A DNA stretch of 64,000 nt from Pontibacillus sp. HMF3514 (lineage in GTDB: Bacteria; Bacillota; Bacilli; Bacillales; BH030062), in NCBI RefSeq assembly GCF_009858175.1, contig NZ_CP047393.1, positions 3,534,001 to 3,598,000 on the forward strand. The letters are read 5' to 3'. Below the pieces are notes generated by a model. The model searched no databases and had not been told where the DNA came from. It saw nothing but the letters and a program-made list of their open reading frames with translations. Shown here piece after piece: positions 1-64,000 of the stretch; within the stretch, counting starts at the first letter, position 1, and every line of letters starts with the position of its first letter. Position numbers and translations under genes: made by a program.

Positions 1-91
1 TGGTAACGTTCGATAGGTTATTGGATAGGGTTTCTTGACGCCTTTGCTGTGTGAGCATTCCTGATGCTGCTGTATAAAATCCTCTTAGCAA
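1..91 (-). CDS. flhO: FlhO-like flagellar rod/hook-basal body protein, N-terminal fragment
   Basis: Only the first 30 codons lie in the window, read from a TTG at 91..89 on the minus strand, with a run of six Gs ending about 9 bases upstream as the Shine-Dalgarno. The translation begins MLRGFYTAASGMLTQQRRQE and continues into LSNNLSNV. This is the N-terminal signature of FlgF/FlgG-type rod proteins, which form the export-competent D0 helix of the flagellar rod. In B. subtilis flhO and flhP follow mbl directly, and the order here is the same, which supports FlhO over other rod paralogues. The gene runs off the left edge. Confidence 0.85.
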   Translation of the reverse strand, partial: MLRGFYTAASGMLTQQRRQETLSNNLSNVT

Positions 92-109
92 CGTACTTCC
101 CCCCTGTTA

Positions 110-1111
110 TTAGACAATGCTATCTTTTGGTAGCTTATCAATGTTTTCGAGCATAATGCCTGTCCCTTTTGCAACACAGTTCATTGGTTCTTCTGCAACT
201 AATACAGGAACCTTAAGCTCTTCTGATAACAGTTGATCCAGACCATGTAGCATTGCACCGCCGCCTGTTAAGATAACACCACGGTCGATGATGTCAGCTG
301 ATAATTCAGGTGGTGTACGTTCAAGCACCTGCTTAGAGTTTTGAACAATTAAAGAAACGGATTCTTGTAGAGCTTTTTCTATTTCTTCAGAGTAAACTGT
401 GATCGTACGAGGTAAGCCAGATACCATGTCACGACCTCGAATATCAATTTGCTCATGGCGTGAACCTTTAAATACAGTCGCTACGTTTACCTTAATATCT
501 TCAGCCGTACGCTCTCCGATCAGAAGTTTGTACTCTTTCTTGATGTACTGAAGAATTTCATTATCAAATTTATCTCCGGCCATCTTAATCGATGAGGCGG
601 TGACAATATCGCCCATGGAAAGAACCGCAATATCCGTGGTACCACCGCCGATATCAATTACCATGTTACCGCTTGGTTGGAAAATATCCATACCTGCTCC
701 AATAGCAGCTACTTTCGGTTCCTCTTCTAAGTAAACTTTCTTTCCGCCGCTTTTCTCAGCCGCTTCTTTGATCGCTTTTTGCTCAACTTTCGTAATGTTC
801 GTTGGGCAGCAGATCAGCATACGGGGCTTGGATAAAAAGCCTCGTACATTTATTTTATTAATAAAGTGCTTAAGCATTGCTTCTGTTACATCAAAATCTG
901 CAATAACGCCATCTTTTAGTGGACGAATCGCTTCAATATTCCCTGGTGTACGTCCAACCATACGACGGGCTTCATCACCGACCTCCAGAACTTTACCTGA
1001 ATTACGATCCATAGCCACTACAGATGGCTCATTCAAGACAATACCTTTTCCTTTAACGTGTATTAATACATTCGCTGTACCTAGGTCAATCCCGATATCC
1101 CTTGCAAACAT
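110..1111 (-). CDS. mbl: MreB-like actin homologue Mbl, cell-shape determinant
   Basis: A 333-residue bacterial actin of usual MreB/Mbl length. The N-terminal DIGIDLGTANVLIHVKGKG stretch is the phosphate-1 loop, and VIDIGGGTTDIAVLS near residue 150 is the phosphate-2 loop. GVILTGGGAMLHGLD near residue 290 completes the nucleotide fold. These proteins polymerise under the membrane and direct lateral wall synthesis. MreB paralogues are hard to separate by motif alone; the assignment to Mbl rests on position between spoIIID and flhO, as in B. subtilis. A promoter-like sequence lies about 95 bases upstream, so it is probably transcribed independently of spoIIID. Confidence 0.93.
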   Translation of the reverse strand: MFARDIGIDLGTANVLIHVKGKGIVLNEPSVVAMDRNSGKVLEVGDEARRMVGRTPGNIEAIRPLKDGVIADFDVTEAMLKHFINKINVRGFLSKPRMLICCPTNITKVEQKAIKEAAEKSGGKKVYLEEEPKVAAIGAGMDIFQPSGNMVIDIGGGTTDIAVLSMGDIVTASSIKMAGDKFDNEILQYIKKEYKLLIGERTAEDIKVNVATVFKGSRHEQIDIRGRDMVSGLPRTITVYSEEIEKALQESVSLIVQNSKQVLERTPPELSADIIDRGVILTGGGAMLHGLDQLLSEELKVPVLVAEEPMNCVAKGTGIMLENIDKLPKDSIV

Positions 1112-1204
1112 GTGACGTTGATCCTCCCTGCTTAAATACTATTCCTTCCGAAAACATGATTCTTCTAATTCTTTATTTTATCACACATTTCAGCAAAATT
1201 TGTC

Positions 1205-1233
1205 ATTAGAAGAGAAAAAAGTTCCTGTTTCAA
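1205..1233 (-). promoter_or_regulatory. Candidate sigma-A promoter of mbl
   Basis: On the minus strand TTGAAA (1233..1228) is followed after 17 bases by TCTAAT (1210..1205), about 95 bases before the mbl start. Hexamers and spacing fit the vegetative consensus. The sequence overlaps no coding region. Confidence 0.5.
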
Positions 1234-1263
1234 AAGAATTAGGTATTTGGGAGGATCGCAAGG

Positions 1264-1548
1264 TTATCCAGCAGTATTGGCGGGCTCTTCTGCAGGTGAT
1301 TTATCTTTGTTGTATTTGTTCTTCGTTGCTTCCCCGCCTCGTAGATGTCGAATCGCTTTATGATAGTCTAAAATCTCCTTCACTTCATTGGCTAACTCGG
1401 GATTAATGTCCGGCAACCGCTCTGTTAAATCCTTATGAACCGTGCTCTTTGAGACTCCAAATTCCTTCGCAATCACTCGAACGGTTTTTCTCGTCTCCAC
1501 GATATATTTCCCGATCTTGATTGTTCGCTCTTTGATGTAATCGTGCAC
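1264..1548 (-). CDS. spoIIID: Sporulation transcription factor SpoIIID
   Basis: A 94-residue DNA-binding regulator of the mother-cell sigma-E to sigma-K programme. The sequence from HDYIKERTIKIGKYIVE through the helix-turn-helix TVRVIAKEFGVSKSTVHKDL and the basic region RHLRGGEATK is nearly that of B. subtilis SpoIIID. I chose the GTG at 1548, which has GGAGG eight bases upstream and gives the family length. A longer reading from 1596 adds 16 residues with no counterpart. It lies between mbl and an accessory peptide operon. SpoIIID is sigma-E dependent and autoregulated in B. subtilis; the 5' region here is unusually long. Confidence 0.96.
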   Translation of the reverse strand: MHDYIKERTIKIGKYIVETRKTVRVIAKEFGVSKSTVHKDLTERLPDINPELANEVKEILDYHKAIRHLRGGEATKNKYNKDKSPAEEPANTAG

Positions 1549-1851
1549 ACCACTCGCCTCCTGATAGTTGGATGTCAAAGGTGTGAAATGAGACAAGGTT
1601 GAATATAGATATATGTAATGCCTGCCAGTTCTAAGATGGATGTTTTTCTAGGTACCTTGAGGTAATCCTTTCCCCTCTCACCTCAAACCTTCCCTAATTG
1701 AAGGATTCCAAAGGTATGGTTTTGTCCTCCCTTTTGAACCCTCCATTACGGGGTTTGTATCAGATTATGTGAGGGTTGAGCGGTTTATGATTAAAAAGTC
1801 GTGTGGGACAAGGGATACAGGCATTTGTTTTCAGAATTAATACAAAAATAT
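1549..1851. other. Intergenic leader upstream of spoIIID
   Basis: About 300 bases without a supported gene. The minus strand carries TCATAAA (1790..1784), 14 bases, then CATAATCT (1769..1762), which resembles a sigma-E promoter and would give a leader of about 200 bases for spoIIID. Apart from that I see no coding potential and no clear hairpin. Confidence 0.4.
1762..1790 (-). promoter_or_regulatory. Weak candidate sigma-E promoter of spoIIID
   Basis: TCATAAA-N14-CATAATCT on the minus strand matches about five of seven and six of eight positions of the sigma-E consensus. SpoIIID is a known sigma-E target in B. subtilis. The distance to the start codon, about 215 bases, is long, so this is tentative. 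Confidence 0.28.
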
Positions 1852-1902
1852 AAAAAAGAGACCCTTCCAGGCAAGTTTGAAAAGCCTGAAAAAGTCCTTT
1901 TT
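1852..1902 (-). terminator. Terminator of the receptor-peptide operon
   Basis: On the minus strand an imperfect stem, with AGGC paired to GCCT at the loop and AAAAAG paired to CTTTTT at the base, ends in a T-run. It closes the operon formed by the AimR-like receptor and its two small peptide genes, before the spoIIID leader. Confidence 0.6.
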
Positions 1903-1972
1903 CAATTTCCTTTTATAATTACTTTATGCATAGATCTCCGTTATTGAATCCATAAAAGTGATTTTAGAATGT

Positions 1973-2101
1973 TTATCCCATGCCACCTATGTCAGGATCT
2001 TGTGTAGTGTAAATAGGGTTCATATAATCTGAATTCAAGTTCAGATAAGTACCAATTCCAGCAAATACGATCATAATAAAACATTTGATTATGATATGCA
2101 T
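1973..2101 (-). CDS. 42-residue exported micro-peptide, candidate signalling peptide precursor
   Basis: This short reading frame starts at ATG 2101 (or GTG three bases earlier) behind AAAGGGGGAG, a strong ribosome binding site. The product is MHIIIKCFIMIVFAGIGTYL followed by a polar tail that ends QDPDIGGMG. Residues 3-20 form one hydrophobic segment able to serve as a signal peptide or membrane anchor; the tail has about 22 residues. Size and layout match Phr and AimP pheromone precursors, whose active peptide is the C-terminus. It lies 50 bases after the 81-residue secreted protein gene and before the operon terminator. Function is inferred from context only; I know no homologue. Confidence 0.5.
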   Translation of the reverse strand: MHIIIKCFIMIVFAGIGTYLNLNSDYMNPIYTTQDPDIGGMG

Positions 2102-2150
2102 CACATTGCTCTCCCCCTTTGTTATCTTCCTTAAGCCTGACCTTAATAAA

Positions 2151-2396
2151 TTAAGGTAAAGGTGGTTCTACTGGATCATAATATAATGGTAGTGGTGGTT
2201 CTACTGGGTCAGAATTTGAAACTTTTGGTAATTGTGGTTTTCCTGGATCAGCATTCGAAACTGCAGGCAGTGGTGGTTCTGCTGGATCATGGAACTGAGG
2301 ACCTTCAGCTGCTTGTACACTTATCACATTAAAACCTCCTACGAATAACCCCAGTGCCATTAACAACGTCATTCCCATTAACATTAACCTCTTCAT
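2151..2396 (-). CDS. Secreted precursor with four DPxxPxLP octapeptide repeats, candidate multi-copy pheromone
   Basis: An 81-residue protein with a Sec signal peptide: MKR, a hydrophobic core, then a VQA|AEG cleavage site near residue 29. The mature part is about 50 residues and almost entirely repeats: DPAEPPLP, DPGKPQLP, DPVEPPLP and DPVEPPLP, separated by short spacers (AVSNA, KVSNS, LYY). The last repeat is the exact C-terminus. The ATG overlaps the TGA of the upstream receptor gene in ATGA, with GGGAGG ahead of it, so the two are translationally coupled. In peptide-receptor pairs of the RRNPP group the precursor gene usually follows the receptor gene, as here. A proline-rich surface peptide is the alternative. 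Confidence 0.72.
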   Translation of the reverse strand: MKRLMLMGMTLLMALGLFVGGFNVISVQAAEGPQFHDPAEPPLPAVSNADPGKPQLPKVSNSDPVEPPLPLYYDPVEPPLP

Positions 2397-3418
2397 CTAA
2401 TTCCTCCCATGTTCATATGATTCAATGCTTGTAACGGAAGTCTTGCATAAAAGTAATGACTCTCTTCACTTACAAAACTGTTATAGGATTGGACTAATAA
2501 CTGCTTGTCCATTTTCGCTAAACCAAGATAGTACTTTTGAAAAGGAGTGAGTGATTCAAAAGTGCTTAAAATCTCGATTGCCTTCTCTCGGTCTCCTCTT
2601 GCTACTGCTAAATGCGCCTGTTCTGCTAAACTCTCTGTTTCAACACCTTCAGTCAGACCATGATAGGCTGACACAAACGGTAGATTGTGGTGTTTTACAA
2701 GCTTTTCTATAGCAGGTAATTCAAATTTTTTCGCTAACTTCAACGCCTCATTCAAGTGATACATACTTTGGTCATAGCCATCAAATAAATAGGATAAAGC
2801 CAATATAATGTGTACCCGACTCATACGTGCGGGTGATATTTGTTTATGATTGATAATGGTAAACCCATATTTTCTTGCAATAATGAGCTCATTTTTCCGC
2901 CAATGATATCGAAACAGAATCTCTTTACTTCTCAATTGATAAAACTCCAACAAAAGAGAAGGCTGCATTTGGCTTAAATCCTCTGAGAGTTTCTCATTTA
3001 AATAGGCCCATACACTATAGCGGCGCATCTCATAATTACTGTAAATTTTCAAAATCGTATGTAGACATCTTTGTTCTTCCGTTAAAATAGGTATTTTTTT
3101 TAATTCAACAAGTACATCTGAATGTGAAATCTTATGTTGCAAACTTTTATAGTGAAGCTCGTATAATTTGGCCCACACCCGATCTTCTTCAAAATGAGAT
3201 TGCTTGTTGATATTCAAAAGGGTTTTGAATTCTTGATAGTATCCATTCATTAGCATGAGTTCTAGTCCATGGTGTCTGGCTTCTGGTGTAGTTGATTCCA
3301 TACAGTAGTCTTTCAATAGAGTCATGGCAGTTTTCTCATCATACATCTTCACTAAGATCTTTTTAATAGCATACAGTGACATATTGCTTTTCCTAAAATC
3401 TTTTAAAACTGCACTCAT
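2393..3418 (-). CDS. AimR-family TPR peptide receptor lacking the DNA-binding domain
   Basis: A 341-residue all-helical protein that I align by memory with phage AimR (arbitrium receptor). Shared blocks are LLKDYC near residue 40, KLYELHYK near 110, LAEQAHLAVARGDREKAIEIL near 275, and YYLGLAKMDK followed by RLPLQAL near the end. These are the TPR repeats that bind a short peptide. AimR proteins carry about 50 more N-terminal residues with a helix-turn-helix; here an in-frame TAA stands 21 bases before the ATG, so that domain is absent. It may act by binding a protein, like Rap, rather than DNA. It overlaps the next gene, the putative peptide precursor, by four bases. No phage genes are nearby. 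Confidence 0.78.
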   Translation of the reverse strand: MSAVLKDFRKSNMSLYAIKKILVKMYDEKTAMTLLKDYCMESTTPEARHHGLELMLMNGYYQEFKTLLNINKQSHFEEDRVWAKLYELHYKSLQHKISHSDVLVELKKIPILTEEQRCLHTILKIYSNYEMRRYSVWAYLNEKLSEDLSQMQPSLLLEFYQLRSKEILFRYHWRKNELIIARKYGFTIINHKQISPARMSRVHIILALSYLFDGYDQSMYHLNEALKLAKKFELPAIEKLVKHHNLPFVSAYHGLTEGVETESLAEQAHLAVARGDREKAIEILSTFESLTPFQKYYLGLAKMDKQLLVQSYNSFVSEESHYFYARLPLQALNHMNMGGIR

Positions 3419-3432
3419 CTCGCCCCACCCTG

Positions 3433-3463
3433 TCTTTTAAAAGAAGTCATGTTTTGTACAAAA
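3433..3463. promoter_or_regulatory. Two adjacent 12-bp perfect palindromes before the receptor gene
   Basis: TCTTTTAAAAGA (3433-3444) and TTTTGTACAAAA (3452-3463) are perfect palindromes whose centres are 19 bp apart. They lie 15 to 45 bases upstream of the receptor start, in the leader. They could be operator sites, or chance in an AT-rich spacer. Confidence 0.35.
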
Positions 3464-3599
3464 TCAGACATCCTTTTATCTTTGTTAGGATAAAATTACC
3501 AGAGTCTTATGAAAGAAAAAATACTTTAGACAAAAGAAGTGTGTAGTCGACAAAACCTTTCAAAACTTTCTGCAGTAATCGACGTGATCGGCTTTAAGC

Positions 3600-3632
3600 A
3601 AAAAAAATCCTACCTTAAGCAGGTAGGATTTT
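3600..3632 (-). terminator. Terminator of spoIIQ
   Basis: AAAATCCTACC (3604-3614) pairs with GGTAGGATTTT (3622-3632) around a 7-base loop. On the minus strand the stem is followed by a T-run, 15 bases after the spoIIQ stop. It separates spoIIQ from the peptide-receptor operon. Confidence 0.88.
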
Positions 3633-3647
3633 GGCGAAAGCCGAAGC

Positions 3648-4460
3648 TTACGTATTTGTCATTGAAATGGATGATTCGCTATCTTCGTTTGGTTCTTTTT
3701 TGTCTTCAGGTTGCTTATCTTCTTCAGGTTGATCTTCCTGGTCAGACTGCGCATCTTCTTCTACTGAGATGTTGCTTAGCGGTTGATTGAAGTACGTTTC
3801 AGGATTCACTTTTTCTCCATCTTTTACCACTTCAAAATGTACGTGTACACCGCTTGCTTGACCCATTAAACTTTGTCCAGCTGTTCCAATTGCATCGTCC
3901 TGATTAACTTCAGCACCTGTTTCAACAAGAACATCACCTAAGCTCATATAGCGAGTTGTTAGACCATCTTGGTGTGTGATTTCAACCACATTACCCAGTA
4001 GTGGATCTTCTTTGACTTCCGTTACTGTGCCTGTAGCAGATGCTAGAACATCGAAAGATTCGCCATCTTCACGTGCGATGTCTACACCTTCGCTTTGATA
4101 GTAATGGTTGTCGTAAAGAATAAGGGCTTTTTCACGGTCTTCTGCACTTGCGCTATAATCGAAAAACTTAGTCTTGATAACAGCTTGGTCACGGTTATGA
4201 AGTGGCATGTTTAAGTTTTCATTCAGCTCCATAACAGGTGTTGCAGGCTGGTTATCATAGTCAATGCCGTCTGTTTCATTTTGCAGGTTGTCTTGATCAT
4301 CAGCAAGATCTTCAACATTGGTTAAAGAACTCTGATACCAAAGTACTCCTGTCAAAATCAAAGCTGCTGCTACTAAATAAACACTAGGGAAAAACCATTT
4401 CTTACGCAAAATACGTTTCCAATTGTTTTTTGAAACGTTTTTGTTTTCTTCCTCTCTCAT
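3648..4460 (-). CDS. spoIIQ: SpoIIQ, forespore membrane protein with degenerate M23 (LytM) domain
   Basis: A 270-residue bitopic membrane protein. It has a short basic cytoplasmic N-terminus, a transmembrane helix at about 25-45, a LytM/M23 domain at about 110-225, and an acidic low-complexity tail. In active M23 enzymes a zinc-binding His precedes GxDxA; here the stretch is YQSEGVDIA, with Ser123 at the His position, while Asp127 and the HVHF motif (His206, His208) remain. B. subtilis SpoIIQ is likewise degenerate at this site. SpoIIQ pairs with SpoIIIAH across the septum during engulfment. A sigma-F-type promoter sits directly upstream and a terminator directly downstream. Confidence 0.93.
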   Translation of the reverse strand: MREEENKNVSKNNWKRILRKKWFFPSVYLVAAALILTGVLWYQSSLTNVEDLADDQDNLQNETDGIDYDNQPATPVMELNENLNMPLHNRDQAVIKTKFFDYSASAEDREKALILYDNHYYQSEGVDIAREDGESFDVLASATGTVTEVKEDPLLGNVVEITHQDGLTTRYMSLGDVLVETGAEVNQDDAIGTAGQSLMGQASGVHVHFEVVKDGEKVNPETYFNQPLSNISVEEDAQSDQEDQPEEDKQPEDKKEPNEDSESSISMTNT

Positions 4461-4481
4461 TTCATCATCACCTCAGCAACC

Positions 4482-4510
4482 ATTCTGATCAGAAAGAGGA
4501 AGAACTATAC
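4482..4510 (-). promoter_or_regulatory. Sigma-F promoter of spoIIQ
   Basis: GTATA (4510..4506), 15 bases, then GATCAGAAT (4490..4482) on the minus strand fits the sigma-F pattern GYATA-N15-GGNNANANT with one mismatch. It ends 21 bases before the spoIIQ ATG. spoIIQ is a sigma-F gene in B. subtilis, and spoIIR in this window has a promoter of the same form. Confidence 0.65.
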
Positions 4511-4575
4511 ATATTTTTGAAAAAAATTTTTTATAATTAGTTTTCGACAAAAGACTCAGGTTATGCATGGTAATT

Positions 4576-4614
4576 TAAAGAAAAGCTCCAGCGCCCTGAC
4601 TGAACGCTGGAGCT
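4576..4614 (-). terminator. Terminator of spoIID, member of a hairpin repeat family
   Basis: AGCTCCAGCG (4584-4593) pairs perfectly with CGCTGGAGCT (4605-4614); on the minus strand TTTTCTTT follows. The same GCTGGAGCTAGACATCT sequence recurs at 35.5 kb and 44.0 kb, so this terminator belongs to a dispersed repeat. Confidence 0.8.
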
Positions 4615-4629
4615 AGACATCTATAATCG

Positions 4630-5673
4630 TTATCTGGATGCAATCTGTGGCAGGAATGTATCGATCTCTGTTATTGCTACATCATTGTAATAATGACCAA
4701 CAATATCCTTATACCCTTTACCTTCTCTAGCCATTCCGTTTGCCCCGTATTGACTCATACCAACTCCGTGGCCGTAGCCTTTGGTCTTGAAGATAATATA
4801 TTGGTTTTTTTGTTGAACGGTAAAGTCTGATGATTTTAGATTTAAGTATTCACGAATTTCTCGTCCTGTAAAAGTTTTTCCGCCTACTTTTGCCGTATTG
4901 ATTCGTTCACTATCGGTTTTTGTAATGCTTGTTATGATGGGTTGATCTTCTTCAAGTTGTACGCCTAGCTTTTGTTCAATCTCACTCATTGTAAATACTT
5001 TTTGATCTAAATACTTCGGTGAATCTGTGTCCCACGGGCTTTCTACGCTTCTCAGGTAAGGAAATTCATGCTCCCAATAATCTTCTGAGTTTTCCGTGTA
5101 GCCGTTTGATGTTGAAAAGAACGATGCTGTAATTGGAGAACCTTCGTATGTCAGGATTTCTCCTTTTGTTTCTGCAACTGCCTGCTTAATCTTGTTCATC
5201 TTCCAAATATAATCCGGGCCCCACGCTTTCATAAGCTCTTCGTTGTTCTTATATACCTGGTGCTGGATTGTATCGGTTACATGAGCATTTCCCGGAATGT
5301 CTTCTTCAGATTTAATAAGATGCTGAACAATGTATGTGCGTGCAGCTAGAGATTGCGCCTTAAGTGCCTCCAATTCAAAATCAGCCGGCATTTCAGATGC
5401 GACAACGTGAGACACATACAGTTCTAGGGGCACCTGTTCAACTTGTTCTGCCTTAGTCCTATAAACGTTCACACTGAAGGATGAAAGATCATCTAAATTA
5501 AAGTCCTTCAAGGTTTCGACAGGTTTTGTTGGCGTTGTTGAACCCTCCGTTGCTACTTGTTGAATTGGATCCGATGGTTGAATAAATGGCAGCACAATTA
5601 ACGTTGGAACGACAAGAATGATGAGCACTAATGTGCCGATTAGAAGAAGTCCTGGCCCCTTCCATGCTTTCAT
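4630..5673 (-). CDS. spoIID: Stage II sporulation protein D, engulfment lytic transglycosylase
   Basis: A 347-residue protein when started at the ATG 5673, which has AAGGGGG eight bases upstream; the longer frame from 5718 adds 15 residues without a ribosome binding site. The N-terminus is a single hydrophobic anchor (about 5-30). The rest is the SpoIID domain, with VVASEMPADFELEALKAQSLAARTY and the C-terminal GYGHGVGMSQYGANGMA motif. SpoIID cuts denuded glycan during engulfment, together with SpoIIM and SpoIIP. Length matches B. subtilis (343). It lies between murAA and spoIIQ, with one unknown membrane-protein gene intervening. Confidence 0.95.
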   Translation of the reverse strand: MKAWKGPGLLLIGTLVLIILVVPTLIVLPFIQPSDPIQQVATEGSTTPTKPVETLKDFNLDDLSSFSVNVYRTKAEQVEQVPLELYVSHVVASEMPADFELEALKAQSLAARTYIVQHLIKSEEDIPGNAHVTDTIQHQVYKNNEELMKAWGPDYIWKMNKIKQAVAETKGEILTYEGSPITASFFSTSNGYTENSEDYWEHEFPYLRSVESPWDTDSPKYLDQKVFTMSEIEQKLGVQLEEDQPIITSITKTDSERINTAKVGGKTFTGREIREYLNLKSSDFTVQQKNQYIIFKTKGYGHGVGMSQYGANGMAREGKGYKDIVGHYYNDVAITEIDTFLPQIASR

Positions 5674-5777
5674 ATGGAAGCCCCCTTTTCTAGTTACTCT
5701 ACTAATAAATCTATACAAGAGGTTGGAATAGTAGAACTAGAAATTTTGATTATGCTTCTGGGGGCTAGGCTAACAGG

Positions 5778-6341
5778 TTAGCGAATTACTTCAATGACAA
5801 GGTCACCTAGTTTTTCTCCGTTTTGATAAATGGCGATTTCCCATATGCCCCAGTATGGAAAGGCTAGTTGCGCTTGTATGGCTTTGGTAGCACCTAGTTC
5901 TTGTTTTAGCTTAGGGGCTCCATTTGGGAGGTCTTGAGCGTTTGGGAGCTGTAGTTGAATCTTATCACCAGAGAACCTCTCTTCGGCCTTTAGAGTTAGT
6001 TTTTTCGGTGTTAGAGGTTCTTCGTTCCATAAAAAGAAAGTTGCTTCATATGCTTTATTTTGCTTAAAAGGCTGTTCTTTAACCATCATAAGGTCATTCT
6101 TCTCGCCCTGAAGTTTAACAGACTGTTCATTAGTGACAGGACTAACTTGGAAACGTTGCTCATGTTGCAAATTATTGTAGACTTGATATCCTGCGTAGGC
6201 AGCTATTATCACCAGTACAGTGGTGATTATGGCATATCCCTTTGGTTGAAGGTCCACGCCCGTACCTGAGTTTGGTTTAAACCAGTATATGTACGAGATC
6301 AGAGCTATTAGGATAAGGATGCTGATTAGAAAAATAATCAT
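5778..6341 (-). CDS. Membrane-anchored protein of unknown function
   Basis: 187 residues with two hydrophobic segments (about 2-20 and 37-50), then a soluble, probably extracytoplasmic part of about 130 residues. The C-terminal stretch FPYWGIWEIAIYQNGEKLGD has the look of an immunoglobulin-like FixH/YtkA beta-sandwich, but I would not assign it to that family. AAGGAG lies nine bases before the ATG. It sits between murAA and spoIID, where B. subtilis has no gene, and is preceded by the 21-bp-period spacer at 6.4-6.8 kb. No catalytic motif is visible. Confidence 0.7.
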   Translation of the reverse strand: MIIFLISILILIALISYIYWFKPNSGTGVDLQPKGYAIITTVLVIIAAYAGYQVYNNLQHEQRFQVSPVTNEQSVKLQGEKNDLMMVKEQPFKQNKAYEATFFLWNEEPLTPKKLTLKAEERFSGDKIQLQLPNAQDLPNGAPKLKQELGATKAIQAQLAFPYWGIWEIAIYQNGEKLGDLVIEVIR

Positions 6342-6444
6342 GTGGAGATGCTCCTTTTTTGGGTTGTTAGTTTATTTTACGATTGGGAGTTGGGTTGGGT
6401 TTCGGGTGTTGGGGAGATTAGGACTTTGGTGGGAGTGGGGATTT

Positions 6445-6789
6445 TGTGAGTGGGGAAAGGTCGGATGTGAGCGGCGCACCTGGATTTGCGAGCGGGGGCG
6501 TAACTTTTGTGAGCTGCTAGATAGATTTGTGAGCGGGGTGAGGACATTTATGTGCGCCTGGCTAGATTTGTGAGCGGGTTGAGGACATATATGAGCGCCT
6601 GGCCAGATTTGTGAGCGAGAGTTAGGCTTTCAGGCGGTGTGGAGCTGGATTCAGGCGGTAATCTGAGTTTTCAGGCGGTCTGGAATTGGATTCAGGCGGT
6701 AATCTGGATTTGCAGGCGATCGAGAGCTGTATTCAGGCTAAAAACTCCATTTGCAGGCGATAACCCTCCTCAATACAGGCGATCCAAAT
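6445..6789. repeat. Degenerate tandem array with ~21-bp period (block 1)
   Basis: Two related motifs recur. GTGAGCG-type anchors begin at 6468, 6488, 6509, 6529, 6552, 6570, 6591 and 6611. CAGGC anchors then follow at 6631, 6652, 6672, 6693, 6713, 6734, 6754 and 6776. Spacing is 20-22 bp apart from one 23/18 pair. The array fills the spacer between the murAA terminator and the next gene. It has no ribosome binding site and is not coding. Confidence 0.8.
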
Positions 6790-6795
6790 AAAGCA

Positions 6796-6826
6796 TAAAA
6801 AAACACGCCCACAGAGTAGGCGTGTT
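6796..6826 (-). terminator. Terminator of murAA
   Basis: AACACGCC (6802-6809) pairs with GGCGTGTT (6819-6826); on the minus strand a run of seven Ts follows. It starts eight bases after the murAA stop. Confidence 0.9.
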
Positions 6827-6833
6827 CTCTTTA

Positions 6834-8165
6834 TTATGATGATAAGGATGATTTTACATCGTCTGTTGATTTGTTTTCTGGTGTTTCTTCGGCATTTTCA
6901 TCTTTTACGCGTTCGATGTTAGCACCGATTCCTGCTAATTTTCCTGCGAAGTCGATATAGCCGCGGTCTAAGTGTTTTAATTCTGTAACACGTGTGTAGC
7001 CGTCTGCTACGAGTCCTGCACATACCAGAGCTGCTGCTGCACGAAGGTCTGTTGCTGAAACTTCTGCGCCTTGTAATTCGGATGGTCCTTCTACAATAAC
7101 AGAGCGTCCTTCGATTTTAAGATGAGCATTCATGCGACGGAACTCTTCCACGTGCATAAAACGGTTTTCAAACACAGTTTCCGTAATAACACTTGTGCCT
7201 TCTGCTTGAAGCATTAAGGCCATCATTTGAGCCTGCATGTCAGTTGGGAAACCTGGGTGTGGCATGGTTTTTAGGTCAACAGCTTTTAGCTTTTCTGGGC
7301 CGATGATGCGTAGACCATCATCCTCTTCCTCGATGATGACACCCATCTCTTGCATTTTCGCTACTAAGGAACGTAGGTGTTCTTGCTCAGCACCTTTTAC
7401 AAGTACGTTTCCTTTTGTAATTGCTGCTGCAACCATAAAGGTACCTGCTTCAATTCGGTCAGGAATGATGTTGTGCTCAGCACCATACATTTTTTCCACA
7501 CCTGTGATACGGATTGTTTCAGTACCAGCACCAACGACTTTTGCTCCCATTTTGTTCAGGTAGTTAGCAAGGTCAACGATTTCTGGCTCTTTGGCACAGT
7601 TCTCGATGACGGTTTTGCCTTCAGCCATACATGCGGCCATCATAATGTTTTCTGTTGCACCTACACTCGGAACATCTAAATAGATGCGAGCACCACGTAA
7701 ACGGTCCTCTCCAGTGTAAGCCTCGATAAAGCCATTACCTACGTTAACTTTCGCTCCCATTGCTTCGAACCCTTTAAGATGCTGATCGATTGGTCGTGAG
7801 CCGATAGCACATCCACCAGGAAGAGCTACCTTAGCATGACCATAACGAGCAAGCATAGGTCCTAATACAAGCACGGAAGCTCGCATTTTTCTAACGTATT
7901 CAAATGGTGCTTCTGTTGTCAGCTCTCTAGATGCATCGATTGTAACTGTATTTTCTTCAACTGCTACATCTGCATTCATATATTTCAATACTTCACTTAT
8001 CGTGTCAACATCAGCGAGAGCGGGTACATCTTTCAGGATACTTTTTCCTTCACTAGCAATTATACTTGCGGCGATGACAGGCAGAACAGCATTCTTTGCA
8101 CCTTCTACTTTCACAGTGCCAGATAATCGACTGCCACCGCGGACGATGATTTTTTCCAAGTTCAT
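6834..8165 (-). CDS. murAA: UDP-N-acetylglucosamine 1-carboxyvinyltransferase MurAA
   Basis: 443 residues, EPT/MurA family. It transfers enolpyruvate from PEP to UDP-GlcNAc, the first committed step of peptidoglycan synthesis, in the cytoplasm. The catalytic cysteine is Cys119 in [15 protein letters not shown], the fosfomycin target. KNAVLPV near residue 25 and [13 protein letters not shown] are other family signatures. The C-terminus has an acidic tail (about 25 residues, [12 protein letters not shown]) beyond the usual end. GGAGGGG precedes the ATG. The start is 26 bases after ywmB, so the two are probably one operon. Of the two MurA paralogues of bacilli, position beside ywmB and spoIID identifies MurAA. 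Confidence 0.95.
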
Positions 8166-8191
8166 TCCCCTCCGCGTCCATTTTCTCTATA

Positions 8192-8914
8192 TTAATATTC
8201 ACTCGAGATGATTGGCGTTCCAAATGTCAAGGTTGTCTTTCCGCCCATATCTTGACGGAGGGCATATTGAACATTCATAACTCCCTTGTCCATATACGGA
8301 AGCGCCTGATTCCAATGACTTGTATAACCCGTGTTTGAGATAAATTCATTTTCATTTAGTGTTTGTAGTTTTTCGATTTGTAGTCTAGAACTAAATTTTT
8401 CGAGCAATAAAACACCATTAATCTTATCACTGCTTTCAGAGGTTAGACAAGTGAAAATTGTGGTATTTTCTGCAAATCGTTCTTGTTTAATGGTAAGTAA
8501 TCTAGGTGAAAAGTCTCTCCTTATGTCAGGATTCCAGTCCTTACCAGAAGATTTGTACAGAACCTCGGCATAAGGTCTTACATCTTTTGACGCAATTACT
8601 ATAAATTGTTCGGAAAATCCACTAGCTTTTTGGCGGTTCAAAATATATTTATTGGATTTATTTCCTTCTTTTTTTGTGAGATTAAAATTAGGATATTGCG
8701 CTTGAAGCTTCTGTACATAGACTGAAATCTCTTCATGATGGATTTGTTCTTTCATGATTACTTCCCAACTTTTAATTGGAACCTCATGTTGCTTAAGAAA
8801 ATCGGAAATATCTTGGAGTGGTTGTAACGGTGTTGAGCTATCTGCCTCTGCTGAAGCAAACAGCTGCGCTTGAACCATGATCATCATCCATAAAATAATT
8901 GCTAGTTTTCTCAT
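8192..8914 (-). CDS. ywmB: YwmB family exported protein
   Basis: 240 residues with a signal peptide (MRKLAIILWMMIMVQAQLFA, then SAEA). The family (DUF1779) has a TATA-box-binding-protein-like fold of unknown function. I recognise it mainly by position directly upstream of murAA, as in B. subtilis, and by the exported architecture. GGGGAGCGGG stands before the ATG. Nothing in the sequence suggests an enzyme. Confidence 0.8.
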   Translation of the reverse strand: MRKLAIILWMMIMVQAQLFASAEADSSTPLQPLQDISDFLKQHEVPIKSWEVIMKEQIHHEEISVYVQKLQAQYPNFNLTKKEGNKSNKYILNRQKASGFSEQFIVIASKDVRPYAEVLYKSSGKDWNPDIRRDFSPRLLTIKQERFAENTTIFTCLTSESSDKINGVLLLEKFSSRLQIEKLQTLNENEFISNTGYTSHWNQALPYMDKGVMNVQYALRQDMGGKTTLTFGTPIISSEY

Positions 8915-9035
8915 TTGTCCCGCTCCCCTTTAAAAAAAGTCCATCAACAGTATCGTCGGGTAACGAAACAATCATACAATTAAATTATCGTCATCATTTG
9001 ACATGGATGTTGGCTCTAGCAATCGTTTCCTTTAC

Positions 9036-9266
9036 CTAAAGTAAAAACTTCAGGTTTTGAGACCATTGCAAGTAATCTAAAAAGAAACGGCTTACCGTTG
9101 TTCCAATCGCTATCGTGAGAAACATCATGAGTAAACGTGCCTCAAAAACACGTCCTTTTTTTATGATTCCGTCTAAGTTTACGGCTTGTAGGATCCGCCA
9201 AGTAATGATTATAAACACAATATGTGAAAGCATATTGGTTAGTGACTGATATCCTATCTCCTCCAT
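9036..9266 (-). CDS. ywzB: DUF1146 family small integral membrane protein YwzB
   Basis: 76 residues when started at ATG 9266 (MEEIGYQSLTNMLSH...), which has AAAGGTG nine bases upstream. The frame is open 29 codons further, but that part has no family counterpart. Two hydrophobic segments (about 12-30 and 45-65) flank the conserved LDGIIKKGRVFEARLL loop typical of this family. In B. subtilis ywzB lies between atpC and ywmB; here it precedes ywmB with the nuo operon inserted upstream. Function unknown. Confidence 0.82.
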   Translation of the reverse strand: MEEIGYQSLTNMLSHIVFIIITWRILQAVNLDGIIKKGRVFEARLLMMFLTIAIGTTVSRFFLDYLQWSQNLKFLL

Positions 9267-9569
9267 ATACTTCAACACCTTTCGACTTATTGCCAGGGAA
9301 ATATCGACAAAGTTCACTAGTAAAACTCTGACATGGTACCTGGTAATTGTCAATCTACTCAGTGTTTTCTTTAGCTCTAGTAAGTCAAATACCTTTTTTC
9401 CTATGTAGTTAAACCTTTATCACTGGAAAATCGTAATATTTGTAATCTCTAGTCCACTTTTTGGCTTTATTCCCTCTTAATAGTGGGGTTATATATAAGA
9501 CGAATCCAGCCTCTTTAAGGTTACTTATTTTCATTAGGTATTTCTTTTATTCTTACTGCTGACTATCTT
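9267..9569. other. Intergenic spacer between ywzB and nuoN
   Basis: About 300 AT-rich bases with no supported gene, repeat or hairpin. TTGACA occurs on the minus strand near 9350 and could be a -35 element for ywzB, but I see no convincing -10 partner. Confidence 0.5.
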
Positions 9570-9570
9570 T

Positions 9571-9617
9571 AAAAAAAATAAAAAAACAGTGCACCTTTAT
9601 ACAAGAAGTGCACTGTT
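9571..9617 (-). terminator. Terminator of the nuo operon
   Basis: AACAGTGCAC (9585-9594) pairs with GTGCACTGTT (9608-9617); the minus strand continues into a T-rich run. It begins six bases after the nuoN stop. Confidence 0.92.
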
Positions 9618-9622
9618 CTCGC

Positions 9623-11140
9623 TTATTTCCATAATGAGTCTGTTAACTGATTAAAATCAACATGCTGATGGTAAAAATCTAATATTGTCCCTGGTAATAA
9701 ACCAAGAATAATCGTTCCTGCTGCACAGATCACGAGTGCTGCGGAAATGCTTGTGGGCATTCTAATTTTTGTTTGAAATTCAGCGTGTCTGAAAAACATT
9801 TGAATGAAAATCCCGAAGTAATAAACGTATGATATAACCGTTGCGACAAGCATGATCGCAACTAGCGCGAAGTTCCCTGGGTCTGTGAATAAGGCTCCTA
9901 AAAAGATATTTAACTTCCCTATAAATCCGGCTGTACCCGGTATGCCTGCAAGCGATAACAAGAAGATCGTCATTAATATGGCAAGGCCAGGTGATCGATG
10001 GAATAGGCCGGAAAATATGGATAGATCCTCTGATTCTGATTGTCTGATTAAGACTTGTAGCACGGCAAATGCTCCAAGTGTCATAAACATGTAAGCAATC
10101 ATGTAGAACCACATGCTTTCAAATGCCATTGGGGATAAGGCTACAAAAGGAACAAGAAGGTAGCCTGCGTGCGCTATGCTTGAATATGCAAGAAGCCGCT
10201 TCATGTTTCGTTGTCTCAAAGCAATTGTATTTCCAATGATCATGGTTAAAGATGCAAGCACACCTATAAAGATAATCATGGACTCGAGGAAAGTCTCATT
10301 TAGTCTGATCCCCTCTATTCCTCCAAAAATGGACATGAACACTCTAAGAATGATAATAAACCCTGCTGCTTTTGAAACAACGCTTAGGAAGGCTGTAACA
10401 GGTGTAGGTGAGCCTTCGTACACATCAGGTGTCCACATGTAAAACGGAACAGTCGAGATTTTGAATGCTAATCCTACAAACGTTATGAGGAACGCCATAA
10501 TGGCAAGACCTTCAGCATCGCTCTGGGTAACATCTGATAAGTTTTGAGCAATCACATTGAGCTGCGTGCTGCCTGTTAATCCGTAAATGTAACTGAAGCC
10601 AAAGAGTGTGATTGCCGTGGAAATACCTCCATTAATGATGTATTTCATTGCACTCTCATTGGAACGCGTAGAGCTCTTTTGAATACCAGCTAAAATATAA
10701 GATGGGATTGCGAGCATTTCTAAGCCAACAAACAGGGTAATCAGATCTGCACTCGATGCCATCATCATGCCACCAAGAAGAGCGATGAGAATAAAGTAGT
10801 AAAACTCTCCTCGATATCCTCCTTCCCCTGCTTCCTTATAGGAATGAGATAGAAGTATAACTAGAAACGTTCCAGCTAGCAGTACGAATTTGAAACTGAT
10901 TGAGAAAGGATCAAAACGGTACGTATCAAATAAAATCATTGAGCTCTCATGGCCGAGTTGGGAGAGTAAGAAAACGAACGATAAGGCGATGCCTCCCATA
11001 GCCCACCATGCAAAGTGATTTCGGTTTACTTCTTTTCTTAAAAACAAGTCTAAAAGGGATAACACCGTTGCGACGATTAAAATTGTAAATTCAGGAGCCA
11101 TCAAACTCCACTCGAATTGAAGTAATGTGTCGAGATCCAT
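9623..11140 (-). CDS. nuoN: NADH-quinone oxidoreductase-like subunit NuoN
   Basis: 505 residues, about 14 transmembrane helices, last gene of an 11-gene nuo operon. It is one of three antiporter-like proton-pumping subunits of complex I. The central block YIINGGISTAITLFGFSYIYG and FYMWTPDVYEGSPTPVTAFLS contain the conserved lysine and the TPDVYEG signature of NuoN. It starts three bases after nuoM. The terminator follows at once. Confidence 0.95.
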   Translation of the reverse strand: MDLDTLLQFEWSLMAPEFTILIVATVLSLLDLFLRKEVNRNHFAWWAMGGIALSFVFLLSQLGHESSMILFDTYRFDPFSISFKFVLLAGTFLVILLSHSYKEAGEGGYRGEFYYFILIALLGGMMMASSADLITLFVGLEMLAIPSYILAGIQKSSTRSNESAMKYIINGGISTAITLFGFSYIYGLTGSTQLNVIAQNLSDVTQSDAEGLAIMAFLITFVGLAFKISTVPFYMWTPDVYEGSPTPVTAFLSVVSKAAGFIIILRVFMSIFGGIEGIRLNETFLESMIIFIGVLASLTMIIGNTIALRQRNMKRLLAYSSIAHAGYLLVPFVALSPMAFESMWFYMIAYMFMTLGAFAVLQVLIRQSESEDLSIFSGLFHRSPGLAILMTIFLLSLAGIPGTAGFIGKLNIFLGALFTDPGNFALVAIMLVATVISYVYYFGIFIQMFFRHAEFQTKIRMPTSISAALVICAAGTIILGLLPGTILDFYHQHVDFNQLTDSLWK

Positions 11141-11143
11141 TTG

Positions 11144-12151
11144 TTACCCTCCCATCCCGATTAAAATGGTTTCTAGCGTGGTGCTTAGCGTGTCTGTTAG
11201 AACACTTGGATAAACGCCTATTAGAACGATCATTCCAAGTAAGATGAAAACAGGCAAACCTTCAGCGCTGGATAACGGTCTTAAGTTTTCTGGATATATT
11301 GGTCCCTCACCAAACGTAATATTCAAAACAGCTCTAAGCATATACACAGCTGTCAGGATTAAACCAAGCGTTCCTATCGCAGCTAATATCGGTAAGGTTT
11401 CAAACAGGCCTAAAAATGCCATAAATTCACTTACAAACCCGCTCATACCAGGTAACCCAAGTGAAGCAAGTGCAGCTGTAAGTAAAACTCCAGCTGTAAC
11501 AGGCATCACTTTTGCTAAGCCTCCTAGCTTTTTCAGCTCCGTAGTGCCGGTGCGCTCAATTAACACACCAACAAGTAAGAAGAACAAAGCGGCAATCAGT
11601 CCATGCGATACGGTTTGAAAAATGGCCCCCTGCACCCCAGCTTCATTTATTGCGGCCACACCAAGCAGTACGATACCCATATGCGATACACTAGAGTAAG
11701 CCAGAATTCGCCTTAACTCCTGTTGAACTAATGCAATAAAAGCGCCATACAGCAGATTCACTATACCCAAAATGGCAATAAGAGATGCCATTTTTTCAAA
11801 TTCAACTGGGAAAAACCCTAATCCAAAACGGATCAATCCATAAGCTCCAATTTTTAAAAGTACGCCAGCATGAATCATGACTAGTGCGGTCGGTGCGTAG
11901 ACGTGCACACGAACCATCCATGTGTGCAAAGGGATAATCGGTAGCTTCACACCAAACGCCAGGAGTAAGCCTAGGAACGCTCCCATACGAAACCCGTCAT
12001 CTAGCTGTGGCACCATGCTCATTAACTCGGTCATATTGCTTGTGCCTGTTTTGGCAATGAGTGCTACGAAAACAATCAGGAGAGCAGCCGAGCCAAGTCC
12101 GTTATAAATTAAATAACTATAGGCCGTTTTCTCGCGCTCTAACCCCCCCAT
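11144..12151 (-). CDS. nuoM: NuoM, C-terminal part (reading frame shifted)
   Basis: 335 residues of the proton-pumping antiporter-like subunit NuoM, from the conserved loop after the N-terminal helices to the end. Signatures are GVKLPIIPLHTWMVRVHVYAPTALVMIHAGVLLKIGAYGLIRF and RILAYSSVSHMGIVLLG. An intact NuoM is about 490-510 residues, and the missing N-terminus is encoded by the overlapping frame at 12139-12612. The frame can begin at ATG 12151, inside the upstream frame, but no Shine-Dalgarno precedes it. Either a base is missing from the G-run at 12143-12149, or the ribosome slips back one base there. Confidence 0.85.
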   Translation of the reverse strand: MGGLEREKTAYSYLIYNGLGSAALLIVFVALIAKTGTSNMTELMSMVPQLDDGFRMGAFLGLLLAFGVKLPIIPLHTWMVRVHVYAPTALVMIHAGVLLKIGAYGLIRFGLGFFPVEFEKMASLIAILGIVNLLYGAFIALVQQELRRILAYSSVSHMGIVLLGVAAINEAGVQGAIFQTVSHGLIAALFFLLVGVLIERTGTTELKKLGGLAKVMPVTAGVLLTAALASLGLPGMSGFVSEFMAFLGLFETLPILAAIGTLGLILTAVYMLRAVLNITFGEGPIYPENLRPLSSAEGLPVFILLGMIVLIGVYPSVLTDTLSTTLETILIGMGG

Positions 12152-12612
12152 TTTCCGATCAACAAGAACATTGGGAGTAATGTTAATTCAAAAAAGATAA
12201 AGAACAAAATGAGATTTTCTGCAGCAAAAACCCCTAGAATTCCGAGTTCTAATAAAAGACATAGGATGTAATAGGCTCTCCATGATGTTTTGATTTGGGT
12301 TGTTGCTATTACCATCGATAGCAATGAGATCAAGGTTGTTAGGAGCAGTAAAATGAGCGAAAACCCATTTACCTCAAGCTCATAGTTAACCGTGAATTGA
12401 AAGGCATCTTGTCCGAGTGTCATCCAAGCCAGTTTTTCGGATAATTCAACGCCAGATTGGAAGGATTTATACACGATTAAGGATAATAAAAACGGAATGA
12501 ATGCTCCGATTACGCCAACCAGTTTTGCCATGCTCGCGTTATGTTTCGGCGTTATCGTGAGCAAAAGAATCCCTATAAGCGGAGAGAACACCAATAGTGA
12601 CAGCCAACTCAT
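12139..12612 (-). CDS. nuoM: NuoM, N-terminal part (ends at frameshift)
   Basis: 157 residues covering the first four to five helices of NuoM. It contains the invariant glutamate region FFIFFELTLLPMFLLIG and ends KWGG followed by TAG. The next frame continues exactly with GGLEREKTAYSYLIYNGLGS, the expected sequence after LIGKW. The ATG overlaps the nuoL stop. The two fragments together are of normal NuoM length, so this is one gene with a single frame change and no decay elsewhere. Confidence 0.88.
   Translation of the reverse strand: MSWLSLLVFSPLIGILLLTITPKHNASMAKLVGVIGAFIPFLLSLIVYKSFQSGVELSEKLAWMTLGQDAFQFTVNYELEVNGFSLILLLLTTLISLLSMVIATTQIKTSWRAYYILCLLLELGILGVFAAENLILFFIFFELTLLPMFLLIGKWGG
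12140..12152 (-). other. G7 frameshift site inside nuoM
   Basis: The minus strand reads AAA TGG GGG GGT TAG. Seven Gs (12149..12143) are followed by a stop in frame. A slip of one base back on GGG GGT yields W-G-G-L-E-R-E, which is the expected protein. One extra G in the run would do the same. Confidence 0.8.
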
Positions 12613-14474
12613 TGAAACATCCCTCCTTGCATGACAGCTACGGCTAAGATAATAACAAGGCCAACAAATACTACGGCTCCGTATGTTTGAACTTGCCCAT
12701 TTTGTAATTTGGATCCTTGTTTTCCGATTTCATGCACAATATTGCTACACAAACTCGCGATCACATTTACAATGTATTTTTCAATAAACACTCCTAGATA
12801 TCCTAACGCGCGTGCTCCGTATCCTACAGTCATCTGATAAAATTCATCGACAAAATACCGGTTGTACATGACGGTGTAGGTGATGGGAAATGCGGAGGAT
12901 AAGAAATCTCTCTCTAGCGTCTTTTTGTGATAGATCACATAAGCTAAGTAAATGCCTCCGAGTGATAATAAAATAGTGACTAACATAATCCAGATCGGTC
13001 CTTCAGCATGGTGCGCATTGACAAACTCATTCCCAGCAGTCAGCCAATCCCCTAGAAATGTGCCGAACCAAGGTGTGTTGATATAACCTGCTACAACTGC
13101 TAATGCGCCAAGTACGATCATCGGGAATGTCATAGATTTTGGAGATTCTTTTACTGCGTTGTTTGTTTTTGCTGGTGAGGTGAACACCATGAAAAATAGG
13201 CGGAACATATAGAAAGCGGTAAGAAAAGCCGCAATCAGTGCTAGAGTGAATAAAACATAATGTCCTTCTCCCCATGCTGCGAGTAATATCTCTTCTTTAC
13301 TAAAAAAGCCTGATAATAGCGGGAATCCACTAATGGCTAGGGCACCGATTAAAAACAGGGGACCCGTCCACTTCATTTTTCTCCAAAGACCACCCATTTT
13401 CTCGATGTTTTGCGTGTGAACAGCATGAATGACACTACCTGCTGCCAAAAACAACAGGGCTTTGAAAAAGGCATGCGTCATAAGGTGAAAAACACCAGCT
13501 ACATAACCTGCCGACCCAAGTGCGAGCATCATATATCCGAGTTGGGATACGGTAGAATAAGCTAAAACGCGCTTTAAATCCTTTTGTACCAAAGCAATCG
13601 TTGCCGCAAATATAGCGGTGAATGCTCCAATTGTAGCGACGACGATCATAGCGGTTTCACTTGCTTCGTATAACGGAAATAGTGTTGCCACTAAATACAC
13701 ACCTGCTGCTACCATCGTAGCTGCGTGGATCAGTGCTGATACCGGAGTTGGACCTTCCATCGCATCAGGAAGCCATGAATGCAGTGGGAACTGACCTGAT
13801 TTTCCGATCGCTCCAACGAAAATGAGTATGGCGATCAGAGTAATCATCCCTTCTTCCATAGCTCCCGCTTCCACCGCTTCGAAGATCGAGGTTAACTCTA
13901 AGCTTCCGGTCTGCCAAAATAGCAGAATAAGTCCAATCAGTAGTCCAATATCTCCGATTCGCGTCATGATGAAAGCTTTTTTCGCAGCTTGCCTTGCTTC
14001 TTTTTTGTAAAAATAAAAACCAATTAATAAAAATGATCCAAGTCCAACGAGCTCCCAGAACATATAGATTTGAAGCAGATTTGGCGACAGAACCAGCGCA
14101 AGCATAGCAAAGGTAAATAAACCAAGGTAAGCGTAAAACACGTTCAGGCGCGAATCTTCTTTCATATAACCCATGGAGTAAATATGTACAAGAAAACTCA
14201 CCAACGATACGAGCACAAGCATCATGGCGTTTAGTGGGTTCACGATGTATCCAACCGTTAACTCAATATCCCCAATTGATAACCAACCAACAGATTTCGA
14301 AAAATTCCCTTGCGAAAGTTGTTCCATAAGTACAACCCCAGAAAGAATAAGGGAAACACCTGATAACCCAATGCCGATATAGCTACTTTTGTCCTTTACG
14401 GTCTGGCGTAGTATGATCAATAGAACAAAAGATAGCAATGGGAAAACAGGCATGATCCATGCATATTCCAACAT
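12609..14474 (-). CDS. nuoL: NADH-quinone oxidoreductase-like subunit NuoL
   Basis: 621 residues, the largest antiporter-like subunit of complex I. Signatures are YMFWELVGLGSFLLIGFYF with the conserved glutamate, GAIGKSGQFPLHSWLPDAMEGPTPVSALIHAATMVAAGVYL, and DLKRVLAYSTVSQLGYMMLALG. The C-terminus has the long amphipathic helix and last transmembrane segment that clamp the pump modules together. It begins 30 bases after nuoK and overlaps nuoM by four bases. Confidence 0.96.
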   Translation of the reverse strand: MLEYAWIMPVFPLLSFVLLIILRQTVKDKSSYIGIGLSGVSLILSGVVLMEQLSQGNFSKSVGWLSIGDIELTVGYIVNPLNAMMLVLVSLVSFLVHIYSMGYMKEDSRLNVFYAYLGLFTFAMLALVLSPNLLQIYMFWELVGLGSFLLIGFYFYKKEARQAAKKAFIMTRIGDIGLLIGLILLFWQTGSLELTSIFEAVEAGAMEEGMITLIAILIFVGAIGKSGQFPLHSWLPDAMEGPTPVSALIHAATMVAAGVYLVATLFPLYEASETAMIVVATIGAFTAIFAATIALVQKDLKRVLAYSTVSQLGYMMLALGSAGYVAGVFHLMTHAFFKALLFLAAGSVIHAVHTQNIEKMGGLWRKMKWTGPLFLIGALAISGFPLLSGFFSKEEILLAAWGEGHYVLFTLALIAAFLTAFYMFRLFFMVFTSPAKTNNAVKESPKSMTFPMIVLGALAVVAGYINTPWFGTFLGDWLTAGNEFVNAHHAEGPIWIMLVTILLSLGGIYLAYVIYHKKTLERDFLSSAFPITYTVMYNRYFVDEFYQMTVGYGARALGYLGVFIEKYIVNVIASLCSNIVHEIGKQGSKLQNGQVQTYGAVVFVGLVIILAVAVMQGGMFQ

Positions 14475-14504
14475 CCTTAACAGCCCCCTTCTGTATAAGG
14501 TTTT

Positions 14505-14819
14505 TTAATGCTTCATCGTATTCATTTCATCAACCTGGACTGTCCGACGATTTCTATAAAGCGCGATTAGAATGGCTAATCCTACAGCCGCTTCAGCTGC
14601 AGCAATCGTAATCGTAAATAAGGAAAAAATCTGCCCTGTAATCGACGGGTTGATTCCGTATTTACTAAAGGCTACTAAATTGATATTTACTGCGTTCAAC
14701 ATAAGTTCAATGGATATGAGCACAATGACGGTATTCCGCTTCGTCAAAGCTCCGAATAATCCGATACAAAACAGCATGAGGGCAAGCATGAGATACACTG
14801 ATACAGGAACTGCACTCAT
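14505..14819 (-). CDS. nuoK: NADH-quinone oxidoreductase-like subunit NuoK
   Basis: 104 residues with three transmembrane helices. It belongs to the small Mrp-antiporter-like subunits of complex I. The two membrane glutamates used in proton transfer lie in [19 protein letters not shown] and [21 protein letters not shown]. It overlaps the nuoJ stop by four bases and ends with a short polar tail. Confidence 0.95.
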
Positions 14820-15331
14820 TCTTCACTCGCCTCCTCCCCATCATCTCGTTTTGCTAAAATAATGGCGCCAACTAGAGCAACAAGTAATATAACCGACACC
14901 ATTTCAAATGGAATGATGTAATGCGAATATAAAGCAATCCCGATTTGTTCTGTGTTATTTACATGTAGATTTTCAGCTTGTCCGCCAAAATTCACATCTC
15001 CAATGAAACTGTACATTACTAGAAAGAAAACAACTGCTCCGATCCCAACTAGTACGTTTCGAGGTGAACTTTTGGTAGCTTGTTGTTTATCGTTATGTTT
15101 GGTGAGCATGATGCCGAAAATCATAATGATTGTGATCGCTCCAGAATAGATCAAAACTTGAACGGCCGCTACAAATTCCGCTGATAGTAAAACAAAGATG
15201 CCGGCAATCGATAAGAACGTCATGACAAGAGCCAATAGCATGTGAATGACTTTTGTCAGGTTCAACATGAGAATGCCACCTAATACGGAGAGCGTCGCCA
15301 GGATTAAAAAAGCTAAAACTCCCCCACTCAT
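14816..15331 (-). CDS. nuoJ: NADH-quinone oxidoreductase-like subunit NuoJ
   Basis: 171 residues and five transmembrane helices, with the characteristic [43 protein letters not shown] block, which contains the pi-bulge helix of the proton channel region. Four-base overlaps with nuoI and nuoK indicate coupled translation. Confidence 0.95.
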
Positions 15332-15747
15332 GGCTTATTCTCCTTTCGCTTGTTTTCATCATGTTCATCGAGGTATTGTAGGTCCTTAAACAGATCATCT
15401 CTTGAGTATTCAGCAAGCTCAAAGTTATTCGTCATAATGATCGCTTCTGTCGGACATACCTCCGTACATAAATCACATAGGATACAAATTTCAAAATTGA
15501 TATCATACGTATCAATGATTTTGCCTTTTTTGTTCGGATCGGGGTGCTTCTTCCCCGTAAGTTGAATGCAATCGGTTGGACAAATGTTCACGCACTGATT
15601 ACAGACGATACACTTCTCCGGATAAAACTTTTGAATACCACGAAACCGATCTGGCATGGGCACAGGTTCTTCCGGATAGGAATAGGTCATTTTTTCTTTG
15701 GTTAGATTTTTCAAGGTGTATTTAAATCCTTTGGCTAAACCGAGCAT
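15328..15747 (-). CDS. nuoI: NuoI, two-[4Fe-4S] ferredoxin subunit of complex I
   Basis: 139 residues with two ferredoxin motifs, CIVCNQCVNICP and CILCDLCTEVCP, each ligating one [4Fe-4S] cluster (N6a and N6b). It passes electrons along the peripheral arm to NuoB. The operon has no nuoE, nuoF or nuoG, so this subunit or a partner bound to it is the likely entry point for electrons. It lies 19 bases after nuoH. Confidence 0.95.
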   Translation of the reverse strand: MLGLAKGFKYTLKNLTKEKMTYSYPEEPVPMPDRFRGIQKFYPEKCIVCNQCVNICPTDCIQLTGKKHPDPNKKGKIIDTYDINFEICILCDLCTEVCPTEAIIMTNNFELAEYSRDDLFKDLQYLDEHDENKRKENKP

Positions 15748-15766
15748 GTTGTCTCACCACCCCTTT

Positions 15767-16786
15767 TTAAAACCAAATTGAGTAAAGTTCTTTTACAATT
15801 GCAGATAAAAAGATGTTTGCTAACGCAACTGGGAGCAGGACCTTCCACCCGAACTCCATCAGCTGATCCGCACGAATTCGCGGTAAGGTAATGCGAATCC
15901 AGATAAATAAAAAGACAACGATCATAAATTTGATACTGAACCAGAACGGGTCTGGAATAAATCCAAGCCCAGGAATCGGGTTCCATCCTCCTAAAAACAG
16001 GACGGTAATAAGCGATGCCATTGCAAACAAATACACATATTCGGAAAGCATGAAAAAGGCCCACCTGAACCCTGAGAATTCAACGTGATAACCCGCCACA
16101 AGCTCTGATTCAGCTTCTGGCAAATCAAAAGGTGTACGATTGAGCTCTGCGTTTGCGGCAATAAAGAAAATGATAAAGCCAACTGGCTGAAGGAAAATGT
16201 ACGCCACATGTTTTTGCGCTTCAACAATTTCTGTTAAGTTCAACGTTCCAGCAAAAAGAATGACGCCAATAACAGACATAACAAGTGGGACTTCATAGGA
16301 AATCATCTGCGCAGCCGAGCGCATTCCGCCCATTAACGCATACTTGTTATTCGAAGCCCAGCCTGCTGTAACGATCCCAATCGTGGAAATACCAGAAATC
16401 GCAATGTAGTAAAGCAACCCCACGCCTATATCAGAAAACTTAAATGCATCTGTAAATGGAATAACACTAAGAATGATGAAAGCTGGCGTGAATGCAATGA
16501 CAGGTGCCAGAACAAATAGCGGTTTATCTGCAAGCTTGGGACGAATATCTTCTTTCGTTAGTAGTTTCAAAATATCGGCTACCGTCTGGAGCAATCCAAA
16601 TCGTCCACCGACACGGTTAGGTCCATGACGCAGCTGCATATAGCCCATCACTTTACGCTCAGCTAGGATTGCGAATGTAACGAAGCCTAGCACGAGACTC
16701 AACATCCCAGCTCCTAACGTAAGCAAGTAAGTCATATTTTCAAATGTGGGCTGAGACTGGAGAAAACTCTCTATCCACGTCATCAA
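15767..16786 (-). CDS. nuoH: NADH-quinone oxidoreductase-like subunit NuoH
   Basis: 339 residues and eight transmembrane helices. NuoH forms the quinone chamber with NuoB and NuoD. Signatures are [34 protein letters not shown] near residue 45 and [27 protein letters not shown] near residue 210, with the conserved acidic quinone-channel residues. It overlaps nuoD by four bases. Confidence 0.96.
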
Positions 16787-17883
16787 CCATCCACCTCCCC
16801 GAGGACAATATCCACGCCACCTAAGATCGTAATTAAGTTCGCCATGTTTTCACCCTTCAGCAATTTAGGAAGGATCTGAAGGTTATAAAAAGATGGCCTT
16901 CTGAATTTCACGCGATAGGGTTCTTTTTTGCCCTGACTGTTGATGTAACACCCGATTTCACCGCGTGGCGACTCGATTCGAACGTAAGCTTCTCCTTTAG
17001 GGGCTTTGATAACCTTTGGCACCTTAGCCATAATTGGGCCCTCATCAGGTATTTGCTGGACAGCCTGTTCTACAATTTTAAGAGATTCTTCGATTTCAGC
17101 CATTCTACACTCATAGCGACTCCAGGCATCTCCCTTTGTTCTTGTAATGACATCAAAATCAAATCGATCATAGATGGAATATGGCTCATCTCTTCGAAGA
17201 TCCCAGTCAACTCCTGTACAGCGCAGGTTCGCACCACTTAGGGCATACTCCAAGGCGTCCTCTTTTGTATAAGTCCCTACATCTTTAACGCGGTTAAGGA
17301 AGATCTCATTACCCGAAACCAGATCGTGATATCCTTTTAACTGCTCCCGCATGTACGGAACAAATTCTCTTACTCTATCAATCCAGCCTTCTGGAGCATC
17401 CCATTTCACGCCTCCTACACGCATGTAGTTAAACGTAAGTCGTGCCCCTGACAATTCATTTAGGAGATTAATAATGACTTCTCGCTCACGGAATGCGTAA
17501 AGGAATGGACTCACGGCTCCAATATCCAATAGATATGTACCAAACCAGACAAGATGACTGGCAATGCGTCCAAGTTCCATCGAAAGGATACGAAGATATT
17601 CCGCTCGTTCTGGAATCTCAAGGTCCATCATGGTTTCAACTGCATGCACAATGACGTAATTATTTGTCATGGCTGAAAGGTAATCCATGCGGTCTGTGTA
17701 CGGGATGATTTGAGTGTATTGAAGATTTTCAGCAAGCTTTTCTGTCCCTCGGTGTAAGTATCCAATCACAGGTGTCGCTTCTTTAATCATTTCTCCATCA
17801 ATTTTGACAACAAGTCGGAATACCCCGTGCGTACTTGGGTGTTGGGGGCCGACATTCAAAAGCATTTCTTCGGTTCGAAGCAA
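16783..17883 (-). CDS. nuoD: NADH-quinone oxidoreductase-like 49 kDa subunit NuoD
   Basis: 366 residues. It starts at TTG 17883, preceded by GGAGGTG six bases away; [20 protein letters not shown] matches the N-terminus of related bacilli, which supports TTG over the later ATG. The GPQHPSTHG loop and the Tyr/His pair form the quinone-reduction site. It is the homologue of the NiFe hydrogenase large subunit and lacks the metal-binding cysteines, as expected. Three bases separate it from nuoC. Confidence 0.95.
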
Positions 17884-17886
17884 GGG

Positions 17887-19002
17887 CTACACCTCCACAT
17901 CATACGGTTCATAATCTTTTCTAAGCGGATAACCTACCCACTCTTCTCCAAGAAAAATTCGCTTGAGTTCAGGATGGTTTTTAAATTTGATACCGAGTAG
18001 ATCATATGCTTCACACTCTGGCCAGTTCGCTCCTTGCCAAAGTGGTGTCAGCGAATCAATTTCAGGTTGATCCCGGTCGATTTTTACTTTTAGGGCTACA
18101 GGTTGTTTATTTTTGAATGAAAAAAGGTGAGTGTATAGTTCCATGTGGGTTTCAAAGTCGGTTCCATGTAGTTCTGATACATATTCGAACCCTAGCTGTT
18201 CATTAAATTTCAAAAACTCGGCAACTTGAAAATACGTTTCAGGCTTTGTAACCAAAGTTGGTACGTGCTTGGACAATCGATTAATATAAGAATCCTCTAA
18301 AACGTGTTCTCCTAAGTGCTCATGGATGACTTTTGTGTATTTATCCAGGAGAGGTTGGTTGTGTGAAGGCTGTTCCTCAGATTCTTCGGATGGTTGTTGA
18401 GTTGATTGGGACTGTGCTGCTTTAGCTTTTGCTTTGGCTGCAGCGGCAGCTTTGGCCTTTGCCTTGGCAGCGGCTGCGGCTTTGGCTTTATCGTCTGGTT
18501 GAGAGTCTTGTTTTGATTTAGCAGCTGCTTTTGCCTTGGCGGCTGCTGCAGCTTTTGCTTTGGCTGCGGCTTTTTGTTTTTCTGTGTCTGAGGTGTTGTC
18601 TTGAGTTTGTTCTTTTGCTTTTTGCTTGGCTATAGCGGCAGCTTTCGCTTTCGCAGCGGCTGCTGCCTTAGCTTTAGCGTCTGCTTTTTCCTTTTCTGAT
18701 GAACCTGGTGATTTTTCTTCGGACTGCTCTTTGGCTTTTTGCTTTGCGAGTGCAGCGGCTTTGGCCTTGGCTGCGGCGGCTGCTTTTTGTTTTGCAAGGT
18801 CCTTATCTTCTTCCTTGGAATCAGATTTATTTATTTCAGCTGCTTTTTTCTTCGCTTCTTCTGCAGCTTTTCTTTTTTGTTCCTCGATGGAATCATCATT
18901 TTGTGAAGCTGCTTCTTTTTCTTTCATCTTTTTCAAAGCCTCTGCTTTTGCTTTTGCGGCAGCCGCGGCTTTCTTTTTTTCTAAATCTTTTTCATCGCTC
19001 AT
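17887..19002 (-). CDS. nuoC: NuoC with long Ala/Lys-rich N-terminal extension
   Basis: 371 residues, roughly twice the usual length. Only the last 160 or so (from [20 protein letters not shown] to [24 protein letters not shown]) are the 30 kDa NuoC domain that packs on NuoD. Residues 1-210 are low-complexity repeats of [14 protein letters not shown] type, interspersed with Glu/Asp/Gln/Ser. These are strongly helical and probably an extended or coiled-coil arm. Shorter charged extensions occur in other bacillar NuoC proteins. The repeats are in frame and follow the start codon that overlaps nuoB. DNA here is GC-richer than around it because of alanine codons. Confidence 0.92.
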
Positions 19003-19517
19003 TCGCTCATCACCCTCTTCCCAGTTTTAGCTTCGTAGCGAATTTTTTCTTGTAATTTATTAATTCCGTAAATTAGAGCTGCTGGGTTTGGTGGGCATCC
19101 TGGGATGTACACATCAACGGGAACGATTTGATCCACCCCTTTTACAACGGAATAGGAATAGATGTACGGTCCTCCAGCTGTGGCGCATGAGCCCATGGCG
19201 ATCACCCATTTTGGTTCTGGCATTTGATCATAAAGTCGGCGCAGCACTGGAGCCATCTTTTTCGTGACCGTTCCTGAAACAATCATCACATCTGATTGAC
19301 GTGGTGATGTTCTGAAAAAGGATCCAAAACGATCGGCGTCATAATGCGAGGAGCCTACTCCCATCATTTCGATTGCGCAACAGGCTAGTCCAAATGTCAT
19401 TGGCCATAATGAGTTACTTCTCGCCCACCCTTTTACTTGTTCCAGGGTAGCCATGAATACATTTCTTTCTAACTCGGCACGTTCGTCCGGTGTGATTCCA
19501 TCAAGATTTAACTCCAT
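18999..19517 (-). CDS. nuoB: NADH-quinone oxidoreductase-like subunit NuoB
   Basis: 172 residues from ATG 19517, which has GAAGGTG upstream. The frame can be extended to 19538, but family members begin near [19 protein letters not shown]. The cysteines of cluster N2 are visible: the CC pair in [19 protein letters not shown], and [12 protein letters not shown]2 is the last cluster before quinone. The start overlaps the end of nuoA, and the end overlaps nuoC by four bases. Confidence 0.95.
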
Positions 19518-19882
19518 CGTAGCACCTTCTTTTTCCAAGCGTAGATTAATCCGATCAAAAGCATTGTGACGAAAATCAACATCTCTATTAATGCAAAAAT
19601 ACCTAGCTTGTCATACGCCACTGCCCATGGGTAAAGAAAGACGGTTTCCACGTCGAAAATGACAAACATAAGGGCAAAAATATAGTAGCGAACATTAAAT
19701 TGTACTCTAGCATCTTGGAATGGTTCGATCCCACTTTCATAGGTGGTAGACTTCTGTGAGGATGGTTGATTTGGGCGTAGAATCCGACCAGCGGTTAACG
19801 CGACAATCGGTAAAATAATACCTAAAATAAGAAACACAACAATAGCGAGGTGGCTGTTCCAATACGTATGTAATGATTCCAT
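19508..19882 (-). CDS. nuoA: NADH-quinone oxidoreductase-like subunit NuoA
   Basis: 124 residues, three transmembrane helices, first gene of the operon. The loop [20 protein letters not shown] and the helix [20 protein letters not shown] carry the conserved acidic residues of NuoA, which line the quinone pocket. GGGGGAG precedes the ATG. A good sigma-A promoter lies about 50 bases upstream. Confidence 0.95.
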
Positions 19883-19930
19883 TGCACTCCCCCTTGAGTG
19901 TAATTTTCAGAATTATCTGTAATCGTTTTC

Positions 19931-19959
19931 ATTATAGCAGACCTCTGAAAGGGTGTCGA
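19931..19959 (-). promoter_or_regulatory. Sigma-A promoter of the nuo operon
   Basis: TCGACA (19959..19954), 17 bases, TATAAT (19936..19931) on the minus strand, with TG one base before the -10. The -10 ends 49 bases before the nuoA start. Eleven of twelve hexamer bases match the consensus. Confidence 0.8.
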
Positions 19960-20105
19960 TATTAGCATGATCCTTCTATGCATGTCTATGGTGAGAGGTT
20001 TGGAATTATGACTTTGTTGGGGTTTTTCTGGGAATTTTAATAGATTTTAAGGGGGCTTTTCTTTGGTTTTCTTTCGGGGGTGGGTGTTGGTTTCTCTGGG
20101 GTTGG

Positions 20106-20560
20106 GGCTGTGTTCCATCGGTACGCTCTGCTTTCGCTCGGGTACGCTCTGCTTTCGCTCGGGTACGCTCTGTTTTCGCTCGGGTACGCTCTGTTTTCGC
20201 TCGGGTACGCTCTGTTTTCGCTCGGGTACGCTCTGCTTTCGCTCGGGTACGCTCTGTTTTCGCTCGGGTACGCTCTGCTTTCGCTCGGGTGCTCACTGTT
20301 TTCGCTCGGGTACGCTCTGCTTTCGCTCGGGTACGCTCTGCTTTCGCTCGGGTACGCTCTGCTTTCGCTCGGGTACGCTCTGCTTTCGCTCGGGTACGCT
20401 CTGCTTTCGCTCGGGTACGCTCTGCTTTCGCTCGGGTACGCTCTGCTTTCGCTCGGGTACGCTCTGCTTTCGCTCGGGTACGCTCTGCTTTCGCTCGGGT
20501 ACGCTCTGCTTTCGCTCGGGTACTCACTGTTTTCGCTCGGGTCCCAGCTACTTTCCATCG
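20106..20560. repeat. Near-perfect 21-bp tandem array, about 20 copies (block 2)
   Basis: The unit is GGTACGCTCTGC plus TTTCGCTCG. Copies differ mostly by C or T before TTTCGCTC, and one internal and one terminal copy read GTGCTCACTG or GTACTCACTG. All frames are open because the unit is 21 bases without stops, which creates long false reading frames. The array lies between the atp terminator and the nuo promoter. Confidence 0.95.
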
Positions 20561-20595
20561 GGTCGCCCCTGTCTCATCTCCAGCGCACCTAATAG

Positions 20596-21081
<486 letters not shown>

Positions 21082-21098
21082 TTATATTCTACTCGTTA

Positions 21099-23408
<2,310 letters not shown>

Positions 23409-23448
23409 TCACCACCCTTTCTTCAAAGGTTGCTATCAGATTAATTTC

Positions 23449-24960
<1,512 letters not shown>

Positions 24961-24972
24961 TCACCCCTATCA

Positions 24973-26075
<1,103 letters not shown>

Positions 26076-26084
26076 TTACATTAG

Positions 26085-26130
26085 AAAAACTCGGCTTTTA
26101 GCTACCCTTGATAGCCAAAGTCGGGTTTTT
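26085..26130 (-). promoter_or_regulatory. Terminator-like hairpin between atpE and atpF
   Basis: On the minus strand an imperfect stem of about 17 bp (TAGC near the loop, AAAC/GTTT at the base) is followed by TTTTT, about 100 bases after the atpE stop and 46 before atpF. It looks like a partial terminator or RNA processing/stability element within the operon, and could raise atpE mRNA over the distal genes. Confidence 0.6.
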
Positions 26131-26229
26131 GAATAGATCTTTATGGAAGTTGTGAAACCATTTGAGTAAAGGAAAGGCGATGATTCTAGTAAGACGAATC
26201 TCGCCCTTGCCTTTTAAATTATAAAGCTA

Positions 26230-26466
<237 letters not shown>

Positions 26467-26497
26467 TTATATCTTAAAAGATATTTAGTTTATAAAA

Positions 26498-27617
<1,120 letters not shown>

Positions 27618-27621
<4 letters not shown>

Positions 27622-27845
27622 GTTTGATCTTCTCCTGTGTATTTGCGCACGAGTAGAATGGTGCCATATGTACCTGCGGCCAGCCCTAAGAAAAGACCTA
27701 GGATTAAAAAGAGTGGTGTTGTGGTAAACTGGTTATCAAGCCAACGCCCAAGGAAGATTCCTACTAACGTACAACCCGCCAGTTGTGAAAGAATTCCACT
27801 CGTCAATGCCATTGCTTTAAAAGGGTTGTTCTGATTTGAGGACAC
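27618..27845 (-). CDS. atpZ: AtpZ/AtpI family small membrane protein
   Basis: 75 residues with two transmembrane helices: GILSQLAGCTLVGIFLGRWLD and PLFLILGLFLGLAAGTYGTILLV. Length and position directly before atpI fit AtpZ, which cooperates with AtpI as a small ion-handling or assembly factor. It is the first gene of the operon, about 80 bases after the promoter. Confidence 0.82.
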
Positions 27846-27927
27846 GGAAACCGCTCCTTAAGTTTTCATAAATTTTGTGACTCGAAATTTGTCGATTTAT
27901 GAAAGCCTTATCATTCCACACTTAGTA

Positions 27928-27956
27928 AGAATACATTAGGGGTTTTCTAATGTCAA
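27928..27956 (-). promoter_or_regulatory. Sigma-A promoter of the atp operon
   Basis: TTGACA (27956..27951), 17 bases, TATTCT (27933..27928) on the minus strand, about 83 bases before atpZ. Perfect -35 and spacing. Confidence 0.82.
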
Positions 27957-27998
27957 TCCGTTTGTGAGGAAAAGTAATCGGTGGAAAAAATTATTACA

Positions 27999-28083
27999 TT
28001 TGTGACACATTTTTGTCACAAATTGACGCCCAATTGAATGGTTCTATGAGCGCAAAAAAAGTGATTGTGCATATTTCACAATC
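27999..28083. promoter_or_regulatory. Two inverted repeats upstream of the atp promoter
   Basis: TTTGTGACA (27999-28007) is mirrored by TGTCACAAA (28014-28022), and GATTGTG (28063-28069) by CACAATC (28077-28083). They resemble Rex or Fnr/Crp sites but the half-site spacing differs from both. They lie 43 to 155 bases upstream of the -35 element. Confidence 0.4.
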
Positions 28084-28142
28084 CCATAAAAATTGTACTA
28101 CATTTTTAAAATGAATACAAAGGTTTTTACTATGTCCATGTT

Positions 28143-28172
28143 AAAAAGCTCACCTAGTAAGGTGAGCTTTTT
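28143..28172 (-). terminator. Terminator of the S8 protease gene
   Basis: AAAAAGCTCACC (28143-28154) pairs with GGTGAGCTTTTT (28161-28172), a perfect 12-bp stem with a 6-base loop, 21 bases after the protease stop on the minus strand. Confidence 0.92.
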
Positions 28173-28192
28173 ATATCTTAGAAAAGTTTTCA

Positions 28193-30373
28193 TTATGGAT
28201 ATTCTGTTCCAATGACAATCTTCGTCTCAAATGTTTGCTTCATGTTGCCTTTTTGAATGGTTAATACCGCTAAGTATATCCCATCTTCCCCTACTTCATC
28301 TTTTGTTAAGGTTCCTTTCACGACTCCGCGTTTCACATCTTGTTTAGAAAGAATCGTGCGTTCAAATCGTAGTGTATCTGGATTGTATAGATCAATCTGA
28401 AACTCATCTGCTTCTAGAGGGAGGTAAACTTGATACTGGTACGTTTCTTTTGTGAATGGCTTTAATGTAAATTCTAGCCCCATAACTCTTGGGAAGTCTG
28501 TTTTCTTTGTTAGGAATAAGTAAGGTAGATGATAGGTGTTATGTTCATCGTGTAATGTAATCCATCCTTGGTGGAATGGTTTTGAAAGATCAATTTGTCT
28601 CTGATCTATTTTCACTTTAATTTGAACTGCTTTTTGTTCACCAGCACCTAATGAAAAACTCATGGGCACTTGCCATTGCAGCCCCCTCATTTGGTTCGGC
28701 GACTTAAAATAGTATTCCTGTCGTTCATCCGTACGGTTTTTGATTGTAACTGTGGCTTCTCTTGTTTCTACATCTTTTAGTACTCTGCCGAATGTTAGGC
28801 GGCTGTTGTAAATGAAAGTGGGAGGATCAATTGCTTTTTGTGGTTGAATACGCCCCATACCTTGAGCAATCGGTTCTAAAAATTCACCTGTCTCTTTTTT
28901 GATTGGTGATGCGGTTGTTAAAAGTGCTGCTTTTAACTGATGAGGCCCCCAATCTGGATGAGCTTCTTTTATGAGAGCTAGTGCTCCTGCCACGTGCGGT
29001 GCGGCCATGCTTGTTCCCTGCAGTTCTTTATAGCCTCCAGGCACTGTGCTTTTAATCGCTACACCTGGCGCTAAAATATCAGGCTTGATGTCCCAGTTCC
29101 ATGTAACAGGTCCTTTTGAGCTAAAATCGGCCAGTGTATCCTGAATGGTTTTGTATTTTGTTTCTAGCCACTTTTTATCAGGGAGTATGTTTTCTATGAT
29201 CCATTCACCTGACTCTTTTGAGATCGAGGCAACTGGAATGGAGACCTCCTCTTCTAAACCACCTTGAAAACGTCCTTCTTCATTATTATATATAACTGCT
29301 GCTACAGCCCCTGCTCTTTCCGCTGCTTGTGCTTTTTGAGTGAATGTGATTTCCCCTCTTTTAATCAGTGCGATTTTGCCGCGTAAGTCTGGCATCTTTC
29401 CTTTTGCTAAGTCTATGTTTTGAAGGGGATAGTCTTTTTGCAGATCCCAAGCTGTTGATCCTACAAGGGGTGTGATGGGAATGTTTTTTCTTTCAAAATA
29501 TGCATATAAATAAGGAAGTTTTATTGGAGGGGTTGAAGCTCCTACGCCAATCGCATCAACCGCTGTTGCTGGTGATCCCACCGTCCACACCCCTGGTCCC
29601 GAGTTCCCATTTGAAATGACCATCGACACGCCCATCTCAACCGCTTTATTAACAGCTATACTTGTTGGCCAATCGGGTCCATTGATTGTGTTGCCTAGCG
29701 ATAAGTTGATGATATCCATATCATCCTCTACAGCTTGCTCAATTGCAGCAATGACCTGTACTGACGTTCCCATACCTCCTGGACCAAGCGCCCGGTATCC
29801 GTAGAGCTCAGCATCTGGTGCCATGCCTTTGAATTCCCCATTAGCTGCTATGATTCCAGCCACATGAGTGCCGTGTAATGTAGGCGCTCCCTGATGTTGC
29901 TTGGTCTCCATGGGATCTCCATCCAAATCGACGACATCGTACCCACCTTTATAGTTTTTTCGTAAGTCGGGATGCTCATAATCAATGCCCGTATCGATGA
30001 CTCCGACTTTCACCCCTTTTCCTGTGTAGGGAAGTTGCTCTCTTGGGGTGTACTTATCAAAAAGGTACGACATACTATCGTTTGCGTGCACCTGATACTT
30101 TTGAACAGGGAAGATTTGTTTAACGAATTCTGCTTGCTCGAGCTGTTGCAAATGAGATTGCGACCCTTTTACAGCAAGTGCTTGAAGAAGGGTGTCGTAC
30201 ACTTGAACAACTTCTATTCGTGGATAGTATTTTTCTACATGGGTTTTCCATTTGTTTGCGTCCCCTTCAACCTCAATGATCATTGACTTTTGCTCACCAA
30301 GTCCTGTTGATTGGATAGGTGAAGCGAGTATAACGATTGCTAGGAGAAGAGTCATTATGAGCAGCTTTTTCAT
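28193..30373 (-). CDS. Extracellular subtilisin-like serine protease (S8, Vpr-like)
   Basis: 726 residues. A signal peptide (about 1-24) is followed by an I9-type propeptide (about 30-95), then the S8 catalytic domain with Asp127 in VGVIDTGIDYEHPD, His170 in LHGTHVAG and Ser455 in GTSMAAPHVAG. A PA (protease-associated) domain is inserted at about 310-400 (KIALIKRGEITFTQKAQAAERAGA), as in Vpr and other lactocepin-like proteases. The C-terminal 240 residues are beta-rich (Fn3-like). Vpr of B. subtilis is about 800 residues. AGAGGTG lies seven bases before the ATG. Transcribed alone, with its own terminator. Confidence 0.92.
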   Translation of the reverse strand: MKKLLIMTLLLAIVILASPIQSTGLGEQKSMIIEVEGDANKWKTHVEKYYPRIEVVQVYDTLLQALAVKGSQSHLQQLEQAEFVKQIFPVQKYQVHANDSMSYLFDKYTPREQLPYTGKGVKVGVIDTGIDYEHPDLRKNYKGGYDVVDLDGDPMETKQHQGAPTLHGTHVAGIIAANGEFKGMAPDAELYGYRALGPGGMGTSVQVIAAIEQAVEDDMDIINLSLGNTINGPDWPTSIAVNKAVEMGVSMVISNGNSGPGVWTVGSPATAVDAIGVGASTPPIKLPYLYAYFERKNIPITPLVGSTAWDLQKDYPLQNIDLAKGKMPDLRGKIALIKRGEITFTQKAQAAERAGAVAAVIYNNEEGRFQGGLEEEVSIPVASISKESGEWIIENILPDKKWLETKYKTIQDTLADFSSKGPVTWNWDIKPDILAPGVAIKSTVPGGYKELQGTSMAAPHVAGALALIKEAHPDWGPHQLKAALLTTASPIKKETGEFLEPIAQGMGRIQPQKAIDPPTFIYNSRLTFGRVLKDVETREATVTIKNRTDERQEYYFKSPNQMRGLQWQVPMSFSLGAGEQKAVQIKVKIDQRQIDLSKPFHQGWITLHDEHNTYHLPYLFLTKKTDFPRVMGLEFTLKPFTKETYQYQVYLPLEADEFQIDLYNPDTLRFERTILSKQDVKRGVVKGTLTKDEVGEDGIYLAVLTIQKGNMKQTFETKIVIGTEYP

Positions 30374-30498
30374 TTGGTGGGCACCTCTTTTTTGAATGGA
30401 TCCGTACTTCTTCTTATTTTGTTAATTTGTCCAATGGAGGTGGTTTTTATGAGTTATATCAGGGTGAGGAGTTTGGGGTTGATTTAGAGCTCTTTTTT

Positions 30499-30715
30499 GG
30501 GATAGGTGCTTGCTGATTCTGGATTGGTGGTTCTTTCTTTTGGATAGAGGCTTTGTAATTACGGATAGAGAGCTTTTTCTTCTGGATAGAATCGTTTTCC
30601 TTCTGGATTGACGCTCTGTAATTCTGGATAGAATCCTTTTTCTTCTGGATAGGCGCTCTGTAATTGCGGATAGAATGCTTTTTCTTCTGGATAGAGCGCT
30701 CTTTAATTCCGGATC
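30499..30715. repeat. Tandem array with exact 21-bp period (block 3)
   Basis: GGATA or GGATT anchors begin at 30499, 30521, 30542, 30563, 30584, 30605, 30626, 30647, 30668, 30689 and GGATC at 30711: nine of ten steps lie within 21-22 and eight are exactly 21. Between anchors T-rich and GCTCTGTAATT-type stretches vary. It fills the spacer between the wecB terminator and the S8 protease gene. Non-coding. Confidence 0.88.
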
Positions 30716-30727
30716 AAGGTTCATTCA

Positions 30728-30760
30728 ATAAAAAATCAAGGAGAGTCTCCCCTCCTTGAT
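30728..30760 (-). terminator. Terminator of the upp-wecB operon
   Basis: ATCAAGGAG (30735-30743) pairs with CTCCTTGAT (30752-30760); the minus strand continues into Ts. It lies eight bases after the wecB stop. Confidence 0.9.
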
Positions 30761-30767
30761 CTTCAGC

Positions 30768-31919
30768 TTAGTCTTCTGTTGTAAATGCTTTTGGTCTTTC
30801 TTCTGTATGGTTGAAGAAATAGCGTATCGCTTCGGCAATACGGGCTGAGGCTTGTCCATCTCCGTATGGGTTGGATGCACGGGACATGGACTTGTGTACC
30901 TCTGGATCGGATAGCAATTCGTTTGCCATATTAAAGATGTTCTCTTCATCCGTACCCGCAAGCTTCAGCGTACCTGCATCAATTCCCTCAGGACGTTCTG
31001 TTGTATCGCGTAACACTAAAACTGGTACACCAAGAGATGGTGCTTCTTCCTGAACGCCACCGCTGTCCGTTAAGATCAGGTGTGCTCGGGATGCGAAGTT
31101 ATGAAAATCGATAACATCTAATGGCTCGATCAAGTGAATGCGATCATCGTCGCCAAGAATTTCTTTTGCTGTATCTTGTACAACTGGATTTAGGTGAACC
31201 GGATAAACAACTTCTACATCATCATGTGTATCCACTAAGCGTTTAATTGCACGGAACATTTGCTGCATTTTGTCACCAAGGTTTTCACGACGGTGTGCTG
31301 TAACAAGCACCATACGCTTATCCTCAGCTTTCTTTAAAATGCTGTGTGTGTAGTCATCTTTCACGGTTGTTTTTAATGCATCGATCGCTGTATTCCCTGT
31401 TACATAGATCGAATCTTCAGGTTTGTTTTCATCCAAGAGGTTTTGCTGGGATTTATTGGTTGGTGTGAAATGTAAATCCGCCATCACACCTGTCAGCTGA
31501 CGATTCATCTCTTCAGGAAACGGTGACAGCTTGTTCCATGTACGAAGACCTGCTTCTACGTGACCAACTGGAATTTGGTTATACATTGCAGCTAGACTTC
31601 CCGCAAATGTTGTCGTGGTGTCGCCGTGAACCAAAACAACGTCAGGCTTCGTTTCTTTCATCACACCGTCTAGCCCTTCAAGTGCTCGTGTTGTAATTTC
31701 AGCAAGGGTCTGTCTGGATTTCATAATATTTAAATCAAAATCGGGCTCAATACCGAAAATATCTAACACTTGATCAAGCATCTCACGGTGTTGTGCAGTA
31801 ACCGTTACGATCGGTTCAAATTGGGTGTTACGCTTTTTCAGTTCAAGAACGAGGGGCGCCATCTTGATCGCTTCTGGTCTTGTTCCGAATATGGTCATAA
31901 CTTTTATGGGCTGACTCAT
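30768..31919 (-). CDS. wecB: UDP-N-acetylglucosamine 2-epimerase (non-hydrolysing)
   Basis: 383 residues. It converts UDP-GlcNAc to UDP-ManNAc for teichoic acid linkage units or other surface polymers. The family signatures are FGTRPEAIKMAPLV at the start, VLVHGDTTTTFAGSLAA, GHVEAGLRTW, and SGGVQEEAPSLGVPVLVLRDTTERPEG. It corresponds to MnaA/YvyH of B. subtilis. It follows upp by 22 bases and precedes the atp region, an order common outside B. subtilis. Confidence 0.95.
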   Translation of the reverse strand: MSQPIKVMTIFGTRPEAIKMAPLVLELKKRNTQFEPIVTVTAQHREMLDQVLDIFGIEPDFDLNIMKSRQTLAEITTRALEGLDGVMKETKPDVVLVHGDTTTTFAGSLAAMYNQIPVGHVEAGLRTWNKLSPFPEEMNRQLTGVMADLHFTPTNKSQQNLLDENKPEDSIYVTGNTAIDALKTTVKDDYTHSILKKAEDKRMVLVTAHRRENLGDKMQQMFRAIKRLVDTHDDVEVVYPVHLNPVVQDTAKEILGDDDRIHLIEPLDVIDFHNFASRAHLILTDSGGVQEEAPSLGVPVLVLRDTTERPEGIDAGTLKLAGTDEENIFNMANELLSDPEVHKSMSRASNPYGDGQASARIAEAIRYFFNHTEERPKAFTTED

Positions 31920-31941
31920 GTCGTTCCCTCCAAACTCAGCG

Positions 31942-32571
31942 TTATTTAGTTCCGAATAGGCGGTCCCCAGCGTCTCCTAGTCCTGGAACAATGTAACCTT
32001 TTTCGTTAAGTTTTTCATCAAGCGCAGCTAGATAAATGTCTACATCAGGGTGTGCTTTCTGTACTTCCTCCACCCCTTCTGGAGCGCCAACTAAACACAT
32101 TAGGCGAACCTGCTTAACACCACGTTTTTTCAAGGATTCAATCGCTTCGTTAGCGGATCCTCCTGTTGCAAGCATTGGGTCAATCACGATAAATTCACGT
32201 TCTTCAACATCGCTTGGAAGTTTTACATAGTATTCAACTGGTTTTAGCGTTTCAGGATCACGATATAAACCAACATGTCCAACTTTTGCAGCTGGAATTA
32301 AGCTAAGCATACCATCTACCATACCTAGTCCAGCACGTAGAATTGGCACAATACCTAGTTTTTTACCTGCAATTACTTGAGATTTAGATTCGGAAACAGG
32401 TGTCTGAATCGTTACATCTTCTAGAGGGAGATCTCGTGTGATTTCGAATGCCATAAGTGTTGCCACTTCGTCGACAAGTTCACGAAATTCTTTTGTACCT
32501 GTTTCGTTCTTTCGTATGTACGTTAGTTTGTGTTGAATTAGAGGATGATCAAATACGTATACCTTACCCAT
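31942..32571 (-). CDS. upp: Uracil phosphoribosyltransferase
   Basis: 209 residues. It salvages uracil with PRPP to give UMP. The PRPP-binding loop is [16 protein letters not shown] near residue 128, and the uracil-binding end is [17 protein letters not shown]. The length equals B. subtilis Upp. A sigma-A promoter lies 40 bases upstream, and wecB is probably co-transcribed. Confidence 0.97.
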
Positions 32572-32610
32572 GAGCCGATCTCTCCTTTATGAATAGTTTG
32601 CATCCTTAAA

Positions 32611-32639
32611 ATTGTACTGAATAATTTCGGATGTTTCAA
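32611..32639 (-). promoter_or_regulatory. Sigma-A promoter of upp-wecB
   Basis: TTGAAA (32639..32634), 17 bases, TACAAT (32616..32611) on the minus strand, 40 bases before the upp start. Confidence 0.78.
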
Positions 32640-32735
32640 GAATTTATATCAATCTTAGTCTATCCAATTCTTGTGGTTTCCATTTCTTTATATCTTTCGA
32701 TTGAACAAAAGGGTTTATGTCTTGTCCACGTAAAA

Positions 32736-32764
32736 GAAAAATCCCCCAAAGATTTGGAGGATTT
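32736..32764 (-). terminator. Terminator of hemAT
   Basis: AAATCCCCCAAA (32739-32750) pairs with TTTGGAGGATTT (32753-32764) with one mismatch; TTTTTC follows on the minus strand directly after the hemAT stop. Confidence 0.85.
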
Positions 32765-32767
32765 CGG

Positions 32768-34066
32768 TTATGCTTCTGTTTTGGTTAATAATTGTTCCGC
32801 TAGCAAAGATAAATTGTCGGTTGTTCCATGAATGTCTTGAATGGCATCTACTATTGTATCGAGGTCGGCTTTATTTTCAGCAAACATATCGAGATATTGA
32901 TTCATCTCCATACGTACCGTATCTAACCCTTGGTTTACTTGCTTCATATCGGATTGAGAGCGCATGGTCGATTCATTCATGTTTTGCATAGATCCTAAAA
33001 GCTCATGGATATTGTCATTACTTTCCTTTGTAATTCCGTTTATCTGATTACTCATTTTCTTAGAATTCTCTGCTAGTTTACGCACTTCTTCAGCTACAAC
33101 GGCAAAACCTTTTCCACTTTCACCAGCACGAGCCGCTTCAATAGAAGCATTAAGAGCTAGTAAATTCGTTTGATCCGATATATCCTCAATCTGATTTGTG
33201 ATCGAGGTGATTTGCTTCGATAGCTCTTCTAACCGCTCCATGGTTTTCATGCTTTTATTGAATTGTTCAATTACCTCCTGATAAGAGCTCATCATTTCAC
33301 TTACTTTTGCATCATTATGGTCGGTTAAACTTATCAGGTTTTGACTACTCTTTTGCGTGTTGTGGGTAGCCTTACGAATGCGTTCAGCTTTTACAGACGT
33401 TTCGTTCATGGAAGCTCCTGTTTGTTGAACGGAAGCTGCGACCTCCTGGCTTAGAGAAATCATTTCTTGTCGTAACTGTTCATTTTGAGAATTGGCCTCT
33501 TCGATCTGGTTCATGCGAACTTCTACATAATAATCAACAACAAGCTGTGCATCCAAATTTAGAATGTTTGTGACGGCTACTAGAGCATTCGATAGTTCTG
33601 CCGGTCTATCCTGAAAATATTCGACTACTTTAGGAATCAGGAGTGAGCTAAGTGCTGAATACGTTGCCAAAAACCAAGCAATAGGTAGTTGAACACCGTT
33701 ATGTGTGCTCCCAATACGTTTGCGAAGCTGGAGATACGCATCATCAATATTGCCGGAAAAAATGCTATCAAAATACATCGTGAATACTCGTTTTAATGCT
33801 TCATTGGAACTGTGAGCGTTTGCAATTGCACTCAACTCGGGATGATGATGCAAGTGATCAAGTACGCGATCCAAAAGCTCATCGGTTAGTTCCATTACAA
33901 TTGGCTTCATTTCCTTTAAGCTATTTAAATGCTCATTGGTTAAGTGCATGTAACGAATGCGTCCATTTAAATCTTCATCTGATGTATGTACATGTTGCAC
34001 AGGCTGTTTATACTGAATATCTGCTTGAAAACGGGGTTCCGGACGTTTTTTTGTAAATAAATTCAT
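32768..34066 (-). CDS. hemAT: HemAT, globin-coupled heme aerotaxis transducer
   Basis: 432 residues, soluble. Residues about 40-185 are a sensor globin; the proximal heme ligand is His122 in [20 protein letters not shown], equivalent to His123 of B. subtilis HemAT. Residues about 215-430 are the chemoreceptor signalling domain, with the hairpin tip [35 protein letters not shown], which contacts CheA and CheW. There is no membrane segment. It senses oxygen for aerotaxis. Transcribed alone, with its own terminator. Confidence 0.94.
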
Positions 34067-34185
34067 GAATAAACCTCACTTTTGTATATGTTTTGAACAA
34101 TATTTGTATATCTATTATGCACCCTTTTTCCTAGATATTCAAGCAAATAGACCTATAAGTTTTAGAAGTTTTCCTATCCACATAA

Positions 34186-34215
34186 AAAACCCCCATTCCA
34201 AGGAATGAGGGTTTT
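34186..34215 (-). terminator. Terminator of glyA
   Basis: AAAACCCCCATTCC (34186-34199) pairs with GGAATGAGGGTTTT (34202-34215); the minus strand continues TTATG. Adjacent to the glyA stop. Confidence 0.88.
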
Positions 34216-34218
34216 CCA

Positions 34219-35454
34219 TTATTGATAAAGTGGGAACTGACCAGTTAGTTTTAGGACGCGTTCTTTTGCTTCTTTTAATTTTTCTTCGTCTTCGTGGTTG
34301 TTTAAGGTAAACGCCATGATCGAAGCTAGTTCATCCATTTCCTTCTCACCAAAGCCACGAGTGGTTACGGCTGCAGTACCAATGCGTAGACCGCTTGTAA
34401 CGAACGGACTTTCTGGGTCGAAAGGAATCGTGTTTTTATTCGTCGTGATTCCAATATCGTCTAACGCTTGTTCAGCAACTTTACCCGTTAGGTTCATAGG
34501 GCGTAAATCTAGTAATAGCAAGTGATTATCTGTTCCACCTGACACTAGACGAATACCTTCTTTTTGTAGCGCTTCACCTAAGCGTTTTGCATTTGAGATG
34601 ATATTCTCAGAGTATTCCTTGAAGCTTGGGTCTAGCGCTTCTTTAAAGCTTACGGCTTTTGATGCGATGACGTGCATCAACGGGCCACCTTGCATGCCGG
34701 GGAATACGGATTTATTAATTTTCTTCTTGTATTCTTCTTTACAAAGAATCATACCGCCACGTGGACCGCGCAGTGTTTTGTGTGTTGTCGTTGTAACAAA
34801 ATCAGCATGTTCAACTGGATTTTGATGAAGACCTGTTGCCACTAGCCCAGCAATGTGCGCCATATCTACCATTAAATATGCTCCAACTTCATCAGCAATC
34901 TCGCGGAACTTTGCAAAATCGATTTGACGCGGATAAGCGCTTGCCCCTGCTACAATCATCTTTGGCATAACTTCTTTCGCTTTCTCACGTACCGCTTCAT
35001 AATCGATTTGTTCTGTAGATTCGTCTACACCATAATCCACGAAGTTGTACAGGGTACCACTGAAGTTCACTGGGCTACCATGTGTTAAGTGTCCACCATG
35101 GTTCAAGTTCATGCCTAGCACGGTATCGCCTGGCTCTAGGACTGTAAAATATACAGCCATGTTCGCCTGCGCGCCAGAGTGAGGTTGAACGTTAGCATGA
35201 TCTGCACCGAATAGTTTCTTCGCACGTTCAATGGCTATATTTTCAGCGATATCCACGTATTCGCAACCGCCATAATAACGGCGACCAGGATATCCTTCAG
35301 CATATTTGTTCGTCAAAACAGAGCCCATCGCTTCCATAACGGCTTCAGACACAAAGTTTTCAGATGCAATAAGCTCTACTTTATCTTGTTGGCGTCCACG
35401 CTCTAGATCAATGGCTTCCATAATTTCTGGATCTACGTTTTGTATATGTTTCAT
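34219..35454 (-). CDS. glyA: Serine hydroxymethyltransferase
   Basis: 411 residues, PLP enzyme that interconverts serine and glycine while charging tetrahydrofolate with a one-carbon unit. The PLP lysine is in [19 protein letters not shown] near residue 225; [15 protein letters not shown] and [27 protein letters not shown] are other signatures. AAGGGGGAG precedes the ATG. It lies between upp/hemAT and ywlG, as in B. subtilis apart from hemAT. Confidence 0.97.
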
Positions 35455-35512
35455 TTCATACTCCCCCTTAAATCTTATCTTTAAAAGTGATGAAGGTATA
35501 AGTTTTCCTTAA

Positions 35513-35554
35513 AGATGTCTAGCTCCAGCGCCCAGCAACGTGCGCTTGCGCTTT
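35513..35554. repeat. Short copy of the GCTGGAGCTAGACATCT hairpin repeat
   Basis: Read on the minus strand: AAAAGCGCAAGCGC, then ACGTTGCTGGGCGCTGGAGC, then TAGACATCT. The first part equals the left end, and the second the right end, of the 275-bp element at 43.76-44.03 kb, with the interior missing. It directly follows ywlG and may serve as its terminator. Confidence 0.75.
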
Positions 35555-35557
35555 TCT

Positions 35558-36127
35558 TTAATCACAATGCTCAGCATCTGCTCGCTCATAGACAGCTCGA
35601 GCACCACCAATAAGTTTCGGTCGCGTTCTTGCTGAAGTGACGTGGGCATAGCCGATTGATTTCTGTTTCAATCGAACAGGAACTGCCACTCTTTTGAGGT
35701 GCATGCCGATCAATGTGTCTCCAATATCAATGCCTGCGTCTGCAGTGATTTCTTCCACCATAACTGGGTCTTTGAAATGTTTATAAGCGTATGAAGCCAT
35801 AGAGCCTCCAGCTTTTCTTACTGGAACTACTGCGACTTCATCTAACCCTTTTGCGTTTAAAACTTCTCTTTCTATAACGAGCGCTCGATTGATGTGTTCG
35901 CAACCTTGAAATGCAAGATGAACCCCTGTTTCTTGCTTGAAGGATTCCATCTCTTCAAATAAAACTTGCGCGATTTGTTCACTACCTGAAGTACCGATAT
36001 GCTCACCGGCCACTTCACTTGTCGAGCACCCTACAACAAAAATATCATTATGCATTAAATACTCGAGACTTTTCCACTCTTCTAAAGCGTTTCGTACATC
36101 TTGTTGAACTTGTTCAACTGAGAGCAT
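35558..36127 (-). CDS. ywlG: YwlG, UPF0340/TIGR01440 family protein
   Basis: 189 residues from the ATG at 36127, with GGAGG six bases upstream; a GTG two codons earlier is too close to the Shine-Dalgarno. The family is conserved in bacilli with unknown function. Features seen are FVVGCSTSEVAGEHIGTSGSEQIAQ and DAGIDIGDTLIGMHLKRVAVPVR. It follows rpiB, but a strong terminator hairpin separates them. Confidence 0.88.
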   Translation of the reverse strand: MLSVEQVQQDVRNALEEWKSLEYLMHNDIFVVGCSTSEVAGEHIGTSGSEQIAQVLFEEMESFKQETGVHLAFQGCEHINRALVIEREVLNAKGLDEVAVVPVRKAGGSMASYAYKHFKDPVMVEEITADAGIDIGDTLIGMHLKRVAVPVRLKQKSIGYAHVTSARTRPKLIGGARAVYERADAEHCD

Positions 36128-36142
36128 ACTCACCCTCCTATT

Positions 36143-36187
36143 AAAAAAGGAGAAGACACACTTGTATCATGCACACTTCTCCTTTTT
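36143..36187 (-). terminator. Terminator between rpiB and ywlG
   Basis: AAAAAGGAGAAG (36144-36155) pairs with CTTCTCCTTTTT (36176-36187), a perfect 12-bp stem with a 20-base loop. On the minus strand a T-run follows and ends only about 10 bases before the ywlG ribosome binding site. It could reduce read-through from rpiB into ywlG. Confidence 0.85.
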
Positions 36188-36196
36188 ATGAAAGAT

Positions 36197-36634
36197 TTAT
36201 CCTTCGTATTCTTTAATTTTTTTGACACGGTTCGCATGACGTCCACCTTCAAAATCAGCTTCTAACCATGTCTTCGCAATTTCACGTGCAAGGCCCGGGC
36301 CAATTACACGCTCTCCCATTGTCAGTACATTGGAATCATTGTGTTCTCTTGTTACTCTCGCAGTAAATACGTCGTGTACAAGGGCACAACGGATTCCTTT
36401 TACCTTGTTAGCTGAAATGGACATACCAATTCCTGTTCCACAAATTAAAATACCACGATCGAACTCACCATTTGCCACACGTTCAGCAGCAGGAATTCCA
36501 TAATCCGGATAATCGACAGAGTCTTCGCAGTCACATCCAATATCAAGATATTCAATGTTCATTTCTTCTAGTAGACTTGCTACTTCTTTACGGATGTTCA
36601 CGCCACCGTGGTCAGATGCTAAAATTACTTTCAT
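36197..36634 (-). CDS. rpiB: Ribose-5-phosphate isomerase B (YwlF)
   Basis: 145 residues, RpiB/LacAB family. It interconverts ribose 5-phosphate and ribulose 5-phosphate. ASDHGGVNIRKEV at the N-terminus holds the substrate-binding Asp/His, and ILICGTGIGMSISANKVKGIRCALVHD the catalytic cysteine and anion hole. B. subtilis has the gene as ywlF at the same place. Confidence 0.94.
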   Translation of the reverse strand: MKVILASDHGGVNIRKEVASLLEEMNIEYLDIGCDCEDSVDYPDYGIPAAERVANGEFDRGILICGTGIGMSISANKVKGIRCALVHDVFTARVTREHNDSNVLTMGERVIGPGLAREIAKTWLEADFEGGRHANRVKKIKEYEG

Positions 36635-36711
36635 TCTTATTCATCCTTTCTTGATGATAATGGATTTCTATGATGACTACCTCAAGTAATTAGAGGCTAG
36701 CTTTTTCTTTA

Positions 36712-38007
36712 TTAATGATTCAATTTAAATCGCTGTATTTGTTGTTGTAAGCTTTGTGCATTCTCAGATAAAGCATGCGATATTTGATCAATATTTTCAA
36801 TTAAATTGGTTTGCTCTTGGACAGATGCATTCACTTGTTGGGCACTTGCTGATGTTTCTTCAGCAATGGCAGAAACCTCTTGAGATTGTTGAGATGTTTC
36901 CTGTAATGACGTCAGCTGTTGATCAACTAGAGAAGTAATCTCACTTACTGCTGTGGCAACTTCATTTACAGAAGAAGACATATTCGCAATCGCATTGTTT
37001 GTTTCTTCGCCTTTGTTTGCTTCAGTACGAGCAAATTCCACTTGTTCTGAGATTTGTTTTACGACTTGAGTTACGTCTTGTTGCATATTGGTTATTAGAT
37101 CGGATATACCTTGTACGGCATTTGCACTTTCATCCGCTAGCTTCCTTACTTCTTCAGCTACAACAGCAAATCCTTTTCCATGCTCTCCTGCACGAGCTGC
37201 TTCAATGGATGCGTTTAATGCAAGAAGGTTCGTCTGTTCTGCGATATCTCCGACAAGCGAGATAATGTCATCAACTTTTTGCGCATTGGTTTCTAGACGG
37301 TTTACCGCTTCAAGCGAAAGTTCTTGTTCTTTCGCTATACTTTGGATTCCCGATACAAGCGAGTGAATAACATCCTTACTATTTCCTAAGGTAACCAACA
37401 TATGCTTGGACATTTCCTCAGAGCTCTGCGCTTTTTCCTGAACTTGTGTCGCAAGCTGTGTTGTTTGATCCACAGCCTCAGCTGTTTGCTGAATAGCCAT
37501 GGATGAATTTTCGGCTCCTTGCGATATATCCCCAATTGTGTCGCCGATAATCTGTGCCTGCTGAGTAGCTTGTTCAGCAGCTTTTTTGATTTCTTGAACC
37601 GAGTGGTTGGTGTCTTCGAAATTTTGCTCAATATTATGTACCATGTCTCTTAGGTTTGAGAGCATTGTTTCAAAAGCAACACCTAATGAGCGAACTTCAT
37701 CATCCGATTTGGATACGACAAGCTCATTCGTAATTTCCCCACTAGCAGCTAGAGTAGCCGCTTGTTCTAAGTTATGAAGTGGTTTTGTGATAAAACCTGC
37801 AGCAAAATAAGCTAAAATCCCTGACCATATGATCCCCAACAATAAAGTCAGAATGGTGAACATCATTTCTGACATTCCCAATAAGTTTTGAACTTTGTCA
37901 TAAAGTCCATAGATAAAAAAAGCACTTGTTGAATACGTAATCACCGCTAAAACTGATATAAGCATAACCAGTTTCAAGCGTAAACTCGCACGATAACGCT
38001 TTTTCAT
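36712..38007 (-). CDS. Methyl-accepting chemotaxis protein without a periplasmic sensor
   Basis: 431 residues from the ATG at 38007. Two hydrophobic segments (about 12-33 and 43-68) lie close together, so there is almost no extracytoplasmic domain. A HAMP linker follows ([18 protein letters not shown]...[14 protein letters not shown]), then the signalling domain with [41 protein letters not shown]. The stimulus may be sensed within the membrane or by the HAMP region. An earlier ATG three codons upstream abuts the G-run and is less likely. B. subtilis has no such gene between ywlF and ywlE, so it is an insertion. Confidence 0.9.
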
Positions 38008-38065
38008 GTAGCACATCCCCCTAATATTAATCTAAGCAAAAGGTCCTTGAACCTTTTCTCATCCC

Positions 38066-38680
38066 CTACTCATTGTCTAATTTTTTCAGCAAAAGTTCAA
38101 TATGTTTTTCTATTTCTGAAAGCGTTCTTTCATAGGTGTCGAGACTTCCACCGAAGGGGTCTGAGATATCAATATTCGGAAGGGTTGATTCGATCTCTTT
38201 AATGAGTTCAATTTCCTCTTTAAGATGTGACCATAAGGCTTTTTCTAGTTCTGTATTATTTTCATATTTGTGTCTGTTTTTTTGTAGAAAAACGGTCTTC
38301 TTATCTTCTAAGGTAGAGTAAACTTGTTTCAATCGTTCCCAGTCGCCCTCATGACCTTCAAGCACATATTCTTTGAGGGTGAAAATAATCTCTTCAAATT
38401 TAGGAAACTCTAGTATTAAATTTTGTTTATGCTGTTTTGTCATCGTCAGCACAATATCCGCCCATTGTAAAAGCTCTTTCGTTACAGGCTGGGAGCGATG
38501 ATCCAACTCAACATCCTGACCTTTTAAGGCTTCTACTGTCCCTTGTGATGCAGGTGATCCATTATGTGCAAAAATACCTGCAGATCTTACTTCAATATTG
38601 GAATCTTTTTTCTTCAACAATGCCTCTGCCATAGGGCTCCGACACGTATTCCCTGTACAAACAAATAGTATATGTTTCAT
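38066..38680 (-). CDS. ywlE: Low-molecular-weight protein arginine phosphatase YwlE
   Basis: 204 residues from the ATG at 38680 (GGAGGG upstream); the frame is open nine codons further. The P-loop VCTGNTCRSPMAEALL holds the nucleophile Cys8. Thr12 in the loop is the residue that gives YwlE preference for phospho-arginine over phosphotyrosine. The general acid lies in SDPFGGSLDTYE. It reverses McsB phosphorylation, which marks proteins for ClpCP. It is longer than the 150-residue B. subtilis protein, with about 50 extra residues around EGHEGDWERLKQVYSTLEDK. Confidence 0.92.
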   Translation of the reverse strand: MKHILFVCTGNTCRSPMAEALLKKKDSNIEVRSAGIFAHNGSPASQGTVEALKGQDVELDHRSQPVTKELLQWADIVLTMTKQHKQNLILEFPKFEEIIFTLKEYVLEGHEGDWERLKQVYSTLEDKKTVFLQKNRHKYENNTELEKALWSHLKEEIELIKEIESTLPNIDISDPFGGSLDTYERTLSEIEKHIELLLKKLDNE

Positions 38681-38798
38681 CTCTTGAACCCTCCAAACGT
38701 TCCTCATCTTATTATAACAAGAAAAAATATTGCCGTCTTTATAAAGAAAATGCCAAGCGTTCTAGAGCTAGGTTTTAGTTATGTTTCTGTTAAATGTT

Positions 38799-39323
38799 GT
38801 TCCATTAAAGCCCCCTATTGTTGAAGACTTGGATTCGAGATAATGCGGGACAGTGCAGGGGAGGCTGCCTTGATGGAATACAGTGGCTATCCGACGGAAT
38901 GCAGTGCCTACCTGACGGAATACAGCTTCTACCCGACGGAACACAGCTTCTACCCGACGGAATATAGCTTCTACCCGACGGAATGCATCTTCTACCCGAC
39001 GGAACACAGCTTCTACCCGACGGAATGCATCTTCTACCCGACGGAATATAGCTTCTACCCGACGGAATACAGCTTCTACCCGACGGAACACAGCTTCTAC
39101 CCGACGGAATACAGCTTCTACCCGACGGAATACAGCTTCTACCCGACGGAATATAGCTTCTACCCGACGGAATATAGCTTCTACCCGACGGAATACAGCT
39201 TCTACCCGACGGAATACAACACCACACCGCTGGAGAGCAGTTCCTAACCGAGAAAAACGACGGACAGTGGTTCTCAAATTGGCAACGGGCCCACCTACTC
39301 AACAAAACAGCTTATTCAAGATT
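38799..39323. repeat. Structured repeat element, copy 3, with internal 21-bp array
   Basis: The left end (GTTCCATTAAAGCCCCCT, then GTTGAAGACTTGGATTCGAG) and the right end (AACAGCTTATTCAAGATTA) match the ends of the elements at 45.4-46.0 kb and 54.35-54.96 kb. The two ends are imperfect inverted repeats of each other. The interior of the other copies is replaced here by a tandem array. Confidence 0.75.
38880..39225. repeat. 21-bp tandem array, about 16 copies (block 4)
   Basis: The unit is GAATACAGCTTC plus TACCCGACG; variants have CACAGC, TATAGC or TGCATC in the first half. Unit length divisible by three keeps every frame open and makes false reading frames on both strands. It lies inside repeat-element copy 3, between the terminator of the rhodanese gene and ywlE. 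Confidence 0.95.
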
Positions 39324-39382
39324 ACTTCCAGATAACAGAAAAAAATATATCAACGACAATGTTAATAAACCTCAATTTTAAA

Positions 39383-39407
39383 AAGGTACCGTGAAACACG
39401 GTACCTT
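39383..39407 (-). terminator. Terminator of the TauE/rhodanese operon
   Basis: AAGGTACCGTG (39383-39393) pairs perfectly with CACGGTACCTT (39397-39407) around AAA; T-runs follow on both strands. It lies 15 bases after the rhodanese-MBL stop. Confidence 0.9.
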
Positions 39408-39421
39408 AAAAATTCATTATT

Positions 39422-40549
39422 TTATACAGCACAACGGTTCGGGCCGACTTCCATTTCGCGGCGTTCGTCCTGATCTGGTTCTTGTTTGCCCATGTTCGTT
39501 TTGCGGATTTGTTCGTGACTATTTGGCTGAGGAGGTAGATTGTCCGTAACAATGTGACGGAATTCTTCTGCATCCTTCACCTGCAAGCGATCATTGTTAC
39601 TATAAAGCTCGTCTAACTTCGCTTGTACGGTTCCATCATCGTTGATCTCTTCCATCTTACCAAAGTGAGACGGAAGTACGATAAGCTCCTGGGACAATTC
39701 TTTATAGCGATCATATAACGTCTTTCTTAGGTCATCTACCCAAGCATCAGCTTTACCAGCCAAGTCTGGACGACCGATGGATTCTACGAATAGAATATCT
39801 CCTGTCATTAAGAACTGTTGGTCTACAATAAGGCTTGTACTGCCAATGGTGTGACCAGGAGAATAGAAGGCAGAAATCGTAACGGTTTGATTACCTAGCT
39901 GAACATCCGTACCATCTTTAAGAGGGCTATAGTCAAACGTTAATCCTTCATCATCTTTTGGTGGGAACCAGTAATTTGCGTCCGTTTCATCAGCTAGTGT
40001 CTTTCCACCTGAAATGTGGTCTGCATGAAGATGGGTATCGAAAACATGCTTAATCGTTAAGCCTTTTTCTTCAGCAAACGATTTATATTCTCCAATCATA
40101 CGGTTTGCATCAATAACAGCCGCTTCACCATCTGCAGCTACTACATACGATAAGCAACCTTTTCCGATTCGGAGGAATTGATACAGCTCTCCTCCACCTT
40201 TGAGGTTCGCAACTTTAACAGGTTCAAGATGCTCGCTCCATGCAGTCATGCCACCTTTTAAGTAGGTAACATCCTGTACACCAGCTTCTTCTAAAAGCTC
40301 TACTGCATTTTGTGAAGAAATTCCTTTAGCACAAACTACATAGATTGGTTGATCGTTTGGCAACTTCGGCTTTACATCTTCAACACCATTTTTAAGCTGT
40401 GTAAATGGGATATTAAGACTTTGGACTGTCTCACCCTCAATTGCCCATCCTTCGTAATCATCTTCTTTACGGATGTCTAGTAAGAATACGTCTTCCTTAT
40501 TCAATATTTTCTGAGCTAATTCTTTTACTGTTAGAGGTTCCATAGCCAT
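39422..40549 (-). CDS. Rhodanese-metallo-beta-lactamase fusion, persulfide dioxygenase/CstB-like
   Basis: 375 residues. An N-terminal rhodanese domain (about 1-110) has its cysteine in [16 protein letters not shown]. The metallo-beta-lactamase domain (about 115-330) has the metal motif THLHADH, then SPGHTIGST and the [13 protein letters not shown] loop. This architecture resembles CstB and other persulfide dioxygenases, which oxidise low-molecular-weight persulfides to sulfite or thiosulfate; in CstB the rhodanese is C-terminal. The C-terminal 40 residues are hydrophilic. It is co-transcribed with a TauE-type exporter, which could remove the product. The substrate is inferred. Confidence 0.85.
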
Positions 40550-40571
40550 ATATACTCCTCCTTTTTATTTT

Positions 40572-41348
40572 TTAAAATAAAATACCCCACCATACTTTGA
40601 TTGCTGTGCCGATTATTAAAATAGCTAAAATTACTTGCAATATTTTTGTGTTAGCTTTCTTACCTGTCTTTGCTCCTAATGGAGAGGCAATCGCGCTTGC
40701 CACAGCCACTACGATAGCAGGGAATAAAGGAACATCACCTGAAAACAGTTTGCCTGTTACGGCTCCAATCGATGAAATCACTGTAATGGCAAGTGATGAA
40801 GCAATCGTTACTCTTGTCGGGATGCGAAGTAGAGTTAACATAATGGGAACAAGAAGGAATGCACCTCCTGCTCCTACAATCCCCGCTCCGATTCCTACTA
40901 AAAATGCTGATATGACAGCAATCCATTTGTTAAATGAATGAGGATCTTCCTGTTTTGACACATCTTTTACAGGAATTAACATCATAGCTACTGCAATTAA
41001 AGCTAATATGCCGTAAACGATGTTGATGGATTGTTCCGATAAGAACTTTGCTCCAAATCCACCTATCAAACTTCCGATTAAAACACTAATTCCCATGTAC
41101 GTTATTAGAGGCTTATGCAAGTGGTTCCCTTTTCGATACCCCCATGCCCCTCCAAACGAAGCGACTAACACTTGTACAGCTACAACACCGGCAGCTGTAT
41201 GGGCACTAAACCCATCAAAACCAAAGAGAGGCGGAATGTACAACAACATTGGATAATTGACAATGGCTCCACCGATCCCAACTAAACCTGATACGTAGGA
41301 ACCGATTAAACCAAGAATAAAAATGGTCAATAAAAATAAAATATCCAC
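40572..41348 (-). CDS. TauE/SafE family membrane permease (sulfite/organosulfonate exporter type)
   Basis: 258 residues from the GTG at 41348, with AGAGGTG about eight bases upstream. The frame runs 23 codons further, but that part is hydrophilic and lacks a ribosome binding site. Eight or so transmembrane helices form the two-fold TauE repeat, with GLVGIGGAIVNYPMLLY in the first half and GIVGAGGAFLLVPIML in the second. Family members move sulfur oxyanions or organosulfonates. It lies 22 bases upstream of the rhodanese-MBL gene, suggesting joint sulfide detoxification. Confidence 0.87.
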   Translation of the reverse strand: MDILFLLTIFILGLIGSYVSGLVGIGGAIVNYPMLLYIPPLFGFDGFSAHTAAGVVAVQVLVASFGGAWGYRKGNHLHKPLITYMGISVLIGSLIGGFGAKFLSEQSINIVYGILALIAVAMMLIPVKDVSKQEDPHSFNKWIAVISAFLVGIGAGIVGAGGAFLLVPIMLTLLRIPTRVTIASSLAITVISSIGAVTGKLFSGDVPLFPAIVVAVASAIASPLGAKTGKKANTKILQVILAILIIGTAIKVWWGILF

Positions 41349-41484
41349 AGACTTTGCACCTCTTTTGGCATTGCAACGAACTTCATTCACTTCAAAATCT
41401 TTCATAGCATAACTCAACGCAAAGCAACCTATACAAGATTGCTTCGCCAGTATACCCGTACCACTACTTGTATATATATAAACA

Positions 41485-41512
41485 TAAAAAATACCGTGTA
41501 GGGATTACACGG
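41485..41512 (-). terminator. Terminator of mntP
   Basis: CCGTGT (41494-41499) pairs with ACACGG (41507-41512); ATTTTTT follows on the minus strand, 14 bases after the mntP stop. Confidence 0.8.
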
Positions 41513-41526
41513 CACCTAAAGGGGTT

Positions 41527-42084
41527 TTAACTTAAGATCAATTGAAGACCAAATGAACAAAGAATGCTCCCACCAAACATTTCACTATATTTTCCGAGAA
41601 CACCTCTTACTTTTTTACCAAGCAATAATCCTCCCCAAGTCAGTAACATGCTAAATGCACCAAAGAGAATTAATGTGAGCGCTGTTCGAACATTGGACAT
41701 TCCAAGACTTAACCCCACTGAAAAGCTATCGAGACTCACACTTAATGCAAAGACTATCAAGCCCATACCGATCGGCTTAATCATTGGTCCAGAATCATCT
41801 TTAAACGATGAAAAGAACATTTGCACTCCTAAGATTAAAAGAAGTGTACCACCAGCATATGTAGCGATTGAACCTAAATGGCTTGATAAAAAATAACCTA
41901 AAATAATCCCAGCAAAAGGCATTATTACATGAAAGAGCCCGACAACCACCCCAATAGAAAAAATGCGTCGAAGTCGTAGTGGGATCATCCCCATTCCTAA
42001 TCCAACTGAAAATGCATCCATTCCCAATGCAATTGCCATTAGAGACAATGTTATAAATTCACCAATATATGCTACTGACAACAT
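41527..42084 (-). CDS. mntP: Manganese efflux pump MntP
   Basis: 185 residues and six transmembrane helices in two repeats. The repeats carry matching aspartates in [15 protein letters not shown] and [15 protein letters not shown], the metal-binding sites of MntP. It corresponds to ywlD of B. subtilis and has the same neighbours, ywlE and ywlC. The Shine-Dalgarno GGGGGA lies in a predicted hairpin. I saw no yybP-ykoY manganese riboswitch in the short gap to ywlC. Confidence 0.92.
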
Positions 42085-42088
42085 AAGT

Positions 42089-42134
42089 GATCCCCCTAGG
42101 ACATGCTAGTTCAGCATATGCGTACCTAGAGGGA
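42089..42134 (-). promoter_or_regulatory. Hairpin that hides the mntP ribosome binding site
   Basis: On the minus strand TCCCTCTAGG (42134..42125) pairs with CCTAGGGGGA (42100..42091), with a second stem ATGCT/AGCAT in the loop. The GGGGGA is the mntP Shine-Dalgarno. There is no T-run, so translational control is more likely than termination. Confidence 0.5.
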
Positions 42135-42148
42135 TTTAGAAGTTTGAA

Positions 42149-43186
42149 CTATGTTTGGCTAATCTTTTGTGTAGCTGCCTTCTTTAATCGGTTCATCACA
42201 GCTTGCCCTACCCCATCTTCAGGAAAGCTTTCACACAAAATCACATCAACATCTTCTTGATCAAAAGAGCGTAATGCATGATAAAGTTGGACGGCTACTT
42301 CCCGCAGATTTTCTTTGGATCCACATGTGTGTATGACAGCATCCTCCAACTCAGAAGCATGTTCATTGCTCACAATAGCGCCAACTCTCTTGCCACTCTG
42401 TTTTAATTGTTCAATCTGATTCTGAAAAAAACTCAGATCTCCTTCAATTAACCACATTGGAGCATCTGGTGCGTAATGGGTGTACTTCATTCCAGGAGAC
42501 TTAGGTTTGCTTCCCTGATTGGAAAGCGCCGGATCTACTTCTACTTCACCGATCACTTCTTCTAAATCTTGCTTGGTTACACCACCTGGACGCAAAATCA
42601 CCGGCTTTTCACCACTGCAGTCTAAGACAGTAGATTCCACTCCCACTCCTGTAGGACCGCCATCAATGATCCCTGCAATCCGACCGTTTAAATCGTTATA
42701 AACGTGTTCGGCACGTGTTGGACTCGGCTTTCCAGACAGGTTAGCACTTGGCGCAGCCAATGGTAATCCACACTCATCTAAAATAGAGATCGCCACAGGA
42801 TGATCTGGAATTCTCACAGCAACTGTGGATAACCCTGCCGTTACATTTTGCGCACAACGGCCATTGCTTTTTAGAATAAGCGTTAATGGACCTGGTAAAA
42901 AACGATCCATTAATTTGTGTGCTATTTCTGGTATATGTTGAACAATTTCATGAATTTGCTCTTTTTTCGCCATGTGAACAATCAACGGATTATCCGCCGG
43001 ACGTCCTTTAGCTTCAAAAATTTTTTGTACAGCTTTTTCACTTGTCGCATCTGCTCCTAATCCATACACGGTTTCTGTAGGAAATGCCACGACTTCTTCC
43101 TGTTGTAAAAGTTCTGCTGCTTGTTGAAGTGACGCATGATCTACATGATCACGCATATTCCAATATTTCGTCTCAAACGTACTCAA
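42149..43186 (-). CDS. ywlC: Threonylcarbamoyl-AMP synthase YwlC (Sua5 family)
   Basis: 345 residues. It makes threonylcarbamoyl-AMP from threonine, bicarbonate and ATP for t6A37 modification of tRNA. The YrdC/Sua5 core is marked by VVAFPTETVYGLGADAT, KGRPADNPLIVH and AAPSANLSGKPSPTRAEHV; the C-terminal Sua5 domain follows SPGMKYTHYAPDAP. The reading begins at TTG (MSTFETKYWNMRD), which agrees with the N-terminus of the B. subtilis protein, with AAAGGGTG about ten bases upstream. Confidence 0.94.
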   Translation of the reverse strand: MSTFETKYWNMRDHVDHASLQQAAELLQQEEVVAFPTETVYGLGADATSEKAVQKIFEAKGRPADNPLIVHMAKKEQIHEIVQHIPEIAHKLMDRFLPGPLTLILKSNGRCAQNVTAGLSTVAVRIPDHPVAISILDECGLPLAAPSANLSGKPSPTRAEHVYNDLNGRIAGIIDGGPTGVGVESTVLDCSGEKPVILRPGGVTKQDLEEVIGEVEVDPALSNQGSKPKSPGMKYTHYAPDAPMWLIEGDLSFFQNQIEQLKQSGKRVGAIVSNEHASELEDAVIHTCGSKENLREVAVQLYHALRSFDQEDVDVILCESFPEDGVGQAVMNRLKKAATQKISQT

Positions 43187-43270
43187 ATTGGAGCACCCTT
43201 TCCTTTCAATCTACTGTTCATTATGAGGCTTTACGGATATGAATAGCAAGTGGCTAACCTATTCAGAAGC

Positions 43271-43293
43271 GTAAATCTGTGTGAAACGGGTAA
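43271..43293 (+). promoter_or_regulatory. Possible sigma-B promoter of ohr
   Basis: GTAAAT (43271-43276), 11 bases, GGGTAA (43288-43293). The -10 fits GGGWAW exactly and the -35 only partly. ohrB of B. subtilis is sigma-B dependent, which is why I mention this weak match. Confidence 0.3.
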
Positions 43294-43336
43294 CCATATA
43301 CTGTGTGCATTTTATCATTTTAATGGAGGGATTTAC

Positions 43337-43753
43337 ATGAAACCATTATACACAGCGCAAGCAACAGCAGAAGGTGGACGAGACGGAAAAGTGTCCACAT
43401 CAGATAACACGCTTCAAGAAAATCTAACTGTACCAAAAGAAATGGGCGGTTCTGGCGGAGAAGGCACAAACCCTGAACAACTTTTTGCAAGTGGGTACGC
43501 AGCTTGCTTTGATGGTGCACTAAACCTAATCGCTGATAAAGCAGGAGAAAAAATTGAATCCAAGACTACAGTTGATGTTCATATTGGAAAAGAAGGTGAC
43601 GGATTTGGTTTAGCAGCAACGATTAACGTTGAAATGAATGGCGTTGATCAAGCTAAAGCAGATGAACTTGTTCAAAAAGCTAACGATTTCTGCCCTTATT
43701 CTAAAGCAACAAAAGGGAATATTGAGGTTTCTGTGAACGCAAAAGCAGTGTAA
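43337..43753 (+). CDS. Organic hydroperoxide resistance protein (Ohr/OsmC family)
   Basis: 138 residues from the ATG at 43337 (GGAGGG upstream); the frame extends 29 codons 5' without a ribosome binding site. The two reactive cysteines are in GYAACFDGALNLIA and FCPYSKATKGNIEV, the Ohr pattern. They reduce organic hydroperoxides with a lipoyl partner. The spacing and YSKATKGNI end match OhrA/OhrB. No ohrR regulator gene is adjacent. It is the only plus-strand gene before 49 kb and is absent from this place in B. subtilis. Confidence 0.93.
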   Translation: MKPLYTAQATAEGGRDGKVSTSDNTLQENLTVPKEMGGSGGEGTNPEQLFASGYAACFDGALNLIADKAGEKIESKTTVDVHIGKEGDGFGLAATINVEMNGVDQAKADELVQKANDFCPYSKATKGNIEVSVNAKAV

Positions 43754-43756
43754 ACA

Positions 43757-44032
43757 CAGAAAAGCGCAAGCGCCCATTTAGCAACGAAGGGACTGGACTG
43801 AGCCTGTAGTGAGATTAACTAAACTTGCTGATTGGCAAGCCGGTAGGAGATAGACAGAAGCGTAGTTGCCGTGGTACTTTAACCTAGAAATTTTAACTAC
43901 ACCGAAATACTCCTTCGCTAAAATTTCATGTCATCAAATGTGTAAAGGAAACACAGAAACAATTTGATGTTGACTTATCGAACGGAGGCGAGGGAAGTCC
44001 CTTCGTTGCTGGGCGCTGGAGCTAGACATCTG
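43757..44032. repeat. Long copy of the AAGCGCAAGCGCC...GCTGGAGCTAGACATCT repeat
   Basis: About 275 bp. The left arm AAAGCGCAAGCGCCC...AGCAACGAAGGGACT is mirrored by AGTCCCTTCGTTGCTGGGCG and CTGGAGCTAGACATCT on the right, so the whole forms a large hairpin. The interior, about 200 bp, holds no reading frame with a ribosome binding site. Short versions occur at 4.58 and 35.51 kb. Confidence 0.75.
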
Positions 44033-44043
44033 ATTAATAAAAA

Positions 44044-44084
44044 AGAAGCATCCAGAGGGTTTATCCACTGGATGCTTCTTTTAT
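44044..44084. terminator. Bidirectional terminator between ohr and the ywlB-like gene
   Basis: GAAGCATCCAG (44046-44056) pairs with CTGGATGCTTC (44069-44079). T-rich sequence follows on both strands, so it serves the convergent genes on each side. Confidence 0.85.
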
Positions 44085-44159
44085 TGTGTATAAATCGATG
44101 GTTATCCATAAGAAAAACACAGGATATCAACAGAACTTATCCACAACTGTTAATAACTT

Positions 44160-44588
44160 TTATGATTTCTCCACACGATAACACCACCATTTCCCATCTT
44201 CTCCTGGTTGATCCTCTAGAGAATCTGGGATATTACCTTCTGTAACCGGGGCATATTGCTGGGATTGTAGCAGTGTATCTAACCCTGCTTGGTGACTATA
44301 TACATAGATGTTGTGAATATCATGTTCTTTTGCATAAGCTTCAACCAGTTCAAAAAGAGAAAGAACCACCCCTGGGTCCACCCCAGGTTGTAAGTATAAA
44401 GATTTCAACCACACGCTCTCCTCTTCTACTGGCTCAAGCGCAAAGAATCCTTTTCGATCTCGATTGATCTCCACATAGTATCCATGGTCATACAAATTTT
44501 TCTCATCATCCAACTGTTCCAATCGTACTCCAAAAAACTCTTTCATCGTCTCCAGGTCATAATCACGAACTCTTTGTATCGCTAGCAT
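44160..44588 (-). CDS. ywlB: YwlB-like protein, possible GNAT acetyltransferase
   Basis: 142 residues of mixed alpha/beta composition. The order of elements (helix, strands, SVWLKSLYLQPGVDPGVVLSLFELVEAYAKEHDIHNIYVYSHQ, then TLLQSQQYAPV) resembles a shortened GNAT fold, with the acetyl-CoA loop weakly conserved. B. subtilis has the N-acetyltransferase-like ywlB between ywlC and spoIIR, the same position. I rely largely on that synteny; the family match is moderate and the substrate unknown. Confidence 0.6.
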   Translation of the reverse strand: MLAIQRVRDYDLETMKEFFGVRLEQLDDEKNLYDHGYYVEINRDRKGFFALEPVEEESVWLKSLYLQPGVDPGVVLSLFELVEAYAKEHDIHNIYVYSHQAGLDTLLQSQQYAPVTEGNIPDSLEDQPGEDGKWWCYRVEKS

Positions 44589-44667
44589 ATTTCACTCTCC
44601 CTATTGTTCTTTACTAGTAAATCTATGTAGGGGTAATGGAAATATGCTAGATTCTACAGAAAAGTTA

Positions 44668-45300
44668 TTAACTAAACAGAGAACCCAACCATTCAAATAA
44701 GAAAAACTTTACTTCTACACCTTTCTCACCTTCTGCAGAGGCAACTTTCTCTTCTTTATCCACAGGGTCTTCTTCAGCGGCTGCTACAGATGTTCCGTTT
44801 GAAAAATCTAAGAAACATAAAGGTGGAAATAACACACACCACCAATTGGCGCCTTGTCCTTCACCAAGTGTAATTAAAATCGCTTCATATGTTCCTGCTG
44901 GATAAATGTATGATCCGTATAATTTCGTTGGAAACTTCACATTCTCATCAAAATCTACTGAATAAGATTGACTTACATTGTTCTCTTCTAACACGTTTTC
45001 CACAATAACCTCTAATTCATCTAGACGAGATTCAATCATGTCTCTAGCTTTTTCAATAGAAGTTAATTCTTTAACCCAATCTGTAATCTCAGCATTTACT
45101 GCATCACGAACTTCTCTCTTAATTTCTTGGTCCTTTTTACCATCACTATCTGCTAGAATACGAAGACGAATCGCTTCGTCTGGAATCACCTGATATTGGT
45201 CCAGGTTATTTGTATTTTGTTGACCTTGAAGCGTCATCGGAAACACCGTCACCAAAAGTGCTAAAACTACAATTCCCCAAATCATTTTTTTCTTTCTCAT
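44668..45300 (-). CDS. spoIIR: Stage II sporulation protein R
   Basis: 210 residues with an N-terminal signal/anchor (about 6-25). SpoIIR is made in the forespore, secreted across the septum, and triggers SpoIIGA to process pro-sigma-E. Family signatures are IPDEAIRLRILADSDGKKDQEIKREVRDAVN and the C-terminal EGQGANWWCVLFPPLCFLD. The final 40 residues are acidic and variable. A sigma-F promoter of good quality lies 38 bases upstream. Confidence 0.95.
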   Translation of the reverse strand: MRKKKMIWGIVVLALLVTVFPMTLQGQQNTNNLDQYQVIPDEAIRLRILADSDGKKDQEIKREVRDAVNAEITDWVKELTSIEKARDMIESRLDELEVIVENVLEENNVSQSYSVDFDENVKFPTKLYGSYIYPAGTYEAILITLGEGQGANWWCVLFPPLCFLDFSNGTSVAAAEEDPVDKEEKVASAEGEKGVEVKFFLFEWLGSLFS

Positions 45301-45337
45301 ATTGCCCCGCCCCTTCCGTAACTTGTTCTTAGTCCCA

Positions 45338-45366
45338 AGTATGGTCGGGGAATCTAGTATTTATAC
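45338..45366 (-). promoter_or_regulatory. Sigma-F promoter of spoIIR
   Basis: GTATA (45366..45362), 15 bases, GACCATACT (45346..45338) on the minus strand. It fits GYATA-N15-GGNNANANT with one mismatch and sits about 38 bases before the start, as expected for a sigma-F gene. Confidence 0.7.
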
Positions 45367-45435
45367 TTTGAATCTAGCAAAAATTTAAATGTTAGAGATT
45401 GTGGTGGATATAGGTGGCAAAAGAAACTGTTACTA

Positions 45436-46000
45436 GTTCCATTAAAGCCCCCTTATCTTGAAGACTTGGAATCGAGATAAGTTGAGAGCAGTCCGTTGCT
45501 TTTATGAGAGGTAGGGGTTCAGAGAAACGGCAATACTCCTGCGGAAGACCAGCTGAGCCTCCTCATACGCTACGCTCCTTGCGGGGTCTCATCTGCCCTT
45601 TCTACCGCGGGAGTTTGCCGTTTCCCTCACCCCTTTACGTTTATGTAGGTTAACGGACCCATGGCTTGAGTTATTTAATTTTTTACATAAGGAAATTCGA
45701 ATTTAGATACTAAAATCCTTAACATATAAGGAAGGATTTAGATCACTTTGATACATATATGATTTAACCACTTATTCTAAATCAGAAAACCTTACGATAG
45801 CTGCGGTTCCGTTATTCACCATTCGGCTAAGGTGGGCTGTGGAACGGGTTGACTCCTCCGGTAGAAAGGGCGAGCGAGATCCCGCAGGAACGAAGTGACG
45901 AGGAAGCTCGATCGGTCTTCCGGGGAAAGCAACCCGTTCCACAGCCCGCCGCACTGCATAAATGTAACGGAACCATCCCGCACCAGCTTATTCAAGATAA
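45436..46000. repeat. Structured repeat element, copy 1
   Basis: About 565 bp. It begins GTTCCATTAAAGCCCCCTTA, then TCTTGAAGACTTGG, and ends CCAGCTTATTCAAGATAA; the ends are inverted copies (TTATCTTGAA at both). Inside are two large hairpins. One has GAAACGGC and GGAGT arms (about 45515-45630). The other has GGGCTGTGGAACGGG arms (about 45835-45950). The whole is homologous to 54350-54967 in opposite orientation. It fills the gap between prmC and spoIIR and holds no supported gene. Confidence 0.85.
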
Positions 46001-46048
46001 CTGCCATACTACTGAATATCATTGTTTCTGGTGAGTACATCAACCTAA

Positions 46049-46101
46049 ACAAAAAACCTGAGATGAACCTCTTGGTGAAGAGGTCATTCAGGCTGAGTTT
46101 T
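46049..46101 (-). terminator. Terminator of prfA-prmC
   Basis: On the minus strand a long imperfect stem (CCTGAATGACCTCTT paired with AAGAGGTTCATCTCAGG, loop CACC) is followed by TTTTTTG, directly after the prmC stop. Confidence 0.85.
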
Positions 46102-46955
46102 TATATCCAGACAAAAACCATTCGATCTTTTCCGTTAATATCTTTTTCGACCCGAGGTTCAGACTGTGGATAAGTTTCCTTGATGATATTAGATACTGCT
46201 TCGCCTTGATCATGCCCAATTTCAAATGCCAGCAATGCTCCTTCATTCGCAACTTGCGGCACTTGCTTCATAATCTTTTTGTATGCTGCTAAGCCATCGT
46301 CATCTGCAAAAAGAGCCATATCTGGGTCATACTTTTCCACAACATCCTCTAAGGATTCACGTTCTCTTTCAGGAATGTAGGGCGGGTTTGATACGATCAG
46401 GTCCATTTTTTCATTTTGTCTCAAGAGTGATTCAAGGAAATCTCCTTGGGAAAAGTGGACATCTGCATCTAATTGTCTTGCATTCTCTTTGGCAACGTTT
46501 AATGCATCAGTGGAAAGATCTGTTGCATATGTGGATAATCCTTCAATTTCCAGCGCAAGTGTTATTGCAATAATGCCGCTACCTGTTCCGATATCCACAC
46601 CTTTTAAAGGACGTTCTTTTTGTTTAAGTCGATTGATCACACCTAATACAAGCTCCTCTGTTTCAGGGCGAGGTATGAGAACATGATTGTTTACGTTGAA
46701 TGTTCGACCGAAAAACTCTTCGGCACCAATTAAATGCTGAACTGGTACTCCTGTTTCAGCATGTTTTTCTACGTCTTTTTGGAATTGGAACCACGTCTCT
46801 TCTTGAAGCTCTAAGCGAGATTCCGCTAACAATTGCGAGCGAGACATGCCCATGTGATGTTGTAGTAAGAGCACGCCGACATTTGTTTCTCGATTGTTCT
46901 CTTCTAAAAAAAGAGAAGCCCAACGTCGGGCTTCAAAAATTGTTTTTGCCATCAT
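46101..46955 (-). CDS. prmC: Release factor glutamine methyltransferase PrmC
   Basis: 284 residues. It methylates the glutamine of the GGQ motif in PrfA and PrfB using S-adenosylmethionine. An N-terminal helical domain binds the release factor; the Rossmann methyltransferase follows, with VDIGTGSGIIAITLA as the cofactor loop and the catalytic NPPYIPE. It starts one base into the prfA stop codon (TAATG), so its synthesis is coupled to its substrate. B. subtilis name ywkE. Confidence 0.95.
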   Translation of the reverse strand: MMAKTIFEARRWASLFLEENNRETNVGVLLLQHHMGMSRSQLLAESRLELQEETWFQFQKDVEKHAETGVPVQHLIGAEEFFGRTFNVNNHVLIPRPETEELVLGVINRLKQKERPLKGVDIGTGSGIIAITLALEIEGLSTYATDLSTDALNVAKENARQLDADVHFSQGDFLESLLRQNEKMDLIVSNPPYIPERERESLEDVVEKYDPDMALFADDDGLAAYKKIMKQVPQVANEGALLAFEIGHDQGEAVSNIIKETYPQSEPRVEKDINGKDRMVFVWI

Positions 46956-48028
46956 TATTCACCCAATTGTTCGAGTGCTTTTGTTTGTTCTTCAATAAGA
47001 AGAGCTTCCATGATCTCTTCTAGATTACCCTCTAGAATTTGATCAAGCTTTTGAATTGTAAGACCGATACGGTGATCTGTCACACGGTTTTGCGGGAAGT
47101 TGTACGTACGGATACGCTCAGAACGGTCACCAGAACCTACCGCAGATTTACGATGCTCATCGTACTTCGCTTGTTCTTCTTGTTGAACTTTTTCGTAAAT
47201 ACGTGCACGTAGTACTTTCATGGCTTTTTCTTTGTTCTTGATCTGGGATTTTTCGTCCTGACAGGATACAACGGTTCCAGTAGGCTCGTGTGTTAAACGT
47301 ACAGCAGACATTGTGGTGTTAACACTCTGTCCTCCTGGTCCACTTGAAGCGAATGTGTCGACACGAATATCTTTTTCGTTGATATCCACTTCAACTTCTT
47401 CAGCTTCAGGAAGAACAGCAACAGTCGCAGTAGACGTGTGAATACGACCGCCTGATTCTGTTTGAGGAACACGTTGAACACGATGTGCCCCATTTTCGAA
47501 TTTCAGCTTGGAGTATGCTCCTGATCCGTTCACCATAAAGATAATCTCTTTATAGCCACCCACTTCACTTTCGTGTGCTTCAATAACTTCCGTTTTCCAG
47601 CCATGAGACTCAGCAAAACGGGAGTACATGCGATACAGGTCACCTGCGAATAGCGCAGCTTCGTCTCCACCTGCTGCTCCGCGAACTTCCATAATAACGT
47701 TCTTTTCGTCATTTGGATCTTTTGGAATAAGAAGAATCTTAAGACGCTCTTCCAAGTTGGATTTCTGCGTGGAAAGATCACTTACTTCTTCCTTCACCAT
47801 TTCTTTCATCTCATCGTCATCTAGACCATCATCTAGCATAGCTTTAGCGTCATCTAGTTGTTGAGAGATGTCCTTATATTCACGGTACGCTTGTACGGTT
47901 TCCTCAAGACCCGCTTGTTCTTTAGAATACTCACGTAATTTGTTGGAGTCATTCACGATTTCCGGGTCACTTAGCAATTCATTAAGCTTATCATAACGAT
48001 CTTCTAAGGTTTGAAGTTTCTCTAACAC
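46955..48028 (-). CDS. prfA: Peptide chain release factor 1
   Basis: 357 residues from the GTG at 48028, with GAGGTGG six bases upstream; a TTG two codons earlier is possible but too close. PrfA recognises UAA and UAG. The codon-recognition PxT loop region and the GGQ of the hydrolysis loop ([21 protein letters not shown]) are present. First gene of the prfA-prmC operon, behind a very good promoter. Confidence 0.96.
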
Positions 48029-48063
48029 TTGCAACCACCTCTTTATTTGTCCATAACAGTATA

Positions 48064-48092
48064 ATTATAGTATAGGCGTTATAGAGAGTCAA
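48064..48092 (-). promoter_or_regulatory. Sigma-A promoter of prfA-prmC
   Basis: TTGACT (48092..48087), 17 bases, TATAAT (48069..48064) on the minus strand, about 35 bases before the prfA start. Confidence 0.88.
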
Positions 48093-48139
48093 AAGAAGCT
48101 AAATTGGGAAGTTTTTTTATGGATCCGGTCATTGGAAAC

Positions 48140-49144
48140 TTACCCACCAATATAGGACATTTCAATTTTGGGTTTGTTTTGGGTTTGCTCTGTTCTGATT
48201 TCAGAATAGCGATCGCTTCGTCTATTCCAGCGATTTCGTAACACTTCTGAGATCTGCTCATCTGGCATATTAGAACGTAAGTGACCCTTTAAGTCGTACC
48301 CTACTGATGCGAATAAACATGTATAAAGCTTACCATCTGCAGATATTCTTGCTCTTGTACAAGAACCGCAAAATGTTTCGGAAACTGAAGAAATAAAACC
48401 AATCTCTGATTTGCTTCCTTTAAAGCGATACCTTTTCGCCACTTCACCAAAATAGCTTGGATCCATGGCTACTAACGAATATTCTTTCCGAATCATGTCA
48501 TACAGCTCTCTTTTCGTCACAACTTCATTTAAACTCCATCCATTAGAAGATCCCACATCCATAAACTCAATAAAACGCAAAGTAATGCCCTCTTCTTTAA
48601 AGAAGCGGACCATCGGAAGAACTTGATCGTCATTTAATCCCTTTTTGACTACCATGTTCACTTTAACTTCTAACCCCACATCTCTTGCTGATAAAATCCC
48701 CTTAAGTACTGGATTAACACCAGTTCCCATATTATTAATCCGTTTAAATAACTCATCATCTAACGAATCTAAGCTGACATTCACACGACAAATCCCTGCT
48801 TCTTTTAATTGCTTAGCATATTTAGCTAGAAATACACCATTAGTGGTCAAGGTAATGTATTTTATTCCATTCACTTTATGTAATTGTTCAACAAGTTTAG
48901 GTAGATCTTTTCTTAATAAGGGTTCCCCTCCGGTCAGCCTAATCTTTTCAACACCTAACTCAGCAAAGATCTTAGCCAATCGAACAATTTCCTCAAAAGA
49001 CAAAAGTTCATTTTTATTCATAAAAGGATAGTCAACACCGAATATTTCTTTAGGCATACAGTAACTACATCTAAAATTGCATCTATCTGTAACAGATATC
49101 CTTAAATCCCGTAAAGGTCTATTATGCGTATCTACTACTTGCAC
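48140..49144 (-). CDS. moaA: GTP 3',8-cyclase MoaA (molybdenum cofactor synthesis)
   Basis: 334 residues, radical SAM enzyme that starts molybdopterin synthesis from GTP. The N-terminal cluster motif is CNFRCSYC, the C-terminal second cluster motif is [23 protein letters not shown], and the protein ends in the characteristic Gly-Gly. Starts at GTG behind GGAGGAG. It is the only molybdopterin gene in the window. An FNR box and a matching -10 lie upstream, so synthesis probably rises with anaerobiosis and supports the molybdoenzyme at 56-58 kb. Confidence 0.94.
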
Positions 49145-49181
49145 TTTACCGCACTCCTCCTCATTTCCATTTAACAGCTAA

Positions 49182-49224
49182 ACAATATCACAGAATCTAT
49201 GCCGGAATGGTGATGTTTATCACA
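49182..49224 (-). promoter_or_regulatory. FNR box and promoter of moaA
   Basis: The box GGTGATGTTTATCACA (49209-49224) has one mismatch to TGTGA-N6-TCACA. On the minus strand TATTGT (49187..49182) begins 29.5 bases from the box centre, which places the centre near -41.5 of the predicted start. Confidence 0.72.
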
Positions 49225-49244
49225 CGTCACCAAATCGCCTTAAT

Positions 49245-49272
49245 TTGTTCATAAAACATTACGTTTTATAGT
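49245..49272 (+). promoter_or_regulatory. Possible promoter of fnr
   Basis: TTGTTC (49245-49250), 16 bases, TATAGT (49267-49272), about 94 bases before the fnr start. The -35 is weak. The moaA box lies just upstream but its spacing does not fit activation in this direction. Confidence 0.4.
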
Positions 49273-49365
49273 AAGAAACTCCATTGTTTGTAGTATCAAG
49301 GAGTGTTACTCTAAAGGAAAGATTTGGTACGTTACAGATTTAATAATTAATTGGAGGTGCAGAGT

Positions 49366-50082
49366 TTGTTAGAAAACACTAGCAGAAAAAGTGATTTAGA
49401 ATGTATTTCAGATGACTTAACCTCTCTTCTTAAATCCATCAGCACAACGAAAACAATCGACGCAAGAAGCTTTTTATTCCAAGAGGGAGAAGAAGCACAT
49501 GAATTATATGTCATTCAAAGTGGTTATATCCAAATAAGCAAATTAACTCCACAAGGAAATGAGTTGAATTTACGTACATGTCAAGAAGGCGATATTGTTG
49601 GAGAGTTAACCCTGTTTACGGATGAAGCCAAATATATGTTAAACGCCTATGCCTTGAAACGATGTGAAATCTTAATTATCCAAAAGGATCAACTTGAGAA
49701 GGAATTGCTTTCAAATGCCAGACTTACTTTTGAATTTATGAAGTGGATGACGAACCTTCTTCGTATTAATCAATCGAAAATAAAAGACCTTGTGATGAAC
49801 GGAAAAAAAGGCGCCCTCTATTCAACCCTCATTCGCTTTTCAAATAGTTATGGTATTCAGCAAAAAGAAGGAAGACTAATTGATATGCACTTAACCAATC
49901 AGGAAATTGCTAAATTCTGTGCAGCTACCCGTGAGAGTATTAATCGAATGTTGAATGACCTTAAGAAAAAAGACATTATTCAAATGAATAAAGAAGGCAA
50001 AATCCTCATTAAAGATATACAATATTTACGAACAGAAATTGGATGCGATCACTGTCCAGTAGATATATGTGTCATTGATTAA
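49366..50082 (+). CDS. fnr: Anaerobic regulator Fnr (Bacillus type, C-terminal Fe-S cluster)
   Basis: 238 residues from TTG 49366, which has GGAGGTG seven bases upstream; an earlier TTG at 49351 overlaps the Shine-Dalgarno. An N-terminal cNMP-fold (SFLFQEGEEAHELYVIQSGYIQISK) is followed by the dimer helix and a helix-turn-helix (LTNQEIAKFCAATRESINRMLNDL). The C-terminus has CDHCPVDIC, that is C-x2-C-x4-C, the [4Fe-4S] site of B. subtilis Fnr, instead of the N-terminal cysteines of the E. coli protein. It probably binds the seven FNR boxes found from 49 to 63 kb. A terminator follows. Confidence 0.95.
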   Translation: MLENTSRKSDLECISDDLTSLLKSISTTKTIDARSFLFQEGEEAHELYVIQSGYIQISKLTPQGNELNLRTCQEGDIVGELTLFTDEAKYMLNAYALKRCEILIIQKDQLEKELLSNARLTFEFMKWMTNLLRINQSKIKDLVMNGKKGALYSTLIRFSNSYGIQQKEGRLIDMHLTNQEIAKFCAATRESINRMLNDLKKKDIIQMNKEGKILIKDIQYLRTEIGCDHCPVDICVID

Positions 50083-50090
50083 TGCACGAT

Positions 50091-50127
50091 AAGCTAGCAA
50101 ACCTTTTTTTGGCTTGCTAGCTTTTTT
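50091..50127 (+). terminator. Terminator of fnr
   Basis: AAGCTAGCAA (50091-50100) pairs perfectly with TTGCTAGCTT (50114-50123), followed by TTTT, nine bases after the fnr stop. Confidence 0.9.
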
Positions 50128-50151
50128 GAAGCAAACAAATAAACTAACTCA

Positions 50152-50194
50152 TGTGAAGATTATCACAGATTTATTCTGATTTAGTCTTTATCAT
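50152..50194 (+). promoter_or_regulatory. FNR box and promoter of the cNMP-fold gene
   Basis: TGTGAAGATTATCACA (50152-50167) is a perfect box. TATCAT (50189-50194) starts 29.5 bases from its centre, the class II FNR geometry. The predicted start is near 50201. Confidence 0.82.
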
Positions 50195-50226
50195 TGTTGT
50201 ATAAAGGTCAGTGAGGAGAGGGTATC

Positions 50227-50679
50227 GTGCTAAAATCTGAGTACGTATTTAACTTAAAAAATATAACCATCTTTAAGGATATCGATCATGAGGTATTTAA
50301 ACGTGTTTTTAAGGCATCCAAATTAATCGAATTTCAACCCTCAGATAACGTAGGCTCTCTATTAACGGAAGATGACCTACTCATTATTTTAAAGGGTGAA
50401 CTGACTCTTTCTTTTATGACAAAAACTGTTACTCATCAGGTTTGCACTATGGAACCTGGCGATACCGTATCGAAAGTATCCTTACTTTTTACCAATACAC
50501 ATGAACCTGTACTCAGCGCGGCATCTAATACAGTGTGCTTACAAATTCCTCTTCATCTTATTAAAGAGTTAACAATAAGCCACCCCTTGTTAAAAAGAAA
50601 TCTATTACGCTCTTTACAAAATAAATTAATCCATTCATTTGAAACATTAACAAAGCAAATTGAACAATCCCATGAATAA
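50227..50679 (+). CDS. Stand-alone cyclic-nucleotide-binding-fold protein without DNA-binding domain
   Basis: 150 residues from GTG 50227 (GAGGAGAGGG upstream). The sequence IFKDIDHEVFKRVFKASKLIEFQPSDNV...LLIILKGELTLSF...MEPGDTVSKVSLLF follows the Crp/Fnr effector-domain pattern, ending with the start of the dimer helix. The helix-turn-helix is absent. The phosphate-binding cassette of true cAMP binders is not conserved, and there is no metal-binding cysteine cluster. It has its own perfect FNR box and precedes narK. It may be a ligand sensor or a modulator that pairs with Fnr-type proteins; this is inference. Confidence 0.72.
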   Translation: MLKSEYVFNLKNITIFKDIDHEVFKRVFKASKLIEFQPSDNVGSLLTEDDLLIILKGELTLSFMTKTVTHQVCTMEPGDTVSKVSLLFTNTHEPVLSAASNTVCLQIPLHLIKELTISHPLLKRNLLRSLQNKLIHSFETLTKQIEQSHE

Positions 50680-50708
50680 AATCTTGTTCAAAAAGTGTCC
50701 ACATTCCA

Positions 50709-50752
50709 TGTGATATACTTCACACCCAAATACTCCCCCCTTTTGGTACTAT
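50709..50752 (+). promoter_or_regulatory. FNR box and promoter of narK
   Basis: TGTGATATACTTCACA (50709-50724) is a perfect box. TACTAT (50747-50752) starts 30.5 bases from its centre, about one base off the usual class II distance. Confidence 0.8.
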
Positions 50753-50786
50753 TCAAGTATCAAAGGTACGAAAGGGGTTAATTTAG

Positions 50787-52136
50787 ATGAAAAATTCAAA
50801 TGTTTCTCACAATCACACTTTAGAATCAACTCGTAAATCTTCCAGAATAAATCATTGGGATCCAGAGAATGAAACCTTTTGGGTAACAGAAGGTAAAAAG
50901 CACGCTAACCGAAATTTAACCATATCTGTTATCGCTTTATTCTTAGCTTTTGCAGTTTGGCAAATTTGGTCTGTCGTTGCGGTTAACTTAAACAGTGTTG
51001 GCTTTAATTTTACAAATAGTGAGTTATTCACACTCGCTGCTTTACCAGGTTTAGTAGGGGCTACGTTCCGAATCTTCTTTACATTTATGCCAGGCATGGT
51101 TGGAGGGAAGAACTGGACTGTGATCAGCACAGGGGCTTTATTAATTCCCTCCATTGGAATAGGGTTTGCAGTACAAAATCCAGAAACACCTTTTGTAACC
51201 ATGGCGATTCTTGCTGCCCTTTGTGGTATTGGGGGAGGTAACTTCTCTTCTTCTATGGCAAATATTAGCCCATTTTTCCCTAAGAAGCTAAAAGGAACTG
51301 CAAATGGGCTTAATGCTGGACTAGGAAATCTAGGTGTTAGTGCTGTTCAATTCATCACTCCTATTGCACTTGGGTTAGGGTTTATTGGAGCAATGACAGG
51401 TGGTTCCCAAACGTTAGATGAAGGTAAAACCGTTTGGATTCAGAATGCGGCTTTTATTTGGGTTATCCCTATTATTATTATTACGCTTGTCGCCTTGTGG
51501 GGAATGGATAACCTTCCGGGTACGAAGCAGTCCTTTAAAGAACAGTCCATTATTTTCAAAAATAAACATACTTGGATTATGACATGGCTCTACACAATGT
51601 GTTTCGGATCTTTCATTGGTTACTCTGCTGCTTTCCCATTACTAATTAATTCTGAATTCTCGAATGTGGATGGAGCTGTGGGCTTAGCATTTTTAGGTCC
51701 TTTACTTGGTGCTGGTATTCGTCCAGTGGGTGGTTGGTTATCAGACAAAGTGAAAAGTGGTTCTCTTGTTACATTTTGGGACATTGTCGTCATGATTGGC
51801 GCTACGTTTGGAGTCGTTTACTTCTTAAATGCCGAAAACTTTACTGGATTCTTAATTATGTTCCTGATCTTATTCTTAACAACTGGAATTGCGAATGGTT
51901 CAACGTTTCGTATGGTTCCGTTCATCTTCCCTGAAAAGCAATCACCACCAGTATTAGGTTTTATTGCTGCTATTGCTGCATATGGCGCTTTTCTAATTCC
52001 TAAAGTATTTGGATGGTCTATTGACTCAACTGGTACTGCTAATTTAGCTTTATACATCTTTATCATTTACTATGTAATCAGCTTGTTCATTACATGGTTT
52101 TGGTACTCCAGAAAAAATGCTGAAATAAAATGCTAA
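50787..52136 (+). CDS. narK: Nitrate/nitrite transporter NarK (MFS)
   Basis: 449 residues, about 12 transmembrane helices, major facilitator superfamily. The nitrate signature GIGGGNFSSSMANISPFFPKK lies near residue 150 and a second conserved glycine-rich helix, TTGIANGSTFRMVPFIF, near 370. A hydrophilic N-terminus of about 45 residues precedes helix 1. NarK imports nitrate and exchanges it for nitrite during nitrate respiration. GAAAGGGG precedes the ATG. A second transporter follows after 33 bases. Confidence 0.92.
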   Translation: MKNSNVSHNHTLESTRKSSRINHWDPENETFWVTEGKKHANRNLTISVIALFLAFAVWQIWSVVAVNLNSVGFNFTNSELFTLAALPGLVGATFRIFFTFMPGMVGGKNWTVISTGALLIPSIGIGFAVQNPETPFVTMAILAALCGIGGGNFSSSMANISPFFPKKLKGTANGLNAGLGNLGVSAVQFITPIALGLGFIGAMTGGSQTLDEGKTVWIQNAAFIWVIPIIIITLVALWGMDNLPGTKQSFKEQSIIFKNKHTWIMTWLYTMCFGSFIGYSAAFPLLINSEFSNVDGAVGLAFLGPLLGAGIRPVGGWLSDKVKSGSLVTFWDIVVMIGATFGVVYFLNAENFTGFLIMFLILFLTTGIANGSTFRMVPFIFPEKQSPPVLGFIAAIAAYGAFLIPKVFGWSIDSTGTANLALYIFIIYYVISLFITWFWYSRKNAEIKC

Positions 52137-52169
52137 CCATACGAGATTAAAAGAAGAGGAGGATGAACT

Positions 52170-53393
52170 ATGAGGTTAAAAAGTTTCTTGAAAAGCGGAC
52201 ACACCCCCACGCTCGCTTCCTCATTTTTATATTTTGATATAAGTTTCATGATTTGGGTTATTTTAGGTGCTACAGGTAATTTTATTGTAGAAGATCTAAA
52301 CTTGACACCAGCTCAAAAAGGGATGATGGTAGGTATCCCTGTTTTAGGAGGTGCATTACTCCGAATTCCAATGGGTCTCTTAGCTGATAAGTTTGGTGGC
52401 AAAAAGATGGGGTTAATTGGAATGACATTAACCATGATCCCTCTCGGTTGGGGATGGTTGTTTGCCGATTCTTTAAGTGAAGTGTATGCACTGGGTTTCT
52501 TACTAGGTGTAGCCGGTGCTAGTTTTGCTGTCGCTTTACCACTAGCGAGTAGATGGTATCCGCCTGAGCATCAGGGCTTAGCAATGGGAATTGCGGGTGC
52601 CGGTAATAGTGGAACTGTTATTGCAACTTTCTTCGGGCCAAGGTTAGCTGAAATCTATAGTTGGAACTTCGTATTTGGAGTTGCACTAATCCCTTTAATC
52701 ATAGCTTTCACTGTATTCGCTATTTTTGCCAAGGATTGTCCAACTGCGAAGCGACCTCAGAATGCTAAAGAGTACTTTAGCGTCATTAAACGAAAAGAAC
52801 CATGGCTGTTTGCTTTCTTTTATAGTTTATCTTTCGGCGGATTTGTAGGTTTGACAAGTTATTTAACGATATTTTTCTTTGATCAGTATGGTGTAAGTAA
52901 AGTACAAGCTGGTGACTTTGTAACACTCGTTGTATTTGCAGGAAGTTTTGTACGTCCAATCGGAGGTTTTTTGGCAGACAAATGGGGCGGAATGATTATG
53001 CTTGTATTCCTCTTCTCAGGGGCTACGATATGCTTGGGAGTTGTCGGGATGTTGCCACCTGTTTACATTGCACTAGCCATGTTATTCCTTACCTTAGTCT
53101 TTTTAGGGACAGCGAATGGTGCTTTGTTCCAGGTCATTCCCGTTAAATTCCCTAAAGAAGTTGGGCTTTTAACCGGATTTGTAGGTGCAGCAGGTGGTTT
53201 AGGAGGCTTTTTCTTACCCAATATCCTAGGAACTTTCAAACAGGTCACTGACTCTTATTCATATGGATTTTGGTGGGTTGCTATAACCACTTTAATCGCC
53301 ATGCTCATGTTATACACGATGTATCGCAAAGATGAACAAGAACGTTTAACACCCCAACAATCTCCTACAAATAGAGTGGATAGTAGAGCTTAA
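52170..53393 (+). CDS. Second NarK/NasA-type nitrate transporter (MFS)
   Basis: 407 residues, about 12 transmembrane helices. Signatures are GVAGASFAVALPLASRWYPPEHQGLAMGIAGAGNSGT near residue 110 and the late FLGTANGALFQVIPVKFPKEVG helix, typical of the NarK1/NasA branch (proton-coupled nitrate import). Helix 2-3 loop carries GLLADKFGGKKMG, an MFS motif. Paired NarK1-NarK2 transporters are usual in denitrifiers. AGAGGAGG precedes the ATG. The narK-type pair forms one operon ending at a strong terminator. Confidence 0.9.
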   Translation: MRLKSFLKSGHTPTLASSFLYFDISFMIWVILGATGNFIVEDLNLTPAQKGMMVGIPVLGGALLRIPMGLLADKFGGKKMGLIGMTLTMIPLGWGWLFADSLSEVYALGFLLGVAGASFAVALPLASRWYPPEHQGLAMGIAGAGNSGTVIATFFGPRLAEIYSWNFVFGVALIPLIIAFTVFAIFAKDCPTAKRPQNAKEYFSVIKRKEPWLFAFFYSLSFGGFVGLTSYLTIFFFDQYGVSKVQAGDFVTLVVFAGSFVRPIGGFLADKWGGMIMLVFLFSGATICLGVVGMLPPVYIALAMLFLTLVFLGTANGALFQVIPVKFPKEVGLLTGFVGAAGGLGGFFLPNILGTFKQVTDSYSYGFWWVAITTLIAMLMLYTMYRKDEQERLTPQQSPTNRVDSRA

Positions 53394-53422
53394 TCCAGAC
53401 ACGTAGACTATTATATTAAAGA

Positions 53423-53457
53423 AAAAGAGCTTCTTACCTCATAAGAAGCTTTTTTTA
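53423..53457 (+). terminator. Terminator of the nitrate transporter operon
   Basis: AGCTTCTTA (53428-53436) pairs with TAAGAAGCT (53442-53450), followed by seven Ts. Confidence 0.9.
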
Positions 53458-53544
53458 TGGATTGAATGCAGAAATCTTCTTATAAGAACGGTTACATCAT
53501 CCCCTCTCTTGTTGTTAATTACGCTAACCTATGAATATTCATGG

Positions 53545-53588
53545 TGTAACAAACATCACAGACGGTAACGTTTACGATTTCATATAAT
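53545..53588 (+). promoter_or_regulatory. FNR box and promoter of the unknown 178-residue gene
   Basis: TGTAACAAACATCACA (53545-53560) has one mismatch to the box. TATAAT (53583-53588) starts 30.5 bases from its centre. Confidence 0.68.
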
Positions 53589-53641
53589 AAGAATAAGATT
53601 ATGATATGTGCTTAGAAAATAGCACAAGGAGGCTTACACAA

Positions 53642-54178
53642 ATGCTATCAGTTGAACTCCAAACATCAGACCTAAATGATATAGAGAAAATACTGAAGTC
53701 AAAGGGGTTTCAGGAGAATAACGGAGACATGGTGTACAAACCGAACAAACAAGAACAAATTACCGTTAGTCTTAATGAGGCCAATCAGAAGCTTACACTA
53801 ATGTTCTCACCTCAACTCAACCTTGAACAATTTTCTACCATCCACCAAAAGATCATGGAGCTCATACAGTTTTTTGGAACTCATTATGATGACTCGAACA
53901 GCTTGTTAGGATATTTAAAAGACGGTGAGGGCGCTTATATTATAACCAACTGGTCGAAATGGTATAAATTCCTGCAGGATGCTAGATTGAAAACCCTTGA
54001 AGGGCAGAAGGTTCGAATACTCGATCAAAAGGAAAACGAGCTAGGTTCAGGAATGTTTGTAGACTACAAAAGGGACACTGAACACCTAACTATAATTGAA
54101 TGTTCAATCATTACATTATTTGGTGAGAAGTCCTATTCAGGTACCGATTTAAAAATAGAACCGACGAATGAATGGTAA
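53642..54178 (+). CDS. Protein of unknown function, FNR-type promoter
   Basis: 178 residues from the ATG at 53642 (AAGGAGG seven bases upstream). The frame opens at 53606 without a ribosome binding site. It is soluble, has no signal peptide and no cysteine-rich motif. The first part (LSVELQTSDLNDIEKILKSKGFQENNGDMVYK) looks like an alpha/beta domain; the second has W-S-K-W-Y and an SH3-like stretch, GQKVRILDQKENELGSGMFVDYK. I do not recognise the family. Its FNR box and position next to the nitrate transporters suggest a role in nitrate or anaerobic metabolism. Confidence 0.75.
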   Translation: MLSVELQTSDLNDIEKILKSKGFQENNGDMVYKPNKQEQITVSLNEANQKLTLMFSPQLNLEQFSTIHQKIMELIQFFGTHYDDSNSLLGYLKDGEGAYIITNWSKWYKFLQDARLKTLEGQKVRILDQKENELGSGMFVDYKRDTEHLTIIECSIITLFGEKSYSGTDLKIEPTNEW

Positions 54179-54349
54179 CGAACAAGTAATTTTTTTAATG
54201 AAACAGAAAGTTCTTTGTTTGAAAAAATTAATACGTAAACTTCGCTCTCTATATGTATCACTAATTTTAAGAATACCGGGGTTGATAAGGTTTTAGGCTA
54301 AACTATATTGAAAGAGTTTGTGAAAGAATGTACTTACACTAACTGGTAG

Positions 54350-54967
54350 TAATGTGGAATAAGTTGGTGCGGAGAGGTTCCGTTGCTTTTGTGGGGATCG
54401 GCGGGCTGTGGAACGGGCTGCTTTCCCCGGAAGACCGATCGAGCCTCCTCATCCGCTGCGCTCCTTTCGGGGTCTCGCTCGCCCGTTTTTCCGGAGGGGT
54501 CAGCCCGTTTCCCAGCCTACCTTAGCCGAATGGAGATGAACGGAACCGCAGCTATCGTATGGTTTTCTGCTTTAGAATAAGTGGTCAAATTTTATATGCA
54601 TAAAAGTGATCTAAAGGCTTATATGTAGAGGGTTTTAGCATCTATAATAACTTTTCCTTATGCATGAGATTAAATGATCTCCCCCTAGGGTCCGTTAACC
54701 TCCATAATCGCAAGGGGTGAAGGAAACGGCGAACTCCAGTGGTAGAAAGGGCAGATCAGACCCCACAGAGAACGGAGTGAACAGGCTCAAAGTAAACAAG
54801 GAAGATCGACTAAGACCGCCACATCGTGTGGCAACGTCGACCTACCCCACGTCGTGTGGGGCAGCAGGAGTATCGCCGTTTCAATGAACCCCTACCTCTC
54901 ATAAAAGCAACGGACCTCCACCACACTTTATCTCGAAACCAAGTCTTCCACATAAGGGGGCTTTAGT
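54350..54967. repeat. Structured repeat element, copy 2 (inverted relative to copy 1)
   Basis: About 610 bp. It starts TAATGTGGAATAAGTTGG and ends with the reverse complement of TTATGTGGAAGACTTGG plus GGGGGCTTTAGT. The internal hairpins with GGGCTGTGGAACGGGCT and GAAACGGCGAACTCC arms match copy 1, as does the linker with AACCGCAGCTATCGTA and TTCTAAAGCAG in reverse. Both ends carry the same GTG-for-CTT change against copy 1, so end symmetry is kept. An extra hairpin (GACCTACCCCACGTCGTGTG) lies at about 54810-54870. No gene. Confidence 0.85.
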
Positions 54968-55026
54968 TGAAGAACAAGTCAATATATTATAGATACCTAT
55001 TGATTCTTGATATTGTACTTAAAAGA

Positions 55027-55064
55027 GTTCACTCCGGATAGATAACCTTTATCCGGAGTGAATT
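55027..55064. terminator. Terminator after the molybdoenzyme operon
   Basis: TTCACTCCGGATA (55028-55040) pairs perfectly with TATCCGGAGTGAA (55050-55062). T-rich sequence lies on both sides. On the minus strand it follows the small membrane protein gene by 17 bases. Confidence 0.9.
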
Positions 55065-55080
55065 CTTTTTCCTTGTTCTA

Positions 55081-55272
55081 TCATTTATATTCTTGCTTTC
55101 TCCAGCGCCAAAACGTTACGACACATATTAAAGAAGAAATGATACTAATAATCGAATATGTGAGGACATGTTTGTATTCTTCTCCGAAAAACGATTCAAT
55201 CGTCCATTGTAACGCAACTACATTCACAGCTAGTGTAATGAAAATAATAATCCAATAGATTTTTTTACCCAT
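55081..55272 (-). CDS. Small two-helix membrane protein of the molybdoenzyme operon
   Basis: 63 residues with two hydrophobic helices (about 5-24 and 37-54) joined by a short polar loop, and a basic C-terminus (FWRWRKQEYK). It overlaps the Rieske gene by eight bases, so it is translated with it. No family recognised. As the last gene of the operon it may be an assembly or anchor subunit for the Rieske/cytochrome partner. Confidence 0.68.
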   Translation of the reverse strand: MGKKIYWIIIFITLAVNVVALQWTIESFFGEEYKHVLTYSIISIISSLICVVTFWRWRKQEYK

Positions 55273-55795
55273 GTCGGATCTGCCTTCCTACTGCGTACAC
55301 AACTCCATTTTCAACTTGAATATCAATTAAAGGTAACTCTCTTTGGGGCGGACCTGCTAAAGGGTGACCGTTATCAACGCTGAAAAATCCTCGGTGACAT
55401 GGACAAAGTAGCACAGATTCCTCTTTTTCATAGAAAACAGGGCATTGTAAGTGTGTACATTTATTATTATATGCTTTTAATTCTCCATCCTTTGTATGAA
55501 CTAAAATCGCTGGCTCATTCTCACTAGGATACTGGAAGTTTATCGCACTGTCTTTTGGAATATCAGCTAGTTTCGCAATTTCTTTTCTATTGTCATCCTT
55601 TTCCTTATCCTTAAGTGCTAGAACAGAAAAAGGTAAAGTAGCTACACCTAATGTAACAGTTGCTCCAACTGCAGATTTCAGAAAAGATCTTCGGTTAAAT
55701 TTTAAATCGTCATCACGTTCCAAGTTGTTGATGAGCCCGACCATATCATCTCTTGATTCTTTTTGATTTCGTTTTCCTTTTTGCTCTTTTGACAA
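55265..55795 (-). CDS. Tat-exported Rieske [2Fe-2S] protein
   Basis: 176 residues. A twin-arginine signal with RRSFLK at 35-40 and a hydrophobic helix to about 60 would export the protein folded and anchor it outside. The Rieske ligands are Cys113 and His115 in CTHLQCPV, and Cys131 and His134 in CPCHRGFF; Cys118 and Cys133 can form the usual disulfide. The loop GHPLAGPPQRELP is typical. In bc complexes such proteins take electrons from quinol. Here it follows a ferredoxin and a molybdoenzyme gene, with no cytochrome b6 or bc1 genes nearby. Confidence 0.9.
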   Translation of the reverse strand: MSKEQKGKRNQKESRDDMVGLINNLERDDDLKFNRRSFLKSAVGATVTLGVATLPFSVLALKDKEKDDNRKEIAKLADIPKDSAINFQYPSENEPAILVHTKDGELKAYNNKCTHLQCPVFYEKEESVLLCPCHRGFFSVDNGHPLAGPPQRELPLIDIQVENGVVYAVGRQIRHG

Positions 55796-55812
55796 GATAT
55801 CCAGCCTCCTTA

Positions 55813-56355
55813 TTAATCCGTATAAACTCCAAAGAACTCAGGAACATACTCCCACTTGTTTCCTTCTTGAGGCTTCTTCCCCTCTACCAGATTCATTTGG
55901 GAACGTCTTCTGCGTAACTGTTGCATCTCATCAAAATCAATGAAGCGAATAGCTTCACTTGGACAAACAGATGCACACATTGGAGCAATATCATGTTTGG
56001 ATCGGTCATAACACATATCGCATTTATACATTTTATTCTCTTCAAAATCGAACTTTGGAATCCCAAATGGGCAACCAAATGTACAGTTGCGGCAACCAAT
56101 ACATTTCTCTTCCATTGCTGATAAAACGACACCTTCATCCGTAATTTGAATTGCGTTAGCGGGACAAACGCGTGCACAAGCAGGATCTTTACACTGCATA
56201 CAAAGCATTGGGTACGTTTGGCGACTCTCTGTAAAATCTACATACTCTACATAATTTCGTTCCTTAGCATCATGGTCCCCACACTCACGACAAGCCGCTT
56301 GACAAGCACGGCACCCGATACATCGTTCAAACTCTAAGTACATAATTTTATTCAC
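55813..56355 (-). CDS. Four-[4Fe-4S] ferredoxin subunit (DmsB/NrfC type)
   Basis: 180 residues with four cysteine clusters: CIGCRACQAAC, CMQCKDPACARVCP, CIGCRNCTFGCPFG and CDMCYDR...CASVCP. This is the 16-Cys pattern of electron-transfer subunits of molybdoenzymes (DmsB, NrfC, HycB). It would carry electrons between the membrane cytochrome and the molybdenum subunit. It overlaps the catalytic gene by eight bases. The protein lacks a signal peptide, so it is cytoplasmic. Confidence 0.92.
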   Translation of the reverse strand: MNKIMYLEFERCIGCRACQAACRECGDHDAKERNYVEYVDFTESRQTYPMLCMQCKDPACARVCPANAIQITDEGVVLSAMEEKCIGCRNCTFGCPFGIPKFDFEENKMYKCDMCYDRSKHDIAPMCASVCPSEAIRFIDFDEMQQLRRRRSQMNLVEGKKPQEGNKWEYVPEFFGVYTD

Positions 56356-58504
56356 GAGTTAGAACCCCTTTCTTTGTAGGTAATTTTTCGATCTGCAGCG
56401 AACACACTTTAAATTCAGGCATTCTAGATACAGGATCTAGACAGTCACTTGTGAGTTGATTAACCGCTAACTCTTTCCCCCAGTGATAAGGGACAAATAC
56501 TGTGTCTTTCCGTATAGCCTTCGTAATTTTCGTTTTAACTGTCATATGGGAACGCGGTGTTTTCAGTTTTACCATGTCTCCATCTTCCAGTTGATATCGA
56601 CTTGCTAACGCCGGATGCATTTCAGCAAAAGGCTCAGGACATTGTTCCATTAAGAAGTCCACACGTCTTGTTTGATTACCTGATAAATAGTGGAATACGA
56701 CACGCCCTGTAGTTAGAAACAGTGGATAATCTTGAGTTGGTACTTCTCCGGCCTCTTTCCAACCCACTATCCCAAGGTTTGCTTTCCCATTCTCTGTATA
56801 AAAGGATTCTTCAAACATCGTTGGTGTTCCTGGATGGTCCTCTGAAGGGCACGGCCAGAACACTCCATTTTCTTTATCGATACGATCCCAAGTAATTCCG
56901 TAATAATCAGCTTTTCCACCTTTAGTAGCTAAGCGAAATTCTTCAAATATTTCACCGGCTTTTTTATATGAAAAGTGCTTTCCTTTCCCCATTCTTTCAG
57001 CAATTAAGCTTAAAATCTCCCAATCTGGTTTGGACTCCCCTATAGGCTCTGTTACTTTTCGAATTCGAATAACTCTACCTTCAATATTGGTAGTCGTTCC
57101 TTCATCTTCTGCCCATGTAGTCGCTGGTAAAACAACATCTGCAAAGGAAGCTGTTTCAGATAAGAAGAAGTCACTTACGACAAGAAAATCTAGCTTCTTA
57201 AAGCCATTCCAAATATGCTCAAGATTCGGTGCTGAAACGGCTGGGTTTGAACAAATGACATGCATGCCACGAATATTTCCTTTTTCAATCTCCCCAAACA
57301 TTTCATAGGCTGAGACCCCCGGCTTCGGCATTTCACTCGGATCGATCCCCCAAATACTTGAAATGTATTCCACAGCGGCTGGATCTGTAAGCTTACGGTA
57401 TCCTGGTAATAAATCGGATTTCTGACCATGTTCTCTTCCGCCTTGGCCATTCCCCTGTCCCGTAAATGTAGCTACACCAGATGCGAATTTTCCGACTTGT
57501 CCCCTAAGGAGTGCCATCGAACTATATAAACGAACATTGTCTACCCCTTTAGATTGTTGTTCTACGCCTCGGGCAAACATGACTACAGAACGTGGAGACA
57601 TCCCATAAATATGTGCTGCTTTAATAAGTTTCTCCACTGCCACTCCTGTAATCTCAGAGGTATATTCAGGAGTGAATTTCTCTACATTTTGTTTTAACTC
57701 TTCGAAGTTATTGCATCGTTTTGAAACGTACTCCTCATCCACATACCCCTCTTTAATAATTAAATGAAGCATACCATTCGCAAGTGCAGAGTCAGTACCA
57801 GGTTTTAAATCTAAGTGAACGTCTGCCACTCGAGCTGTCGGTGTCTCACGAGGGTCCGCTACGATGAGTTTAGCTCCTTTATCCTTTGCTTTCCAAAACC
57901 ATTGGATGCTTGTTGGGTGACATTCTGCGGTATTTGAACCTGCAATAAAGAAGCAATCACTGTGTTCAAGCTCAGTCCAAGGTAGCGTCGATCCACGGTC
58001 TACACCAAATGTTTGAATAAACCCTCCGGCTGCTGAACTCATGCAGAAACGTCCATTATAATCAATGTAACGAGTCCCTAGTCCGACACGAGCATATTTA
58101 CCAACCAAATAACACTTTTCATTTGTCATTGATACCCCACCAAAAACTGACAGAGCATCTTTTCCACTTTCTTCTTGAAGTCTTTTAAAGTTCTTTTCAA
58201 TTAAATCGAGAGCTTCTTTCCAAGTGGATTCTACAAATTTGCCGTTCTTTTTAATCAAAGGCTTTTTAATACGGTCCTGGTGATCAATCGTTTGATAAGC
58301 AGTTACACCTTTCGGACACATTTTACCGTTCGTAACCGGCCAGTCGTATCTTGGTTCCACTCCCACAACGTTTCCTGTGCTTTTATTCACTCGAATATGC
58401 ATGCCACATTGCATACCACAATAGCAACAATGTGTGGTAATTAATTTTTCACCTGGTTTATGAAGATTCTGAACTCCTTCTTTTGCTATAAAATCACTCA
58501 TCAC
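56348..58504 (-). CDS. Molybdopterin oxidoreductase, NarB/NasA-like nitrate reductase
   Basis: 718 residues, the length of assimilatory-type NarB/NasA. The [4Fe-4S] ligands are Cys26, Cys29, Cys33 and Cys63 (CCYCGMQCGMH...KMCPKG). The molybdenum ligand is Cys154 in GRFCMSSAAGG. GSNTAECHP and EDEGTTTNIEGRVIR are other bis-MGD signatures shared with Nap/Nas enzymes. There is no Tat signal, so it is cytoplasmic. It lies in one operon with a cytochrome b-like membrane protein, a ferredoxin and a Rieske protein, under an FNR box. Nitrate is the best guess from narK and fnr nearby. Other oxyanions or formate cannot be excluded. Confidence 0.85.
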   Translation of the reverse strand: MMSDFIAKEGVQNLHKPGEKLITTHCCYCGMQCGMHIRVNKSTGNVVGVEPRYDWPVTNGKMCPKGVTAYQTIDHQDRIKKPLIKKNGKFVESTWKEALDLIEKNFKRLQEESGKDALSVFGGVSMTNEKCYLVGKYARVGLGTRYIDYNGRFCMSSAAGGFIQTFGVDRGSTLPWTELEHSDCFFIAGSNTAECHPTSIQWFWKAKDKGAKLIVADPRETPTARVADVHLDLKPGTDSALANGMLHLIIKEGYVDEEYVSKRCNNFEELKQNVEKFTPEYTSEITGVAVEKLIKAAHIYGMSPRSVVMFARGVEQQSKGVDNVRLYSSMALLRGQVGKFASGVATFTGQGNGQGGREHGQKSDLLPGYRKLTDPAAVEYISSIWGIDPSEMPKPGVSAYEMFGEIEKGNIRGMHVICSNPAVSAPNLEHIWNGFKKLDFLVVSDFFLSETASFADVVLPATTWAEDEGTTTNIEGRVIRIRKVTEPIGESKPDWEILSLIAERMGKGKHFSYKKAGEIFEEFRLATKGGKADYYGITWDRIDKENGVFWPCPSEDHPGTPTMFEESFYTENGKANLGIVGWKEAGEVPTQDYPLFLTTGRVVFHYLSGNQTRRVDFLMEQCPEPFAEMHPALASRYQLEDGDMVKLKTPRSHMTVKTKITKAIRKDTVFVPYHWGKELAVNQLTSDCLDPVSRMPEFKVCSLQIEKLPTKKGVLTRE

Positions 58505-59679
58505 TCGTTTCCTCCCTCTTCTTTATACTGTTTCAGCTCTTTTTGAACGTGCTCTGGAAAATTATAATAATCATCTGTTCGTCTGCCACCAAAACCGGAC
58601 ATTTCAGAACCATTGCGCGTTAAAATCGGGTTATGTCCCTGTTGGAGGTGTGGCTGATTATTTAATTGCTTCATAACACGAATCCTTCTTCTACAAGCCG
58701 GACAGTAATCAGATAGATACGAACCATCCTCTAGTTGTAGATCAAACTGTTGCACGCTCAAGATTTCCTTTACGTCACTTACCTGTGGATCTGAACTGTA
58801 CACCGTACCACATCGCAAGCATGGTCGGGTGTCAACTTTCCATTCCTCTTGATAGTTCATCGGAACAGCGGTTGTGAGTGGTCGGATCGGTAAATGGAAT
58901 AGCTTCCCAAATGGGAAATAAATCAGTAAAACCACAACGGTTACCTGGTGTACAAGCGTCATATAATGATGCATCCAACCATCTAATAAGACGTAAGAAA
59001 CGGTTAACAGTAACCCTGTAACTGTCACGGCTAAAAGTAGGAATAATGGAAATAAATCAAATTCTGCTCGCTGCGTTACCTTGACATCCTCATTAACAAT
59101 TCTCCTAGTCAATGCCATGCATACACCGATTAGAACCATTGAAGCTGTAATATTTAATCCGTTATAAACCATTTCAGCAAAAAAACCATGAGCTGCCATT
59201 GAAATGGTTTCAACCCCCATGACGACAATCGTGTAGGTTTCTGGATCCACCAGTTCAAAGTGCATCCAACCAAAGGTAAGGCCAAACGTGATAGCAAATG
59301 ACCCTATACACCCCCATGCGATTAGAAAGTGCTGTACGCCTCTATATATTCCTCTTTTAAAAATAAATTTCTGTAAAAAGATATTTTCAAAAGCTGTTTT
59401 CAAGATTGCCTTCATATTTCTCCGCTTATACTTACGTTGCCTTAAATTCTGTAAGCTACGCTGGATCACTTGCCTTGTAGCTGGTCGTAGTAACCAAGAA
59501 CTCATACGAATCGTTAAACCAATAGCAAAGATAAGGGAAGAAATAAGATATCCCATTAAAGCCATATCAAAATGCAAAAAATTCTCTGTCCCTATCCATA
59601 TGGAGAAAAACAGCAGTAAGACAACAATGAACGAATATTTACTACTCTTGGAATAAAACGACCTCTCTAAAGATTTCAT
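58501..59679 (-). CDS. NarI-like membrane protein with C-terminal CxxC pairs
   Basis: 392 residues. About six transmembrane helices occupy residues 15-290, with histidines in GVQHFLIAWG, HGFFAEM, MHHYMTLVHQ and KLFHLPIRP that could ligate b hemes. The basic loop at 75-110 is cytoplasmic. The C-terminal soluble part carries CLRCG and CPAC about 45 residues apart, a rubredoxin- or zinc-ribbon-like pair of knuckles. The arrangement resembles the NarI/HdrE cytochrome b group, which oxidises menaquinol. It is the first gene of the operon and overlaps the molybdoenzyme gene by four bases. Confidence 0.8.
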   Translation of the reverse strand: MKSLERSFYSKSSKYSFIVVLLLFFSIWIGTENFLHFDMALMGYLISSLIFAIGLTIRMSSWLLRPATRQVIQRSLQNLRQRKYKRRNMKAILKTAFENIFLQKFIFKRGIYRGVQHFLIAWGCIGSFAITFGLTFGWMHFELVDPETYTIVVMGVETISMAAHGFFAEMVYNGLNITASMVLIGVCMALTRRIVNEDVKVTQRAEFDLFPLFLLLAVTVTGLLLTVSYVLLDGWMHHYMTLVHQVTVVVLLIYFPFGKLFHLPIRPLTTAVPMNYQEEWKVDTRPCLRCGTVYSSDPQVSDVKEILSVQQFDLQLEDGSYLSDYCPACRRRIRVMKQLNNQPHLQQGHNPILTRNGSEMSGFGGRRTDDYYNFPEHVQKELKQYKEEGGNE

Positions 59680-59781
59680 TATTTATAAGCCCCCCTGTGA
59701 CTTTTTTAACATCTAATTCATACATCATTTGTTACATTATCTATAGACACTACGTCCTTATTGCTATGATCAACTATCCTC

Positions 59782-59824
59782 AGTGTACAAAAATGTAAGT
59801 TTAACGACTGTGAAATACATCACA
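59782..59824 (-). promoter_or_regulatory. FNR box and promoter of the molybdoenzyme operon
   Basis: TGTGAAATACATCACA (59809-59824) is a perfect box. On the minus strand TACACT (59787..59782) begins 29.5 bases from its centre. The leader to the first gene is about 96 bases. The same box lies close to the divergent Mrp-like gene, where TATAAA (59839-59844) is too near for the usual class II distance. Confidence 0.8.
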
Positions 59825-59865
59825 GGGAAAGATTTTTTTATAAAATTATGAACGAGGTGTGAACA

Positions 59866-60615
59866 ATGTTATCAGGAGAAGTTATTGCAGTAACAAGTGG
59901 GAAAGGTGGGGTAGGAAAATCCACCGTCTCCGTCAACTTAGCCATTGCCTTAGCTCGTAAAGGATTTGATGTGGCGTTAATAGACCTTGATATTTACGGA
60001 TTCAGCGTGCCTAAGATGATGAACCTTACCAATCGACCGAAAACCTTCAATGGACGAATCATTCCAATTGAGTCACATGGCGTGAAGGTTATGTCCATGG
60101 GATTTCTCGTTAAAGATAATGATCCCGTCGTTTGGAGAGGACCGATGCTCGGAAAAATGGTAGAACATTTTAAAAATGATGTAACGTGGGGGAAATTAGA
60201 CTATTGCATCATTGATATGCCACCAGGCACAGGAGATGTTGCCTTAGATTTACATCACCATATCCCGCAAAGTAAAGAGATTATCGTTACAACTCCTCAT
60301 CAGACCGCATCACTTGTAGCTGAGCGAGCAGGAAAAATGACGATTAAAGCAAATCACGATATTTTAGGAATTGTAGAGAACATGTCTTATTTCCAACCCA
60401 AGGATAAGAGTGAGAAATACTATATTTTTGGAAAAGATGGCGGGGATCTTTTAGCTGATACATTAGATACAGACGTGTTAGCTCGTTTACCGATTGAAGA
60501 ACCAAATGAGATGACTCAAACTCCATCCATTTACGAAGGAAATTCAAACCTTTCTCACCATTATGATCAGTTAGCTGCAAGAGTGGATAATATGATTGCC
60601 CAGAAAGCTCATTAA
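59866..60615 (+). CDS. Mrp/ApbC-like P-loop ATPase lacking the CxxC motif
   Basis: 249 residues. The deviant Walker A is [21 protein letters not shown] near the N-terminus, and [13 protein letters not shown] and [17 protein letters not shown] are Mrp/NBP35 signatures. Mrp proteins load Fe-S clusters on clients and usually have a CxxC after ENMSYF; here the stretch is [23 protein letters not shown] with no cysteine. Cluster binding in the standard way is therefore unlikely. It is read divergently from the molybdoenzyme operon. A role as maturation or insertion ATPase for that enzyme is an inference. Confidence 0.87.
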
Positions 60616-60621
60616 TACAAG

Positions 60622-60660
60622 AAACCCATGCCTCCTACATAGAAGAGACATGGGTTTTTT
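60622..60660 (+). terminator. Terminator of the Mrp-like gene
   Basis: AAACCCATG (60622-60630) pairs with CATGGGTTT (60649-60657), followed by TTT, seven bases after the stop. Confidence 0.85.
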
Positions 60661-60690
60661 ATATTGATGCATTAAAATCAAACACGTAAC

Positions 60691-61407
60691 CTACAACAAT
60701 ATGATTAAAACAACGAGGAAATATAATGAATTTATAATCTCGATAATACCAATTTGCATAATCGTAAGCTTCTTACCATATAGAACAAAAGCTCGAATTA
60801 CACTTGGGATAAAGGGAATCCCCCACATGAAAGAACCTGTAATCAAAACAACTCCTATGATTAATAGGACGTGATATATCCAGGAGTACCATTTAAATTT
60901 TGCATTCTTCTTTTCCCGAATCATGGTTTTAATATAAAATGTACTTCCTAAAAAAAATAAAAACGATAGAGAAACAACACTCCATCCCTTCATATCTAAT
61001 GTTCCTGCCCCAAGATAATAGCTTGCCGCTCCACCAATACAAAACACAATAATAGCTGTTACATCATTAGCAAATGCACGGTCTTTTTTCTTCTTAGCAT
61101 AGTAAATATTAATGAGAAATAAAGGCAACATGAACAACCCAAAGATCATCATTCTCCATTCATTAAGAAGTACGACAACCAGAAATATAATAGCAATCCC
61201 CATATAAATCCCCGTCCATTTCAAATGAAGGTCCCTTTTCTTCCCTTTAAAAACCATAAGCATAGGATAAGTAGATAAATAGAGTCCCAACCAGCCCAAC
61301 AATAATGGCAAGTGAACCCAAGAGAATTCACTAGACGTAATACCTAAAATAAAAGGAACAAGCAGCATGGCCCATGCTCCATGTTGTTTCGGTAGTAATA
61401 ACTTCAT
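60691..61407 (-). CDS. YwiC-like membrane protein
   Basis: 238 residues and about eight transmembrane helices, starting MKLLLPKQHGAWAMLLVPF, the highly conserved N-terminus of the YwiC family. In B. subtilis ywiC is near fnr, narK and narGHJI, so the family travels with nitrate respiration genes; its function is unknown. GAAGGTG precedes the ATG. An FNR box with a perfect TATAAT -10 lies just upstream and is shared with the divergent radical SAM gene. Confidence 0.85.
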   Translation of the reverse strand: MKLLLPKQHGAWAMLLVPFILGITSSEFSWVHLPLLLGWLGLYLSTYPMLMVFKGKKRDLHLKWTGIYMGIAIIFLVVVLLNEWRMMIFGLFMLPLFLINIYYAKKKKDRAFANDVTAIIVFCIGGAASYYLGAGTLDMKGWSVVSLSFLFFLGSTFYIKTMIREKKNAKFKWYSWIYHVLLIIGVVLITGSFMWGIPFIPSVIRAFVLYGKKLTIMQIGIIEIINSLYFLVVLIILL

Positions 61408-61437
61408 CTCTTCACCTTCTTTTATAAGTATAGGTTT

Positions 61438-61507
61438 ATTATAGACCCAGAATCAGATGAAGGATGTGATGTATTTCACTTACTTCGACCCTATCTTTTT
61501 ATACGAT
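61438..61507. promoter_or_regulatory. Shared FNR box with divergent promoters
   Basis: TGTGATGTATTTCACT (61465-61480) is an FNR box with one end mismatch. On the plus strand TACGAT (61502-61507), and on the minus strand TATAAT (61443..61438), each begin exactly 29.5 bases from its centre. One box can thus activate both the radical SAM and the ywiC-like genes. Confidence 0.85.
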
Positions 61508-61536
61508 TGACTTATAGATAAATTGGAGGGGTATAT

Positions 61537-62670
61537 ATGAGGAACAGAGACTTTAATGAAAATCCTTTTATTGTCATCTGGGAACTAACGAGAGCATGTG
61601 AATTACATTGTCTTCACTGTCGAGCAGAAGCACAATACAAACGTCACCCATTAGAACTTGATTTTGAGGAAGGCAAAAGATTAATTGATTCGATTTATGA
61701 AATGGATAACCCTATGTTGGTCTTCACTGGTGGAGACCCATTAATGAGACCAGATGTGTATGATATTGCCTCATACGCGATTCAGAAGGGGGTTCGTGTA
61801 TCTATGACACCTAGTGCAACCCCAAATGTGACCAAAGAAGCTATCAAAAAAGCGAAGGATATTGGTCTTTCACGGTGGGCCTTTAGTTTAGATGGACCGA
61901 CTGCAGAGATCCATGATCACTTCCGGGGAACATCAGGGTCATTTGACTTAACAATGAACGCAATTGACTATATACATGAACTAAAACTTCCACTACAAAT
62001 AAACACGGTTATTTCCCGATACAATATTGATGTCTTAGAAGAAATGGCATCATTAATTGAACAGTTAGATTGTGTGCTTTGGAGTGTCTTTTTCCTTGTT
62101 CCTACTGGAAGAGGGCAAAGCAAAGATATGATCTCACCAGTCGAGCACGAAAAAGTTTTTCGCTGGCTTAATGATTTAAGCAACCGAGTATCATTTGATA
62201 TCAAAACCACTGCTGCCCAGCACTATAGACGTGTGGTGATCTCAGATAAAATGCGTAAAAACAAAGACAAGAATAAAGAAATTATGTACTCCAATGCTTT
62301 GCATGAGGGTAAAACAGGACAATTTGATGGTCTTGGACGGGCACCACATGGTGTGAATGACGGGAATGGCTTTGTGTTTATCTCTCATATTGGGGATGTC
62401 TATCCAAGTGGCCTTCTACCCATTAAGGCAGGAAATGTCCGAGAAACACCTTTACCAGATATATATCGAAATTCCTCCATTTTTAGAGAATTACGAAACC
62501 CTGACTTATATAAAGGGAAATGTGGTCAATGTGAATTCCGCTTTGTATGCGGAGGGTCTCGATCTCGGGCATACGCTTTAACAGGGGATTATTTAGAGAG
62601 TGAACCTGCATGTATTTACATTCCACAAAGTATGAGAGAAAAGAAAGCCACATCTAAATCAAATCTATAG
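61537..62670 (+). CDS. SPASM-domain radical SAM protein (heme-pathway AhbD/NirJ-like)
   Basis: 377 residues. The radical SAM cluster motif is CELHCLHC near residue 25, with FTGGDPLMRPD as the SAM-binding strand. The SPASM domain at the C-terminus has CGQCEFRFVCGGSRSRAYALTGDYLESEPAC, which binds an auxiliary [4Fe-4S] cluster. Closest in layout are AhbD/NirJ-type enzymes of heme synthesis and the TIGR04053 family. It lies 15 bases before a Crp/Fnr regulator, under an FNR box. A role in anaerobic heme synthesis or peptide modification are both possible; no precursor peptide gene is seen nearby. Confidence 0.85.
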   Translation: MRNRDFNENPFIVIWELTRACELHCLHCRAEAQYKRHPLELDFEEGKRLIDSIYEMDNPMLVFTGGDPLMRPDVYDIASYAIQKGVRVSMTPSATPNVTKEAIKKAKDIGLSRWAFSLDGPTAEIHDHFRGTSGSFDLTMNAIDYIHELKLPLQINTVISRYNIDVLEEMASLIEQLDCVLWSVFFLVPTGRGQSKDMISPVEHEKVFRWLNDLSNRVSFDIKTTAAQHYRRVVISDKMRKNKDKNKEIMYSNALHEGKTGQFDGLGRAPHGVNDGNGFVFISHIGDVYPSGLLPIKAGNVRETPLPDIYRNSSIFRELRNPDLYKGKCGQCEFRFVCGGSRSRAYALTGDYLESEPACIYIPQSMREKKATSKSNL

Positions 62671-62685
62671 AGAGGTGTACACAGA

Positions 62686-63378
62686 ATGAATCGTAATGAG
62701 ATCAAGGATCATTTCCGAACTGTGCCCTTATTTAAAGAACTATCAGAATCAGAACTAGACCCTTTTATTGAAATCTCCTCATGCAGAATTTACAACCCTA
62801 GATCCATTGTGTTTATGCAAGGGGATAAACTGGATCGAGTATTTTTCATACATTCCGGTACTGTGAAGATTTACAAGATGGATCAATCTGGAAAGGAACA
62901 AATTGTGTCTGTTCTACAGTCCGGTGAAATGTTTCCTCACGCAGGATTCTTTAGGGGAGGTGACTTTCCAGCCAATGCTGAGATCGTGGAAAAAGCTCAG
63001 TTAATTGTGACACCCATCAAAGAATTTGAAAATATTCTCATTCTATATCCGGAGCTTTGTATCAAGTTATTTCGAGTACTTGGAGAAAAGATTATTGATT
63101 TACACGATCGCCTGGAAGAAAAAATCCTGAATAATACGTACGAGCAAGTCATAAAGCTATTAATTCGCCTCTCTAAAACCAATGGACGTCAATCAGGGGA
63201 TCATTTTATCCTCACGACCCATTTCACGAACCGAGAACTTGCCAAAATGATTGGTACAACAAGAGAAACCGTTAGTCGAACATTAAATCAATTAAAGAAA
63301 CAAAACCTATTAAAAATAGATGAAAAAGGGTATTACATCATCCACCCCGCTACATTAGAAAGGGATCTTATCGTCTAA
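62686..63378 (+). CDS. Crp/Fnr family regulator (second, no Fe-S motif)
   Basis: 230 residues. An N-terminal cNMP-fold (IVFMQGDKLDRVFFIHSGTVKIYKM...SVLQSGEMFPHAGFF), a dimer helix, and a winged helix-turn-helix FTNRELAKMIGTTRETVSRTLNQL. It lacks the C-terminal three-cysteine motif of the Fnr at 49-50 kb; the cysteines at ISSCRIYN and PELCIKLF are isolated. Position before scdA and after a heme-type radical SAM enzyme fits a DNR/NnrR-like nitric oxide sensor, but the ligand cannot be read from sequence. GAGGTG lies before the ATG. Probably one operon with the radical SAM gene. Confidence 0.88.
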   Translation: MNRNEIKDHFRTVPLFKELSESELDPFIEISSCRIYNPRSIVFMQGDKLDRVFFIHSGTVKIYKMDQSGKEQIVSVLQSGEMFPHAGFFRGGDFPANAEIVEKAQLIVTPIKEFENILILYPELCIKLFRVLGEKIIDLHDRLEEKILNNTYEQVIKLLIRLSKTNGRQSGDHFILTTHFTNRELAKMIGTTRETVSRTLNQLKKQNLLKIDEKGYYIIHPATLERDLIV

Positions 63379-63421
63379 TTCTCATGATGTTCACAGAATG
63401 TTAGAAAATCCTACCACGAAT

Positions 63422-63464
63422 TGTGACTCATATCACAAGAACGTAAACGTTTCATTGGTATGCT
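63422..63464 (+). promoter_or_regulatory. FNR/Crp box and promoter of scdA
   Basis: TGTGACTCATATCACA (63422-63437) is a perfect box. TATGCT (63459-63464) starts 29.5 bases from its centre. The predicted start is near 63471. Confidence 0.82.
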
Positions 63465-63506
63465 TTTTCTAGAAACACATTCACAAACCATTATGGAGGG
63501 ATTATC

Positions 63507-64000
63507 ATGCAACAAACCTTTAGCGAAACGTCCATCATCCGAGATATTGTCACTCAATTCCCACGAGCAAGTGATTTATTTAAGTCTTATCGAATTGATT
63601 TCTGTTGTGGAGGTAACCGCCCGCTTGTTGAAGCCATTCAGGAAAGAGGCTTATCTTCTGAAGAAGTAGTGGAACAATTAAACACACTCTATCAAGATAC
63701 GAAGGCATTACAAGAAAAAAACATTGATTGGAATTCATCCTCTTCACAAGAGTTAATTAATCACATCGTTAACAAACATCATAAATATTTGAATGAAGAA
63801 CTACCACAGCTAAGTCCCTATGTCACTAAAGTCTTCCGTGTGCACGGACAATCCCAGCCACACTTAGGCACTATCCATAAACTATTTAATGAACTCAAGA
63901 TAGAGCTTGAGCAACACCTTATAAAAGAAGAATTTGAAGACTTCCCTTTACTTCTGGAGTACGAACAAATTCCAAGCATTGAAAATCAAGAGAAATTAAT
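63507..64000 (+). CDS. scdA: ScdA/YtfE-type di-iron Fe-S cluster repair protein, 5' part
   Basis: The frame starts at ATG 63507 behind GGAGGG and stays open for 164 codons to the window end. The N-terminal DUF542 domain has FPRASDLFKSYRIDFCCGGNRPL, with the conserved Cys pair. The hemerythrin-like domain begins with INHIVNKHHKYLNEELPQL, followed by VHGQSQPHLGTIHKLFNELKIELEQHLIKEE, giving the histidine and glutamate ligands of a di-iron site. These proteins repair Fe-S clusters after nitric oxide or oxidative damage. A full protein is about 230-240 residues, so roughly 70 are missing. Confidence 0.93.
   Translation, partial: MQQTFSETSIIRDIVTQFPRASDLFKSYRIDFCCGGNRPLVEAIQERGLSSEEVVEQLNTLYQDTKALQEKNIDWNSSSSQELINHIVNKHHKYLNEELPQLSPYVTKVFRVHGQSQPHLGTIHKLFNELKIELEQHLIKEEFEDFPLLLEYEQIPSIENQEKL

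Follow-up and report, generated by a model that had tools for sequence, protein, structure and literature searches.

In Bacillus, Rap-Phr systems act on Spo0F or ComA. Rap has been called the only RRNPPA member without a helix-turn-helix (HTH) domain (PMC9765709), and one further small HTH-less subfamily was added later (PMC12700828). AimR of the SPbeta arbitrium system carries its HTH domain in residues 1-59, with DNA contacts at N30, N32 and Y35 (PMC6458997). Almost 90% of AimR proteins outside prophages are reported to be without a propeptide, repeated AimR propeptides and double Rap propeptides have already been described (PMC9765709), and DPG-type peptides are reported to be widespread in AimR relatives (PMC12700828). 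We analyzed a locus of Pontibacillus sp. HMF3514 that combines an AimR-family receptor with two small secreted gene products inside a set of sporulation genes. The window is the whole stretch of DNA analyzed, 64,000 nucleotides long, and corresponds to positions 3534001-3598000 of a genome that is a single contig of 3.98 Mb.

Layout of the locus and its receptor

At the start of the window, minus-strand genes occur in the order spoIID, spoIIQ, receptor, 81-aa precursor, 43-aa precursor, spoIIID and mreB/mbl. A sequence-only reading had proposed three minus-strand open reading frames (ORFs) between spoIIQ and spoIIID, and all three were recovered there, including the ATGA in which the start of the 81-aa precursor gene overlaps the receptor's stop codon.

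3648..4460, minus strand: spoIIQ, flank (NF053738, 328.7 bits)
3604..3632, minus strand: terminator-like hairpin behind spoIIQ (hairpin scan)
2393..3418, minus strand: AimR-family receptor without HTH, 341 aa, P0001 (Pfam PF22871, NCBIfam NF038310, profile alignment)
2151..2396, minus strand: predicted secreted multi-repeat pheromone precursor, 81 aa (ATGA overlap with the receptor; P. marinus orthologue)
1973..2104, minus strand: secreted precursor with a family-typical C-terminus, 43 aa (P. marinus orthologue ending DPDTGGMG)
1264..1596, minus strand: spoIIID, flank (TIGR02844, 149.4 bits)

The micro-peptide gene encodes 43 aa from a GTG start and 42 from the next ATG. The hairpin scan returned 2 sites vs. 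2.6 expected from shuffles and by itself proves nothing. From the overlap, gene order and shared strand, we infer that the receptor and both precursors would be carried on one transcript. Relative to Pontibacillus marinus BH030004, the closest relative (85% receptor identity), dN/dS was 0.06 for the receptor, 0.36 for the 81-aa gene and 0.44 for the 43-aa gene, values by which all three ORFs look like kept genes.

The proposed kinship with AimR was borne out by profile searches. P0001 matched Pfam PF22871 (AimR) with 234.7 bits (E 1.8e-69, cut-off 26.7) and NCBIfam NF038310 (lysogeny_AimR) with 183.3 bits (cut-off 70), both far above chance; it also matched PHROG 1728, and it found solved AimR chains at E 6e-6 from sequence alone. 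A Pfam scan at E up to 1 gave AimR alone and no RapH_N in P0001. In a profile-profile alignment, built from 101 P0001 relatives and ten HTH-bearing AimR proteins, residues 4-341 of P0001 were paired with residues 34-380 of SPbeta AimR. The residues ahead of a shared DYC column number 62-73 in the HTH-bearing proteins and a median of 45 (range 36-84) in the 101 relatives, with the farthest possible start always chosen. A profile of the HTH part gave at least 56 bits for the HTH-type proteins, which are its training set, and at best 13.5 bits for an HTH-less protein. P0001 was absent from the 30 best matches of this profile (E up to 0.42), and the DNA upstream of P0001 held no match to it at E up to 1. 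Additionally, the open frame around the receptor spans only 347 codons, so no upstream start adds a domain. On these comparisons, the window receptor lacks the N-terminal HTH of AimR, and the mode of action of phage AimR does not carry over to a receptor without a DNA-binding domain. The SPbeta groove residues F276, E300 and F362 are retained in 90, 90, and 84 of 93 relatives, respectively. The residues that anchor the carboxyl group and main chain of the SPbeta peptide (N202, R228, T236 and N239) are not conserved, which counts against the reading that we prefer below.

Precursors, peptides and receptor-peptide covariation

The translated precursors contain the following predicted peptides, of which the first four derive from the 81-aa ORF and the last from the 43-aa gene.

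2265..2288, minus strand: octapeptide copy 1, DPAEPPLP
2226..2249, minus strand: octapeptide copy 2, DPGKPQLP
2187..2210, minus strand: octapeptide copy 3, DPVEPPLP
2154..2177, minus strand: octapeptide copy 4, C-terminal, DPVEPPLP
1976..1999, minus strand: predicted mature peptide DPDIGGMG (fits the DPxxGxx[DG] pattern of relatives)

An RGA-ended hexapeptide occurs in neither window precursor. Repeats within one precursor mostly agree, as in DPVMGDLD five times (L146), DPNLGDID three times (L163), and DPVEPPIK four times in the P. marinus orthologue of the 81-aa precursor; copies thus agree inside a precursor and differ from species to species, as the sequence-only reading had anticipated.

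Small ORFs were recognized as precursors when they had a ribosome site, a hydrophobic start and DP or NP in their last 14 residues, and began within 500 bases downstream of the receptor. This filter was passed by 31 of 49 receptors at the spoIIQ-spoIIID position, hereafter the spo locus (32 counted, spurious L116 removed), as compared with 22 of 59 other receptors, 1 of 9 HTH-type rows (which include one protein twice, as L073 and L138) and 6 of 473 control genes. In a later set of 32 spo-locus receptors, 16 passed (17 counted, spurious L229 removed), giving a recognized precursor in 47 of 81 spo-locus receptors overall. The expectation that homologues would have an adjacent small secreted gene therefore held in part: such genes are far more frequent beside spo-locus receptors than beside controls, but 34 of the 81 relatives are without a recognized one. 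The window passes the filter through its 43-aa gene, and the 81-aa gene fails it. Within the window's family, a precursor was recognized in two of the eight receptor-bearing genomes (the window's and P. marinus) and not in the other six; G001 and G007 have a longer, membrane-protein-like ORF in its place. Chance-level matches aside, a search of nine genomes, of which six belong to the genus, recovered the 81-aa and 43-aa genes only in P. marinus and in the window's own genome. In 29 systems of a second family (f14), the peptide mostly reads D-P-[DGE]-[LY]-G-[DE]-[ILM]-[DG], with G5 constant in 29/29 (D and P were selection criteria), and peptide identity is 0.59 vs. 0.10 for the eight preceding residues and 0.44 for the first eight residues. 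Judged by this pattern, the 43-aa gene encodes a peptide typical of the family, and the repeats of the 81-aa gene diverge from it.

The receptor column that best separates systems with G-ended peptides from those with D-ended ones corresponds to E166 of P0001. It holds E in 26 of 29 G-ended systems and Q (23) or H (4) in 27 of 27 D-ended ones, a class that also takes in peptides with a short tail after the D (L113, L157, L164 and L209). These first lists were hand-made and omitted the D-ended L112, L199 and L212 and the G-ended L068; with the omitted systems added, E is found in 27/30 G-ended and Q or H in 28/30 D-ended systems, the exceptions being L199 and L212 (D-ended with E), L167 and L230 (G-ended with Q), and L223 (with T). 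E166 aligns with SPbeta V198, and in SPbeta AimR the last residue of AimP is packed between V198 and one other residue (PMC6458997). Tyr126, the equivalent of the listed contact Y159 of SPbeta, also shifts between G-ended and D-ended systems. Because the D-ended receptors mostly form one clade, this tracking of the peptide's last residue is confounded by clade and is suggestive rather than proof. At the spo locus, E, Q or H occupies position 166 in 45 of 47 receptors with a precursor vs. 12 of 34 without, counts that ignore kinship; of 306 positions compared in this way, only position 139 separates the two groups better. By the groove rule (E166, Y126) the window receptor is of the G type, which points to DPDIGGMG as its predicted main ligand.

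Chromosomal distribution and a proposed link to sporulation

A receptor match was found in 22 of 61 genomes comprising the window's own and its relatives. Of 8 genomes of the genus, 7 carry the receptor between spoIIQ and spoIIID, as does G008, the one further genome of the family that was covered, which makes 8 of 9 with the receptor beside spoIIID. Pontibacillus G003 has no receptor, which counts against the preferred reading. In f14, AimR was matched in 96 of 120 sampled genomes and 40 of 46 genera, 95 of these genomes scoring above cut-off, and in 90 of the 95 it lies no more than 2.3 kb from spoIIID, at a median distance of 636 bases. At the best-scoring 28 loci of this family, SpoIIQ or SpoIIID was beside the receptor in every case and both were in 25, while 40 further matches comprised 32 at the spo locus (31 with both flanks), six at a second locus and two elsewhere. 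All eight f14 genomes without SpoIIID above cut-off were also without AimR, vs. 17 of the 112 with SpoIIID (Fisher p 1.3e-6, uncorrected); the eight represent three genera, two of them are 80% complete or 9% contaminated, and for four f14 genomes the absence of AimR was deduced by comparing the AimR and SpoIIID lists. The 17 f14 genomes that have spoIIID and no AimR above cut-off likewise count against the preferred reading.

The sequence-only reading had also remarked on the absence of phage genes, and this holds: the flanks are core genes (SpoIID and SpoIIQ upstream; SpoIIID and then an MreB/Mbl protein downstream), and neither P0001 nor a relative from family f7 had a match among 50,697 phage records. 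The matches of an f14 relative in these records were five SPbeta-type phages at ~22% identity, and P0001 had two weak plasmid matches (26-27% identity). Viral-contig scans with P0001 and with an HTH-type relative both yielded nothing useful. In a quick tree of 115 proteins (without L070, L071, L119 and L138), the HTH-less set was separated from the HTH-bearing set with a support of 99, and spo-locus receptors formed one clade per family, of 8 and 41 rows, with a support of 97 each and a long-branch warning from the program at these clades. A joint spo-locus clade gave a likelihood slightly above that of the free tree and was not rejected (AU p 0.619, additionally without L120-L122 and L139). 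Taken with the synteny in two families, this indicates that the receptor is an old chromosomal gene; of the earlier suggestion of a domesticated or chromosomal module, the chromosomal part thus stands and a recent domestication does not.

Several AimR relatives lie outside this picture. L120, L121, L122 and L139 (families f6 and f26) fall on the HTH-bearing branch of the tree and yet are without the N-terminus, which by their placement is a separate HTH loss; L121 and L122 have precursors with ADPNGSPRIQS downstream. In family f7 (L059, L060 and L123-L137), each genome has one or two HTH-less AimR genes located elsewhere on the chromosome, and several of these receptors have DPGDPGMG-like precursors, often repeated. 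At least four HTH-type AimR genes follow one another in L141 (G013:C7:90000-105000). The AimR relative L070:5623-6762 (family f24) has an N-terminus of in-between length, and its 41-aa neighbor is a small secreted ORF with ADPGPIAPGG away from its end.

The window's own genome encodes six HTH-less AimR-type receptors and three recognized precursor genes. A paralogue at 552 kb has its own precursor, ending YDPTVGGVG, and a tandem array of four receptors at 3632-3637 kb (L007:6262-10809) has no recognized precursors. A second old locus, speE-speB-[1 to 4 HTH-less AimR]-DUF1934-argS, occurs in both families and includes the L007 array, L105, L109, L205, L215, L225-L227 and L235. Its receptors have no convincing precursors (the sole match, L225, looks spurious), show the G-type groove signature in most rows, and may be candidate listeners to shared peptides. 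A link from this locus to spo0F was considered and set aside, as no short response-regulator gene was recognized in 19.5 kb beyond argS; this region (in L007) holds lipid-metabolism-like genes and, by eye, an rpoE-like gene ~16 kb off.

Spo0A-box-like sites upstream of the receptor were first spotted by eye in the window.

3546..3552, minus strand: imperfect Spo0A-box-like site TGTCGAC (upstream block conserved with P. marinus)
3526..3532, minus strand: second imperfect Spo0A-box-like site TGTCTAA, 20 bases on (conserved with P. marinus)

We then counted TGTCGAA, the core of the Spo0A-box consensus, in up to 250 bases upstream of each gene. It was present for 36 of 49 spo-locus receptors (36 of 48 minus the window) vs. 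1.5 expected from shuffles, and elsewhere for 4 of 68 other receptors and 36 of 461 control ORFs, a set that contains some spurious ones. A later set gave 29/32 at the spo locus, 2/6 at the second locus and 2/2 elsewhere, bringing the spo-locus relatives with the core to 65 of 80 in sets that share genera and whose lineages are not independent. Among neighboring genes, it preceded 8/25 spoIIQ, 6/19 mbl, 0/20 spoIID and 0/11 murA. Two observations count against the preferred reading: the box is not confined to the spo-locus receptors, as shown by its copies at the second locus and elsewhere and by spoIIQ and mbl, which are above background, and the window itself has no exact TGTCGAA copy, only the imperfect boxes listed. 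In G001 and G007, a perfect TGTCGAA lies ~110 bases upstream, with TGTTGAA at the same spacing as the window's second site. The alignment of upstream sites gives aaTTTGTCGAACGATT, followed ~37 bases further on by a −10-like TATTATA whose conservation is loose, and the conserved upstream word TGTCGAACGATT is longer than the Spo0A core. The word TGTCGAACGAWT has 0 to 3 copies per genome in eight genomes (reversed control, 0 to 6), one copy in four of the eight being the receptor's own; given this rarity, it is no regulon-wide word. Consensus sequences for SigH, SigE and SigF showed no excess upstream of receptors. The window's genome has Spo0A_C and SPOB_a domains and no RapH_N above cut-off (best 24.5 bits, cut-off 27); a RapH_N match above cut-off does occur in two other genomes of the genus, G004 and G006.

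Proposed role and comparison with known systems

We consider it reasonably probable that the locus encodes a Rap-like, Spo0A-linked RRNPPA pheromone module that came from AimR stock and feeds back on sporulation. By what is known of the family, the precursors would be exported, cut to octapeptides (DPDIGGMG and the DPVEPPLP type) and re-imported, and an octapeptide would then bind in the TPR groove of the receptor. Since the DNA-binding domain is lost, a protein-protein output is most likely; the receptor would bind a protein partner, as Rap does, and the peptide would switch that binding. The partner probably belongs to the sporulation pathway, in view of the spoIIQ-spoIIID position, the Spo0A-box core in relatives and the absence of the receptor from the few relatives in which spoIIID is missing. 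Spo0A would thus set the levels of receptor and pheromone, and sporulation would in turn be subject to feedback from the receptor, so that the cassette is probably wired into the spore-formation decision. A broader proposal, to which we give somewhat less than an even chance, is that AimR stock gave rise to a second HTH-less lineage, independent of Rap, that serves at least two families of Bacillus relatives, that of Pontibacillus and the larger f14, as a resident, Spo0A-wired quorum sensor for sporulation and fills the place that Rap-Phr has in Bacillus, the window adding a repeat-type pheromone to the same receptor.

Other explanations were weighed. It is conceivable, if unlikely, that the receptor still acts on transcription through RNA polymerase, Spo0A or another DNA-binding partner instead of on DNA. 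Its phage relatives do regulate transcription, and the extent of TGTCGAACGATT beyond the Spo0A core leaves room for another regulator, but the receptor has no DNA-binding domain and no particular partner is indicated. A little less likely again is a receptor that only listens, reading peptides of phages or of paralogous systems, as has been proposed for chromosomal AimR. That would fit the scarcity of propeptides outside prophages (PMC9765709), the excess of receptors over precursor genes in the window's genome and the G-type signature that precursor-less speB-argS receptors mostly keep (one spurious case aside); it fits poorly with the window receptor's own pair of precursors, which are under purifying selection, and with the precursors found for 47 of the 81 spo-locus receptors. 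The same explanation may well hold for solo paralogues. We regard as very improbable a domesticated or decaying phage arbitrium relic that persisted by chance next to spoIIID. In its favor are the alignment of P0001 with AimR of phages, the setting in which AimR is best known, and the lack of a recognized precursor in some relatives, but a relic would hardly keep the same position in two bacterial families or a receptor dN/dS of 0.06; P0001 and its f7 relative are also without phage matches, those of the f14 relative are weak and SPbeta-type only, and the HTH-less set is split from HTH-bearing AimR in the quick tree. Finally, the least credible explanation is that this receptor does not read the small secreted proteins as signals (they could be antimicrobial peptides, for instance) and is an unrelated neighbor: the DPVEPPLP repeats are indeed unlike the family's other peptides, but one position of the receptor varies with the last residue of the peptide and in many cases decays where the precursor is gone, and precursors lie downstream of receptors in several families.

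The window receptor belongs to a large chromosomal AimR lineage without a DNA-binding domain, many of whose members have their own peptides, fixed in a sporulation locus. In the published view of chromosomal AimR, bacteria or mobile elements listen in on phages. Two questions become testable: whether the arbitrium system of phages was acquired from a dormancy sensor of bacteria, and by what means crowding is sensed ahead of sporulation in sporeformers that have few Rap proteins or none.

The window contains two elements of RRNPPA systems, a TPR receptor of a known subfamily and an adjacent small secreted propeptide whose mature peptide is C-terminal or repeated. The clusters reported with RRNPP_detector (Bernard 2023, PMC10075063) similarly join a receptor with an adjacent Sec propeptide; the main text of that paper, figures and supplementary tables aside, contains neither "spoIIID" nor any of six salt-adapted genus names. 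"Subfamily 21" of Alkalihalobacilli, compared by description only, is also chromosomal and falls among AimR in a sequence tree (PMC12700828). In the parts of the open-access literature covered, we found no AimR lineage described as HTH-less and located at spoIIID; a supplementary table may list one. With SPbeta AimR-AimP, the window shares the receptor family over the TPR part, a precursor directly downstream, and the groove residues F276, E300 and F362, and it differs in an HTH-less, non-phage receptor, in peptides of the form DPxxGxx[DG] that are not RGA-ended, and in the anchor residues. In arbitrium, the N-terminal HTH binds the operator of aimX, a gene located downstream; in the window, it is spoIIID that comes after the precursors. 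The likeness to Rap-Phr of Bacillus lies in an HTH-less TPR receptor, a secreted precursor downstream and a link to sporulation, and repeated or double precursors are known for Rap as well (PMC9765709). Unlike Rap, the window receptor is not a Rap protein by sequence and has no RapH_N, and its loss of the HTH was a separate one.
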